From: Letharia columbiana
Lineage: Eukaryota; Ascomycota; Lecanoromycetes; Lecanorales; Parmeliaceae
Direction: 5' to 3'
Assembly: GCF_014066305.1 (NCBI RefSeq)
Contig: NW_023501087.1
Coordinates: forward strand, 275,001-339,000
DNA length: 64,000 bases
Shown here: positions 1-64,000 of the stretch, one piece after another
How the letters are laid out: each line of letters begins with the position of its first letter
Numbering within the stretch: the stretch's first letter is position 1
Notes under the pieces: model-generated
Told to the model about the DNA's origin: nothing
What the model saw: only the letters and a program-made list of their open reading frames with translations
Databases searched by the model: none
Made by a program: the position numbers and the translations under genes

Positions 1-1447
1 TTCATTATGTTTCACAGGATAGCGAACGAGTCAAAGATTCATGTGGCGCTGCAAAACTATGCGATATATCACTACCGCAAAGAAGTGACTGGTTCGACAC
101 ATACTGTGGTGAGGCTTACCTAATATCCTGCGCAGTGGAATAGCCTGGGAATAGCGTCTCTGCTTGGACTGAAAGACGTCGCTGAAACTTTCTTAAATAA
201 AGGGGCTGATATCGGGGCTCAGGGTGAAGGCTTTGCCAACGCTCTCTGCGCAGCGTCAGAAGGAGGTCATGAGAAAGTGGTGCAGATGCTGCTGGACAAA
301 GGGGCTGATATCAATATCAACACTCAAGGTGGACTTTATGATAACGCTCTATGTGCAGCGTCACAAAGAGGTTATGAGAAAGTGGTGCAGATGCTGCTGG
401 ACAAAGAGGCTGATTTTGACGCTCAGAATGGATATTATGGTAACGCTCTCTGCTGCGTAGCGTCACGAGGAGGTTATGAGAAAGTGGTGCAGATGCTCCT
501 TAAGACAAAGAGGTTGATATTAATATTCAGGGTGAATATTATGGCAATGCTCTCTACGCAGCGTCACAAGAAGGTCATGAGAAAGTGGTGCAGATGCTGC
601 TGAATAAAGAGGCTGATTGTCAACGCTCAGGGTGATTTTGGCAACGCTCTCTACGCAGCGTCACGAAGGAGGTTATGAGAAAGTGGTGCAGATGCTCCTG
701 GATAAAGAGGCTGATGTCAGCTCAGGGTGAAAGCTTTGGCAACGCTCTCTACGCAGCGTCAGAAGGAGGTCATAAGAAAGTAGTGCAGATGTTCCTCGAA
801 TAAAGGGGCTGATGTCAGCGCTCAGGGTGAAGAGCTTTAGCAACGCTCTCTACGCAGCGTCAGAAGGAGGTCATAAGAAAGTGGTGCAGATGCTGCTCGA
901 TAAAGGGGCTGATGTCAAGGCGCAAGGTGAAGACTATGGCAGCGCTCTGCAGGCAGCGTTATTAGGAGGTCATGATCAAATGAGTGCAGATGCTGCTCGA
1001 TAAAGGGGCTGATATCAAGGCGCAAGGTGGAGAGTATGGCACCGCTCTGCGAGGCAGCGTCATCAGGAGGTTATGATCAAAGTGGTACAGATGTTGCTCG
1101 ACAAAGGGGCTGATGTCAACGCTCAAGGTGGATTGCTATGGCAACGCTCTGCAGGCAGCGTCATCAGGAGGTTATGACAAAGTGGTACAGATACTGCTTG
1201 AGAAAGGGGCTGATGTCAACGCTCAAGGTGGAGACTATGGCAACGCTCTGCAGGCGGCGTCATATGGAGGTCATGAGAAAGTGGTGACGATGCTGCTCGA
1301 CAACGGAGCTGATGTCAACGCTCAAGGTGGAGACTATGGCAACGCTCTGCAGGCAGCGTCATCAGGAGGTTATGACAAAGTGGTACAGATACTGCTCGAT
1401 AAAGGGGCTGATGTCAAGGCGCAAGGTGGGAAATATGTTAGGTGGTA
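1..1447 (+). pseudogene. Ankyrin-repeat array, frame-broken (NLR/STAND-type C-terminus)
   Basis: About a dozen ankyrin units with a period near 99 bp run from roughly position 190 to 1440. The recurring core is GNALQAAS-GGY-KVVQILL followed by DKGADVNAQGG. Such highly uniform ankyrin runs in ascomycetes usually form the C-terminus of NACHT/STAND (NLR-like) proteins, where they act as a changeable recognition surface. The longest open pieces are 224-460, 277-603, 812-1003 and 1113-1448, in different frames, so at least five indels separate the units and no continuous product is possible as written. The last piece reads into a stop just after the final unit. The 5' part of the gene (NACHT or effector domain) would lie left of the window. 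It could be a true pseudogene, or a real gene with sequencing errors in near-identical repeats. Confidence 0.8.
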
Positions 1448-2735
1448 AAGCACTGACGAGTGAATATATTTCGTAGTCGGAGTGGCGTTTGAAACAATCG
1501 TTGCGTTCTGTTTAGACCCTTGACTTATGAGAGACGCGCGCTCCTTATACGTCTTTGTTGCAAGCTGGTGAAATTTCCCATCAGAGCGGACGTCCGTGCC
1601 TTTAAATCACTCGAATCAGCGAGCGTTGCATTACTGATTGGCAATATGGGAGGTTGGCCATCTGTGACTTTCGCAGGGCTTGTGTCGCACATCTAACGAT
1701 ATCTTCGCAGCTGAGTCCCAGAAAGCTTGCACGCGAGACTCATTTCAGCAATGTGCCGCTCGAATTGAAACTTGGCCTCCCCATTGCTAAGGTATCGGCC
1801 GGGGTGGTCGGCACTTCAGTTTCCCAGTTTTCAGCTGAGCTATTCTGATGGATAATGAGCACTGCAAAAACAATCACTCTTCTTCAAATCCCGCCCACCA
1901 ATCGGGAGATTGTTCATGCTCGTCAGCGTAGATGGATGCTCCTTGGGTCGGCACTCCATTTCATGATCTGGCAAAGAATAGCAATACGGGTGTCTGAAAG
2001 ACAGTAAGGCTCATTTTGCCGCTCATATGAATCGAAGTTGGCCCCGTCCGCATACGAAAGCTTGGACAGACACCGATCTTGCTCCCCTAAATCCAGCTTG
2101 ACATCAAAATCAAGCATCAAAGAGCTGTTGAGATTAGCTTGATCCAGATATTTAAGCTGGCAATATCTTACGTAATCTGTCACTTCTGGTTACCAAAACT
2201 CCACGTGATCCGCCAAGAAATACCAAAATCACACATCGGTAAGCTCCGGGATTGAAATTCGTGCGTCGACCATCGTGAGCAGTGTAGACGTCCGCACCGC
2301 AACCATTCAAGATTCCATGTACGAGACTTCATGAGTTGCTGTATGTATCACATGTTAAGCAGCACTCGTACAGTTCCCAGGCATCAACCATTCCACTACG
2401 CTGGCCACAACCTTCCACTCCTCTGCCAAAGACCTTGCACAGCCCTTCGCATGTGTTCCGACGACCTTACGAGTCTTCCAATCAGAACGGAGCTTGTCGG
2501 AAATAATACGGTTGGTTGCATAAGATGATGTCTCGGGAAGGGTGAAAATCTCCGATGGGCGGACAGCACACAAATTGTGGCTCCACGATGAGACAATTCC
2601 GTGCAAGGGAGATACGGTACGACTGCAAGGCTCCATCGTGAAACTGGTGTACTCAGACACTGAGCAAAGACAATCTCTCCAGCGTAAGAGGGGCCCTATC
2701 ACAACGAAAATGCAATCGGCAAGGGACAGGAAACT
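1448..2735. other. Intergenic stretch with no supported gene
   Basis: I see only short overlapping open frames on both strands, with no domain motif, no intron pattern and no repeat. It separates the plus-strand ankyrin array from an inverted ankyrin fragment. Confidence 0.5.
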
Positions 2736-2856
2736 CTCCACCTTGCGCGCTGACATCAGCTCCGTTGTCGAGCAGCATCGTCACCACTTTCTCATGACCT
2801 CCATATGACGCCGCCTGCAGTGCGTTGCCATACTCTCCACCTTGCGCGCTGGAATC
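2736..2856 (-). pseudogene. Inverted ankyrin-unit fragment
   Basis: On the minus strand this reads as one ankyrin unit (GNALQAASYGGHEKVVTMLL, then DNGADVSAQGGE). Positions 2751-2820 are the exact reverse complement of 1248-1317 (70 bp), including the unit-specific stretch encoding YGGHEKVVTMLLDNGAD. Outside this block the frame dissolves into unrelated sequence. It is therefore a recent inverted copy of one particular unit of the array, or the remnant of a second, oppositely oriented ankyrin gene. Confidence 0.85.
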
Positions 2857-3645
2857 CGCGCATTACGAACAGGGCCACGGGGCTGAAGAAGTTGCATCTT
2901 ATCTTTGGGAATGAGGTTAGTGAAGCTATGCTCACCCAGGAGGCGTGGCGATTGATATGCAAAATGGCTCGGCAGAAGAAATGGCAGGTGCACTTGGATG
3001 GTGAGGCGGGGTGTTTGCTCAAGGCGCGTCAGCAGCTAGAGGATGAGGGCCAAAAGACAACCTCTCCTGAATAGATGGCTAGAGTACATAAAGGGGGCAG
3101 TGACAGGAAGATGATACAGAGTAGTTCCACGCTCGATCTTGTCGTTAGTTTATAACCTGGCTGTAGGAAGCATGGGTAATTCCAGAGTGCGAACCCTAAC
3201 CGGATTGTTGTGCTTTAAACCTCCGTCCTGAAAGGTACCTAAAGTGGATATCTGAAGCGGTTGAAAAGGCCTACGACACATCAGTGCGGGTGCACTGTGT
3301 GTCATAGAAAGATGCTACATTAGCGCCGCCGAAGTTGCCCTTCCCCTAACAGCATGCGTTAGTCGCGAACTGAAGCTGGGCTGGATGAACATACGCTTCC
3401 CACACGTAAGGCTCGTCAGCAACCTTCACCGGAAGAAGATACCGGTAGCCTACACAGTGTCAGGGCCGAGCTACAGTGTCCTTCAAGTCAGCTTACCGCA
3501 ATCGGCCTGCCGGACACTAACACCGTTGTAGTTGGACACAATCACCGGTGAAGCATCCGATATCGTGGTAGCTATCACAGCTGTTTTTGTTGCGATTTTC
3601 GCGGGCAGGTATTCGAACATGATCCCAGTATAGATTTCTTCGCGA
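2857..3645. other. Intergenic stretch with no supported gene
   Basis: There is a short plus-strand frame at 2805-3074 and a minus-strand frame at 3483-3821 whose first part is the shifted continuation of the DUF3723 relic. Nothing else is recognisable. Confidence 0.4.
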
Positions 3646-4110
3646 CTATCTTGCAATTGGAAGACGGCTTTGATACGGATCGGTGGGCTGGAGCCTGGAG
3701 GGTTTGGGACTTTTGGGCATTTGAGAGTAATGGCGCATGGCGTAGGCATATAGCTGTCGAAGACCCAAGTCCACTGGATCGACCGACTGCGCCGGGTAGG
3801 ACGTAAAGCTGGACTCTGCAATTTGGGAGGACAGCTCTATCCGTTCTTTCGGTTGTATCGGAAAAGGCTCCTGCGAGCGCTGTGGATACAGTGTCCCTAG
3901 GCAAAAGCCTGGTTGACCGAGTCATGCAGCCTGCCAACGCCTCCAAATAGTGGACGTCCTTGAAGAAGGTGAAGATGGAAGGGACGAGACTATCCAACAT
4001 CTGTAATCTAGTCCATATTCCTGCCCGAGCTTGGTCGCTGAAAGCGCTGAAGATCACCCCTCCGAGCAGTTGGCCGCACAATATCCTGGCATCTTCCGTC
4101 GACGTCCGTG
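3646..4110 (-). pseudogene. DUF3723-family protein fragment, frameshifted
   Basis: The first frame contains GQLLGGVIFSAF, then VPSIFTFFKDVHYLEA and the segment DTVSTALAGAFSD. After one frame change near 3840 it continues as ELSSQIAESSFTSYP, then LGLRQLYAYAMRHYSQMPK, and stops at 3646. From memory of the family, this order (IPSLYTF-D--YLE, T-S-AL, ESSF-S-P, RQ-YAYAMRHF-QMP) is the central part of DUF3723, a fungus-specific family of unknown function common in variable genome regions. The piece is short (about 150 codons), lacks the usual long N-terminus and needs a frameshift, so I call it a relic. It directly abuts a STAND N-terminal fragment in another frame. Confidence 0.7.
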
Positions 4111-4116
4111 GTGCTT

Positions 4117-4260
4117 TCAGGCCCTAACTTCCAGACACAATCGATCGGCATCCTTTTTGGCATTTTTGACATGGGAATAGTACTCCGCGCAAAGAGATAC
4201 GACCTTCAAAGATGTCTCAACAAGAGCAACAACACTTGCTGCGGCACTGACGCCATCCAT
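4117..4260 (-). pseudogene. N-terminal fungal STAND/NLR domain fragment
   Basis: Starting at the ATG at 4260, the minus strand encodes 47 residues beginning MDGVSAAASVVALVETSLKV and ending KDADRLCLEVRA before a TGA at 4117. This is the typical opening of the fungal N-terminal domain of NACHT/STAND proteins (small hydrophobic helix, then AA-S---L---S-KV-SLC-EY---V--A-KD--RL--EV). The usual domain runs past 100 residues. Here it breaks off into the DUF3723 fragment. Together with the minus-strand ankyrin fragment at 2736-2856, it suggests a second NLR gene in reverse orientation that has lost its centre. Confidence 0.6.
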
Positions 4261-5023
4261 TGCCCATCCAGAAGCCTGACGGCTGTCTCATAGCAATAGC
4301 AGGGTAGATGTTTCTTGGATACTATGAGGATTGAGTGGTACCACACCGACGACTTCGATTAGCTTGCTGTGGTCGACTCGTCAGCTCTAACGAATGATAT
4401 TTTTGCGATATCACCGGGTCTTTTATCATAAAATTCTGTATGTGGGAGACTCTTTACTGTTAACTCCGGGTGATCCTTCAGCCTTATTCAAACTATCTTT
4501 CCGCGCTAGGTGGACAGACCATTGGAGATGCCGGCGCAGCGATCTTAGCAAACTTCAGCCTCAGTAGCACTCCCCCGTCTTGTCGTTTGTTTACTGATAT
4601 TATAGCTTGCATTATCTACGAACCGATGAGGCGCTAATTACCCTCTCCACGGCCACCTCAAGCTACACGTCTCTCACATTCCGCATCTCTTGAGATCTAC
4701 TCTCGAAAGTACCTGTACGAGTTAGAGCCCACGAGAACCAGCCATTCAAGTCCAGAGACACCGCGTCCGATCAGTATGGGTCAGCCACACTCCAGTCTTC
4801 GTACCGGTTGACGATCAGGGGAACAGCGCCGACCTATTATCCGGGCCAAGTCATTCATGGCGTGCTCGATCTAGAGCTTGTGAGCAGGGGAAATATATTG
4901 GCTCCCTTGGTATCAAAGAGCGTGTGTAACAGGCTAAACATCAGGAGAACGCAGGATAGATCTACTCTATCTCGCTATGTACATACAATGCTTATATATA
5001 CTACCCGCATTACCTCAGTATAG
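4261..5023. other. Intergenic stretch with no supported gene
   Basis: No coherent open frame, domain or repeat was found. The sequence lies between the STAND fragment and the dehydrogenase relic. Confidence 0.5.
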
Positions 5024-5420
5024 CTACTCAAACACATAAAACCCAGCCATCTCAAAAAGCCTTACACCCTCAACATCAGTACTATTATCCAGCCTCGCAA
5101 ACCTCCTATCACTCTCCTTATACGCCTCGATCTTTGCCATAATCGCCTTATACACCTCTGCCCCCACAATCACCCTCAACGGCGACTCCTTCATAACCGC
5201 CAACTGATATTTTGCCTTTACGCCCTTGACTGGAACCCCAGCTTAGCTCCCATTCCGCAACGCCATTGCTTCTTCGGCGCTCATGTTATCGTAGGCTGGG
5301 TGGCGCTGGGGGGGAGGTCCATTGGAGGCGCAGTAGATGTTGAACATTGGCACTCTGTGCGAATATATATGTTAGTAGGGTTTGTATTCCGGGGGATTTG
5401 TAAGGGAACCTTACCCTCTT
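5024..5420 (-). pseudogene. Short-chain dehydrogenase (SDR) C-terminal relic with retained intron
   Basis: The minus strand reads VPMFNIYCASN, then PQRHPAYDNMSAEEAMALRN, an in-frame TAA (5243-5245), then GVPVKGVKAKYQLAVMKESP, LRVIVGAEVYKAI and a final FEMAGFYVFE before TAG at 5024. The tail matches the usual SDR C-terminus (GDP-KAVK-IYE, PPLRL-LG-DAY, STD). YCASN corresponds to the catalytic Y-x-x-x-K motif, with the Lys changed to Asn, and it runs almost directly into the C-terminal HPAYD segment, so the roughly 50 residues normally between them are missing. A candidate intron (5355-5414) keeps GTAAGG, a TACTAACA branch site and CACAG. Premature stop, deletion and lost Lys make this a pseudogene. 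Confidence 0.65.
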
Positions 5421-5739
5421 TGGCCTCCGGTAGAGGTGACTTGTATCGCGTCCTTTTACACAACGGATTAATGGCACCAATTAAGGGTCTCGTTGTATCG
5501 GACAAGGTTCGCGAGATATAACGTTATCCTCTCGGTTCCAGATGCGCCTGGACTGACTGCTCTCATTCCGCGCCGAGATTATATTCAATTCCGAGGATCG
5601 GGGTCGAATATCACCTGGCTCCTGCTTCTAATAGCGGTCCTTCCGAAGTATGTTTCAAGCTATAGAGTCGCTTCTCCAGCTCAGGTAGTCCGTATTCTCG
5701 ACACTGCTCTATTCCAACATCGAAATCCAAATACGTACC

Positions 5740-6466
5740 CTAACGCTTCCTATTTCCCCGCAAATCCTCGTAAGCCTCAGAACTCAACCTATTTCTGAAG
5801 TTCGCTAGTGCCGCTCTTAAACGGCCAGTAAGTTTGGCGATGTGGGAGACGTTGATTCTAAAGTCTGACATTCGAACCATGATAGGGCTGGGAAAATCCT
5901 TGATTTCGATGAATTCTGAAAGCTCTGGCTCTTTTACTGGCTCTGAAAGCTCCGGTTTCTTTACTGGCTCCTGCGGGACACCTTTCAAGTTACGTAGTTT
6001 CTCCTCTAACTCAGCTAGACCGTACCTCCGACATAATTCTACCGCAATCCAGAGGTCCACACATATACTCTGGTGGTACTGCTCGGCATCTAATACGATA
6101 TTATTACCCCCCCTATACTCTTCCCTAATTCTGAGGATTTTGTCTTTCAGCTGATTGGTCGCTTGACAAGTGTGATTCACATTGAGTCTCAAATCGAGCT
6201 TTTGGACCGTGACCGGCTGAGGAAGCACGTCGATCGTGAAAAAGGTAGGAAATCTCTAACTAGCATGCGTCAATACGTTGATGTTCAAATGTAGGGCGGC
6301 GCCAAACCTCCGTGATATAGTCATAAACCTGTTCCGCGGTCTTGCTGCAGTCGTCACGCTGAACTTCCAACCCGTAGTCTATCAGCGATTTCAGCTCCTG
6401 CTCCAGTTTGAGATGCTTGCACAGGATTCGTCCATGTTGGAAGTTGACACCAGAGTGTCGCGACAA
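5740..6466 (-). CDS. Uncertain hypothetical protein fragments
   Basis: Two minus-strand open frames lie close together. The piece at 6466-6260 has an ATG and includes LKLEQELKSLIDYGLEVQRD. The piece at 6228-5740 has no ATG; it includes ICVDLWIAVELCRRYGLAEL and a proline/glutamate repeat (PELSEPVKEPELSE). They could be exons of one small gene, but I found no convincing splice pair joining them, and the family is unknown to me. The PELSE duplication suggests protein-coding constraint rather than chance. The boundaries should be treated as provisional. Confidence 0.3.
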
Positions 6467-6755
6467 GCCTGCAAACTAAAACCTGGAGGATAAGAAGCCT
6501 GGCTGTGCACCCAGGCTGAATACCCCAGCTTTGCGGGTGACATGTATACACAGGACAAAAACGCCCGGTTACTGAGACACCAATGTTCGCACCCCAGCTA
6601 CTCTGCATTTACCATCTCGTTATCGAATCGAGCCACCATGGTCTATCTCTGGAACCTCTTCGTCCAAGCCAACATCATACGAAAAGCATCCTAGAAACCA
6701 GTTGCAAACTTTTGACGACGGCGACGGCGTCGCGTGCCTCTCTCATTAGCCAATG
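6467..6755. other. Short intergenic gap
   Basis: Nothing recognisable was seen between the hypothetical fragments and the 3' end of the repeat-protein gene. Confidence 0.4.
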
Positions 6756-8335
6756 TCAGAGTTTCCTCTTTCCGTGAATACCCGTGCTGCTGCGTAAACG
6801 CGAAGAGGTTGGCTGTGATACTGCCCTGGACTCGAGGTAAGTACTATCCCAATCCAGGCGACGTTTCTGCCGTGCGATATCCTTGCGTTTACGACGTTGT
6901 CGTGCTCTTACTGTGGAGAAATCTGGGGAGCTCGGAGTCACGTAAGGATTTTGCGATTGCGAATACGACTTCTTCTTCTGTTCCCCGTCCGAAATTTTGT
7001 CTGTAACCTTGTGACGTCTTTGTTGTGTTGAGCCCTTGCACAGCTCCTTGATCGTTGACCGTCGTGTTCTTGATTCGTCGGATCTGGGGGTCGCGTAGCC
7101 ATTGTATGGTCTCTGGTCAACAGAGCAGGCTTGGGACGGGGACGGTGGCGGTGGCTTTCTCTCTGCCACGTGTGCATTCTGCCGTCGGTATTTGTTCTTG
7201 CTTTGGCGGCGCTCGATAGAGCGTGCATCCTTTGTCTTCTTGGTACCCGCATCCGAATTTGGACTGCTCGCGGTGGACCCCAACAGTGGTCGGTCTGTCT
7301 CTTTCCCTCGCTGTGTGGTACTCCTAGTGACTCTGGCGCTGGGACGCTCTCTGGGCGCTGACGACTTCCGTGCTCTTGTCTTTGGTCTGGAGGCATTTAG
7401 AGCCTCAGGAGGCGATTCTCCGCATTCTAGAGACTCAAGAGGAGTCTCTCCGCCGTCTAGATGTGTACGTTTCCATCGCTCCCAAAACTCTTCCTGAAGC
7501 TTATCGTATTCAGCCTCATAATACTTCTTCTTGTTCCACCAATATCCAGGGTCCACCACACAGTCCCCGTGGTCTTCAGCATCTAACAAGGCCTTGCCGG
7601 CAGGGAAAGTGGCCAAGTCTCGGGCTCTCGAGTCTGCGGAGCGTTTGGCGCGTTCGAGTTTCGTCCTCTGCAACTCGACCTTGAGTTGGGCACTGTAAAG
7701 TTTCTCTTTGTTCCGCCAGTATGCAGGATCCGTGATCCTCAACCTCAGGTGGAGGTTTCTGAAAATTCTCTAGGCTCCACCAGTAGTCGCCGTCCTTGGT
7801 CAAATTCCCGTGATCTTCAGCCTCTAATAAAGCCTTGCCAGCAGGGAAATCGGCTAGCATTCGAGCTACATTTCCTGCTTCACACTTGGCGCGATCGAGT
7901 TCGGTATACCAAGGCACACCTGGGTAGGCCACTCCTGGTGTCACTGACCTACTGGCCCGATGATAATCATCCTCCTGGAGCTTCTCATGCTCCAATCTGT
8001 AATATTCTGCTCTGGCCCACCAAAATGAATGGCCGGAGGCATGTTCCCCAGGGTCTTCAGCGTCCAATATGACTCTGCCGCCGTGGTAGTTCGCCAGGTC
8101 GCGCATATCGTTCAGCGCATTTTTTGGCAGATTCGAGGGCATGCTCCCTCTTGTACCGCTGGACGCTTTCCGATACTGTGTCACTCTCTCTTCTATCCAT
8201 CCAGTCCCACCAACGCTCCTGTATAGCTTCTCCCCTGTCCCGAGGGTGGGGATTCCATTCTAAGCGGAGATCGACGGCGTACGGATCCACAAAGCTACAC
8301 CGAAGTCCACCGTCAGCGAAAGAGTTCCCTGCCAT
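6756..8335 (-). CDS. Unknown protein with AEDHG/WW repeats, two frame breaks
   Basis: The ATG at 8335 opens MAGNSFADGG. The protein carries three or four copies of a unit of about 55-70 residues. Its core is LA-F-AGKALL-AEDHG, then about ten residues, a YWW or FWW motif, and a helix such as KYYEAEYDKLQEE. Clear copies contain NYHGGRVILDAEDPGE, DFPAGKALLEAEDHGN and TFPAGKALLDAEDHGD. A basic, low-complexity tail (RARKSSAPRERPSAR, RRKRKDIARQKRR) follows to 6756, suggesting a nuclear or nucleic-acid-bound protein. The reading frame breaks near 8120, where removing one base of a T6 run (plus strand) restores ESAKNALNDMRDLANYHGG, and again near 7735. Both breaks look like single extra bases. I do not recognise the family and assign no function. 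Confidence 0.5.
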
Positions 8336-8770
8336 GATGGATGACTTGAGGAGACGCGTGACAAAAGGTGATGCTGTCAGATGAAGTAAAATTAAAATTG
8401 GAGTGCTGAGCTGACTAAGCATACGTTAACGCCCCACGTGATGCGGGGTATAATTAAGCGTAAGTCATCGAGCTTCCTCTTTGGGAAATATCCTGGGACT
8501 CCACAGCCTTATCTTACCACTAGCAAGTAATCACCTCGACTCTGAAGTCCTCCCTTCTTCAGCGGTAAATGCTGTGATGACGTTCTCACCGGCTTCTGAA
8601 CTTCCAAAGACGGAAAGGGTGGAGAAGCTCCAGTGCGAATACCTGCATTGCTCGATTCTCGTTATCTACAAGGGAAAATATATACATAACCCCGTGCCGG
8701 TCTCTCAGTATGCTCGCGTTTCTGTCTCCTTAACCCTAAAATATCTTGCTCTGTCTGGAAGAATAGCAGG
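8336..8770. promoter_or_regulatory. Divergent intergenic region
   Basis: This 435-bp stretch separates the minus-strand repeat-protein gene from the plus-strand amidase gene, so it probably holds both promoters. No specific site was identified. Confidence 0.35.
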
Positions 8771-10895
8771 ATGTCTCTACGCTTCTCTCTCACATCTTTG
8801 CTCTGCTGTTTGTTGTTGACTCTGGTGTACGGACAGACATGTCCCAATTCGACTTGTGAGGCGTCTCGTCTCCCCTTATATTTACACAACTCAAACTAAA
8901 ATCTTCTTTCTCTTCAGCATTAGGAGGGTTCCCAGCATTGATAGAGGTCACCTTAGAAGAGCTCGAGACTGGGCTTGAGGCTGGTGAATTTACAAGCGTT
9001 GATCTCGTCAATGCATGCACCTGGTTTGAACATTGAAATTATGTCGCAACTGACAGCGTGCAGGCATACATTGCAAGGATCAATGAGGTCAACGGAACCC
9101 TCAATTGCGTCACCGAGGTTAACCCGGACGCTGTTAGCATTGCTGCAGGATTGGATGCAGAGCGAGCAAATGGCACTACCAGAGGACCCCTGCACGGGGT
9201 ACCGATCATTATTAAAAACAACATTGCAACGAACGATAAGATGAACAACACCGCAGGCTCCTTTGCTTTATATGGAGCGAAAGTGCCAAGAGATTCGACA
9301 CTAGCTTCCAAACTGAGAGCTGCAGGCGTCGTTATCCTAGGAAAAGCGAACTTGAGTCAATGGGCGAATTTCAGATCTGACAACAGCACGAATGGGTGGA
9401 GTGCTTATGGCGGTCAATGCTACGGAGTCTATTACCCAGGCCAAGATCCTAGTGGAAGTTCCAGCGGCAGCGCCGTCTCTTCAGCGATCGGTCTTGCATT
9501 CGCAGCTCTCGGATCAGAAACCGACGGCAGCATTCTGAGCCCCAGTGAGGTTAGCAATCTCGTAGGTATCAAGCCCACCGTAGGACTTACCTCCCGATCC
9601 CTGGTCATCCCCATCAGTCAACGCCAAGACACCGTAGGTCCAATAGCAAGGACCGTCAAGGACGCAGCTTATGTCCTTCAAGCCATTGCCGGCAAGGATC
9701 CGCACGACAACTACACGTTGGCTCAACCATGGGACACACCTCCTGATTACGTCGCCGCCTGCAACTTCTCCAGCCTACGCGGAAAGCGTATCGGTATTCC
9801 ACGCAATGTGATTGACCCAACCGAAGAGCCAGATGACACGGTCATAGTCGCCTTTAACGCTGCTGTCGAGACCATCAAAAAAGCAGGCGCAACAATCGTC
9901 GACAACACCAATATTACGGCGTACGCACTCGCCCAGTACAACAACGGCTCGAACGAAAACATCGTCCTTGACGCCGACTTCGTCTCTGATCTCCCGGGCG
10001 AGTATCTCTCAATGCTAACCTACAACCCGCAAAACGTGCACGACCTCGCCGATGTAGAAAACTTCACCCACCACTTCGCACAAGAAGATTACCCTGACCG
10101 CGACACCGCAGTATGGGATCGTACGTACATTTCGGAGCTAATCCTTCCTATTTGGTAATGAAGTCGAGTCGCAAGACACGGTTCGGGAGCAAGAGAACCT
10201 TTCTACTCAAGAGACCTGTCTTGCAACTCCATTACCTACTTCGGCCAAACAATGCTAACACGGAAATCTGCGTAGAATCGTTAGCACTCGGTTTCAACAA
10301 CACCAGTCCCCTGTTCTGGGCCGCCTATCAGAACAATCTAGAAGTAGCTGGTCCCCAAGGTATCCTCGGCTTGCTGGCGAACTACAGCCTTGACGCGTTG
10401 ATTCTGCCAACGGATTTCTCGCCCGGGCTGCCGGCCATGATTGGGACGCCGGTCGTAACGGTACCACTGGGGTTCTATCCTGCGAACGAGACCGTGGTGC
10501 GGAATATGAGAGGGACGTTGATTGAGACGGGGCCCAACATTCCGTGAGTGCTGTTCAGAAGCTACCGCATTAGGTCTCCCACTAGTTGACGGCAGCAAAA
10601 CAGATTCGGACTCAGCTTCATCGGCGCAGCATGGAGCGAAGCCAGCCTCATTGGGTATGCATATGCGTACGAACAAAGAACGCAGACCCGTAATAAAGTT
10701 CAGCCGTACATCGTGCCCTCGACGGAGCTGATTGATGTCGTGGGCAAGAGTAGCGGGAACTTTTCCATGCCCATGGGCAAAAGGAGCCTCAAGAGCCTAA
10801 GGAACCATGAGAGCGTGAGAAGCTATGAGATGAAAAGGAGCATTGACAGTAAGAGGAATTTCCCGAGAAAGGTGTCGTCGAGGCATGTGAGGTAG
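8771..10895 (+). CDS. Secreted amidase (amidase signature family)
   Basis: Five exons (8771-8855, 8918-9006, 9064-10120, 10276-10543, 10604-10895) give an in-frame protein of 596 residues. It opens with a hydrophobic signal peptide (MSLRFSLTSLLCCLLLTLVYG), so it is probably secreted. The Ser-cisSer-Lys triad is visible: Lys in GVPIIIKNN, the Ser-rich stretch DPSGSSSGSAVSS, and the nucleophile context ALGSETDGSI. The protein would hydrolyse amide bonds; the substrate cannot be read from sequence. The C-terminus ends the fold with FIGAAWSEASLIGYAYAYEQ, then a basic tail of about 50 residues that is unusual for the family. Intron 3 (155 nt) is an introner-like copy. Intron 1 uses GTGAGG and intron 2 the weaker GTCAAT. 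Confidence 0.88.
10121..10275 (+). repeat. Introner-like intron, copy 1 (in the amidase gene)
   Basis: This 155-nt phase-1 intron begins GTACGTACATTTCG and ends TGCGTAG. It aligns without gaps to the 155-nt intron at 44219-44373 in an unrelated gene, with 109 of 155 positions identical by hand count. It contains an inverted repeat (GAGTCGCAAGACA with CTGTCTTGCAACTC, 10164-10236 approximately), so the RNA can fold into a long stem, and a TGCTAACA branch site near the 3' end. Confidence 0.85.
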
Positions 10896-11107
10896 AAAGG
10901 TAGATCCAGACGTGCGAGTAGTTTTGGGTCATGCCTCCAGGACCAGGATGTGTAGAATTGGATGTATACAGATTCAAGTATAAAGTCAATGGTCGAAGAG
11001 ATCTGATAGTACACCAAGGAATCACCGGTGAATGTTGGTATCTTGTGCAAGATAACACTGGTGACGCCTTCAGGAGTGAGTTCCTTGCCAACGCCAGCCC
11101 CATTCCA

Positions 11108-13028
11108 TCACAGCCTCACCCTCCCCTGATTCAGTTCCTCCCACTCTCCCTTCCCGAACCTCTCATACCTCCCACTCTTCAACCAATACACCCTATCACC
11201 CCCCAGTCTTATCCGGCGATATTCCCTCGCCTCTCAGCACGGCCTTTAACTGCTTATTGTTCCCCGTCGTTTGATGCCCGTTGACTAACCTCAAAAAAGG
11301 CGGCACCGCATACTTGGGCAAGCTGCGCCGGGCATGCTTGGCCACACTATCCAACAACCCCTCACTGACATCTTCAGCATCGAATAGAACCGCGGCACAG
11401 CCCGCTTTCCCGTCATGATTGGGTACTTCGACCCCGTAGACATTGGCCTCGTGGATATGCGGGTGTGTACCGAGTACGGAGCTAACTTCGGCCGTGGAGA
11501 CATTCTCGGATTTCCAGCGGAATGTGTCGCCGATGCGGTCGCAGAACCACCATCTTCCTTCGCTATCCCACCGTACAACGTCTCCAGAACGACAATATGC
11601 GTCTCCTTTCACAAACACGTCACGGAAGATCTTACTCTCTGTTGCGGACGGATTGTTGAAGTACCCTTGGAACTTGGAATGAATGTCTGCGGGGTCAACT
11701 TTGAACACCAATTCCCCCGATGCACCCGTCTTGACTTGTCGACAGAAGTCGTGGTTCAGGGAATCACGGAGAGGAAGCTCTGTCGTCCAATCTACCTCCA
11801 CGATGGCGAGTTGGTGTTTCACTATCGCCGACGACAAAGAGCCATTCCGACCAATGGCCCCACTAGAGAACTTGTTCGAGCTGAGATTCCACGTCGCGCT
11901 TACACCTTCTGTAGATCCGTAGAACTCGCCAATGGTATCGATGCCGAAGCGCTCCTTAAACCTATCCCATACGTCTGGCCTGAGACCATTTCCGAACGCT
12001 TTGGTGACGTTATTCTTGCGGTCGAGGTTCTCGCCTGTGACGGGATCATGTTGCGGCTTGGCGGCGAGGAGATAGCGACATGTCTCGCCTACGTATTGAA
12101 TAGCAGTAGCATCGTGCTCGCGAACTTCGTTCCAGAAGGTCGCGGTAGAGAAGCGATGGCCAAGGATCAGTGTGCTGCCGGCGACCAATGAGGTGCAGAG
12201 TCCGAGGAGGGCGGCTGAGGAGTGGTAGAGCGGCATGCAGGTATAATATCGATCGCTTTTCGTTAAGCTGAACCAAGAAGGCATGAAGCCCGTCAACAGT
12301 CCGATTTTTTGCCAGCTAACGGTTGCCGGTTTTGGTAGACCCGTGGTGCCGCTGGTGAAGATGAGCATAGCCATGTCAAGACGCACGGCGCTTCTCGATG
12401 AGTCTGGCTCTCGAACCGCCTCCGTACCCATGATCTGCTCTTCCAGTGTCGTATCAAAGAAGACTGTCTGTATAGGCCCTTTTCCATCCCGCGCCTTCAC
12501 TGATCCAAGCGTGTCAGTGATCTCTTTCGTGAACCGTGGCTTGATCTTCTGATCCACAAACATTACCCGTGCTGCGGATGTCTTGACAGAATGTAGCAAA
12601 GGATCTCCAATTAAATTGTAGTTGATGAACGCAGGTGTAGCCCCTAGACTCCAGAGTCCCAGCCATAGAAAGATGAAGACGGGCGAGTTCATGAAGTCCA
12701 TTGCAACCACCTCCCTTGGCACTATCCCGTGTATGGTTTTCAGCCATGTTCCATATTTGAGCACGATGTCATAAGCTTCTTTATACGTCCACGTCTTTCC
12801 CTGATACATAAGGAACGCGTGATCCGCTGTGCTCTTGATCGTCGCATGTTGCTCGAGACTGTAGAAAAGGCTCAGACGATCGCGTTTCTCTCCTAGGGCG
12901 ATCTGGACGTTCGCATTCACGAGCGCTCTGATCAGTCTCAAGTCGTAGGAGAACTGGGTCTTCGCGTTGAGCCAAGCTGCACCCGCCAGCACTGCTGGCC
13001 CCGCAATAGCGAGGGGTACTGCTATCAT
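11108..13028 (-). CDS. FAT1/FATP-type very-long-chain acyl-CoA synthetase
   Basis: A single exon from the ATG at 13028 encodes an AMP-binding enzyme of the fatty-acid transport protein class, which activates long or very-long-chain fatty acids at membranes. Visible motifs are the P-loop IFTSGTTGLPKPA, the FATP-specific IQYVGETCRYLL, EFYGSTEG and the FATP signature IGDTFRWKSENVSTAEV. The N-terminus is hydrophobic (MIAVPLAIAGPAVLAGAAWL), typical for membrane association. As written the frame stops at 11196 after DKTGG, but the next frame continues GDRVYWLKSGRYERF and ends NQGRVRL at 11108, matching the normal family C-terminus. One surplus base in a C6 run (11196-11203 region, plus strand) explains this, so I extend the gene to 11108. 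Confidence 0.9.
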
Positions 13029-14115
13029 TTAGTAAGCTTTGTGGGTCTGAAGATGTTGCGACATACTCGCCATGTCAGGTTGGCGCGTGTATGTACTACG
13101 CGTAACAGGGTGAGGCCAGCTCATTAATCAAGGAGACGCCTAGATGCTTACGGGCGAAGAAGAGCTCCCACGCCAAGCATCCCAGGCAGGGGCAATGGGG
13201 ACCCAGGCAGGGGCATTGGGGACCCAGACAAGCCACGAGTCCCCCTTGAACAATAATACTACAAATCGGGGAAAGCGGAATAAAGTCTCGCAAAGGGGCC
13301 GCGGAAACCTCAGTTTGAACGAGGGCGACGAGAACCAGGTTGACCAAGACTCGAATAACTATGAACAGAGGAATATATTACTGTCATCTTGTTTTCTTCC
13401 TGTTTGCCTTGCTATTGTTGCTGTTATAATGTATCTAATATGGAGATCAACGTCTTCGCTATCTCTATGAATTAGGTGTACAGCTATGGCCAGATTGCAG
13501 GGAGACGCTTTGTCTTGCAACTATTTTCTCGTTACTCGCCTTTGTCCAGCCAAATGTCATAAAACGCACCGGCACCTTGGCTGAAGGGTACGTGTGCCTC
13601 TGATCCGTGCTCTTAAGGATCATAGGAGCTCTCTCATATAGACTTCTTTTTTCTATAAGTTCTCCTTACGTTGCGTTCTTCGTGATATCAAACGTGTTCC
13701 TGAACCAGATCTTTTTAAGTACGATGCGCTAGAGACTACAGGGCTCTGCGTTTCTCACTGATCGTATGGCTGCAAAGGTAGGGACTATGAGCAAAGATAA
13801 TAAATTTGAAGCCTGCTCCTGTTCTCCCTGCTAGAGACGCACAGCGCACAACCATCTCTCATATGAAGCTCTGTAAGCGCCACTTGCTGGGTGTTACCAA
13901 CCGACCGCTCTTTCTGATCCAGTCCTTAAACCACTCCCAATTGAAACATGAAGGACGCTCGCCCTTAATATTTTCACTCTTATCTCTGCGCACGTCCGAT
14001 ATCTCACCAGAGCCGAATTGAGCGGTCCACGTGTTGCTCGCTGTTGTCGAACACTGATGGTCATAGCCATGTTGGTACGTCGAGTTCACGTTGCCAATGG
14101 TAGAGCTATAGTGCC
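13029..14115. other. Intergenic, with short direct repeats
   Basis: The stretch contains a 21-bp direct repeat (2.5 copies, about 13181-13230) and a 24-nt block shared with 15064-15087. The rest is unassigned apart from the small open frame listed separately. Confidence 0.4.
13144..13470 (+). CDS. Possible small tail-anchored membrane protein
   Basis: An ATG-initiated frame of 108 residues has an N-terminal repeat (QAGAMGTQAGALGTQT, from the 21-bp DNA repeat), a polar middle rich in Asn, and a C-terminal hydrophobic segment (FLPVCLAIVAVIMYLIW) followed by only seven residues. That is a plausible tail-anchor layout. I recognise no homologue, and the frame lies in a repeat-rich region, so it may be chance. 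Confidence 0.22.
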   Translation: MLTGEEELPRQASQAGAMGTQAGALGTQTSHESPLNNNTTNRGKRNKVSQRGRGNLSLNEGDENQVDQDSNNYEQRNILLSSCFLPVCLAIVAVIMYLIWRSTSSLSL

Positions 14116-14233
14116 TCCGTCCAAATTGTCCGACTCGATTCCGTTCCCCCTAAAAGATGTATGATGTTAGACCCATCGCTCCAACTTGTCCGACTTGATT
14201 CCGTACCCGGTAAAGGATGTATGATGCCAGACC
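14116..14233. repeat. 60-bp tandem duplication
   Basis: Two consecutive copies with an exact 60-bp period (14116-14173 and 14176-14233) share TTGTCCGACT, GATTCCGT and GATGTATGATG. The differences are mostly transitions. Confidence 0.8.
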
Positions 14234-14419
14234 TGTACCCCGCTGCTCTATGCGGTTGTAGCTGCCATGATTTATTGAGGTGTTATTAGAGCTGTTGTGT
14301 AGTCTTTGATTGCTCATTTTGTGGCAGTCTGGAATTGTGCCTTGTTTCTGCGAATATGTACAGAGTAAGTCGCTGCGAAATTCTCAATCGTCGTTCTATA
14401 AGCGCCGGTTTGTACTCGA

Positions 14420-14891
14420 GGGTCTAGCGTTAATTTTTCTTGCAAAAGTAAACGACGATCTCGCGTAATTATACTTTTTATATTAGAGGAATTAAATTAT
14501 ATCGAATATCGTATTATATATATACGTCGCGATATAATCGTAATATATATAAGTTATAATAAATTTATTTTATTATTAATAAACGAGTAAAGGTTTATAA
14601 ATTAAATTAATACTTATTTTTTTAATTAGAGCTATTAAGTAAATTTAATAAGCGATCTTTAATAAACGATATTTGAATTCTATATCTTTAAAGAATTATA
14701 AGATTAAATTTAATAATTATTTTTTTATCTAAAAGCCTATATTACGTTCTATAATTTAAAAAAAAAATATATATCTATTTTTTGATTAGGGCTATTAAAC
14801 GAACTTTAAAGAGCGATATTTAAATTCTTTACCTTTAAATATTTATAAGATTAAATTTAAATATTCTTTTTTTATTTGAAAGCCTAAATTA
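14420..14891. repeat. AT-rich, RIP-like tandem repeat block
   Basis: This stretch is strongly AT-rich and full of TA dinucleotides, as expected after repeat-induced point mutation. Two diverged units can be lined up: about 14617-14744 and 14776-14891. Each runs TTTTTT-ATTAG-GCTATTAA, then GCGAT, then TTATAAGATTAAATTTAA, then AAAGCCTA-ATTA. No coding potential remains. Confidence 0.7.
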
Positions 14892-15056
14892 CTCGTGTGG
14901 CCGAGAAGTCTATCATCTTGGCAGTCCGGCACGGGAGTACCCACCAATCAGACTATCTCGTTCCTCCGCAATTTGACACTGAATCATGCCTATGATCTAT
15001 AGCGCTAATCTATCTAAGCTAGACTGCCAAGATGATAGACTTCTCGGCCACACGAG
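14892..15056. mobile_element. 165-bp MITE with 34-bp perfect terminal inverted repeats
   Basis: The left end 14892-14925 (starting CTCGTGTGGCCGAGAAGTC) is the exact reverse complement of the right end 15023-15056. The element is flanked on both sides by TA (14890-14891 and 15057-15058). This is the target duplication of Tc1/mariner-class transposons. The interior of about 97 bp is non-coding, so it is a non-autonomous miniature element, inserted at the edge of the AT-rich repeat block. Confidence 0.9.
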
Positions 15057-15063
15057 TACTTAG

Positions 15064-15087
15064 AGAAGAGCTCCCACGCCAAGCATC
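15064..15087. repeat. 24-nt block shared with 13158-13181
   Basis: The block starting AGAAGAGCTCCCACGCC occurs identically at 13158-13181. Sequence resembling TAAGCATCTAGGC also flanks the first copy in inverted orientation (13139-13151). It may be the edge of a dispersed repeat. Confidence 0.6.
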
Positions 15088-15269
15088 TAGGCGAGCTTCC
15101 TCAGGGTCCATATCTTAGTCTGCTCGGGCGTCGTCGGTGTTCTGATGTTGACGACGGCCTTCAGTCAGGGTGCGATAAGCGAAATATGCGTGATAGCTAT
15201 CTACCTATAGGCTCTCCAATAGCTACGACTGCAAACATTGAGTCGTCAATACTAAAGTGGACTGTCCAA

Positions 15270-15900
15270 ACCCTAGTACGAGTAAGAAGACTTAGAAGCT
15301 CTCTGCGGTCCAGTCAATATTAAACAAGCAGAGAGCGGCGTCTGTAATTTTAAAAAATATAAAAAAAAAAAATAAAAAAAAAAAAAATATTCGCTAATCG
15401 CCTTATACTTTAGAGTACTGGCATTTGTTCCTGAGCTCGCGCTAAAAAAAATTAAAAATAAAAAAAACACATAGCGTTAGTAAAGCCTCACTATCCGCGA
15501 TTAAACTATCTCTAATATTTTTAGCTTTTGTAAGGTTATTTTATATTATTATTTAATATATCGCAGCTAATCGTTATTCTATCTTCGCAATAGCTCTATT
15601 ACGTTTACGACTTATAAATAAATCTCCCTTTTCAATCTCTTAAGCCTTTTTCTTTTGTATTTTTTATTCTAAATAAGCTGCTCGTGCTATCAGTCTAATA
15701 ATATGCTGTGAACTAAAAAATGCGTAACTGCTATAAAAATATATAAAATATTAACTACACGAAATAAACAAACCACTAATATACCACATAACAACATATA
15801 AAAATACTACAAAGACATATTCACCTCCGTCCTACATAAGTTCTATTATCATTATAAATCCCACTTAAACCCAAAAAAAAAACAAAAAAACTGACATCTT
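15270..15900. repeat. AT-rich low-complexity stretch
   Basis: Long A-runs (15340-15390, 15440-15470, 15870-15890) and TA-rich text suggest an old, mutated repeat. No coding frame was supported. Confidence 0.5.
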
Positions 15901-16248
15901 GCTAAACGCATTACCGCCCATTTGCGGATCTAGCTCCAAGCATGTCGACTGGTAGGTCTAGCCGACCAAGTATGCTGCACGGATGTCCTCACGATAACCA
16001 GTCAACCGACACCGTCGGCGTTGTCTCTTTCTGGAAAGATATCCAGCTTCTCCATCCCTGCATTTCCTTCATTTTCAATTCGTTGACGCCTCTGCCTCGG
16101 CTTTTGCAAGACATTTAATCTCATGACAACTCTGTCTCCGTGCGGCGCATTTCATATGTCGAAGATCAATTGATTTCAATTCCGCCAATGCTTGAGCTTT
16201 GCTTGCCTCTGAAAACGGCCGAAAGACCTCCTTGTCGCCACGCTGAAC

Positions 16249-16695
16249 TTATCGGCAATAGCCATTCGCCTCCCTTCCCCCACTTTCTTGGTGAATACCC
16301 TCGACTTTGTGATGATTTGACGCTCTGGTGAGATTAACGTTCACGCGACCACGATTTGCAGATCTCTTGGCGCCACTCAGACCCCGCATACCCCTAAAAG
16401 TTATAGTTGGAAAGGTGGGGGCGCCTCGAGTTCCACGCGCTTGCGATGCCAGCCATCCTATTGCCTCTTCAATTGTGACGCAGTTTAAACATTTCATCCA
16501 ACCCTGAATGGGCTCAAAGCCGGCTCCAAGCCTAGGCCACTTTCCTCCTATTCGGCGGCTCATTCTCTCCTTCCATTGCTGGAGACCTCGCCTGTCACGT
16601 TGCCCGTGACTTTTTGCTGCTTCACAGTTGATGCATACTGTGAAGCTTTTGATGTCTCCGCCCTTGGGTCGAATGATTTTGATTGATCTCGCCAT
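16249..16695 (-). CDS. Doubtful small protein with two CxxC pairs
   Basis: From the ATG at 16695 a frame of about 148 residues contains VCINCEAAK and KCLNCVTIEE, two CxxC pairs about 46 residues apart, with many basic residues. A zinc-ribbon is conceivable, but nothing else supports a gene and it lies head-to-head with the cutinase start at 163 bp. Confidence 0.22.
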   Translation of the reverse strand: MARSIKIIRPKGGDIKSFTVCINCEAAKSHGQRDRRGLQQWKERMSRRIGGKWPRLGAGFEPIQGWMKCLNCVTIEEAIGWLASQARGTRGAPTFPTITFRGMRGLSGAKRSANRGRVNVNLTRASNHHKVEGIHQESGGREANGYCR

Positions 16696-16857
16696 GGCAA
16701 AAGCGGGGCCAGGCACGGGCTGCCAGAAGCGTGCCCCTGGATTCTCATCTTATAAGAGGAGTCCGGCATGGTCAAGGTTTCCAACCCTCAGATATCCCTT
16801 CGTCAACATCTTCTCAAGACCCAGCATCTGCAATCGCCGCAGGCAAGCTCTTCCAAC

Positions 16858-17607
16858 ATGAAGCGCCTCTTCTTTTGTTTGGCCATACTGGCATCAAGCG
16901 TCCGCGCCATCGCGATCAACATGGCCCATGCCCGACGCTTCGAGGAGACGGGCACCGCCAGCACAACCATTACTAAACGTCAGGATGACTGGGACGTTGA
17001 GCGCAACGAGCTGACTAGTGTCGCCGGCGTTGGTTGCAAACCTATCACCGTCATTTTTGCGAGAGGTACGATCGAGCTTGGCAACGTTGGCGAATTGGTT
17101 GGCCCGCCCTTCTTCAACGATCTCGACGACTTAATCGGAGCAGACAACATCGCCGTGCAAGGAGTAGATTATGCTGCTACCATTGCGGGTTATCTGATTG
17201 GCGGTGATCCTGGAGGAGCGCAAACAACTGCAGATCTGCTGAACCAAGCAGCGAGCAACTGTCCGGATACGCAAATCGTATTGAGCGGGTATAGCCAAGG
17301 GGCAATGGAGGTTCATTTAGGAGAAGCTATGGTGAGCGAGGAGGTAGCGGCGCAAATTGCGGCTGTGGTAAGTCGAACTTTGGCTAATGACTAGGGATCC
17401 GATATTGACCTGCAGCAATAGGTGGTGTTTGGAGATCCATTCAAAGGACGTCCCTTCCCGAACGTGGATTCAAGCAAAGTCATGACTTACTGCTTCAACG
17501 ATGATTTCATCTGCGACGATCTTCCTGTTGTCGACACTTATCACCTTGAGTACGTTGTCGATACTCCTGCAGCGGCGACGTTCGTACAAGGTCTTGTCAG
17601 CTATTGA
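16858..17607 (+). CDS. Cutinase (carbohydrate esterase family 5)
   Basis: Two exons (16858-17367 and 17422-17607, intron 54 nt, GTAAGT...AATAG) encode 231 residues. A signal peptide (MKRLFFCLAILASSVRAIA) and a dibasic KR site near residue 40 indicate secretion and propeptide cleavage. The catalytic Ser lies in VLSGYSQGAMEV, the Asp region is CFNDDFICDDLPVVD and the His is in DTYHLEYVV, the usual order Ser-Asp-His. Conserved cysteines include GCKPITVIFARGT, SNCPDTQIV, YCFND and ICDD. The enzyme would hydrolyse ester bonds in plant cutin or other polyesters outside the cell. Confidence 0.93.
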
Positions 17608-17799
17608 AGCCTAAAGCAGTTTCTTGGCGGGTTCAGCACAAGATGTCGCAAATAACCAATCTTCCTGTACATATTTTGCCTCGACGTATTCTCTTTTGAC
17701 CTTTGGGTCACGAGATGGATGCGCCCCTTGCTGTGCGAAGCATGCGAGAATGATTGTACATAGTCGCGTTTCGTCCATCAAAATGCAGTCCGACTATCC

Positions 17800-19017
17800 T
17801 CAATCTAGAGCAGTACCGTATGGCTTCTTGAATTGGCCTTGCATCCAACATCGGTACATCTTCAATTGCTTCTGGCGATTGACAAGCATCCTTCTGTCCA
17901 CACCCAAACTCACAATCTCAAATGTGCTCTTTGGGGTTGGTGAAGGGGTATGTTCGGTTCCAAACACTCCGAGCGCCCTATCCGGAATCACTTCGTCACC
18001 AGTACAGACCTCATCTGTATCCTTGGGCTGCTCGTCTCTTGCCGTACCGCTGCTAACTGATCCATCTTCGCCGTTGGCTCCTATCTCTCGGTTTACGGTT
18101 CCCGTGCCTCCCCATATCCTCTTCAATTCAAGTTCTTCGAAGAAATACACCCTCGTCCCGTCTCCCCTGATATAGAAATTATCCTCCAACAACCTCCCCT
18201 TCTTGAACCTCACCTGAGTGAGATCTCCCTTCCCGTAGTCTCTAAAGCAAACCTCTCCACCAGGCTTCAGTACCCTCCATACATTACTCACGGCTGCATC
18301 CCACTGTTTCGGACTCAGCGCACTGAAGATAAAAACCAGCAACACCACGTCCACACTACCTTCCCGGACTCCAGGTGGGAGGTCCTCACTCGAAATATCC
18401 CATACAGAAGCTTGCATGTGCTCAGGGTCGTAAGCTGCATTAGCTCTAATCAACTCAACGGCCTTCTTCGAGAAATCGCAAGCATGAATCATGAGTTCCT
18501 CATTGTCGTTCGCTTTTAGAATCGGAAACGCCGTATTCCCCGCCCCAGCTCCCACCTCCAGGATGGTGCTCGGTCCTGCATCTTTTGCAGTCAGCTTTGA
18601 AAGGATAGGAAACTCCTGATGGAGCCATTTCCGATCCTTGAAGAAATTAGATGTGTTGTTTGAATAAAATTGGTTCCACCATTTCTCGGGATTGTTATTG
18701 AAGCGGGCTTTGTCGAAGTCCGAGACCGGAGAGGCACGTTGGAAAGTGTACTGGGCTTCGCAGTGGGTATGGTAGGCAGAGTCAGGAACTACGTGGTCCC
18801 AGGCGTTGAACTCGAAGACGTCGTCTGTAGGTTCGAGGTAGCGGGAGCCGAATTTGAAAGGGTCGCTGCGTTTGAGATTGTTGGTCAGATTGTGAGAGCG
18901 GTGCGAAGGAAGCTCGGTGGGAGTTTGTAAGGGTATGCTTTGAACTGATGATTCCATCGTAGGGTTCATTGAAAGCGAGGAGATATCCGGAGGAGGATCC
19001 TGACTGGAGGCTGCCAT
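17800..19017 (-). CDS. tRNA(Thr) m3C32 methyltransferase, Trm140/METTL2 type
   Basis: This single-exon gene of 405 residues matches the METTL2/6/8-Trm140 family, which forms 3-methylcytidine at position 32 of tRNAs. Visible family blocks are KWWNQFYSNNTSNFFKDRKW, the SAM-binding motif ILEVGAGAGNTAFP, MIHACDFSKKAVELI, LKPGGEVCFRDYGKGDL and NFYIRGDGTRVYFFEELEL. A variable acidic insert (roughly residues 310-350) separates the last block from the C-terminal KSTFEIVSLGVDRRMLVNRQ. The gene is divergent from the dehydrogenase gene at 19631. Confidence 0.92.
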   Translation of the reverse strand: MAASSQDPPPDISSLSMNPTMESSVQSIPLQTPTELPSHRSHNLTNNLKRSDPFKFGSRYLEPTDDVFEFNAWDHVVPDSAYHTHCEAQYTFQRASPVSDFDKARFNNNPEKWWNQFYSNNTSNFFKDRKWLHQEFPILSKLTAKDAGPSTILEVGAGAGNTAFPILKANDNEELMIHACDFSKKAVELIRANAAYDPEHMQASVWDISSEDLPPGVREGSVDVVLLVFIFSALSPKQWDAAVSNVWRVLKPGGEVCFRDYGKGDLTQVRFKKGRLLEDNFYIRGDGTRVYFFEELELKRIWGGTGTVNREIGANGEDGSVSSGTARDEQPKDTDEVCTGDEVIPDRALGVFGTEHTPSPTPKSTFEIVSLGVDRRMLVNRQKQLKMYRCWMQGQFKKPYGTALD

Positions 19018-19630
19018 TGTCTGATTCTACGTCGCAGACTTTTTTGCTTCCACCGCGCTGTGTGTAAAATGATCTCGGTATCCTTTGCTTTACGAGAGCA
19101 TCAGAGCAAGAGGAAAAGGACAAGACTTTAGGGAAACCTAATCAGATGTTACAAACTGTGCACTGAATTAGGCAGCCTCGATATGTCCCGAGAAGCTGAT
19201 GCACAAAGCCATAGGCTAAAACTGCTGGATGCACTTGTTTCTGGCCGGGGTGTACTTAAGATCTCCTCTTTTAGAGAGGCGAGTGAGTGTTGATCTTGCG
19301 AGAGCGAACCTCGAAATTTTTAATACTGTGCAGGCATGAGCCCTACAACATACTTTACATTTAAGGCGAGAAATCTGCTGCGCGGCGGACCGGCCCAAAG
19401 GCAGCCGCGCCTAATATTCTTGCGAAACGGCGGCAATCGGCACTATGTCCGATGTCGTACGATCTACGTTATGTTGTACCTCCCCCTCCACCAACGCTTG
19501 GAGGAGAGCTGGGAACCAAAGACAGCTTGTCGAGCCTTTCCTAGGATGGAGGAACTGAGCCATAACACCCGTTGTAGGGATTATGCGCGGCCGGATTCAG
19601 AATCACATTCTCTACACGCAGTGACATAAA
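19018..19630. promoter_or_regulatory. Divergent intergenic region
   Basis: About 610 bp lie between the Trm140-like gene (minus) and the quinate/shikimate dehydrogenase gene (plus). It presumably holds both promoters. No site was recognised. Confidence 0.35.
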
Positions 19631-20656
19631 ATGCAGCAAACCATGGCAGCAGTCGAGCCAAACACTCTCGAGCCAAACACTCTCCTCGATTCTTACAGGT
19701 ATGGTTTTTCAACATTGAACCCACAATCCGTCGCCTCCAAGTCCTTCAAAACATATCTCTTCGGCTACCCAATCGCCCACTCCTTAGCCCCCTTGGTTCA
19801 ATCCACCCTGTTTAAAGAGCTCTCTGTGCCATGGACCTACACGCTCTTCGAGTCTCTTTCAGCCGCCGACTTCTTGTCTAAGCTTAAAGCCGCTGACTGC
19901 ATCGGATCCGCCATCACCATGCCCCACAAAGTCACCTTCGTCCAACATGTTGACGACCTAACCCACGAAGCCCGCGCGATAGGCGCCATCAATACCGTCT
20001 TCCTGCGTCGTGGCGCGGACGGCTCAACTCGCTATATTGGAACCAACACAGATTGCATCGGCGTACGAGAAGCCTTCCTACAGAACATTCCAGGCATACG
20101 CGCACAGAGCGAAGGCCGACCTGCTTTGATCATTGGCGGAGGTGGTGCATGCCGCGCCGCGGTCTACTCATTATGGAGGTGGATGGGCTCGAGCCGTATT
20201 TATCTGGTCAATCGTTTAGAATCCGAGGTCCACGCGGTCATCGCTCACTTCGAGACGGTTCCTGGATTTGCGGGAGATTTGGTGCATGTGCAAACGATAG
20301 AAGCGGCGGCGGAGCTTGAAACGCCAATGTTGGTTGTAGGATGTGTGCCGGATCTTCCGCCTAAGGAGAGGGGCGAGATTTTAGCGAGGGATGTTGCGTT
20401 GACGTTTCTGCGGAGACCAGAGAAGGGTCATGTGCTGGAGATGGCCTATCACCCAAACCCGATCACCGCATTCTACTTACTTGCACGGCAAAATGGGTGG
20501 AATGTGCTGCCGGGGACCGAGGCAATGATCTATCAAGGCATTGCCCAGCAATCACTGTGGATGGAGAAGCCAAGTGATGAATTCCCTGTGCCGGAGGCGA
20601 GAGAGGTTATCAAGCAGGCATTGAAAGTGACGCATGAGAATACCGACGGGCTGTAA
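19631..20656 (+). CDS. Quinate/shikimate dehydrogenase (QutB-like)
   Basis: The single exon encodes 341 residues of the shikimate dehydrogenase fold. Substrate-side motifs are FGYPIAHSLAPLVQ, the catalytic Lys in AITMPHKVTF, AINTV and GTNTDCIGV with the catalytic Asp. The Rossmann loop is IIGGGGACRAAVYSL. It is monofunctional, unlike the pentafunctional AROM protein of biosynthesis, which points to a catabolic quinate or shikimate role oxidising quinate to 3-dehydroquinate. The neighbours, a broken dehydroshikimate dehydratase and a quinate-type permease, support this. A second Met (MAAV) lies four codons in, and a 15-bp duplication gives VEPNTLEPNTLLD near the N-terminus. Confidence 0.88.
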   Translation: MQQTMAAVEPNTLEPNTLLDSYRYGFSTLNPQSVASKSFKTYLFGYPIAHSLAPLVQSTLFKELSVPWTYTLFESLSAADFLSKLKAADCIGSAITMPHKVTFVQHVDDLTHEARAIGAINTVFLRRGADGSTRYIGTNTDCIGVREAFLQNIPGIRAQSEGRPALIIGGGGACRAAVYSLWRWMGSSRIYLVNRLESEVHAVIAHFETVPGFAGDLVHVQTIEAAAELETPMLVVGCVPDLPPKERGEILARDVALTFLRRPEKGHVLEMAYHPNPITAFYLLARQNGWNVLPGTEAMIYQGIAQQSLWMEKPSDEFPVPEAREVIKQALKVTHENTDGL

Positions 20657-21019
20657 TATATGTCGTGCAGATGAAAGTAAGGGCTAGGAAGAGGGATAAT
20701 GGCAACCAATTCCATCATCCGTTTTGTCTCTGTGTTCTACACACCAAGAAACCTGAACACAATTATTAGCAGCACCGGCGTTCTCCTTCCCTTGTCATGT
20801 CTTCGAGTCCTCATTAAGCATTTCCTTCTGCAATTAACATACGTTGTGTATATCCAAGCATACATTCTCGATAAGTAAGTTCAACTCGATTCGCATCACT
20901 TGAACTCGATTGATATATCCAAGGGTACAACACAGACAAAAAGAGAACGCCATCGGCAACCCTACCTACCTGGCCACGCCGTCGCAATGCTTTGGTTTTC
21001 CAAGGGCTACTGCACCCCA
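20657..21019. other. Intergenic, convergent gene ends
   Basis: The 3' sides of the dehydrogenase and of the dehydratase relic face each other here. No feature was recognised. Confidence 0.35.
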
Positions 21020-21721
21020 CCCCATCGTTGTCCCACGACTCTCTTTCTCCACGAGCGTGCTCTTGGGGCACGGACGGTAGCGGATCGCTCATCGTCCGCG
21101 AAAACAACTCGGCCGATATCCAACCTTCATAACCCAGGCCTCGGCTCGGTAATGGCTTGAAAGACAACAATGATTCAAGTAGCCTGGCTCCTCGAACGCA
21201 TACACCAGCGCATTCCGCGACCAAGGCATCATCGACCCTTACCGGATGGCCAAGGCGCACGCAGTCTTTCAGCATCGACGACTTGGACATAAAGACAGAC
21301 CTTTTTCAGGTCAATGGTGCGCTTGAGCTCCTTCAAACTCCGCTTCAGCACCGTGTCTGCGTCAGGAATCATTTGTCGTCTTCGGAAGTGGGATCGGCCC
21401 ATTCGCGCGCCCGCGGCGTTGAAGGTGTCGAGGCACCTGCCAAAAGTTTGGTCTGTCAACTTGGGCGACAATGTCCCAGGCCTGCTCACAGGTGTCGCCG
21501 TGCGTGCTGAAGCACAAATTTTTCGTACGCAAAGCGGACCACGGGCTCCTCGTGGAAACCCAAGTCGGCCTCTTGCAGATCCTGCACGATGATATCACCT
21601 GCAGGGAGGAAATTGGCGGGGATCTCGAGGACGTCAGAGGTGGGGCTTTTGGACGGCCAGGACACGTTGGCTTCCATCCAGCACACCTTCGTGATTGCGG
21701 TGTCCCCCTGTTTCGACACAT
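21020..21721 (-). pseudogene. 3-dehydroshikimate dehydratase (QutC-like), truncated and frameshifted
   Basis: Segments in all three minus frames line up in family order: DVLEIPANFLPAGDIIVQDL, FHEEPVVRFAYEKF, THGDTCEQAWDIVAQVDRPN, FGRCLDTFNAAG, IPDADTVLKRSLKELKRTID, VCLYVQVVDAER, MMPWSRNALVYAFEEPGYL and GLGYEGWISAELFSRTMSDP. This is the TIM-barrel sugar-isomerase/dehydroshikimate dehydratase family, which converts 3-dehydroshikimate to protocatechuate. Two breaks are single extra bases in homopolymers (T5 at 21519-21523, A4 at 21442-21445, plus strand); others near 21140-21230 are not so simple. The N-terminal 100 or more residues are missing because the permease gene starts at 21752. Truncation plus several breaks make inactivation likely. 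Confidence 0.78.
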
Positions 21722-21751
21722 AACCGGCCCAGATCGTACCTTTTGGTGACT

Positions 21752-23619
21752 ATGAAAGGTTTATTCTACTCGCAAGATGCCTCGGCCAATCAGGCGCCTC
21801 GCCAAGTGTACAACTGGCGTATATACGCCCTCGCCTGTTCCTCGTCGATGGGAGCCGCCATGTTTGGATACGATTCAGCCTTCATCGGCGGCGCATTGAC
21901 GCTACCCTCCTTCCAAAAGCGCTTTGGCCTGGAATCTGCCCATGGGACCAAACTTGCCAACCTGAAAGCCAACATTGTCAGCACTTTCCAGGCTGGAGCC
22001 TTCTTCGGCGCCATCTTGGTGTATCCCGTAACGGAAAAATTTGGCCGACGACTAACGCTGCTCTTGTGCGGACTTTTGTTCAATTTGGGGGCCATCGCGC
22101 AGCTAGCCTCTAGCGGTCACGTCGGTGCGATCTATGCCGGACGCGTCCTCACAGGTATGCCGTCAACAATTTTGGACTTGCAACATACTCACCTTGAACT
22201 TGGAGGACTTACGTATGATTGATAGGACTCGCTGTCGGTGCATCCTCCTTGATCATCCCGGTTTACATCTCCGAGTCCTCACCTCCTGCCATCAGAGGCC
22301 GCCTAGTCGGCCTCTTCGAGTGCTTCCTCCAAGTTTCTCAAGTCATTGGTAAGAGCCTTCTAGAGATTATCGAACTTCTGGATCTGATCTAAACCTCGTC
22401 TAGGTTTCTGGATGAACTATGGAGTCAGCCTTCACGTCCCAAAGACCCTCGACAAGCAATGGCAGATCCCGTTCAGCTTCCAAGTCGTCCCCGCTAGCCT
22501 TCTTGTCATCCTGATGTTTTTTCAACCCGAGTCCCCTCGCTGGCTCGTCAAAGCAGGCAAAGCGGATCAAGCTCGACGAAACCTATCGAGACTGAGACAC
22601 CTCCCGTTGGACCATGAATATATTTCCTGGGAAATTAATACCGCACAGCGTCAGATCGAGGCCGAGAACAGCTTGGGAGCCAATCGATCCGTTTGGGCCA
22701 AGGTCCAGCAGGCCTTCACCCTCCCCGGGAACCGACAACGTCTGCTTATCGGCATGGCCTTGATGCTGCTCCAGAACATGTCCGGCATCAATGCACTGAA
22801 CTACTACTCGCCGGCTATCTTCGCGGCCATCGGTTTCAGCGGAACCGACGTCTCGCTGCTCGCCACAGGCGTCTTCGGCCTCGTCAAAGCAACCACGACC
22901 CTGATCCTCATGCTTTTTCTCATCGACCGCCTGGGACGACGCCGAGCGATGCTGATCGGGTCGTGTGGAGGCATCGTCGCCATGTACTATCTGGGCGGCT
23001 ACACCGCCCAGTCACATTCGTTTACATCCGAGCATGTGCCGAAGGATGGCGGTGCTTACATGGCGATCCTCATGGTCTATCTCTTTGCCTTCTTTTACGC
23101 GCTGTCGTGGAACGGCGTGCCTTGGGTCTTCTGGTGAGCAACAAATGCACATTCTCGCACGATCGATCCTTCGCGGGGCGACCCGGCCACAGCGCTCCCT
23201 TCCCCCAAAAGCTTCCCCCTGCTGACTGCCTTCGTACAACACATAGCTCCGAAGTCTTCCCCACCGCCATCCGCTCCGTCTGCCTAGTCTTCACCACGTG
23301 TTCCCAGTGGCTCGCCCAGTTCATCATCGTCTACTCGACCCCTTACATGATGACCAACATCACCTACGGCACCTTTCTGCTCTTCGGCACCTCCCTCGTC
23401 GTCGGCATCGTCTTCATCTACCTCTTCTTCCCGGAAACCAAGGGCCTGTTGCTGGAGGAAATGGACATTCTTTTCAGTCAAAGGGGCCCCGCTACCGCCA
23501 AGAGACGAGAGACCGATCGCATCATCCAGGACAGACGCAACGATGGACATGCGCAGGCCGTGGTCGCGGAGAAGTGGGATGAGAAAACCGATCCAATGAT
23601 TCATGTGGAAGCGGTGTGA
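21752..23619 (+). CDS. Quinate permease (MFS sugar-transporter family, QutD-like)
   Basis: Four exons (21752-22154, 22226-22348, 22404-23133, 23247-23619) give 542 residues in frame. Family marks are FGYDSAFIGGALTLPSF, EKFGRRLTLLLCG, PVYISESSPPAIRGRLVGLF, FFQPESPRWLVKAGK, LQNMSGINALNYYSP, FLIDRLGRRRAML, VFCSEVFPTAIRSVC and YLFFPETKGLLLEEMD. These fit the 12-helix sugar-porter fold, and the QN-SGINALNYYSP block is typical of fungal quinate permeases. The protein would import quinate by proton symport at the plasma membrane. Intron 3 (113 nt) restores WVFCSEVFP. The location next to a quinate dehydrogenase supports the assignment. Confidence 0.9.
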
Positions 23620-24427
23620 TGTCTCGACGATTTACTACTATTATATATTTTTCTTTCATGCTGCCTTGTTACGAAAACAGTGGGCACAGTTGCTGAAATT
23701 CTCACGCCCTAATTCTTCCGTGACGACCTTCACAGACGATACAAAAGAATGCCAGCGCAAGCCCGATGAGCGGAGCGGAGTCGGGTGGTATAGAAGCAGA
23801 GACCATCGAGACATTAAGAAAACGAAAGCGAGGCGTTATGTGCTAGTTTCAAAGCGCATTAAAGTGATACAAATCGACCTTGACAGGATTAGCTAAGACT
23901 TGTTGATAGTCCTATCCTGCTCTTTGCCATCCTTCATATATCTATATCAACGCAGCATTTTTGGCTGGGATAACCATCCCGGGCATGGCCGGGCATACAA
24001 TTATAATTGATCAAAGATCGTAAGCCATCGACGCCGCGCTTGTAAGCATTCCTCTGTAAAGGACGCCATCGACATCCCATTAGTGTATTATTGCCCTGCC
24101 CAGCGTCGACCCGGCTGTTGCCGGTTTTTGTACTTGGCGAGATCCACAAGACATTCAGGTGTTGTGGCGGAGGCATCGGTACACCTGACAGGCGAAATTA
24201 ACTCTAATAAGAAAGCCGGATATCCACACCTATCCCCAGCGAACTGGGAAGAGGATGGACAAGGGCAGAGACAGAGGCAGCGACGCATTGACATGGCTAC
24301 AGCGATAGCGAAGTCGCAGTAAAGTCCTCACCGGGCGGTCGAGCCACCCCAACCCATATTAGGATACCGTCAACTGCTTCTTTGGATGCGCCCTGTGGAT
24401 TGACGGATCTCTTGATAGGGAATCTGC
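23620..24427. other. Intergenic, convergent gene ends
   Basis: About 800 bp lie between the permease and the MCT transporter. No supported coding frame or repeat was seen. Confidence 0.4.
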
Positions 24428-25998
24428 TCAAATTTTTGTCATCTTAAACCCGGCAAGATTAATCCTCGTTATGATGAAAAGGGCCGTGGCGATGGCACAG
24501 CTCACACCCCCAAAGACTTTAGCGTATCGGAATGAGCCATCATGGGTATCACCGATGATCTGACCTCCAATTGGTGAGCCGGTCAATGCTGCAAAAGCTG
24601 CAATCGTGAAGATGGTGCCCGTACGAATGCCGATTTCTTGAATGGGCGAAACTTGTGCGCAGAGTGCCGGAGTGAGGCCAATACCAGCACCTGAAGCAAT
24701 ACCGAACAATGCGGCGAAGACGATAATGGCGGCGTTACCGGTTGCTGGCAGCCATAGTGCAAGAATGAGGATGGTCGTGAAACTGCTCATAACGACCATG
24801 ACATTGAAACGACCAACCTTATCGGCAATAGCATTAGGAACAGTGCGTCCAATTATACTGGGCAAGATAAGTTAGTAGCGCGTGCTAACTTAATGCGGGA
24901 AAGCACTAACCTTGCGGCATTCAAAATCGGAACGAGGTAGTTGGCAAGACGCAGAGACATGCCGTGCGATTGCGCCTCCACGACGATGAACGTGAAGGGT
25001 ACGAACATGCCCCCTAGGAAGATTAGCTGCTGTGAGGAAGATCAGGCAACAAATGACTCACAGTAGAAGAAGAAGACTGCCGCGGTCAAAAGCGAGAAAC
25101 TCGGCACCTTCAGAGGACGGATGAAAGCCATTAAGCTGAATGGGCGCTTCATTGGGGGAATTCTCGAGCGCACGGTCAGATTTGCGAAAGTGAGCAGCGC
25201 CAATATCAGGAAAGCACAGATACGCAACGTCCAGCCAAAGCCAACTTCTGGAATCAGATGGATAATCATAATGGGGAAAATGACGCCGCCTAGCGAAGAT
25301 CCAGCTACGACTAGGCCAAGAGCAGCGCCTCGCTTCTCAAAGAACCACGTTGATGCCTAGAAACATTTGAGCGAATGGCCAATCGAGCAATCACAGTGGG
25401 AACTTACACAAGTAAACGCGGGATAGAAGACCATGGATGCTCCGATAGGAGAGCAGATGGCTTGGCTGAGGAGGAGTTGATAGTATTTTGATGAAATGCT
25501 CGTCATCATCAAGCCAAAGACGTGCAAAAAGGTGCCGACCAGTAAAAGGTAGCGGGGCCCGTATTGATCGTAGATTCTGCCAACGAATGAACCACCAAAG
25601 AGCATGAAGAAAACTAGCAATGTCAGAAAGATTGGATGATATGACGAGAATGACCTACTTTGTAGGGCGGGGATCCAGGAGACGTCAGATGTAGTGTACT
25701 CTTTGAGCTGATGCGTCTGATAGTATTGCTGGAAGACCCCGACACAATTGATCCAGCCAAAGGATACGAAGAGACAGGCAGAAGCGCCAGCGACGGTGAG
25801 CCATGCTTTTGCACCCCCTTCCGGAAAAGATTTGGGATCCGTCAAGGGATTCGGTGTTGGCTTGCCGGCCTTTTCTGCATCTTCAAGCTCGGCGTCAGAA
25901 AGTTCCTTCGACTGCTGGTCACTGTTTTTCTCCAAGCCTTCTACAGAGACTTGGGAATCATGACCAGTGTGAGCAAGTTGAGGGTTGGTTTCGGCCAT
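24428..25998 (-). CDS. MFS monocarboxylate-transporter-like protein (MCT/MCH family)
   Basis: Five exons (25998-25659, 25613-25408, 25356-25062, 25013-24911, 24857-24428) splice into 457 residues. The N-terminal cytosolic part is acidic. The membrane part opens with the MCT hallmark [20 protein letters not shown] followed by [14 protein letters not shown]. Further marks are [39 protein letters not shown] and [10 protein letters not shown] in the centre, and [20 protein letters not shown] near the end. Fungal members transport organic solutes such as monocarboxylates or riboflavin; the substrate cannot be read here. All introns are canonical, with CTAG or CCAG ends. Confidence 0.9.
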
Positions 25999-26959
25999 TG
26001 TTGTAAGGGAAAAGCTGCATGCAGTATTCGGAGGATTCTTAAGAAGATGCTTGAGAACGTGCTGGAGGGTATTATAGGTTTACAGAGATTAAAGAGAGAA
26101 TTCGGGTTCCAGACTCGGCCGGACGGAGTCTTCGGTCGGGGTTAGGAGTTTTAAGGTTAATCTGGTACTTTAATGCAGGGTCCCTCGGTGTTTTCGGTGT
26201 AATCTAGAAGCGAGTTTCCATCCGAGCTTCTCAGTACCTAAGAGACTGAGTGCAGTATTACAGAGTACAGTGGTTAATAAGGTAAGGTAAGGTAATGCAG
26301 TAAGCGCGTCCCATAGGACAGTGAATCAGCAAAGTCACACAATTTACATTAAAGTCGGGCTGTCATGCTGCACAACTCCCATTCTCCATAGTCCATACAG
26401 TGTGCAGATGGCTATGTACCATGTGATCATGTGCAGGAAATCAGGGTGCAAACCAGGCCATTTTGGAGTTAGTGTGGGGGGCATGTCTCTAGGAGTCCGA
26501 TTACAAGTAAATTCAAGCCGAAATCTTTCTTATTGATGAGATGTCAAGCCGGAAGTCCTGCATATGCAACTAGCATAGCAAGGGTGCATCAACTGAAACT
26601 TCTGCAAGATGTCATATTGACAGATGTCGCCTCGCATGAAGGGTTTGGCGTGCCTAGACAATGTGCAGGATTTGCGTTTGAATGAAGCCCTATTTATAGG
26701 GCTTATTAGTACTAAGGTAAAGCAAGGTACTTTAGAGATCCTCCAGATCCCTACATGGAGATGTGTGTGGGAAAGCGGTCGTACGCTTTCAAGCCTACAA
26801 CTACGGTAGTATAAGTTACTGTTTACCATAGTGACGGACTACTAGTGATCACCTTTTGGTCTAGTCGTAACGAGCAAAACCCGTCCCGCTTCTCATGGCC
26901 GACGTCTGGGAGCTACCTTACGGTTAGGGCCACTACTAGCGCGATGCAAGACGTTGAGT
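25999..26959. other. Intergenic stretch with no supported gene
   Basis: There are short frames only. A small GGTAA-type direct repeat lies at about 26278-26295. It separates the MCT gene from the halogenase relic. Confidence 0.4.
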
Positions 26960-27651
<692 letters not shown>

Positions 27652-28243
27652 GATACCGCCAGGCTAGGCAGATGCTACTCTAAGATCAGAGGACGCGATG
27701 AATATGGATAACTTCTGTGCCGATACTATTGATGGGCTGGCGATTTAGTTTGAAGAGGGGGGACATGGGTCTCGTTAAGCCTACGGGAGCTGCTAAACGT
27801 TCTGGTGTTGATGTGAGGGTCTTGATGATGGGGGAGGAGATGGCAGGAGAGGAGAAGGTGGTAAAGGAAGTGAAGGACACCCGAATTCCAATCTCCACTT
27901 ACTAGAGGAGCGTCTTGACGGAAAGGGAGACACATGTAAGAGAACAACTTGAACTAGAACAAAGATAAAGCATTTACTTGAGATTAAACAAAGTTTTAAC
28001 AAACAAATTCCGCAAATCGTTATTTCTTTTTTGGCGGAGGGAGGATTCCCTTGTACACAGCCCTACAAGGCGAGATTTTTGTAAACCCTTGGCAACAATT
28101 GAATTTCCTCAATCGAAACGTCATGATGCGTATGTGGGGAGTCCACGGAGTTATCGCTTGCCTCGTCTGTCACTCCATACAAACTGACCGCTCCAATCGC
28201 TGAGATCCACCCCCTCGCGACACCCACAAGCAACCCCGCCAGC
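27652..28243. other. Intergenic region upstream of COQ10
   Basis: It probably contains the COQ10 promoter. No specific element was recognised. Confidence 0.35.
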
Positions 28244-29092
28244 ATGAAAGCCACCCGCAGACTTCTGCTCCTCCGCCCCTCTCCCGCCCTCCACCCGCAC
28301 CCAGCATCCCCCCTCTCGAAACCACGCCCGACCCCCACACACCCCCAACCCCCCTCGAGACCATCCCGACCCTTCGTCTCCAACCCGCTCACGCCCCTGC
28401 AGACCCTCACCGCCTCCCGCATCCTCCCCTACCACGCCGCGCCCCTGTACGAGCTCATCGCCGACATCGCCGCCTACCCCGACTTCATCCCCTACTGCAC
28501 CTCGAGCACCATCACCTCCCTCTCCGCCCCGGACGCCGCCCACCGCAAGGAGTGGCCCCGCACCGCCGACCTCCGCATCGGCTACGGTCCGTACGACGAA
28601 CTGTTCCGCAGCGCCGTCTACTGCCTACCGCACACGGTCCTGGAAGCCGTGGCCGGAGACGCGGAGCCGACGATCCCGAAGGGTCGGTTGGCGCATTACT
28701 ACGAGGACCCGGGACACGAAGACGATGCGGAGAAGTCGGCGGGGAACCGGTCGATATTCACGTCGTTGTTGACGCGGTGGACGTTTAGGGAGTTCCCGTT
28801 CAAGCCTGCCCCGCCGGACGGCAAGACGCCGCAGGAAGGGAGTGCGAGCGCGCCGAGTAGGCCGAGGACGGAGGTCAATCTGGTTCTGGAGGTGCGCTTC
28901 GCGAGTGCGGTGTATAGCGCGTTGAGTCAGGCTGCGGCGCCGAAGGTGGCAGGAATGATGATTGAGGCTTTCGAGAAGAGAGCGACCGTGGTACTGGGAC
29001 AGGGGCATGGGCCGGAGAGTAGGGCAGAGGAGGATGGTTCAAAGAGGAGCGCAATGGAGGGGGTTACGAGAGGTAAGAACAGGATTATGTAG
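28244..29092 (+). CDS. COQ10: Coenzyme Q-binding protein COQ10, mitochondrial
   Basis: The single exon encodes 282 residues. The first 45 or so are rich in Arg, Pro and Ser with no acidic residues (MKATRRLLLLRPSPALHPHP), consistent with a mitochondrial presequence. The START/polyketide-cyclase-like domain follows: ASRILPYHAAPLYELIADIA, YPDFIPYCTSS, LRIGYGPYDELFRSAVYC and LVLEVRFASAVYSALS. COQ10 binds ubiquinone in the inner membrane and is needed for efficient respiration. The central part has insertions (about residues 140-220) compared with yeast, common in filamentous fungi. GC content is high through the first half. Confidence 0.88.
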   Translation: MKATRRLLLLRPSPALHPHPASPLSKPRPTPTHPQPPSRPSRPFVSNPLTPLQTLTASRILPYHAAPLYELIADIAAYPDFIPYCTSSTITSLSAPDAAHRKEWPRTADLRIGYGPYDELFRSAVYCLPHTVLEAVAGDAEPTIPKGRLAHYYEDPGHEDDAEKSAGNRSIFTSLLTRWTFREFPFKPAPPDGKTPQEGSASAPSRPRTEVNLVLEVRFASAVYSALSQAAAPKVAGMMIEAFEKRATVVLGQGHGPESRAEEDGSKRSAMEGVTRGKNRIM

Positions 29093-29328
29093 TATGATGA
29101 AAGGGACCATGAAAAACAGCATTGCCTCGGCGTGGAAGGAGGCATCTAGCAGCTTCCGTCACTGGAGTATTCGGCAGGTGCATAGACTTTGTTTGGTCCA
29201 GGATTCGCCAATCAGGCATAGATCTGTTACCTTCTGGTTGCTTCGCCTTGAACGAACCTATGATTCATTCCCAAATCAAACGTTACACTCGATCGAAGGG
29301 ATACGTGGTTGACAGTAATTTGTAAAGT

Positions 29329-30603
29329 TTAAAAATGTGGCAGAAGCTGCGACCACTGTACAACCTCGAAGCAGCCAGGTGGAAGCAGACGGAGACTTAT
29401 CACAATCTCGACAATGACAATGAGACGCGCAGACATATATAGAAACCCTGGTATAAAGAATAAGAGATTACTAGGCCACCGTAGCTTATACCCGCCAAGA
29501 TTTGTAAGTGCCGACGTCGTGTAGCCGTCCCAAACGATACTGATGGCCTCGGCAAAACATCCTATTCCCAGTATGATACCCATAGAGATGCAGGTCCATC
29601 GCCACATCATCTGTTCTTCTCTGGTCGGGAAATCGAAGTTCCATCCAATAAGGTGGAGGAGGGAAAAACTTGCAGTTGGAACAGCGACGATGAGGATGAT
29701 TCGCAAGCTGTGCAATCTGGAGTCGCGATCGTTTGGGATTCGTGGAAGTGGACGTTCCTGAACACCCCAACAGCTGGCAAAAGGCATTTGACCCGAAGTG
29801 TATAGGTTGCCTTCAACGAAATCGAGGGGTGTGTCATGGAATGGAGCTTCGGCCGTGTCTCCTGCCCGCACAAGGATTTCAGCGACGCTGAATTCGAGCT
29901 TAAGATTCGTGGGTGTCTCGACGTTCAAGGGTTTGTTGAACCAGAAAAACAGCGCCGCTCCAGTACAGGTAATCAGAGCTACTGTGGACAATTCCAGGAG
30001 TGTGACCGAGAGGTGCTTGATCCCACGTGCTATGACTTGCGCCACAAGCCAGGCTGCCTGGAAGCCTGCGACAGTCTTCGCGAACATGTCTGCTTTGCTC
30101 TTGTCCCAGATCTCTTTCCCTGTGATTTTTGGCACTGGTAGATAGCGTTGCTGGACAAGGTAATGGACCTGCTTTGCAGTGATAGGGAACGATTTACAGT
30201 CTGGCGGATGGAGCAAAAAGCCTCCCATGTCGGCGTAGAATGCGTGTATCATTGTCCAATTTTGGTAGCCCAAGGAATGCATGTCAGCAACGGACCTTTG
30301 GGCTGAAGCCCATTGCCCACACGCGAAAAGCATGACCAGCTCGGGTGACAGGAGTGCAAGCATGAGCCACCTTGCCCTTCGAAGAAACAAAGTCCAGAGA
30401 TTATCGTTCTTGGCCGGAACGTTGAGGTGCAACATAACCCAACAGCATATGGCTAGAGTTGTGATGCAACTCCAGATTATATCGATGGTTCCACGCTGGT
30501 TCGGCGAATCCACCCAGCCTTTCATGACTCGGTCGCCATTCTTCGAGGCATTGTAGCTCTGTACAGATGCAAGAAGTGTGGGTATATAAGTCAGATTGGC
30601 CAT
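29329..30603 (-). CDS. Fungal multi-pass membrane protein of unknown function
   Basis: A single exon from the ATG at 30603 encodes 424 residues. It opens with KGWVDSPNQRGTIDIIWSCI followed by CCWVMLHLNVPAKND, the signature of a large, lineage-expanded ascomycete family of uncharacterised membrane proteins. Several hydrophobic segments are visible (about residues 40-60, 75-95, 180-230, 305-325, 340-365 and 385-410). DMGGFLLHPPDCKSFPITAK in the first third is another family block. No catalytic motif is known. It is convergent with COQ10. Confidence 0.8.
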   Translation of the reverse strand: MANLTYIPTLLASVQSYNASKNGDRVMKGWVDSPNQRGTIDIIWSCITTLAICCWVMLHLNVPAKNDNLWTLFLRRARWLMLALLSPELVMLFACGQWASAQRSVADMHSLGYQNWTMIHAFYADMGGFLLHPPDCKSFPITAKQVHYLVQQRYLPVPKITGKEIWDKSKADMFAKTVAGFQAAWLVAQVIARGIKHLSVTLLELSTVALITCTGAALFFWFNKPLNVETPTNLKLEFSVAEILVRAGDTAEAPFHDTPLDFVEGNLYTSGQMPFASCWGVQERPLPRIPNDRDSRLHSLRIILIVAVPTASFSLLHLIGWNFDFPTREEQMMWRWTCISMGIILGIGCFAEAISIVWDGYTTSALTNLGGYKLRWPSNLLFFIPGFLYMSARLIVIVEIVISLRLLPPGCFEVVQWSQLLPHF

Positions 30604-31170
30604 ACTGTGCGTGTCCTATACATGGAGCCGACAAAAGACAATAAAGTAGTCTGAAGCATGTCTCCTCTGATAACCAGCGGAGCATTTCCTGAAGTCGATG
30701 ACAGAAATAAAAAATTGCTTTTGATGAGGCTGAGCTGTGGAATTTCCAGATGGAGACGTGGGGCGTTCAGTGATAGGACGAAGCCCGTAGGACGCTAGCC
30801 TGAAGTGGATCGCAAGCGCTAACGTGACACACACAAAAGGAGTCCGCGCTTGCATACTCGGTATTCTACTCATTGGCGAGGGGCTTTCTCGTCGTGCTGT
30901 ATTTAGTTGAATTTAATGGATAAAGCGCTTGCGACTCCATTTGCTATCATGCTGGAACGCATACTGTCTCAGGCAAGAGCATTAAACAGTTGTAGCATCT
31001 TGTCGATCATAAGAATGCTCGTGGTGGCGGCTTTCCCAATGGGTGGTAACCCCAAACAGACAACACCCATCAGAAGGAGGCGGGTCCAAGCAAGCATTGA
31101 GTATAGTATATCCAAAGACCAGCGGATGCAAAGTTGCTTCGTAATATTTCTCACCCAAGGATTGCGGTCC
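30604..31170. other. Intergenic stretch with no supported gene
   Basis: Short frames only. It probably contains the promoter of the membrane protein and the 3' region of the oxygenase gene. Confidence 0.4.
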
Positions 31171-32547
31171 TTAGCCCAACGCAAATGGGCAGCCACCTCG
31201 TTTTCGGGAATTTAGTCGTTTGCGATCCTCTTCCATGTATTCGATACCTTTGCCCCTCAAAGCTTTCGGCCCGATCTCAGTATGAGTCCAACCCTCAGGA
31301 AGATATTTGTTTCCATCATCGCCTGGTAATTTGCGACCCACAAGGCGAGTAATCCAGGACCTTGGGCCCCAGCGCGTTGAGAAAGTTGGCTCAACATACC
31401 ACGGATAGGATAAATACTCGACAGCATTGTAACGTCCAGTGGATTGATCTGGTCCCGAGGGAATGTAGTGCTTCCTCATCATTTCAGGGCGAGGAAGGGC
31501 GAGATAACGGAGCAGTAGCTTTCGGACTCCCAGTACGCCATTAATTATGGTGTGATACACCTGAGGGGACTCAGGATACCTGCAATGGGATCAGCTATGC
31601 TGAGATTCGCTAACGGGTCAAACCCACATCATGGCCGTCCGTAGTCTTTCCCCTAGGATTACAGAGATCAATTTCTTGCAAGGGTTTAGCAATCTAGCTG
31701 GAACATTCATGCAAATAATCTCCAAATGAGAGTCAGCTAGCTGTTTATTAGTAACAGCAGGGACCATGTATGCCTCCTCATATCTTAAGCTCCATGCTTC
31801 CACCTCGTCCAACCATTGTAGTCCGTCCTTCCACCCAGGTATTGACGAAGGCAGGATCGAGTATGATATATCCATAGCATCGCCCATGCTCTTCCAGTAG
31901 GTTCCGCAAGCACAAAGTTCTAGCTCCGTCAACTTTCGCCACTCGTACTTTCTAACCCATCTCGCCGGCTCTAAAGCGAACAAGCTTAAGGTGTACAGCA
32001 TATCATCGTTCGTGATCTTTCCAGCCTTTTGATAACCTGCATGCAAGTAGTTCATGCGAGCTATTGCTTGGGTGGCTCTCTCGGATGTTGGCTCGTTGAG
32101 TGCGAACTCTAACAGCAGGACTCCGGTGTCTGCTATTCGTTTGGATGCCGTTTCGACATCTACAAGCTGCCCAGTAGCAACGAGAAGGGAGGACACGCTT
32201 GGTATTCCGTATGTCTGTGGCTCCACAGTAAGCAAATGTTGGCCTCATCTATGAGCTTTGTTTCACAAAACAATATTTGGGCTTCTTACCTTGAAAAGCG
32301 CAAAGATGATGGAGAATCCGAAGAACTTAGGGAATTCCAACTCAGTTAAGTCCTTCAATATCGCCTGAGCATCATCTGTAGTCATGCGGCAGAAGGATGC
32401 CCTGCCGGCAGGACTGAACCTCCTCTCTAGACTTTTGGCCCTTCGATCTCGGAGGAGATGAACAAGCAAGATGTAAACCAGCAGGACCGGTACAAGAAAA
32501 GTCTTCCATTGTTGCGATAAAGTGAGGCCATATGAAGTCAACTGCAT
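31171..32547 (-). CDS. MpaB-type ER-bound oxygenase (DUF2236/rubber-oxygenase fold)
   Basis: Three exons (32547-32290, 32214-31628, 31579-31171) give 417 residues. An N-terminal membrane anchor (FLVPVLLVYILLVHLL) precedes the catalytic region. Diagnostic blocks are RMNYLHAGYQKAGKITNDDM, LYTLSLFALEPARWVRKYEW, RKLTELELCACGTYWKSMGD and LPRPEMMRKHYIPSG. The family includes the mycophenolic-acid oxygenase MpaB, an ER enzyme that cleaves a terpenoid side chain, and bacterial latex-clearing proteins with haem. The C-terminus ends KRGGCPFALG. The intron at 31627-31580 uses GTGGGT. There is no secondary-metabolite backbone gene nearby, so the substrate is unknown; the halogenase relic 4 kb away may be coincidental. 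Confidence 0.85.
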
Positions 32548-33019
32548 GGCAGCACACAGTTCTTAGAACATAATGCCCACAAGCATCAACTTGACCTCCC
32601 CATACACCCTTGTCTGTTGCGGACCGAAAGACATTCTCCCCGCATGCCACGCTATACTCTTTTCGGAAAGCGCGCCCTACGCACCATAATCCATTGCCAG
32701 CTCTCTTAGGGGGTTACTTTGCACTAACAGTCTACCTTAACCAAATTACTAGATTTACCGCCTTTTGGCGGTAGCTTTGTATGCACCATGATTTCGAAGG
32801 ATCAAATACGTCATATTTTAGTGGTGCTTTTTTGAAACGGTGCATTTTTTTATAAGCGTATCAAATTTAATACGTCAATCGGAGGATCTGGTCTTTACGG
32901 TAGTAATTATGATTAGTGTACGGTTTTTACGTCCTTGTAATAAAAACGTGGTACCTTATGTGTCAATAGCTTCCTCCAGCTCCATAAATTTGGTGAGTGG
33001 TAGAAATTTTTAAAGAAAG
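32548..33019. other. Intergenic region upstream of the oxygenase
   Basis: It holds the probable promoter of the MpaB-type gene. It becomes AT-rich towards 33000. Confidence 0.4.
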
Positions 33020-33272
33020 ATGGTTTCTTTTTTAACCCCCCAAAATTTTTTTTTTTTAAAAATTAATTTTTTTATAAATATATTTTTTTTTAAAAAAAAT
33101 TAAATTTTTTTATTTATTTTTTTTTTTTTTTAAAAAATTTTTTTTTTTTTTTTAAATTTTTTTTCCCTTCCCCCCCCGGTGCCCAACCCCTCTCCCAACC
33201 GTGTCCCACCCCCCACCCATTATTATTTTTATAAAAAAAAAAAAAAAAAAAAAATTTTTTTTTTTTTAAAAA

Positions 33273-33306
<34 letters not shown>

Positions 33307-33367
33307 ATTTAATTTTTATTTTTTTTTTTTTTTTTTTTTTTTCAAAAAAAGGGGGGGGAACCAAAAC

Positions 33368-33399
<32 letters not shown>

Positions 33400-33440
33400 T
33401 ATAAAAAAAAAAAAAAAAAAACACCCTCTCCTTCTTTAAA
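33020..33440. repeat. Extreme poly-A/poly-T/poly-C low-complexity tract
   Basis: Alternating runs of T and A, many longer than 12, with a C8/G9 island and almost no other text. The open frame 33179-33439 (poly-Lys/Phe) is a by-product. It resembles consensus failure in an assembly more than natural DNA. Confidence 0.75.
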
Positions 33441-34785
33441 TTATTTTACACCTCTGAATCAGCCTTGAGTCGCAAAGCAACAGCGATCACAAAAGCGCGG
33501 TTGGTGCAGCCCAATGTCCACTTATCCGAAGTATTACGGCCCTAAAGTATGGGATTGTAGAATTGTAGAGCCACTGAGTTATAACCATAATCTCTATAGG
33601 AGCTGCCCATTCCCATGAGTCCCGAGCGTCAACAGCCTTGAGATATGGTTCAAATTTCTGAACATCCGCCTGACTGAATGAGTTTCGAGTCCCAGCTCCA
33701 GCCCCAAAGAATGGCATTAACCGCTAACGCATTTGGCAGGTCTCATTCTGCTCAAGATGTAAACGTCAATGAAAATGGGCTTGATTCCCTGATTGAACAC
33801 GATTCGTAGGATCGTGAACTCACCAATAAACCGGGAAAGCCAATGCACTGGGCACATCCCTGATGTTGGATGTCTCTCGCATGTTTCTCAAGATGCTTTA
33901 AACCCCATCAATAGTCCAACTAACTTGTCTTGACTCTATAATTGAATACCATTCATCGGTAGTCCCTTTATCTGCGACCAACAATAGGAACTGATTTATC
34001 TGGTTTTCCCAGTGCTATGAGGCTAGGACTGTGTTTCAGCCGCGAGGCTTGGATGTGATTTGCATGACCTCTGGCCTTTGTTCGAAAGCTCCAGGTTCGG
34101 TCACTGTCTCAACGCTCGGGTGCTGAGTCTTAAGTCTAAAAAAAGTCGGTGAACCCAGCCGGTGGTTACTAACCTCGCTCCAACTGACAGCTCTGGATAC
34201 GGCCTGGCTCTGTAGTGGGACATGTCGCTCTGCGAGCACTTTTCTCATTCTCAGATGTCTACTAACTACGACGATACATGAATGAGTCCTCCAATATGGA
34301 TGTCTTTGAAGCCTCAACACCCAGGAGTCACAAGACAGACCGGTCTCGTCTCTGCCATTGTATCCGTTCCTTTCATCCAGTGCTTCTGCGTCTTCATATT
34401 TCTCATACATGTCTTTCTCGAAGGAAGGACATATCTCCTACCCAGGAGCAGGCCTCCTTCATATAGCCCCGTGCTGCTCGCACATTGTCGTCCTTCTTCA
34501 TTCAGCAGAGACAAAGTAAAACTTGTACATCCTTTCCCAGGCCTCACTGTGTTAATACACTCTGGTTCATCGATCCCAATTGCTCTTGTACTCATTTCTG
34601 TCATCGTCTGTGACGACGACCGAGTTGAATAGCTTTGCGGCGACAGACTAATTATACCCTATAACTCAACGTCAAAGAAAGCAACCAATCACAGCCCTGG
34701 GATCTCGAGGCAACATTCAGAGCACTTGACAACTGACCCCTAGGAAGTGATATCAGAATCCACAATCCAGTGGCTATCAGCAGCC
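33441..34785. other. Intergenic stretch with weak frames only
   Basis: A minus frame at 33487-33717 (FEPYLKAVDARDSWEWAAPI) may be a small relic, but I cannot assign it. The sequence before 34786 holds the methyltransferase promoter. Confidence 0.35.
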
Positions 34786-36882
34786 ATGCCAGGATTTCCG
34801 CCTGTGGAGGATGGACTGCAGTATCAGCCAAACTCGTCTGATGAAGACGGATCGGATTGCCAGTCAAGCTCATCTGAGGAAGACTGGCCGGAGCACCAGC
34901 CAGCCACATCTGAGGATGATGATTCGGAGTATCACCCAAGCCTATCTGAGGAAGATGAATCGGACGATGAGCGTCATCGACCACGCAAAACCATCCACAT
35001 TCACCAAGCATCTGTCACCTTAAACGACGATCATCTGGGAGCCAACACAGACCTCGAGGTGGGAACTGTCATCAGCAAAGGAGAAACCTTGGAGCTTCTT
35101 GATGGCAGCTTCCTGAGGATCACGGAGCTCGGATTCGGAAGAGCCGAGAACAGTCCTTCTGTGGTATTCAAGGGCCATCTCTTTAGACCTATCGAAGAAT
35201 TCGAGGACTACTTGCCTATGAGATTTGGTGGCAGCGAACTAGTCTGGGTTTGCGCAGCAGGAGAGCATGATTCCCCGCCAGAAGGGTACCTGAGGTCCGG
35301 CAACAGCAAAGATGTGCTCCGCATCCGACATCTAGACCTCTCCAACTCAGAGTCTGCTTCCGAATCGTTCCTCCAAACTCGAGTCATGGGAATGTTCATA
35401 GATCCAAGGCCTCTAGTTTGTCAATGGAAATTAGTGGCTCAGCTCTCAAAGTCGGATGCTAAGCAACCAGAAAGAAGCTTCAAATCAATTATGGATAGAA
35501 GCCGAAAGCAGCCGAAAGCCTTCATAGCGCTGTCTAGCCAGGAGCCCTTTCTTGGAGGAACCACATCCGCTGATTGCTCCACTTCTCAGCACCAGCTTGA
35601 CAGTGATCCGCTGAGAGAAAGCTCAGATGGCGGTCGACGTCGACCCAAAAAGTTTGGGCGTGCCACAAGCAGGAACCTCGGTAAAGAACGTTGCAGAGAT
35701 GCAGGAGGTAGATACATATTGGCCCCGAACACCAACGGCAACAGGATTGCGAAAGCCACGCGCAACCCTGCTATACACAAGTATTCATATCATCTTGGCA
35801 TGAGCTTGGCTCATGCGCTCAATATATCATCGGCTCAACGATCAGTATCGGAGCAAGACATTGGACTGCGAGCTTACACGTTTGCAGACGCATTCTGCGG
35901 TGCTGGAGGTATGTCCATCGGGGCAAGAGACGCCGGGCTCCGTATCGAATGGGCTTTCGACAAAGACAGAGACGCCATCAATACGTACTCTCTGAATCAT
36001 GGTAACGGAACATGTAAGAAAATGTCAGCTGAGAGTTTTCTCGAATCTGAAAATGCATACGGAACATCAAAAGTAGACATTCTTCACCTTTCGCCACCAT
36101 GCCAAGGTTTCACTCTGGCTTGTAGGGGTTCTCCAAGGAATGGAGAAAGAGATAACGAATGCATGACTTACGTTGGCAAGATTGTGGGAAAAGTGGGGCC
36201 AAGGATCGTGACCTTCGAGCAAGTGGGAGCAGTTCTCAGCAAACATCGGGAATTTTTCACAACAATGGTGCACGACTTGACCTCCATCGGCTACAACGTC
36301 AGCTGGAGAATAATCCAATGCGTGGATTTCGGCCTGCCTCAAAGGCGGAAACGCCTTTTCATGATAGCTTCGTGGTAAGTCATACCAGAGCCTAGCCCAA
36401 TTTGCGCGAAAGACACGTACTGACATGGCTCACCTGGCATCAGCCGAGGAGAACCACTCCCTGAATTCCCCGAACCCACACATTCGCACCGCGCTTACTG
36501 CGACGGATCGCGCTCCCAGCCTTGGAACACCTTTGCAGGTGCTATCGAAGACCTCGAAGACAGCGCCCCAAATCATGTTCAGCAAAATCCCAGGAGGGTA
36601 CGCCCCATCGAGAACTGGGCACCACCTCACCCGCCAGATTGGCCTTGTCATGACACGATCACAAGCGGTGAGAACTGGCCGGACCACTACAACGGCAAGT
36701 ACGTGTGCACGGTAAGGGAAGCGGCCTGCCTGCAAGGGTTCCCTGCCGATTACAAGTTCTGTGGTAAGTTGCCGGCTACCAAGAAGCAAGTGGTCAATGC
36801 AGTACCGCCACCCGTTGCGAAAGCCATCCTGGAAGAGGTCCAGAGATCGCTGGCGAGAACGGATGCGTCGAGGAGGTCCTGA
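34786..36882 (+). CDS. RID-like cytosine-5 DNA methyltransferase
   Basis: Two exons (34786-36374 and 36444-36882, intron GTAAGT...CATCAG) encode 675 residues. The first ATG of the frame is 34786. The N-terminus has acidic repeats (SSDEDGSDCQSSSSEEDW, TSEDDDSEYHPSLSEEDESD), then a BAH-like region (LLDGSFLRITELGFGRAENS). Methyltransferase motifs appear in order: FADAFCGAGGMSIGARDAGL (I), HLSPPCQGFTLA with the catalytic Cys (IV), FEQV in place of ENV (VI), FGLPQRRKRLFMIAS (VIII) and VNAVPPPVAKAI (X). This layout matches RID/Masc1 proteins of filamentous ascomycetes, needed for repeat-induced point mutation or premeiotic methylation of duplicated DNA. AT-rich repeat remains in this window fit such activity. 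Confidence 0.88.
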
Positions 36883-37201
36883 GATTGGAGGGTTTAGATC
36901 GGGTTGGATAATGGGTCAATAAACTGTCAATTCGGCGTTTTCTGGCGTTTTTTGACAATGCTTGCACCAAATCCTGATCATCTCCATCGTATATGCTTGG
37001 ATATAGATTTCGTTTGTCTCTGGAGTCTGGGGAGTGCTGTCTATGTCACTAAATAATGGACAAAAATAATTGGGATCTGAGATTCTGCCAACACATCGTC
37101 CAATTGTTCACGGAATTTCCTGATGGCTGAAACGGTGGGAGACCAGATGCATAAGGAAGGATTCAAAGGCGCAGAGCCTGAAACTACACTGTACATTCTT
37201 C
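36883..37201. other. Short intergenic gap, convergent gene ends
   Basis: Nothing recognisable beyond expected 3' untranslated sequence of both flanking genes. Confidence 0.35.
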
Positions 37202-39225
37202 TCAGAACTGACTATTCAAAGGCGGGAATAGCATCTCAGTTTCCTTGCCAATCTCATCCTTCGGCTCTCCGTAGTCCTGGTCTTTTCCTAGGTCTGCATC
37301 TACCCACATCCGCGCATCTCCAGCCACACCTAGCATGTCCAGGAGCTGCTTCATCTTCGCTGGCATGTAGGGCTGAAGCAAAATACCGCAGATCCGAAGC
37401 GATTCCGCGCAAAGGTAGATGACGCAGTCTAGTTGCTCTTGCTTTTCAGGCTCGCAAAGATTCCACGGCGCGCTGGATTGCATGTATGCATTCGTCTGCG
37501 AAAGGATCAGTTCTAAAACAGGAGGCTCAAAGGCGAAGCACATACATCATGGACTACTTTCATTATCGTGTGCAGCCCTTCTCGAGGATCTGGCTCACTC
37601 ATGCAGCGGAACACCATATCTCTTAATTTGCTCAGCTTGAGACTGAGCTGCTCATCGAGCCGTTCGATATGCTTGTCGCTATTCTTCACCGCTCGCCTTA
37701 CATCCCAGCCTTTGCCTCGAGTGACGCGACTGACTAGATTGCCAAGGCCGCTTTGAAGTCCTCTCTTATAGCGTGCTACAATGAACGAATTGTCGTAGCT
37801 GGAATCGTTCTTGATGCCACCATTGAGGGCGAGATAGTAGCGCATGCAGTCAACGCCGAAGCGATTGATGGCAAAAAAGGGATTGACCACCATACCTGTA
37901 GATTTAGACATCTTCTCGTTTCCGAGAGTCCAATGCGCGTGGGTGAGAATTTGCTTGGGCAGAGGAAGGTCGAGAGCCATGAGGAAGGCTGGCCAGTAAA
38001 TGCAATGAAATCGGACTATGTCCTTGCCTATCACATGACAGTCTGCGGGCCAACCAGCAGCGTTCTCTTGACCTGGGATCTGGAAAGGATAATTGGCCTT
38101 GGTGAGATAATTTATCAAGGCGTCAAGCCAGACATAGATGGTCTGAGTCGCGTCGTCCGGCACTGGGATACCCCAACTCAGTCTTTCTGACGGGCGAGAG
38201 ATGGAAAGATCTTGGAGGCCTTTCCCGATTTCGTCCTCAACGTCTTTCATCCTTGTCCACGGGACGATCATGTCATGACTCTTTGAGTAATGCTCTTGAA
38301 GCCTTGTCTGGAAAGCCGACAAGCGAAAATGGTAGTTATTTTCTGAGGTCCATTCTACTTCTTTCCTAGTCTCTTTCGATGCCTGCAAGAGCTCAGCTAT
38401 GATCAATCATGTCGCAGGGTACGATCATACCATGAACTTTCGTCCCGTGGCCGGGTCGAGAGCTAGTTGTACGGCGGACTGTGGATAGAATGTCTCATCG
38501 CTGACCGAATACCATCCCTCGTGTTTCTTGGCATAGATCCAACCTCGTTCTCTGAGCAGGAGCTTCGTGATTGTCAGCTGGTGCATGTCGATCCTTGGGA
38601 ACGTCACGGACCCAAAAATGTTGTACAGCAAACCTATGATCAGGCTCGGAGGTCCGTATGAAATGATCATAGTCTATATGTGCTTCTTTCGCTAGGGCCT
38701 GCAGAACTTCAACTGATGTACAAAGTACCAGCCTCCCAGAGTAGACCGACCTGGAATGGCTTGTAGGCCTCGTCGCAGAACGCTCGCACTTCTTTCCCTG
38801 CCTTTGCAGCTGCCTGTTGGACCTAGACACAGCATGAACTATGGCCCTACTAGTTACAAGGAGACCTCCAGCATACTTTCATTCCATGCTCGTCTGTTCC
38901 CGTGACGAGTATAGATTTTCTGCCTAACAAGACATGCCATCTCTTCAGAATATCCGTCAAGACGAGTGTGTAAAGGTGACCGATGTGAGGTTCTGCAGGA
39001 CATATCAGTGTTCTTGTGATCTTTTCCCTGAGCTTGGGGAGCTTTACCCGCATTAACGTAGAATATGGGGCTTGTAATATAGTAGGGTTTGTTTTCGAAT
39101 GCAGTACTCCCTTGCGCGGAGGACTGCCAACGACTTTTTGATTGGATAAAGCATTTCTTGCATACCCATCCTCGAGACTGTCTGAATGGTTTAGCTACCA
39201 GAGCATTGGTGAGCCTTGATTTCAT
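37202..39225 (-). CDS. MSM1: Methionyl-tRNA synthetase, mitochondrial
   Basis: Seven exons (39225-39048, 38992-38877, 38822-38751, 38698-38612, 38562-38431, 38382-37546, 37495-37202) give 571 residues with every junction in phase. A basic N-terminus without acidic residues (MKSRLTNALVAKPFRQSRGW) suggests mitochondrial import. Class I motifs are present: EPHIGHLYTLVLTDILKRWH (HIGH), VTGTDEHGMK, RTSEPDHRFAVQHFW, KHEGWYSVSDETFYP, YVWLDALINYLT and NEKMSKSTGMV (KMSKS). It charges mitochondrial tRNA-Met. Without the C-terminal extensions of the cytosolic enzyme the length fits the organellar form. Intron 4 (38611-38563) starts with the unusual GTCCGT and ends CGAAG. It is divergent from the Mtr2 gene with 208 bp between starts. 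Confidence 0.93.
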
Positions 39226-39433
39226 AGTAATCTGATCTTTTGTCGCCCCAAAACGCGAAGACCTCAAATTCGCGCTTAGGCGCCAAACGCGCTTGTCCTA
39301 CTTTTATCTCTTCAGGGTTCAAAGGTTCGCTTTGTCTCTTTGACTTTCCCTTCAATGCAGACGATATTTCTTTTCGAAACCGGCTGCGAAATCCTGTCAT
39401 CCTAGACAAACAATTCCTTCGATTACTGCAACC
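39226..39433. promoter_or_regulatory. Compact bidirectional promoter (MSM1/MTR2)
   Basis: Only 208 bp separate the two start codons of oppositely oriented housekeeping genes, so they must share regulatory sequence. No defined element was recognised. Confidence 0.5.
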
Positions 39434-40000
39434 ATGGCGACATTGACTGCCGATACAGCTACAAAGATCTCGACGGAAGGTTTGTCAGAATTTCCGGACC
39501 TTCGCGATGCCTTATTGCATCGACTGAATGTCTTTTCAGCAGCCGGAATGTTTGTGGATACTTATTACCCCACCCTCAGCTCCTCGCGAGCCGACGTAGC
39601 CTCATTCTATATGCCCGCATCCGCCATGCCCGACGGGAAACCACTACCCGTAATCGTCTACAACGGGAATATCATATCAGACCCGACAGCGATGCAGACG
39701 CTGTTCCAAGAACAAATGCCAGAAGCCCGCTACGAGATCCAGGACTACGACTGTCAGGTAGTGAACCCGCACTACGTTGCGGAAGGGACTCAAGGCAGCT
39801 CGCCCGCGTCTGGGAAGAATATGACGATACTGGTGACTGTCAGTGGTCATGTCAAGTTCGGGGAACCTCGTGCTGCAGCTATCAGAGGATTTAGCGAGAA
39901 CTTTGTGCTCATACCGAACCCGGCCGCGGCAACAAATACTCGAGGGAAGCGTATCAAAGGATGGTTGATTCAGAGTCAGAACTTTAGACTAGTAGTATGA
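39434..40000 (+). CDS. mRNA export factor Mtr2 (NTF2-like)
   Basis: The single exon of 188 residues has the NTF2-like fold of Mtr2, partner of Mex67 (TAP/p15 type) in mRNA export through the nuclear pore. Recognisable stretches are FVDTYYPTLSSSRADVASFY, PLPVIVYNGNIISDPTAM, QEQMPEARYEIQDYDCQVVN, MTILVTVSGHVKFGEP and RGFSENFVLIPNP, ending GWLIQSQNFRLVV. The length and the terminal WLIQSQNFR block fit fungal Mtr2. Confidence 0.85.
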   Translation: MATLTADTATKISTEGLSEFPDLRDALLHRLNVFSAAGMFVDTYYPTLSSSRADVASFYMPASAMPDGKPLPVIVYNGNIISDPTAMQTLFQEQMPEARYEIQDYDCQVVNPHYVAEGTQGSSPASGKNMTILVTVSGHVKFGEPRAAAIRGFSENFVLIPNPAAATNTRGKRIKGWLIQSQNFRLVV

Positions 40001-40279
40001 TTGTTGAAGCAAGAGCGTGCGCGGGCTGGGACAGTCGAACGGCCCTTTTGAAGCCCAAATGAACACTTGCGGGCAAATGTGCCCGGAGAGGCCCAAGGAT
40101 GGGTCAAAGGCAGCGGTTAGACCAAAGCATCAAGTGAGTGTCATAATGCAATTTGGTCGAGGACGCTGCCTAACGTTCAACGCCGCCAGAATCAATGAGC
40201 CTAGTAGTACAGGGAATGATTCCCAACGCTGGGGCCACGGCAGGCAACACGCACGCCATAGCAGCAATCCACTTCCGAT
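40001..40279. other. Short intergenic gap, convergent gene ends
   Basis: The 3' ends of the Mtr2 gene and the small membrane-protein gene face each other. No feature was seen. Confidence 0.35.
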
Positions 40280-40729
40280 TCAACTCCGCGGTTGTGGCCT
40301 CATGTTCGCCTTCACTCGCTCCAGAAGGTCCTCTCTGGTGGCTTTCTTATCAGGAAGCAGTCCCCTCTTCGAGCCAACAACAATCAGCTTTTGCACAGTA
40401 AAGATAGCAAAAACAGACTAAATCTGAAAGAAAGCTCTGACCACTTCCAACCACCGCTTGAGCTCTGAGTCTGCCCACTTTGATGGATCTAGCAATAGTG
40501 TCAGTTGACAGCGACTCATGTAACGTCTACCTAGCATCCTGACCTCCAACTGGGTCTTTCTCTCCGGGGAACATCTCGCCGCCCCAAATTGACCATGCTG
40601 ATACTGCGGTAACTATACCAGCGAACGCTATTGTGGTGTTAATCTGGATAAGATGTGACTCTCCCTCTTCAGAGACGTACCAAAAAATGCGTTGCGCGAC
40701 TGCATCGCTCTGTCGAGTGGCGTAGGCAT
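40280..40729 (-). CDS. Small conserved single-pass membrane protein, four short exons
   Basis: No long open frame marks this gene. Joining exons 40643-40544, 40488-40442 and 40366-40280 gives INTTIAFAGIVTAVSAWSIW, GGEMFPGEKDPVGDPSK, WADSELKRWLEVRGLLPDKK and ATREDLLERVKANMRPQPRS with all phases matching. The first hydrophobic block is one membrane helix. The C-terminal helix-loop-helix (ELKRWL---GLLP---ATREDLLERVK) resembles Ish1/SAP-like folds. The probable first exon, from the ATG at 40729 (MPTPLDRAMQSRNAF), ends in a T6 run before GTACGT and leaves a one-base phase conflict, and its intron would be only 37 nt, so that end is uncertain. I recall similar small fungal proteins of unknown function. 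Confidence 0.62.
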
Positions 40730-41050
40730 CTTGTTGTTGTCTTATTGAGCAGTTCGGACAGAAATCTCAGATGTGGAGCACGTGCAGTAGAGTCTGGCAG
40801 GATCGTTCAAGCAAATAAAAATGCAGAAATTGTAAAAAGCGTGACATGCGACTATGACCAAATATCAGTCCGGATGCTTGATGCCTTGAAAGCGCGCGGG
40901 CGGCTGAGCCACGTGGCGTAAAGCTTCGCTAAGGGCGATCCCTCCTCGCTTAAGCCCCCACCAAAATTCCACCTCGAAAACCAAGACCACGACAACGACG
41001 CGCCAACGACAATTACAGCCCGTTCCCGTCTCCCTCACGCTTCGCCCATC
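40730..41050. promoter_or_regulatory. Divergent promoter region of the eL38 gene
   Basis: About 320 bp separate the small membrane-protein gene and the eL38 gene. Pyrimidine- and purine-rich text just before 41051 is typical of ribosomal-protein leaders. Confidence 0.4.
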
Positions 41051-41469
41051 ATGCCTCGTGAAGTTTCAGACATCAAGCAGTTCATCGAGATCTGCCGACG
41101 CAAGGATGCCAAATGTAAGGCCCTCCCACCCACACGATGTTGCTATAGAGGGAGGTGGCATGCTGACTCTGGTTCCACTATAGCCGGACACATAAAGCGC
41201 AACGCCCACCAGATCAAGTTCAAGGTCCGATGTCACCGCTTCTTGTACACATTGGTGTTGAAGGATTCGGAAAAGGCGGATAAGTTGAAGCAGAGTTTAC
41301 CCCCGGGTACGTGAACACCGCGTGAGAAGAACAGGTGGAGCAGTGGAGGAACGGGGCGCTCAACAGTACTGTGGAAATGTGTACGGAGGGCTGACTAGCT
41401 TGAATATTTATAGCCCTTACGATGACGGACGTGCCGAAGAAGAACAAGAAGGGGAAGAGGGTGGCATGA
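41051..41469 (+). CDS. RPL38: 60S ribosomal protein eL38
   Basis: Three exons (41051-41114, 41184-41306, 41414-41469) encode 80 residues, the normal size. The protein reads [60 protein letters not shown] and ends with [16 protein letters not shown]. Splice junctions are canonical. It is a structural component of the large ribosomal subunit. Confidence 0.97.
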
Positions 41470-42006
41470 GAGGCTTGAGGAGAAGTGCGTGAATATGATC
41501 TTGCGGCGGACTCGGTCCGCGTGAGTCTAAGAGATAGCATTTGAAGGGCACGACGTGGAAGCAATCATAGCATTCAATGGACTCATGCAATCAAGTAAGG
41601 TATCGAGGGGGTCTTCGTGCATAGATCAACAGGTCTTCCTTGCGGGAAGGGGACAATTACATGCATCAACATTATTGAATCTCGATCTGCTCTTCGCCTT
41701 CACCAATCTCCTCTCTTGCGGCAGGCGCCGGGATCCTTCAGCCATCAACATCTCTGATCGGCATACTATCAGGTTCTCCGCTCCTCTGTGACCTCTCGTT
41801 TTTATTTATTGTCCTGCATAGGCTCCTCCTATCTCTAGTTTCCTTTTTGCGAAGGTCAGTCTGCGGAGGGGAATGTGAAACTTTAAGCCTGAGCTTGTGG
41901 AGGGTCAAACTGTTGCCGTGTTCAGGCTTGCTGCTGGTGCTAGTCCATCAAGAACGGGCTCTGGAGAGGCCGATGATCATAAAGATGTGAGGGTGGATTA
42001 ATTTCG
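41470..42006. other. Intergenic stretch, convergent gene ends
   Basis: About 540 bp contain only short frames and no repeat. Confidence 0.4.
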
Positions 42007-43723
42007 TCATGTCTCGTTGAAAACTTCAAACTTGACAGTCTCAACTTCCAGAGTATCCATATCGAGCAGAACCACTTCTCCCGTCTCTTTGAATTTCGGC
42101 ACAGCGATCAGTCGTACTGACTGTCCCACTGGGCCATCAATGATGGCCGTTTCGAAGGCTGGCTGGCTGCCCACGAAATAGACATGCGGACACTCTCCGA
42201 TGACGAACTGGTCCTTGTCCTGAAAAGGGTAGCACCCTGAATTATCGTCCATCAGCATCAGCGTCTCAAGAACTATGTGGAAGCTTACATAGTGTATCTG
42301 GCGCAGTAGGAGCTCCACATCTCCATCTTAGGAGGTTTTCCATCATCTCCAACCGCTCGTCTCCCTCCACGTACTTGAACACATCGTCAATTGGTTGGCC
42401 CCCATTTCCCATCAATCTCCAGCCATCCACATCGCCTTCCCACGGGTTTGTGACGCTATCAAACCATCCTGGCCCCTGCGATCCTGGCATTGGCGTATAG
42501 GCTCTGCTATGTGGAAACATGGCGGGATGTATTGGCTGCTGCGGTAGCGAAATATTTGCTGGGTCGCTTCCCCCGGGCAGAAGCGTGATGGGTATGGAGG
42601 GTAGAAGACTGGCCAAGAACTCATCAAGACGCACGGTCGGGGCGGGATTGTAGGCGGAAGAGTCGTAGCCGTACTTCTTGCTTGACTTTTTGTCCGTAAG
42701 CTCGTCTCTAGAATCTAATGGCATGCCTTCACTGATTGAGTTGCCGGCTATGATGAGTCGTGAGATCTTTCCAACCTCGTGCTGAGTCGATTGGCCACAT
42801 GCCTCGCCCAGAAGGTATTCCATGAGGAGATCCAGAGTCAAGGTATCGCCTTCTTCGCCGTTGATCCCCAGACCGCTGACTATGGCCACCTTCCCCCCTG
42901 CTTTACGTTCTTTCTGCTCTTTCCTTTCCGACTTCCCTCCGCCATTAGCCAAGATAGCTGAGCCGTCATCGCGTTCCCATCGCTGTGGTTGCCGAGGGAG
43001 ATCCGGTACTTTCATGTCCATAACTTCGAAATCACCATTTGCATTCTCCGTTCCCATGACTGCTATAATACAACCTGTTACCAGCATAGATATTTGCAAG
43101 GGCGTTCCAATTAGCCTTAACCGCCCTGACTCATCTTCAAGCATGGTTTGGTCTTGGCCTGTAGGAGATACGTATTTCTCGCGCGGTGGAGGAGCTGAGA
43201 TCCAATGCTAGAAAAGTGTGAACACGGAGGCGCATTCTCTGCCAACGAGCACGTACGTCTTTGGATATGTCGTCTAGAATATTGGGTTTCAATGGCATAT
43301 CCATATAGACTGTTCCAGCAACCCAGCAAAGCTCGCCCTGTCTTACATCCAGAACCCGGTCGACGCGCCTGACGCTTTCCCCCGCTATCTGAAATGGACA
43401 CGATCTCAGAGACTGTGTATCTGATATTTGGTGGGGGACACCTACCACTATATCACTCCATGCCTCCGCAGCAATCTCTTCCACAGCGGGCTTCAGCTCC
43501 GCTAATCGCAAAAAATACATATCGCCATACTGCTGTTGGTAGTGCTTTTGATCACCTTTGGCTAGGTGGAATGTTTGAAGAGGGTTGTAGGAGGAGAGTT
43601 GCCGTTCAATAGTAGGGTACTCCTCTTCCCTTTCGTGCTGTCAGCAATGGAAATATAGATACTGAGGTAGAATAACACTCACGAAGGAGGTTGCAATAGA
43701 GCGTTCTCATCATCCTCTGCCAT
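42007..43723 (-). CDS. DNA polymerase delta small subunit (POLD2/Pol31/Cdc1)
   Basis: Five exons (43723-43683, 43629-43446, 43388-43257, 43207-42289, 42236-42007) give 501 residues in phase. Family blocks are SSYNPLQTFHLAKGDQKHY, QQQYGDMYFLRLAELKPAVE, QGELCWVAGTVYMDMPLKPN, VAIVSGLGINGEEGD, LPGGSDPANISLPQQPIHPA and CPHVYFVGSQPAFET. It has the OB-fold plus inactivated calcineurin-like phosphoesterase layout of B-subunits and holds the catalytic subunit in the replicative polymerase. Exon 1 joins at CGAAAG rather than at the nearer TGACAG, which alone keeps the frame (PPSEEEYPTIERQL). Confidence 0.93.
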
Positions 43724-44139
43724 TTTGGCGATGGGAAGTACGGGAATATGAATACCGAGTCTCTTGTGAGCAAAGTCCGAGGTTGCAGACGCGACGCGCT
43801 TCGACTAATCGGGACTAGATGTAGGGCTTGGATTTAACATGACTGGTAAAGTGGTTGAATGACTCTTTTGGTATGCGAGTGCCAAGTGGTAGGTTTCAAT
43901 GTTGCTCGCCGCAATTGATTACACAACATGTGCGCTTCCCCATACCTTGATTGGGTCCCTTGACAAAGCGTGCTGGTTATGCCTCAGGCCGACCGCTGAC
44001 GGCCCAGAATGACCCTTGTTCAGCCTCAGCCGTGGCCAGCAGTACCACAGTCCAACGCCCAATCCAAGAACCCTGAACCTCTTTCCAACATGAAGCATAT
44101 ACAACATTCTCAGTCCTCATCATCTCTGTCGCCGCGAAA
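43724..44139. promoter_or_regulatory. Divergent intergenic region
   Basis: It holds the upstream sequence of the polymerase delta subunit and of the uncharacterised gene at 44140. No specific site was seen. Confidence 0.35.
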
Positions 44140-45702
44140 ATGGCACCACGGGGTGACACCCTGGGCGTCCAGTACGCGAAGAACATGCAGCACTTTGGAT
44201 GCGGTGTTGCACTTTTCCGTACGTACATTTCGTAGAAGATCCTTCTCATTTGGTCCTGAAATTAAGTCGCAAGACATGTTTACGGAGCAATTGACCTGCT
44301 CTGCTCACGCGACTTGTCTTGCAACTCAGCCATTTACCTTTAAGAGGGAATGCTGACCCCAAAACGTGCGTAGAACCAATCTCAGCAGGGGATATGAATC
44401 CGCCATGCGTCGGTTACCTAGAGAAGGATGGAAGGTGGAATCATATCGCCAACATTACTTGGCAAGAGTCGGACGGAAGCATGCAAGCTGATGCCACTGG
44501 TGGAGGCTTGAACGTCAGCAGAGGGCATGAATTCAAACCACTCAAGCGTGCGCCGAGAAAGATGGAGCAGCTAGGCATTGAGTGGAGGCCTCGAACTAGC
44601 CAAGGTGTAAGGCAGTGGACTGTAGATGCGAGTGGAAACACGCCGTGAGATTGACCCTCCTTTACACATTGGACCACGGCAGTGCTAGGAATCCTGCCAT
44701 GCATCTATAAATCGATGCGCTGACCACTTTCCTTCTCTCAGTAGCACTCTCCCTGTCGGTGCTGATGCCCGCATCAAATACAAATCAAAGGATAGTTTTG
44801 GTGCCGTCCTCATCGCCCAGAAACCCATCACTCTAACCTCATACAACGACGAGACTCTCTTCCAATCATGGCTCAGTGCCAACAAAGCTCTTCTCTCCTC
44901 CTCCCACGGTCCTCAGCTTCGACGCCATGGTCTACGCATTATTACTAGGACTTACACATCTCCGAGTTGTAGCATCAACGCGTGGGAAGATAAGGACAAA
45001 GAAGCCAACATGAGCGTGAAGGCGAAAGCGAATATGATGGGCGAGCTCGGAGGCGACTTGGACTGGACAGACAAGTTGACTGATAAGGATTGGAGTCATT
45101 ACTCTGGCAAGGACAAAGGGGATACGGTGGTGGTGTTCTTCGATGGCATTGAAGTACCTGCCTGGGAGTGGTGGCTCGAAGGTCTCAGGACCAGCATGGG
45201 CAAAAGAGGTCCAGTGAAAGAGAGGATTGCATCGAGTTCTGCTAACACGCAAAGCGTCGGGCGTCCAGACAATATGATACGTGCACACAGCTATTCGGCT
45301 GCGGACTCGCCTGTGGACGAGCGGGCTCTGCTTACTGAAGATCTTTGGGGCTCCGACACCCCATTGCGGATGCACAGTCCACTCAGCGGCCGGAGTCCTT
45401 CACGAGGACGGCAGGTCAAGTCCGAGAAAGCGGAAAGCCCGAGAAGCATCTCCACTCCTACAAGGCTGTCCAAGTATCTCGCTTATGATGAGAATCCAGC
45501 TCTCCCAGTGCAAAGGGCTAAGGCTGTACCTGTACCGAATCAGAGGCTCAGTATGATGTCCACCGCTACTTCCAACTCGAGTGCCAGTACCAGAGCGCAA
45601 AGCCTGAGGGTCAATGGCTACGAGACGAGTCCACCGGCTGCCATGCACAGGGGTGAGCTGCAGAGGAAGACTGGTTCGCCGTCTTTGAGACTTCCTACTT
45701 GA
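44140..45702 (+). CDS. Uncharacterised fungal protein with introner-like intron
   Basis: Three exons (44140-44218, 44374-44644, 44742-45702) encode 436 residues starting MAPRGDTLGVQYAKNMQHFG. The middle (FGAVLIAQKPITLTSYNDET, LFQSWLSANKALL, HGLRIITRTYTSPSCSINAW) belongs to a widespread fungal family of unknown function, seen by its alternating GA-L----I---SY--E--F--W---N and HGL-I-T-T-T---C-INAW blocks. The last third, from about residue 270, is Ser/Pro/Arg-rich and probably disordered (SPLSGRSPSRGRQVKSEKAE). Intron 1 is a 155-nt copy related to the amidase intron at 10121. No signal peptide or membrane helix was seen. Confidence 0.75.
44219..44373 (+). repeat. Introner-like intron, copy 2
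   Basis: This 155-nt phase-1 intron has the same length, the same first 14 bases (GTACGTACATTTCG) and the same last seven (TGCGTAG) as 10121-10275. The inner inverted repeat AAGTCGCAAGACA / TTGTCTTGCAACT is kept, and the branch region is TGCTGACC. The host gene is unrelated to the amidase. Confidence 0.85.
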
Positions 45703-46494
45703 ACCCAATGCAAACTGGTGGCTCGATCCCTTCCAGTTTGCTTTTGTCTTGCCCAGACGTATAGAATCTTACATCTAGTCCCGCCATCTCGCGCATGGAC
45801 AACTCGGCTCCAACACGTTGTGTGAAGGAACCCGTTGTACGACGCCTTACTATCTCCTCCGGTCAGATTAGCACTAGGCGACAGTGACTACCACCCTCGT
45901 TGAGTCTTTCGCCACGTTGGTCCTTTGCGGGTTCTCAAGTCCAGAGTTATTCTCCACGGCAGAGACCTGATGCTAATCTTGATGGTATAGCATCATTAGG
46001 TATGTTATAGAAGTTACTATCCAAAGCGCACAACAGTGCTAGTTCTGGTGGGATTAGGGAACTCAAACATATCGGTGGCCTTCTTCAAGGCTTCTGATCT
46101 GTATTGCACCGATCGTTGATATTTTCATATATCGCGGAGCTGAGAACTCTTCCACCACCGCCTGAGATGCCGCTTAAACATGAAGCTCCCGGGGATTATT
46201 TCGCCATTGCTGGAAGGCCGAGGACTCCAGCAGTCCGTGACCGGGGGATGACGCTGCACGACCCCACAGGCCAGAAGGCGATCTACACATCTTGATGATT
46301 CCGCATGGTCTTTGTCGCAAGAGTATGGAATCCTCCGCTTTCTGAAAAGATAAATACATGGCACGGCCGAGAGACCTGTGGACTCAGGGAAGACAAGGTC
46401 ACGACATCCTGGGAAAACCAACGTCTGAAAAAAGCATTGAACTATATCAAATCGCTAGCAGAACCAGACTTCAGAACTAGACGACTGTTCATCC
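45703..46494. other. Intergenic stretch, convergent gene ends
   Basis: About 790 bp contain no supported coding frame, repeat or RNA gene. Confidence 0.4.
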
Positions 46495-49400
46495 TTACTG
46501 CTTCTTTCCCCGAGCCACCAATCGCTCCTCTAACTCCCTTACGGCCTTCGCCCAAATACCCCTTTCCTTTGCGCCTTTACCCTTCCCAGCAATCTTCGAC
46601 TCCAGGAACTCCCCCATCTTCTTCTCCTTTAAACCCTCTCCATAGAGAACCTTCGCGCTCGACTTTACGCCAACGCCTAAAGACGCAACGCCATCTCCGC
46701 TGCGTACCCTGACCTCGAAGACTACCTCGACTTTTGTCCTCATGGTATTTAAGAGAATGAACGAGCGGATGGCCATGACCTCGTCTGACGTGATTGTAGG
46801 CTCCGTGATGTAGCTGACGCCCAAAACGCGTGCCTGTTCTGCGATGGTCGAAGCGATCTCCCAGCTGCCACTCACAAACGCTAGCAGGTCTTTGACTTTC
46901 GTTTGAGACTGCTGCAAGCATTGTAATTGTGCACGCATGATCTGGAGAAAGAAGCGCTTCTCTGTCATTAAAGGCTGCGGATGGTATCCGTGGGAGTCGG
47001 CGATGTATGTAAGACTGATAGGCGAATTCTCCGGGTTGGCTGGTGGTTCGTTTGATTCGAAGGAAGAGGGAGTGAAGAAGAGCTGGAGTGTGCTGTTGTA
47101 TGTCATGGTGAGGGCTGAATCGGTAGCGGAGACGATAGTCCACCCATGAGAATCTTCGAGAGCGGTGACATTTGCTAGGAACAGTAAGTGACCGTGTCGT
47201 GGACAGGAAGCTCGAAATGAAACCTACCATGCAACGCTGAAATTCCTGTAGAGCTCCAACCTCGACAATCTGAACGAATCTTCTCTGCGTCCTTGATTTC
47301 ATATATGCATTCTTGCTTGCGCTCGACGACATCCGCGAGACCATCTTCTCGCTCCCGCAGCTGGCTTTGCAGATCTTCGACTAACCTCTGCTTCGCTTCA
47401 AGATCGCGTTCAATGGACATCAAGCTGTCTCTCGCTTCTTTGAGCTCATCTTGGTCGCAGTCGGCCAGCTCAGCCGCCTGCGCTTGAGCAATCGACACTT
47501 GCTCCTCCAATCGTTCATGCTCTTCAATCAAGGCCGGCAGCACTGGCTGGATTATCTGCTCCTGCTGGGTCAGGACCCTATCATCCTCTTCCATGCCCTC
47601 GCCAATCTTCAGCAAGCCCTCCTTGAGGCCATCGAGTAACTTCATGCGCCACTCATACCACATAGCCTTACTGAGAAGTCTTGCATGCGTCTTGACATTC
47701 TTGAATTGGTTGTCCATAATGGGCTTGACATCAGGAGGCGCCGACATGTATTCGCGGAACAAGGGCGGATTCTCTTCGTAGGTGTCGGCTTCGATTTCTT
47801 TGACTATACTGCGACCTTCGGAGATGTAATTCTTCAGCTCCCTGCAAGACTACAAGGCATACATTAGCATGTAGAAGATCAACTGGAGAACGCTGCGGTG
47901 ACTTACATGCTGGTAAAGCTCGAGCATGGGGACAGTACAGGCTCCAGCTACAACGCAGCTTTCGAGCTCATCACCGGCATTGGCATCATCGGCGTCGTCG
48001 CCTCCGAGGCTGGCCTTCTTAGCACTCTGCTCTAGCAGAGCGTTTGGAACGACAGTGTGCCTTCTCTTTGTCGTAGTCAGTTCCATGAAACGAATGCTAG
48101 TCATGTTCAAGAAGTCCTGAAGATGGATGCGGTCTTCTTGCTCTGTTGGCTCTGCGTTATCTGTTGTGCTTGCGTCAAGCTTCTGCTCAAAAGATTGGAC
48201 CTTGGCTGGACTGCGTGATTCGACATCCTTGAAGCGAGGCTGATCCTTGGGAGTGGTGTCTGTCTTCAAGGGAGAGACACTTCCTGAAGGTGTGCCGGCC
48301 CTAGCATTACCCGCAGTCTCTACGAGGCTCAGTCTTGATGACCTAGTCATCCTGCCAGTGGTGGCTGTCTTTGGAGGCGGTGCAGGAAGCTTCACTTTCT
48401 TCACTGGACTGCCTTCTCGTCCCTTTAGGCGCTTTGAAGTACCGTCCTCATCCTCCTCATCATCAAGCTCTGCAGGTCTTTTGCCAAGGAGACCTTTTGC
48501 CGCGCCCACGTGCAGACTTTTGCGGCCATTGAGTTTCTTCTTCTGTGGTGTGAGTCGCTCGATCAAGTCTTTGAGGTTGGCAGTGTGGTCTTTTTCCTCG
48601 AGATCCTGGGTGTCCGCTTCCGCCTCCAGGATGCCACGTCCGCTCTCTCGACGCTTGTCTTCTGCGCGCTCTTGGTCGAGCTCCTGCTCCATAACTTGAG
48701 GGTCTTCGAAACGAACACCAGCATGACTGTGTCCCTGAGCAACGAAAGCCTTGGCATTGTCACCAATAGACCCTCTTCTTTCGAGCAAAGCAGTCACACG
48801 TGGAGAGCCAAGACCTTCTCGATCAGCTCCAAGGCCAGATGACCTCCGCCTTCGAGGTTTTAAAACAATGCTTGGAGTAGTAGCGCCAGTGGCCAAGTCC
48901 TTGCGAAACAGCGGATTTGGACCATCTCGCCTGGGAGTGGAGTCTGGTGCGTTCTTGGCCTCCTTGATCTCAGCTTTGAAAAGCTTCTTTGGTGATGCAG
49001 TTCTCATCGATACGTTCTTTGATGGCGGTGTCTTGCCAGGCGTCGTTGGGCGCATCATCTGCGGCGTAGACTGTTTCGTAGGAGTGTCGGGCTTCTTGAC
49101 GGGCGAAGGTTGGTGGGATTTTGGAGTCACGGACTGTCTACCTGTAGCTTTTTGGGGTTGACTGCGAGTCTGAGAGGATGCTAAGCTGGGACTGCCAGTC
49201 TCGGAAGCCATTATCCTAGCATGAGCTGGTAAAGCTCGCTCGTCTGATAGGCCTACACCTATAGGCTTCTGTCGTGGTGTCCCGATGAAAGGAGATTCTG
49301 ACGATTGGCCAACATAAGTCTCCTGCTCCGTTGAGCCCTTTGGCTTGTTTTCGGTAGTGAACGGCTTAGGTAGAGTAGCTCGAAGGGCTGGTAAGGCGCG

Positions 49401-51701
49401 CTCGTCAGACAAGCCCACGCCTACAGGCTTTTGTCGTGGTGGTGTCCCGATGAAAGGAGATTCTGACGATTGGCCAACATAAGTCTCCTGCTCCGTTGAG
49501 CCCTTTGGCTCGGGCTTGTTTTCGGTAGTGAATGGCTTAGGTAGAGTAGCTCGAAGGGCTGGTAAGGCGCGCTCGTCAGACAAGCCCACGCCTACAGGCT
49601 TTTGTCGTGGCGTGCCGAAGAATGGTGATCCAGACAGTTGGCCGACATCAGTCTCTTGCTCCATTAAAATCTTGGCCTCCGCCTTGTTCCCGGTACTGAG
49701 CTGGTCAGGCAAAATTGCTCCAATGACAGTGGTAATCTCCATGTCCATACCCTGTGTCTGGTCGTCGATTGGCTCTGTACGTTCCGTGATGGAAGGAAGA
49801 ATGCCACCCGCTGCAAAGGTAATGTCCATGTCCTCTTCATTGTTTGACGACTCCATACTCTCACGACGGTTTGCGTCTTGAAACAGCTGACGGTTAACAA
49901 GGTCATCATCCGTTGAGCTCGCATGTTTAATGTTAGGCTGAACCATGCCCCCAATGACAGATGTAAACTCCATCGTCAGCTCTTCATCTTCGTCACCAGA
50001 TTGATCAGACCTGTCCTCGCCTTGATTTGACGTCTGTTTTTGCTCAATCCCACCGATCGCTATGGTAAGATCCATCGTTTCATCACCAAGGGCTGAGCCA
50101 TCTCCTGACGATCTTCGACGGCCCGCGCTGCTTCTTCGTCGGTTGTTGCCCGTAACAGACTTTCGTTTTCGACGCTTCGGTGAAACCTGAGCCTCTACAG
50201 AGGCCGGCAGAATGCGTCCGACAGCTTGCGTCATCTCCATCGTTCCATCTTCCTCCTCGGGGTTTCTCCTACCCACATTGGCTTTGAAAGCCGGCGAAAA
50301 CGGATTCAAGTTCTCCTGGTCTTGCAGAGCGCTTGGGTCACCTACTACCTGGGGTACATAGTTTCCATTCTTCATCCATGGCTTAAAAGCAGCAGTGACT
50401 TCATCGTCAGCCATCTCCATCGTAATATCGCCATGTTCGTCATAATCGATGCCTTGGGTACCAGCTTGATTCGCCGCTTGTCGGAGAGCAGCTTCCAGCC
50501 TTCCACTTGATTCCGTACTCGAGCCGCTAGCGGAGTGAATCGTATTGTCATCCCCGTCAACTCCGGTCACGGTCTCGTCTTGGACAAGATCGTTGTCATT
50601 AGAGCTTGAGGAGTCACTTTCTTCATCGGCAGTCACGAAAGTCTGAGTTCCTGTATCATCGGAAGCACCGCTGTAAGGGCTTGAAGAGAATTCATCAGGA
50701 TTGTTGAAGTTCATAGGGGGAATACCAGAACTTCTACGGCGTTTCTTCTGATGCAAGTCGCGTTGATGGGCAGGAGACGCAGCCACCTGTAATTCCTCGA
50801 CCTGCTCTGGCGGAGTTGATGGAGGCTCAGAGGCATCAGAGGATGGCATGGGTGACCTAGGAGCTGTGTAAGGTGATCCTGCGTTGGCGGTCAGAGCAGA
50901 TGCCCGTCGAGTCGAGTTTGTTGACGCCGACGATGTGGTGGAGTCTTCCGGTAGTTCAACAACGTTCCATGTATGCAAAGTAGCTTCTGGAGCGAACGAC
51001 ACTCTTCGATTTGCTGGAACTCATATCAGTTCTGCCTTTTACCCAGATCTGGATCTACCTACCAAGCGACTTTCTCCTTGCATCCCTGTTCGCGATCAAT
51101 TCTCGTCGCTCACGCTCTTTCGCTGCTGCTTGCTGTTCCTCCTCAGTACGAACGGCAACACGCGTCGGCGATCGAGCTGGAGAATGAGATTTGGAGGCCC
51201 CTGGCGTTGGAGAGGTTTCAAAAGGGTTGGGTAGTCCTTGCGTAGCATTTTCTGCTGGTTTCTTCCCGGGCGACTTTCGAGGAGACTTCTCAGGCGTTTG
51301 CCGCCCATTGGCTTTGCCAGGTGAACTATTACGAGCTCGATTGTGAGGTGGGATTGCTTTCGGAGGTGACAAGGCTATGGTTGGCTTCAGGATTGACTTG
51401 ACATAAGGTGGTAGAGCAGGCTACGATATATCAGCTTTTGATGTCCCAAAGAACTGTCTGGGTAACCCCACCTCCTGCTTGTTGCCCGATCCCTCTTTGA
51501 GCGCGTCGAGACCACCAGGACCTATGCTTTTGCTGCGATTCTTCTTCGCTGCTTGTTTCCCCCCGCGCTGAAGCTCGCAATCGTTCCTGCGTCCACCGTA
51601 GCATTCTCCTCGTTCCCAGTGATATCCGAGGAGGGCGTGTGTGCGATTGATTTGCGGGCTTGGCGCACTCGTGGCGCCTTGGGACTCTGGGTACCCGACA
51701 T
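46495..51701 (-). CDS. Kinetochore scaffold Spc7/KNL1
   Basis: Five exons (51701-51472, 51420-51063, 51013-47907, 47849-47228, 47174-46495) give about 1,665 residues. The N-terminus has RSKSIGPGGLDAL, SILKPT and the PP1-docking RRVSFAPEATLHTW. The middle carries MELT-like phosphodocking sites: MEMTQAVGRILP, MDLTIAIGGI, MEFTSVIGGM, MDITFAAGGILP and MEITTVIGAILP. A 55-residue tandem repeat (three copies, DNA 49240-49690) follows. The C-terminal Spc7 domain has a long coiled coil (ADCDQDELKEARDSLMSIER) and ends in an RWD-like part. Spc7 links centromere chromatin to microtubules and the spindle checkpoint. Exon 1 lacks one base near 51545: without it the frame after SFSAGGNKQRRR stops; with it RSKSIGPGG continues. 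Confidence 0.92.
49240..49690 (-). repeat. Three-copy tandem repeat inside the Spc7 gene
   Basis: The repeat period is about 168 bp. Each unit encodes GTPRQKPVGVGLSDERALPA plus linkers such as TLPKPFTTENKP and EQETYVGQSSESPF. The copies are nearly identical in DNA, so the expansion is recent. Confidence 0.85.
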
Positions 51702-51945
51702 ACTGACCGTAATTTAGATGCTGTTCCACTTTACTTGTTAGTAGATCACTGCATGTCAAGTGCTGGCTGTGTTTGTGAACGAGAATTTAGCGCGACGAAT
51801 TCGAGGCGATCGTAAACAATGATGTTTGCCAAGCCAAGTTAAGGGAAAAATGTCGGCCCGAAAGCCCGGCGATTTTAGCGAAACTCTTGGCTTCCCACAC
51901 AAATTCAACTCCACCACCGCAACCCGACCAGAGCAAACCGCAATC
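51702..51945. promoter_or_regulatory. Compact bidirectional promoter (Spc7/uS17)
   Basis: 244 bp separate the start codons of two oppositely oriented core genes, one constitutive ribosomal and one cell-cycle related. Confidence 0.45.
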
Positions 51946-52573
51946 ATGGCGACGGAATTGACAGTACAATCGGAGCGTGCTTTCCAAAAGCAACCACATA
52001 TCTTCGTTAACCAAAAGACAAAGCGAACGAAGAGTACCAGAGTTGGAAAGGGTGGGCGAAGATGGTACAAGGACGTTGGTTTGGGCTTCAGGACACCCAA
52101 GACTGCGATCGAGGGCACATACATTGGTACGACTCCCAAGGCTACTGCTAGGAGCTCTTGAACGAGATGGTCTGACTATATGTTCTAGACAAGAAATGCC
52201 CTTTCACTGGCGAAGTCTCCATCCGCGGCCGTATCCTCACTGGCACTGTCGTCTCGACTAAAATGCACCGCACTCTTGTCATTCGCCGCGAATACCTTCA
52301 CTTCGTCCCTAAATACACTCGATACGAAAAACGACACAAGAACCTTGCGGCGCATGTCTCACCAGCGTTCCGTGTGGAGGAGGGCGATCAGGTTACGGTT
52401 GGGCAATGCAGGCCTTTGAGCAAGACGGTATGTGCAGGAAAATACGCTTGGCGGCCGTGATGGCAGAGTCTGTCTAAATATATGTGCTGATGCTCGTGCT
52501 GCAGGTCCGATTCAATGTTCTCCGGGTGTTACCTCGTACTGGAAAGGCTGTGAAAGGTTTCCAAAAGTTCTAG
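51946..52573 (+). CDS. RPS11: 40S ribosomal protein uS17 (yeast Rps11)
   Basis: Three exons (51946-52126, 52189-52427, 52505-52573) encode 162 residues. It reads [80 protein letters not shown] and [20 protein letters not shown]. These are the standard uS17 blocks, and the length is normal for fungi. Confidence 0.97.
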
Positions 52574-53022
52574 ATGGTGAGGCGATGAAGGGTTGAAGGC
52601 TTGCATAGTAGTTCAAACGATCTGGTACGAGGCGTCTTGCTCTAGTTCGAGGCCTAGTAAGGAAGAAAGCCAATCCCAATAACGCTCATGTTTGGTGCCT
52701 ACGTGACTTGTTGCCCAAGTCGAACCCTCTCAAAAGGGAGTAATCCTGGATACGTTCATATCAATTCAAGCAACACTCGCGAGGAAACGAAGTCTTGAAC
52801 GCATGCTTCGCTCTATTTAGGGCCACTCTCGCTGTCCCACACTGGACTATCTGGTAAGAGATCTCAAAAGAGACCGACTCATCGCATGCAAACCATCGCA
52901 AGCCATCCTCCCTCTGATCTCGTAGTACATCTGAAGTTCCTTCCTCCACTAACGAGGGTCGTCCTGCTCTTACAAAATCTTCCGCATCCATTACACTCGC
53001 TCTGCAGTCAAGATGGATACGA
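52574..53022. other. Short intergenic gap, convergent gene ends
   Basis: Nothing recognisable beyond likely 3' untranslated sequence. Confidence 0.35.
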
Positions 53023-55344
53023 CTACATCCCCGTCCAGGAGAACTCGTAGTCGATGACCTTGTTGTGTCCTCTGATGGCTTCGTCCCCATGCATGTGCAT
53101 TACATCCGCCACTAGGTCATTAAGATTCTTGAATTCCTCGGAATGATTGGTCGCAGGTACGACCATGGACTTCTCGTTCACTGCGTTGGTGTCCATTTCT
53201 AACCGGCCAAAACCTGGATCACCAGCCATGTCCCTACGTTGATGTTCACTCTGAGAGATGCCCGCGACGTTTTCCACCAAATTATCACCGTCAATCTCCG
53301 AGCCATTGTTGACCACATTGCCAGCGATGTCCCTTAGCTCTGCAAAGAAGTCATCGCTCAAGTCTTCCTCTTGGGTCGTCCATTTGTTTGTCTCGAGATC
53401 AAAAATACTGTAGGGGTGTTTGCTTTGCCTGCGTATCTCGAACCCAGTCTTCCACCTCCGCCGGTATTGGATCATCTTTGTCGCTAGAACTTGATTCTGA
53501 GTCTGTAGTCTGATCCGATGCGGACTCGTAAATCTCAATGATCTCTCTGCCTGAGCTGATGTTGTTCTCGATGTCGAGACTCGTCAGTGCACCAAGCGTG
53601 CCGGATTGAACAGCATAGTACCCTTGTACCGCACCATTTTTGAAAGCTACATTCTGGTTCCACTGCCCTCGTTTTTTGCCACCCTCGGCGTTGTAAAACT
53701 TGTAATCCTGTGTAATGCTCCAAACACCTATGTACTTTCAAAGTCAGCATTGCTTATTCGTGGTAAGAAACTTGGTGCGCACCGCTCTCAAAATATTTCG
53801 GGGGAATGCATAAAATCCCCACCAACTCTCCTACAGCTCTACCCAGAGAGTATGTCATCGGAAGAACTTCCTTTTTATTGCGCGGCGAGCATGCGACAGC
53901 CTTTCGTGGCTTTGAAGCACTTTTAAGAAGAAAGGATCATCGCTTCCGGGCGTTGTCGGCATATTGACAAGAAGCCTAGATAGTGGGATATGTGATATTA
54001 TGGCCTTGTACTTGTTAGCTAACTCTGCAGATAGTGACAGAAGGCCTACTTCGTTGTCCACCCCGCCGAATATGAGGTATTCGCCCGCTCCTGTGTATCT
54101 GAAATCCGTCTTGAGCTTCAAATTATGAGCCTTCTCGACATTGCCTCTTTCATCTGCCTTGGTAAGATCAATGACTGCGATTGAGGCGTCCTCACCGCCT
54201 CTGAGGGCCCTGCTTAACAATGAGTACAATACCGTCGAAAAGTGTCTCAGCATATTGGGGTACAGATCAGGAAGGAATCGCTCCGAAATGAAGACATACA
54301 TATGCAATGCACGCATCGGGTTCTTGGTCGCGGAGACAAACTTGCTGGGTCGAGAATGATCGTGCTTCGTGATGTGATGCCTTCAGATTTTTGGAGTCAG
54401 GTTGTGTACTTTGAGATGGGAAGGGACTCATTACAGTGCTTCCCCACGGTAAAGTGTGACTTCCAGGTTTCGAGCGAGTGGAATGGTTGGGCAATTGAGA
54501 AAAGCGCCGGCTGAATGCTTTAGTTCATGAAGTAGATTACGTTCGATAAGATAACCAGTAACTCACCACGAATTCCCAAGACCGAGGAGTACGTGCCTTG
54601 CGATTGGCCAGTAAAAGCGCGGAAGCCGATTTGTGCCAACCTCTTCTCGGTGGTGAGACGTGGCATTTTAGCCTCTCTTGAATCCGGTGGGGTCAGAAGG
54701 CCATTGCCTTTTTGTCTGCCGTTGGATTTCGTGGGTGTCTTCGGAAGAAGGGTGAGCCCATGTACTGTCTTTGCATATGAGGCTGTCTGACAATCGTTGT
54801 CAGATAGATGTGGAAAGAAGTCGGTCCTGGCATCGTCAATTGAGTCGGTACGTTTTCTCTTGTGCCCTTGAGCGTTGTCCTTGTCGGACATCAAGGAGCT
54901 ATCACTAGCCTCCTTTGCGTGGAGGAGAATGCCGATTTCATGGGCCTTTTTTTCAAGTCCAGCTCGGGACACCATCTTTGCTCTATCATAGGGTGACAGG
55001 GTACTCTGTAATTTCTTGAAACCATTGCCTGCATTGAATCCCTTTTTTTGCATATCATTAAATTGGGTACTGATGACTGGCCTTCGAAGACCTCCACAAC
55101 GTCGAAGGTCAGACCTGTGAAAATGGTTGAAGACGGAAGTTTTCTCGTTCCAGTTATTGCTGTATGACTCAGCGAGCATAGCCAGCGTAAGTCGCTGTTC
55201 GAGCGTCCAACTGTGTTTGTACGTGGGGGTTGGGGTTTCGTCACGAGAGCCATCGCTCAAGGCTCTTGAGGCAGGTTTCAAAGTTGATGGTAGGTCTTCG
55301 TCATCGGCCTCAACTTTGACCGGAACGTTTGATTCCACGTCCAT
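53023..55344 (-). CDS. DUF7587-like fungal protein, two frame breaks
   Basis: Exons 55344-54567, 54510-54435, 54380-53783 and 53727-53023 can be joined. The first exon is a nuclear-looking region (SWTLEQRLTLAMLAESYSNN, a Myb-like helix block; HKRKRTDSIDD). The core reads LYRGEALHHITKHDHSRPSK, FVSATKNPMRALHMYVFISE, ASIAVIDLTKAD and FRYTGAGEYLIFGGV, the pattern I know from DUF7587 proteins, common in ascomycetes and sometimes placed near heterokaryon-incompatibility genes. The tail includes YKFYNAEGGKKRGQWNQNVA and an acidic end. Two single-base breaks are needed: one missing near 53940 (after DDPFFLK) and one surplus in the A5 run at 53401-53405 (before FDLETNKW). Function unknown. Confidence 0.6.
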
Positions 55345-56606
55345 CGGAAGGGATTTCGTAAGCAAAAGACTCGGTTCTGATTATAGCAAAGTGTGAATAT
55401 TCGAGCGTTATAGTCTGAAGAGAATGTGGCCGGAAGAATATTGGTTGGAGGATTTAATAAGAACGGACGAGGTGAGGTAAGGTCTATGTGATGATGAAAA
55501 AAGAGGGCTTAGGCAGTGACGCACTAGCAAGGGACTACTCGATCGCTTTCATAGTCATTCGGACCAAAGTCCGTGGGACCATGCTCATTCACATTCTTTG
55601 CTCTAATCATGAACCAGAAGGCAGGGTTCCGTGGCCATGACTCGTGCTCTCTTTCTGAGCTTACGGGCTGGACAAAGTCCATATCCATTCTTGCGGATCG
55701 GAGTACAAGCATAAAAGGAGAAGCCCGGGCAATGACCTTACAGCAAGCTGGATATTGAAGGTCATCACAGAAGCACGCTTTGATCCGGAGAAAGCAAGGC
55801 CAACGTGATTCTGAACTAGAAGCCGTGCTCACTGCCGGCAATTTGTACCCTTTGGATTGGCTTTCGAGAAGAAAATCAACCATTCTCGAATGAGCGTTCT
55901 TATTGCGTTGCTTTCATTTTTTGATATTTTCAAATTCAAGCGTGGCCTGACAGGGGCAATGCGAGACTTGACTGCAAGAATTTGATAAGGCTAGCCATAC
56001 CTGATAGGAACTACCAACACTCAAGAAGTTGTTCCCTCAATAAGAAATTTAATCTAGGACATTACAAGCAGAACACGTAACAGCTTATACAAGCAATACG
56101 AGGCGGAAATTTACGTGTCTCTGGGGTCAGATTGCACAACAGACGTTTTTTGAGAGAAAAAACAAGGCTGCATAGCAAGAAGACAAGCACTCAAACGGAA
56201 GGCAAGGCTCTGAGCCCAACAAACTCATCGATAGTATCACGGAACGAGGAGCGCACCTTGATGCGGAGGTTGTTTGGTAAATTGGTTGCATCTCCGCGAG
56301 AAAGACAGATTTTAACGAGGCGCTAGTGACCCACACATTTTTGTCGTCGCCATGCCCAGCGCAGTGCTCTTTTCACCCTGCAGTCCTCAAGCAAATCTCC
56401 ATCAGAAGCTGCTGCTTACACAAATCCTCCAGGACTTGCTCAACATGGAGTGGCCATCTTCGTGAGATGGATGGTTACAGGAAGCTGCAGCCGCCACAAC
56501 TAGCTTGATGCGCCTTCGATCCCAAGCAATCCGCAGAGCCTCAATTAAAAGTCCCGAGACACGCGACTGAGACATCAGGCAGGAATAGCCTCGAAACGCG
56601 TCGAGC
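55345..56606. other. Intergenic stretch
   Basis: Apart from the doubtful minus frame at 55524-55883, I see no coding signal or repeat. Confidence 0.35.
55524..55883 (-). CDS. Doubtful hypothetical protein
   Basis: An ATG-initiated frame of 119 residues (MVDFLLESQSKGYKLPAVST...) ends NDYESDRVVPC. The composition is unremarkable and no motif is known. It may be an exon or a chance frame. Confidence 0.22.
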   Translation of the reverse strand: MVDFLLESQSKGYKLPAVSTASSSESRWPCFLRIKACFCDDLQYPACCKVIARASPFMLVLRSARMDMDFVQPVSSEREHESWPRNPAFWFMIRAKNVNEHGPTDFGPNDYESDRVVPC

Positions 56607-56959
56607 ATGGACAACACAGAAGCTACCGAGTATTTACAGACTTTGCTGAACAAGAAGCTGTGCGTTTATACCAGTGATTCCCGGATGTTTAATGGGGACT
56701 TCAAGTGCACCGACAACGCGAGTCACCCTATCTACAGGCCATCGTATCGGCAGCTAACGTGTCTCAGGAGTGCAACATCATCCTGACTCAATCCTACGAG
56801 TACCGCGAACCCACTCCAAACGCTGTAAAAGCCGCAGCCGAATCATCTTCCGGAACATCCTCTACAGCGACCTTGAAGGTAGATATGACAAGCCGCTTTG
56901 TCGGGCTTATCGTGGTCCCAGGCCAGTACATTACAAAGATTGAGGTGGATGGTCCCTGA
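56607..56959 (+). CDS. NatC auxiliary subunit Naa38 (Lsm domain protein)
   Basis: Two exons (56607-56717 and 56768-56959) encode 100 residues with the bipartite Sm fold. Sm1 is YLQTLLNKKLCVYTSDSRMF plus NGDFKCTDNECNIILTQSYE; Sm2 is SRFVGLIVVPGQYITKIEVD. The VPG---I-KIEV ending is typical of Naa38/LSMD1, which supports the NatC N-terminal acetyltransferase, rather than of spliceosomal Lsm proteins. The 50-nt intron starts GCGAGT and ends CTCAG, with a GCTAACG branch site: a GC-AG intron. Without splicing the frame stops, and splicing exactly restores Sm1. Confidence 0.85.
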
Positions 56960-58298
56960 ACAGATTAATATTTATCTATCGACATGAGACATGCCACCTC
57001 TGAATGCACAGGTCATTCCATCACCAGATTCCGGAGATCCCTCCAGTGTCAGTAAGGTTATCAACAGATGCGTGGAAGTGCAGGACCTGAAGGCCGTCTG
57101 TCACACAAGGGTCCTCCTGGTCAGCATGACTGTATCACTGAGGTTTCAACACTCAGTCTTGTGTTTAATGCCATTCCAAACCTAATGCATTGGCTAGTGA
57201 CGAGGTAGTACACAGTGTCACGCCATCCAGATTCTCATTGGCTGTACTCAGAATCACTCCTGTCGTGGCCTAGAGGCACACTTCTATGTCAATCACCTAT
57301 GGCTTTGTAGTTCTCTGTGACCGCAAGCATAGGTAGAAAGCTGAATCTATTCTTCCGACACAAATCCAAACCTACATGTAGTTGAACTGTTCGTCTCGCC
57401 AAGCGCTGTAGTCTGACGCCTGATGCCTAACGCCATGAGCCTGTAAGAAAGCGAAAGAAAGAGGAAAAAAGAGAAGAGCCTAGACCGCATTACGGTTACT
57501 GATTATCCTGTCGCCGGCATCTGTGGAGAAGTCGTTGGCCGCTTCCCAAAAGCTTAATTTTCAGGCGATGACTTAATCAACCACCTCCCTCTTTTCGGCC
57601 TCTGCAACAACAATACCATCTGCAACATTACACGAAAGCGCTGTCGTGTCCTTGATCACCAACCGGCTTGACTCGCAAGTAGTTGAGGTACGTACTCTAT
57701 CTCATGTACTTCAGGCTGCAGACACTGCCCTGCTTAGTGAGGGGCACTTCGAGCAACTAACTAATCTTTCATTGTTCCTGCTCCTGCAAAAAGGCCAGAC
57801 ATACCTCACCAAGTGCATTACATGGCTCGCATTTGATCTTCCAACCCTCTCACCCATATTTACTACGCACAGCTGATTTATCCGCTGTACACAGCTTGTC
57901 CACTGCATTCCGCATTGCGCGGCCACCGAGCTGGATTATCACAAGACGCTTCATTCATTCTCCAACGAGGCTGGCAGAATCGCGAAACTTCACACAAGAG
58001 CCTTATGGTCCATTGCTGAACCTAGATCTCTGTGTCTTCTCTTCGCTTTATTCAAGCCCCCGTAACACGGCCTGAGCCCTGCCAATAACTACCAGTCGCA
58101 TTGCGCAAGGAAAGCAAAAGATAAGCCTAGGATTGGCCTACAAATCAAAATACCGAGGTGTGAAAACACGAAGTGAAGGAAGAGACCTTGGTTGTATTCT
58201 GAAGGACAACCAACCTCCAAAAGATTTCTCCAGCCGCACGTGCTACCCATCAACACTCGATTGGGGGAGAGTAAGTAGTTAAAAGTGAAAAGAGAAAG
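56960..58298. other. Long upstream region of the PPZ-type gene
   Basis: About 1.3 kb without a supported gene. Pyrimidine-rich stretches around 57560-57620 and 57830-58030 may be a long 5' leader or promoter of the phosphatase gene. Confidence 0.35.
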
Positions 58299-60046
58299 AT
58301 GGGCCAGCAGCCCTCGAAAGCAAGCGACGGCACAAGAACGCCTAAGAATGCTTCTTCAACATCTCTAGACAAATCCAGCGAAGGCCTTCAAGCTTATCCC
58401 TCTTTCAGCAAGTCGGACACCAAAGAATCCTCCCGATCATTTCGCGGCCTGCGATCAAAGATTCCAGGAGCTCAGAAATCGGACAGTCCAAGGAGCTCGT
58501 TTTCTCAAGCAGATGCAACAAGTGGCAATCTAGAGAGGGCCGACACAAGAGGATCAAGCAAATCTGGCGCCAGTGGAAAATCTGGAAGCTCGAAGCCTGA
58601 ACTAGATCCAGTGCCTCCTACAGTCGATGGCGACTCAGCAGCCCCAAGCCCACGACTGGAGACACCCCAGCCGCCGCCATCGCCAACCCTTTCCGCGTCC
58701 GTTGGCAAAGGACATAAAGCTATCAGTAGGGCACAACAGCAAGGCGAGGTGGACCATGTCTCGGACGGGCCGCCTACAGGCACCTTGCATCCGTCGCATA
58801 ACCAGCAGCCTAAGGAGTCTATACTAGTGAAGAAGAACGTCACCAATCCCGTGTCAGGAAAGGCTCCAAAGGCCCCCGCATCGCCATATCTCGGGGCTAC
58901 AGACGATGGAGCGATCATCTCCACCTCTCCGCGGATGGGTATCGGGGCTCTGAAGTCGATTGATCTAGATGAAATGATTACCAGGTTGCTGGATGCGGGC
59001 TACTCTACAAAGGTCACTAAAGCCGTATGTCTCAAGAATGCTGAGATCACAGCAATCTGTAACGCTGTGCGCGAAGTGTTTTTGTCACAGCCTGCCCTGG
59101 TTGAGCTTTCGGCCCCAGTCAAAATCGTAGGCGATGTGCATGGGCAGTATACCGATCTGATTAGGATGTTCGAAATGTGCGGGTTTCCCCCAAACGCCAA
59201 CTTCTTGTTCCTTGGTGACTACGTGGACCGAGGGAAACAGAGTCTGGAAACGATTCTCCTTCTTTTCTGCTACAAGTTGAAGTTCCCAGAGAACTTTTTC
59301 TTGCTCCGAGGCAACCATGAGTGCGCCAACGTGACGAGAGTTTACGGTTTCTACGACGAGTGCAAGCGCAGGTGCAACATCAAGGTCTGGAAGACCTTTG
59401 TTGATACTTTCAATTGTCTTCCAATTGCCGCCATTGTTGCAGGGAAGATCTTCTGTGTTCATGGAGGCCTTTCGCCGAGCTTGACGCACATGGACGACAT
59501 TCGGCAAATCGCCAGACCTACGGATGTACCTGACTACGGCCTGCTCAACGACCTGCTTTGGAGTGATCCTGCTGACATGGAGTCTGATTGGGAAGCTAAC
59601 GAGAGAGGTGTGAGCTACTGTTTCGGGAAGAAAGTAATTATGGAATTCTTGCAGCGGCATGACTTCGATCTTGTTTGCAGGGCGCACATGGTGGTGGAGG
59701 ATGGCTATGAATTCTTCAATGATCGCATCCTGGTCACTGTGTTCTCGGCGCCTAACGTAAGTCCCCATGATTTCTGTGAATTTCTAGCACGAGGCTGATG
59801 GCTGTGTAGTACTGCGGCGAGTTCGATAATTGGGGGGCGGTCATGTCAGTGTCTAGCGAGCTGCTGTGCAGCTTCGAACTTCTGAAGCCGCTCGACTCAA
59901 GTGCTTTGAAGAGCCATATCAAAAAAGGTCGAAATAAGAGGCAGAATATGCTGAACAGTCCGGTAAGTGCTGTTACCACGCATTGTCAAGATGGTAAAAA
60001 TTCTAATTCTTTACAGCCTGCCACGGTGTCCGCCCAAAGCTTTTGA
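58299..60046 (+). CDS. Ser/Thr protein phosphatase PPZ type
   Basis: Three exons (58299-59756, 59810-59962, 60017-60046) encode 546 residues. MGQQPSKAS fits N-terminal myristoylation as in yeast Ppz1. The first 230 residues are Ser/Pro-rich and disordered. The catalytic domain starts at about [20 protein letters not shown] and has all PPP metal motifs: [33 protein letters not shown], and the C-terminal [14 protein letters not shown] after intron 1. PPZ enzymes regulate potassium transport, salt tolerance and cell integrity. The short last exon ends PATVSAQSF. Confidence 0.93.
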
Positions 60047-60881
60047 TAGGCTGTTTCTGTAAAGTCTCGGATGAAGCAAATGGTCAATGTGCGAATCTCT
60101 TCTCTGTGAGTGGCGTTTGGTGATAAAGTAGCAATATTGGCAAGGCTCTGAGCCCCGAAAATTTACGCCGATACCCATATTCGAAAAGATTGAAAGAAGG
60201 AGAAGAAGAAAGGAGACAGGTGCAACTTGCGGGCCCGAGTACCAAGCGGGTTGTGCGAGTCGGTAGTGTTGGAGGTCACGTCATTGCATTGGTGCTTGCC
60301 GAAATACACACACCACTTCACACCATTACTACGATTGGATTGAAGCTTGCCCAATGACGCGTGTGGGATTGATGTCTCTGAATAAGGATGTATTCACTGA
60401 AAGCCTGCTTGTTACGCCAAAGCGTTGTCGTTCGACGTTACCGCATACTACGTTTCTTCTCCTTGTTGTTACTTCGAGTATGATCTATATTCAGCCTGGA
60501 ACAAGTCAGCTTTTCCTAAGATACTTTGTCGTCTTTGTAACAAAGCCTACGAGTACGATTGTTTTTCAATGTGGCCGCCTCGTGGCGCGGAAAGCACGTG
60601 CCTGTACTTGGTTTCCTTGAATCCTTGAATGAAAATCGACACATCACGAGAGCACAAAGCCAAGTCCTTTATCTTCGATGCTCACATTGTCCATCCCTTG
60701 TCTCTACTTCACCGGGTTGGCCTCAAGAGGAATGTCGTTGTATTGTCTTTGTTCCCAGAAGATGAAAAAGTGCCACGCGCTCCTATTTTTTCGCCAACCT
60801 TGTGCGCATTCCACCGTCTCCACAGCACACATCACTAAACCTTCAATATCATACTTTCCTGACCAGGCCCACGAAAAAAGA
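60047..60881. other. Intergenic stretch with no supported gene
   Basis: Only short overlapping frames are visible. It probably contains the promoter of the Cys-rich protein gene. Confidence 0.4.
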
Positions 60882-62010
60882 ATGCCCACCATGCAGCAAA
60901 TGCAAACGACCTTCAATGTGCGCATGGAACCCATCAAAACCCACGAGGATTATCCGAAATACGCTCGTTCAGAAACGAAGCCCGTCGTCCGCGCACGCCA
61001 TATCGTCGACCAAGGCGATATCAGCGACCACCCTTGCACTGCTTGTGTGGAACTCGAGCAAGATTGTTATCGTTGGGAGGGGACCTTTAGCAAATGCGCG
61101 TACTGTACGAGTAAGGATAAGAAGAGGGAGTTTTGCCATTTACCGGGGCAGGAGGCTTCATCGGTGCCGGAGAGGAGGAAGCGGAGGAAGATGTAAGTGT
61201 CCCCCGCCCGAAGAACGGATGAAAGCTTGTCGCTAACCGATTGATAGAATGGGGAACATATACGCTCCGGGCGGCGAGGCTGCGAGTACGGCTGATACGA
61301 TGATGTCTGGTACACTCGTCACCGGCGCGCTCGCTTCCGGAACGACACCCTTTCCCGGCAATCCCCATGTCCGGGACGAGGAGCGTGCGCGGGGGAGCAG
61401 CCCCAAGTCTCGATCCCGCCTCAGCCGTGACGGGGAAATCCGACACGCGGGTCCGAGCCCCCGCGGCCGCGGAGGCCGGTTCGGAAGCCACGCTGGAGCG
61501 CGTCACGGCGTTGGAGAACCAGGTCTCGGGTCTCGAGGCAAAAGCCATGGGGCTGCTCGTCAGGCTTGAAGAACTGACCTCGTGCGTCAGCGCCAGCTCG
61601 ACACCCCGACTGCAAGCCGCGGCCGGTGCGTCCCCGACGACCGGCAGTATCACGTTTGGAGATCTGCAAGCTCGACACCTCGCGGATGCGCGCCGCCGCC
61701 GCCCGTTCATGTTGCCACCGCGGCGCATCTCGCCACGAGGGAGTGGGTGGAAGGGCCGAAGACGCCGGAGCTCCCGGATGCATCGTCTGCTATGCAGGTT
61801 GCTATTAGGGAGAGGGTCGAAGAGCGGAAAACGCCACCAATGCCGGAGCATACGATTGAGCATCCGGAGGGGTATAGGCCGGTTAATTGCAGTTGTACGA
61901 TGCTGTGGTCGCCCGAGGTTGATGCGGTTATGCCGAGGGAGGCGAATGCTGGAGCTGATGCGAACGCGTTCCCAGTCGATGGTATTGCGAGCCGGGGGAA
62001 TCTGTTCTAG
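60882..62010 (+). CDS. Cys-rich plus coiled-coil protein of unknown function, frame-broken
   Basis: Exon 1 (60882-61192) carries a compact Cys motif: HPCTACVELEQDCYRW, then SKCAYCTSKDKKREFCHLP (C-x2-C-x6-C, then C-x2-C-x8-C), which I have seen in uncharacterised fungal proteins and which may bind zinc. An intron (61193-61247, GTAAGT...GATAG) leads to exon 2. After a frame change near a G5 run (about 61395), a coiled coil is clear: EATLERVTALENQVSGLEAK, MGLLVRLEELTSCV. A second change near the GCC repeat (about 61690) leads to HVATAAHLATREWVEGPKTP and MPEHTIEHPEGYRPVNCSC, stopping at 62010. The breaks lie in GC-rich low-complexity DNA and may be sequence errors. Confidence 0.5.
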
Positions 62011-62639
62011 GTCTTTTCATGTGTTTGTACTATTAGGCTTGGGTTTTGATCCGTTCTGGTCCTGCTGGCAAGGGCCGGAGATTAATAGATTCTGGGACCT
62101 TTTTCCTGTACCAAATATCAACTAATTCTCAGCTCCATGAGCCGCGTGAAGAGCATCTCTTTCCATTACTGCACTTACGTTGCTCCCTTCGATTTCGGCC
62201 TTTGATTCGCCGAATGCTGATGGGTAGATATCAATCCCTTGAATCTCCATCTTCGATTATTATTGTCCACTTCGGGCACTTCTTTGTCTAGACCATCGAG
62301 TTCGCACACGATTTTGATGTTCCCGTCCATTTCGGCTTTTGTAGAAAGGGTCAGCGTATCAAATTCTCTCTGCTACTCTATGTCAGTTCTCTAAGCAGTC
62401 CAATCAAAGTAAGATCAGAAAAATCAAGGTGCTGGCTGAGGATGAGAAAAAGAGTGCAAATTGCACACGTGGATAATCTTCCGCAGTAAAGGTTTAGCCT
62501 TATGCTTTTCGAAAGTCCTGGCGTGCCCCTATCTTCTAAAGACAGGCCTCGAATACGAAGTTAGGGCCAACTCGAACTCAAATCTTGGAAAAGAGACGTT
62601 AAAGTTAAAGGATTTCTTCCACTATTTCCCTAATACAAA

Positions 62640-62671
<32 letters not shown>

Positions 62672-62705
62672 AGAAAGATAGAAAAATCTCGTCGACCCTA
62701 GAAAG
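62011..62705. other. Intergenic stretch with purine microsatellite
   Basis: No gene is supported. An AAAG microsatellite (about ten units, 62638-62676) ends some 30 bp before the next start codon, inside its presumed 5' leader. Confidence 0.5.
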
Positions 62706-63655
62706 ATGCAGTCTTCCCTGTCTTTGCTCCACCTTATCAGCCTGCTTCTTTACGCTGCGATTCGGACCACAGGCCAATCTACAACCTCGCTGTTCGTCCC
62801 TGTGGAGTACCCTTTGAACTCTTTTTCGGCATCTGTCGTTGGCAATGTGAGCAGTTCTGCTTTGTGCGTCACGCTGTATACGGCCAAATCTGGCTAACCC
62901 GACATGTTCTCGGATAGGATGCATCGGCAACCACCTTCGTGTTCGACTGCGCCACTGATAAATCCTGCGGGCCAGTCACAGTGATCCAAGGTCCTTCGAC
63001 CGCCATCTTCACAGAAGCAGATCAGCCGTACGTTAGCCTCTTCCTGCGAACGTACTCAAAATCTAAAGGTTCAAGTACTGATTTAGTCGCTGATGACAAC
63101 AAAATTAGAATCACAACCGTGTGGAAGTGTGAGTTTACACCATCGATACCGACCGCGACTTGTCTCGTCACGTCGACATCTCCAGGCTACAGCTTTGCTG
63201 GCACCAGCACCTCTTTCTACCCATCGGAGTCGCCAGACGCGTTCCCCACCTATCTGGTGGAAATTACGGCAGGCTCCGTCAATCTAGCAACGATTTCAGC
63301 AACGACTTCATCCATGGTGGACATGGCAGCTGTGTCCGCATCAATACCTGCGATTACTTCTGACCTGCTTTCCCCTTCGTTTCGCGGCTCAATGGATGGT
63401 TCAGCGGACGCTACGAGCACTGCGGACTCGAGTGCAACAAGTCCGACTGCCACTGGAACGACAACATCGGTTGCTGGTCTTTCTAGCTCAAGCGCCGTTC
63501 TGACAAGCACAGAATCTTCGGCAACGAATTCGGAAGCGTCTTCGAGCGGTGCAATTGTGGGTCCCCAGAAGACTGGCACCGCAAGTTCTTCTAGAAGTCG
63601 AACGGAAACACTAAAAGCATTAATATTCATTCTATCTGTACTCTTTGGTCTGTGA
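62706..63655 (+). CDS. Secreted Ser/Thr-rich protein, probably GPI-anchored
   Basis: Two exons (62706-62846 and 62918-63655; intron GTGAGC...GGATAG) encode 292 residues. A signal peptide (MQSSLSLLHLISLLLYAAIR) is followed by a domain of about 120 residues with cysteines in FDCATDKSCGPV, VWKCEFTPS and TATCLVTS. A Ser/Thr/Ala-rich stalk (TADSSATSPTATGTTTSVAG) and a C-terminal hydrophobic tail (LKALIFILSVLFGL) after a small-residue region complete the pattern of a GPI-anchored cell-wall or surface protein. Many fungal surface proteins of this plan have no known enzymatic role. Confidence 0.82.
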
Positions 63656-64000
63656 ATAGGTCTCTTTTCAATTTGTGTATATAATGAAAATTGCAACAGA
63701 TGAGATCCAGTTGTGAAAAACGAGCGAGGATATTTCGGACACGTCAAAAAATTGTAAATCAGAGAAGAACGATTGCCATGGTTTTGATCGTCAGTGGAAA
63801 TCAGTCCACTTGACCATTAGAATGTACACTTTGACTGCATTGTGCAAATCATGGTAGCAACACATTCAGGCATCAAAATCTATCGGCATTCGTCTGCGCA
63901 ACAATCATTGCTGATAGTGGAATGCTCATCAATGCTCCCAGTACGCAGGCAAGCTGCCAGAACAGGTGGCAGTCGAGGTGATGCGAATCCTCAAAAGATC
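63656..64000. other. Window end, no supported gene
   Basis: The sequence downstream of the surface-protein gene shows no coding frame of note. Confidence 0.4.

Follow-up and report, generated by a model that had tools for sequence, protein, structure and literature searches.

Two matching introns in Letharia columbiana belong to a hairpin-forming, introner-like family

The origin of new introns is a long-standing question, and it is raised here by two introns in different genes that share most of their sequence. Both lie in a window of 64,000 nucleotides from Letharia columbiana, by which we mean the whole stretch of DNA analysed. Introner copy A (10121..10275, plus strand) is an intron of an amidase gene, and copy B (44219..44373, plus strand) is the first intron of a gene starting at 44140. 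Each is 155 nt long, runs from GT to AG and lies in phase 1 after a C, at a C|A exon junction. The two match at 109/155 positions with no gaps, and their first 14 and last 7 bases are identical. These values agree with the preliminary description, which had proposed a single mobile or multiplied intron family. Using blastn inside the window, the similarity reached E = 4e-19 across the first 109 bases.

The inverted repeat said to be common to both introns was also located. It forms an inner hairpin at 10168..10227 in copy A (arms 10168-10177 and 10217-10227; whole-intron fold z = -3.83) and at 44266..44325 in copy B (arms 44266-44275 and 44315-44325; z = -2.89). The 16-nt terminal inverted repeats, a 5'/3' pair found family-wide, occupy 10122..10137 and 10259..10274 in copy A, and 44220..44235 and 44357..44372 in copy B. 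A branch-point motif lies at 10254..10259 in copy A (GCTAAC, which we take to be the fungal motif) and at 44352..44357 in copy B (GCTGAC, conserved in a 30-copy alignment). All of these features are on the plus strand. The host gene of copy B was delimited from the sequence plus tblastn with homologue P0124, giving exon 1 at 44140..44218 (26 codons plus 1 nt) and exon 2 at 44374..44644, both on the plus strand. The end of exon 2 was read from the GTGAG that follows it, and P0124 aligns to 44645. For the amidase gene, the tblastn alignment suggests at least one further intron upstream of copy A. A 16-bit piece of the 3' part of the family lies at 53736-53771 (minus strand), perhaps an old degenerate copy. 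Beyond it and copies A and B, the window held no profile match of at least 10 bits.

Further copies had been predicted across the genome, and they were found by blastn, three pattern scans and a profile. The search covered 52,243,142 bases in 161 contigs, including the window. Blastn with copy A gave at least 40 near-full-length matches at 77-100% identity, counting A itself (41 matches listed, 40/92 candidates scored). The 41st match was a 68-base antisense alignment inside another match, because the element is palindromic. With up to three mismatches, the inner-arm pattern matched 106 times (control 0), a count that includes some opposite arms of hairpins already counted. The 3'-end pattern also matched 106 times (control 0) and the 5'-end pattern 210 times (control 34). 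Loci were taken from among the matches listed, about the first 100 places per scan. The resulting 164 loci were partly redundant, and omitted 17 listed places and about 32, counted by eye, that were particular to the 3' scan. A 30-copy profile produced 410 match lines of at least 10 bits on the two strands of these loci and 0 on reversed DNA. The lines collapsed to 196 unique places, 126 of them at 40 bits or more. Three loci (L132, L135 and L152) gave no profile match, and two (L076 and L083), judged by coordinates, duplicate places present in other loci. The family therefore numbers very roughly 200 copies, in host genes that are unrelated where tested.

One pair of copies (L021 and L024) is 96.8% identical with differing flanks, which points to recent family activity. 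Among the 126 copies of at least 40 bits, exon flanks were shared by L062 and L084 alone. One copy with identical flanks on two contigs was seen for L009/L010 (contigs C109 and C77) and for L062/L084 (C1 and C140). Each pair would reflect either a segmental duplication or two haplotypes; an excerpt of PMC10512270 describes Letharia thalli as triploid-like.

Splice junctions were studied in 110 copies, after 16/126 were removed because they were partial or had no clear GT at the start or AG at the end. All 110 copies are GT..AG because they were selected that way. When the intron was cut out exactly, 86/110 copies had a reading frame that stayed open across 90 nt to either side, and 24/110 did not. 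With 1 or 2 nt extra cut out, 61 and 60 stayed open, with the intron retained 55, and on the antisense strand 43. Compared with each of the two shifts, 31 and 32 copies were open solely if removal was exact, and 6 and 6 solely if it was shifted.

Sixteen spliced proteins, picked because the frame was long or the copy scored highly, were then scanned against Pfam. A domain clearly spanned the junction in 12/16 (GH32, MFS, S10, FMO, MMR_HSR1, amino-acid permease, PMI, DSBA, Ras, FMN_dh, TrAA12 and S28) and merely touched it in 2/16 (ABC2_membrane_7 and Malic_M). In the amidase, the domain stops short of the copy A junction, and the host gene of copy B matched no Pfam family. The domains belong to different families across the spliced proteins, so the host genes are unrelated, as had been supposed. 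Frames and Pfam domains place most tested copies sense-oriented in coding exons. The junction falls at SIHQ|PRS in an ABC transporter, RL-Q-LWDTAGQ in Ras and FNDDV-Q-GTG in a malic enzyme. We take the segments SIHQPRS, RLQLWDTAGQ and FNDDVQGTG to be well-known motifs of these proteins. At the tested sites, exact removal thus appears to give back an open frame and motifs that are conserved. The GT..AG ends, branch-point motif, frames and homologues together suggest that the copies may be spliced as U2 introns. In automatic assignment most C|A copies were phase 1, yet phase was unambiguous in 29/110 copies alone. Ten short patterns for peptides encoded by the introner, run against 283 homologues, gave three matches, all ordinary homologous sequence.

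Homologues of the host genes were examined for the state of the insertion sites. At the amidase junction, 120/120 listed homologues (the best 120 of 7991) were gapless within 10 residues. Of these, 27 stop exactly at the residue of the window's own unspliced stop, where the next intron begins with GTGA. They were therefore taken as unspliced genomic ORFs with an intron-free site, and they are 68-94% identical. For the host gene of copy B, 22/43 listed homologues span the junction, all 22 gapless, and 21 do not. Among the 22, 17 are apparently unspliced, gapless and 53-84% identical. If a relative carried the intron in this gene, its ORF would fall below the length needed for listing, so the copy B intron may be shared with close relatives. 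At the GH32 site, 118/120 listed homologues, taken regardless of splicing state, were gapless and 2 gapped. At both window sites apparently unspliced relatives are intron-free. Copies A and B thus appear to be seamless gains that left the coding sequence unchanged at the tested sites. For seven copies checked, no second, intron-free allele was present in the assembly. A long-read assembly of the sister species Letharia lupina has been published, according to the available portions of PMC10512270 and PMC9146135, so gain at dozens of sites is directly testable.

Stable hairpins had also been predicted. The consensus sequence was folded in place of an RNAalifold alignment fold, since RNAalifold paired 30 copies partially, with 19 pairs, and found no fold for 91. 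Built from 91 copies of at least 60 bits, the consensus forms a single hairpin that spans nt 2 to nt 154, with 55 pairs and -64.8 kcal/mol. This is far below 200 shuffles of the consensus (mean -33.2, sd 3.8, lowest -44.1). Such a full-length hairpin would set both splice sites side by side. Individual copies fold more weakly than the consensus (-47.5 and -44.0 for the window pair), and z was below -2 in 22/30 copies folded, which bears out the prediction. Seven subfamily consensus sequences kept 46-54 of the 55 pairs, with folds of -51.8 to -71.8; for these seven clades, pairing did not differ significantly from random (0.06 to 1.0 of simulations reached the observed value).

Across copies, pairing was kept in 0.820 of cells versus 0.812 in column shuffles, and both-side changes numbered 94 versus 67.9, with 0/300 shuffles as high in either case. 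The pairing gap is tiny, and relatedness by itself could yield such counts. Any selection for the fold once a copy has inserted is weak at most, because pairing is hardly above the column shuffles. The 16-nt ends averaged 10.5 terminal-repeat matches versus 4.0 in the control, with at least 12 of 16 in 46/91 copies. The element is a near-complete palindrome, with 118 identities to its own reverse complement (maximum 102 in 100 shuffles). We read the folds as those of a putative hairpin progenitor whose copies have been decaying since.

The exon bases at the junction are not random. Among the 110 copies, the -1|+1 bases were C|A in 29, G|A in 23, G|C in 19, G|G in 15, T|G in 8, G|T in 6 and others in 10. 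The three loci L013, L143 and L070 have another copy 0-4 nt upstream, hence their -1 base is not ordinary exon. With C at -1, A followed at +1 in 29/31 copies (binomial p 3e-15 versus the local dinucleotide background), and with T at -1, G followed in 8/9 (p 3e-4). A tree of 91 introns sorts the copies into nested subfamilies. The C|A class required 8 changes versus 24.1 when shuffled (0/500 as low), on a topology that bootstrap had not fully settled; clustering of the small T|G group on this tree was not significant (41/500). Nearest relatives had the same -1 base in 71% versus 41% of all pairs, and the same +1 base in 62% versus 36% (p 0.0005 for each). Further flank positions were near background, with weak uncorrected p of 0.016-0.056 at -7, -3, -2 and +2. 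The -1/+1 exon bases therefore seem to go with the intron subfamily, related copies sharing them. Since the background was that of local dinucleotides, some of the bias could be shared with the ordinary introns of this genome.

A GTACGT start and GCGTAG end occurred together in 27/28 C|A copies. The donor GTACGT was found in 30/31 copies with C at -1 and 41/63 with G at -1. Compensation for donor strength is an unlikely cause of C|A, GTACGT being largely common to the C and G classes. A bolder reading, less probable than not, is a subfamily-specific insertion code, under which the intron sequence, and not a general splice-site preference, might choose among C|A, G|C, G|G and T|G as the exon dinucleotide to enter. 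If true, recognition of the target would lie with the element, much as it does in guided retrohoming. There was no excess of target-site duplication over permuted flanks in the 110 copies: exon-exon repeats of at least 1, 2, 3 and 4 nt numbered 24, 7, 3 and 0, versus 32.2, 9.0, 2.3 and 0.5.

That copies A and B belong to an introner-like family is well supported by the genome-wide copies, the coding-exon sites, the hairpins and the intron-free relatives, and the reading first proposed stands. The whole explanation, that they are members of a Letharia columbiana introner-like family putatively spreading via excised intron RNA, is in our judgement very probable. New copies most likely arise by way of such RNA. 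Once excised and folded into a hairpin, the intron RNA would get back into the exon of a gene under transcription, either through reverse splicing or because break repair captures it, and a DNA copy would then be made. The hairpin would be required for spreading and not for splicing, and would decay after insertion.

Three other explanations were weighed. A MITE-like non-autonomous DNA transposon, carrying terminal inverted repeats and both splice sites and making a target duplication of zero or one base, would account for the terminal repeats and the near-complete palindrome. The subfamily-linked junction preference resembles a target-site preference, and C|A and T|G are one step seen from opposite strands. 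However, duplication is not above chance and the junctions are gapless against homologues. Extra copies of at least 15 bits beside a better copy were also on the same strand in 38 cases and opposite in 1, and we consider such a transposon unlikely. We hold equally doubtful a break-repair origin, in which a folded intron, as RNA or DNA filler, is joined into a blunt break, a model proposed for symmetrical Hypoxylaceae introns in the part of PMC8469720 available. It fits the seamless insertion, adjoining hairpin ends and absence of duplication, but random breaks predict neither the C|A excess nor its subfamily link. The strong consensus structure would suit old introns kept alike by gene conversion or by selection on a common structure. 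This is hardly credible, as relatives lack the intron at both window positions, the host genes are of unrelated families and the tree shows nested subfamilies.

The family belongs to a known kind of element. The preliminary description had pointed to the introner-like elements that van der Burgt and colleagues reportedly found in Dothideomycetes in 2012. That link does not apply to the host: among the homologues listed, the closest named amidase relatives come from Lepraria neglecta and Cladonia borealis (87%), both of them lichen fungi, and Letharia is placed in Lecanoromycetes. The Letharia family thus differs in host from the Dothideomycetes elements. As far as the sections of PMC4457414 at hand describe the latter, both comprise similar introns, in Letharia putatively spliceosomal, that have multiplied across unrelated genes and have a predicted stable fold, and in both there are recent gains, genes with more than one copy and species-specific content. 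An AG/GY preference is quoted for the 2012 elements in an extract of PMC8469720, whereas the commonest Letharia junction is C|A.

The symmetrical sister introns and stwintrons of Hypoxylaceae and Xylariaceae, in the portions of PMC8469720, PMC12403724 and PMC9024468 covered, also have terminal inverted repeats, a hairpin, seamless insertion and no target duplication, and are functional on the coding strand alone, as would hold for the Letharia copies. For the Xylariales symmetrical (stw)introns, integration sites are given as seamless and random (PMC8469720 and PMC12403724, in part). They are largely twin introns with no exonic bias in the same extracts, whereas the Letharia introns appear to be single and have a strong, subfamily-linked junction bias. 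Gozashti 2022 (PMC9860276, in excerpt) describes introners from diverse eukaryotes, which resemble the Letharia family in whole-length similarity and presence in many genes. In that excerpt, ascomycete families are reported without terminal inverted repeats or target-site duplications, unlike the Letharia family, which has the repeats. Fungal introners are the cases in which no DNA-transposon signatures were seen. The Letharia repeats contrast with the survey, and the subfamily-linked junction bases give a testable handle on mechanism. No report of introners in lichen fungi was found among the openly accessible papers listed; the available text of PMC11889510 names introner-like elements just in a general sentence on fungi. 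The host class is therefore new to the introner literature as far as searched. What is new in this known kind of element is the full-length consensus hairpin, which ends in terminal inverted repeats and comes with no target duplication above chance, together with a junction preference that is inherited and has yet to be explained; the family offers a natural case of intron making.

Several minor observations were made along the way. One locus (L005) carries two copies of differing divergence, at 1234-1372 and 1501-1655, and another (L025) three on one strand, also of differing divergence. Head-to-tail copies 0-4 nt apart were seen in L013 (1394-1649), L143 (3-287) and L070 (1377-1658), and in L013 the 3' end CTACGTAG abuts the GT of the next copy. 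A search of viral_contigs with one family pattern gave 0 exact matches, which says little about homology to published elements. Five loci compared with Rfam at E <= 0.1 matched an unrelated snoRNA and nothing else, namely Afu_264 (RF01505; L022 2722-2812, minus strand, E = 4e-12), close to a GH32 gene. The G+C content of the window is 50.0% versus 39.57% for the Letharia columbiana assembly, as given in an extract of PMC9146135, so the remaining genome must hold much A+T-richer parts.
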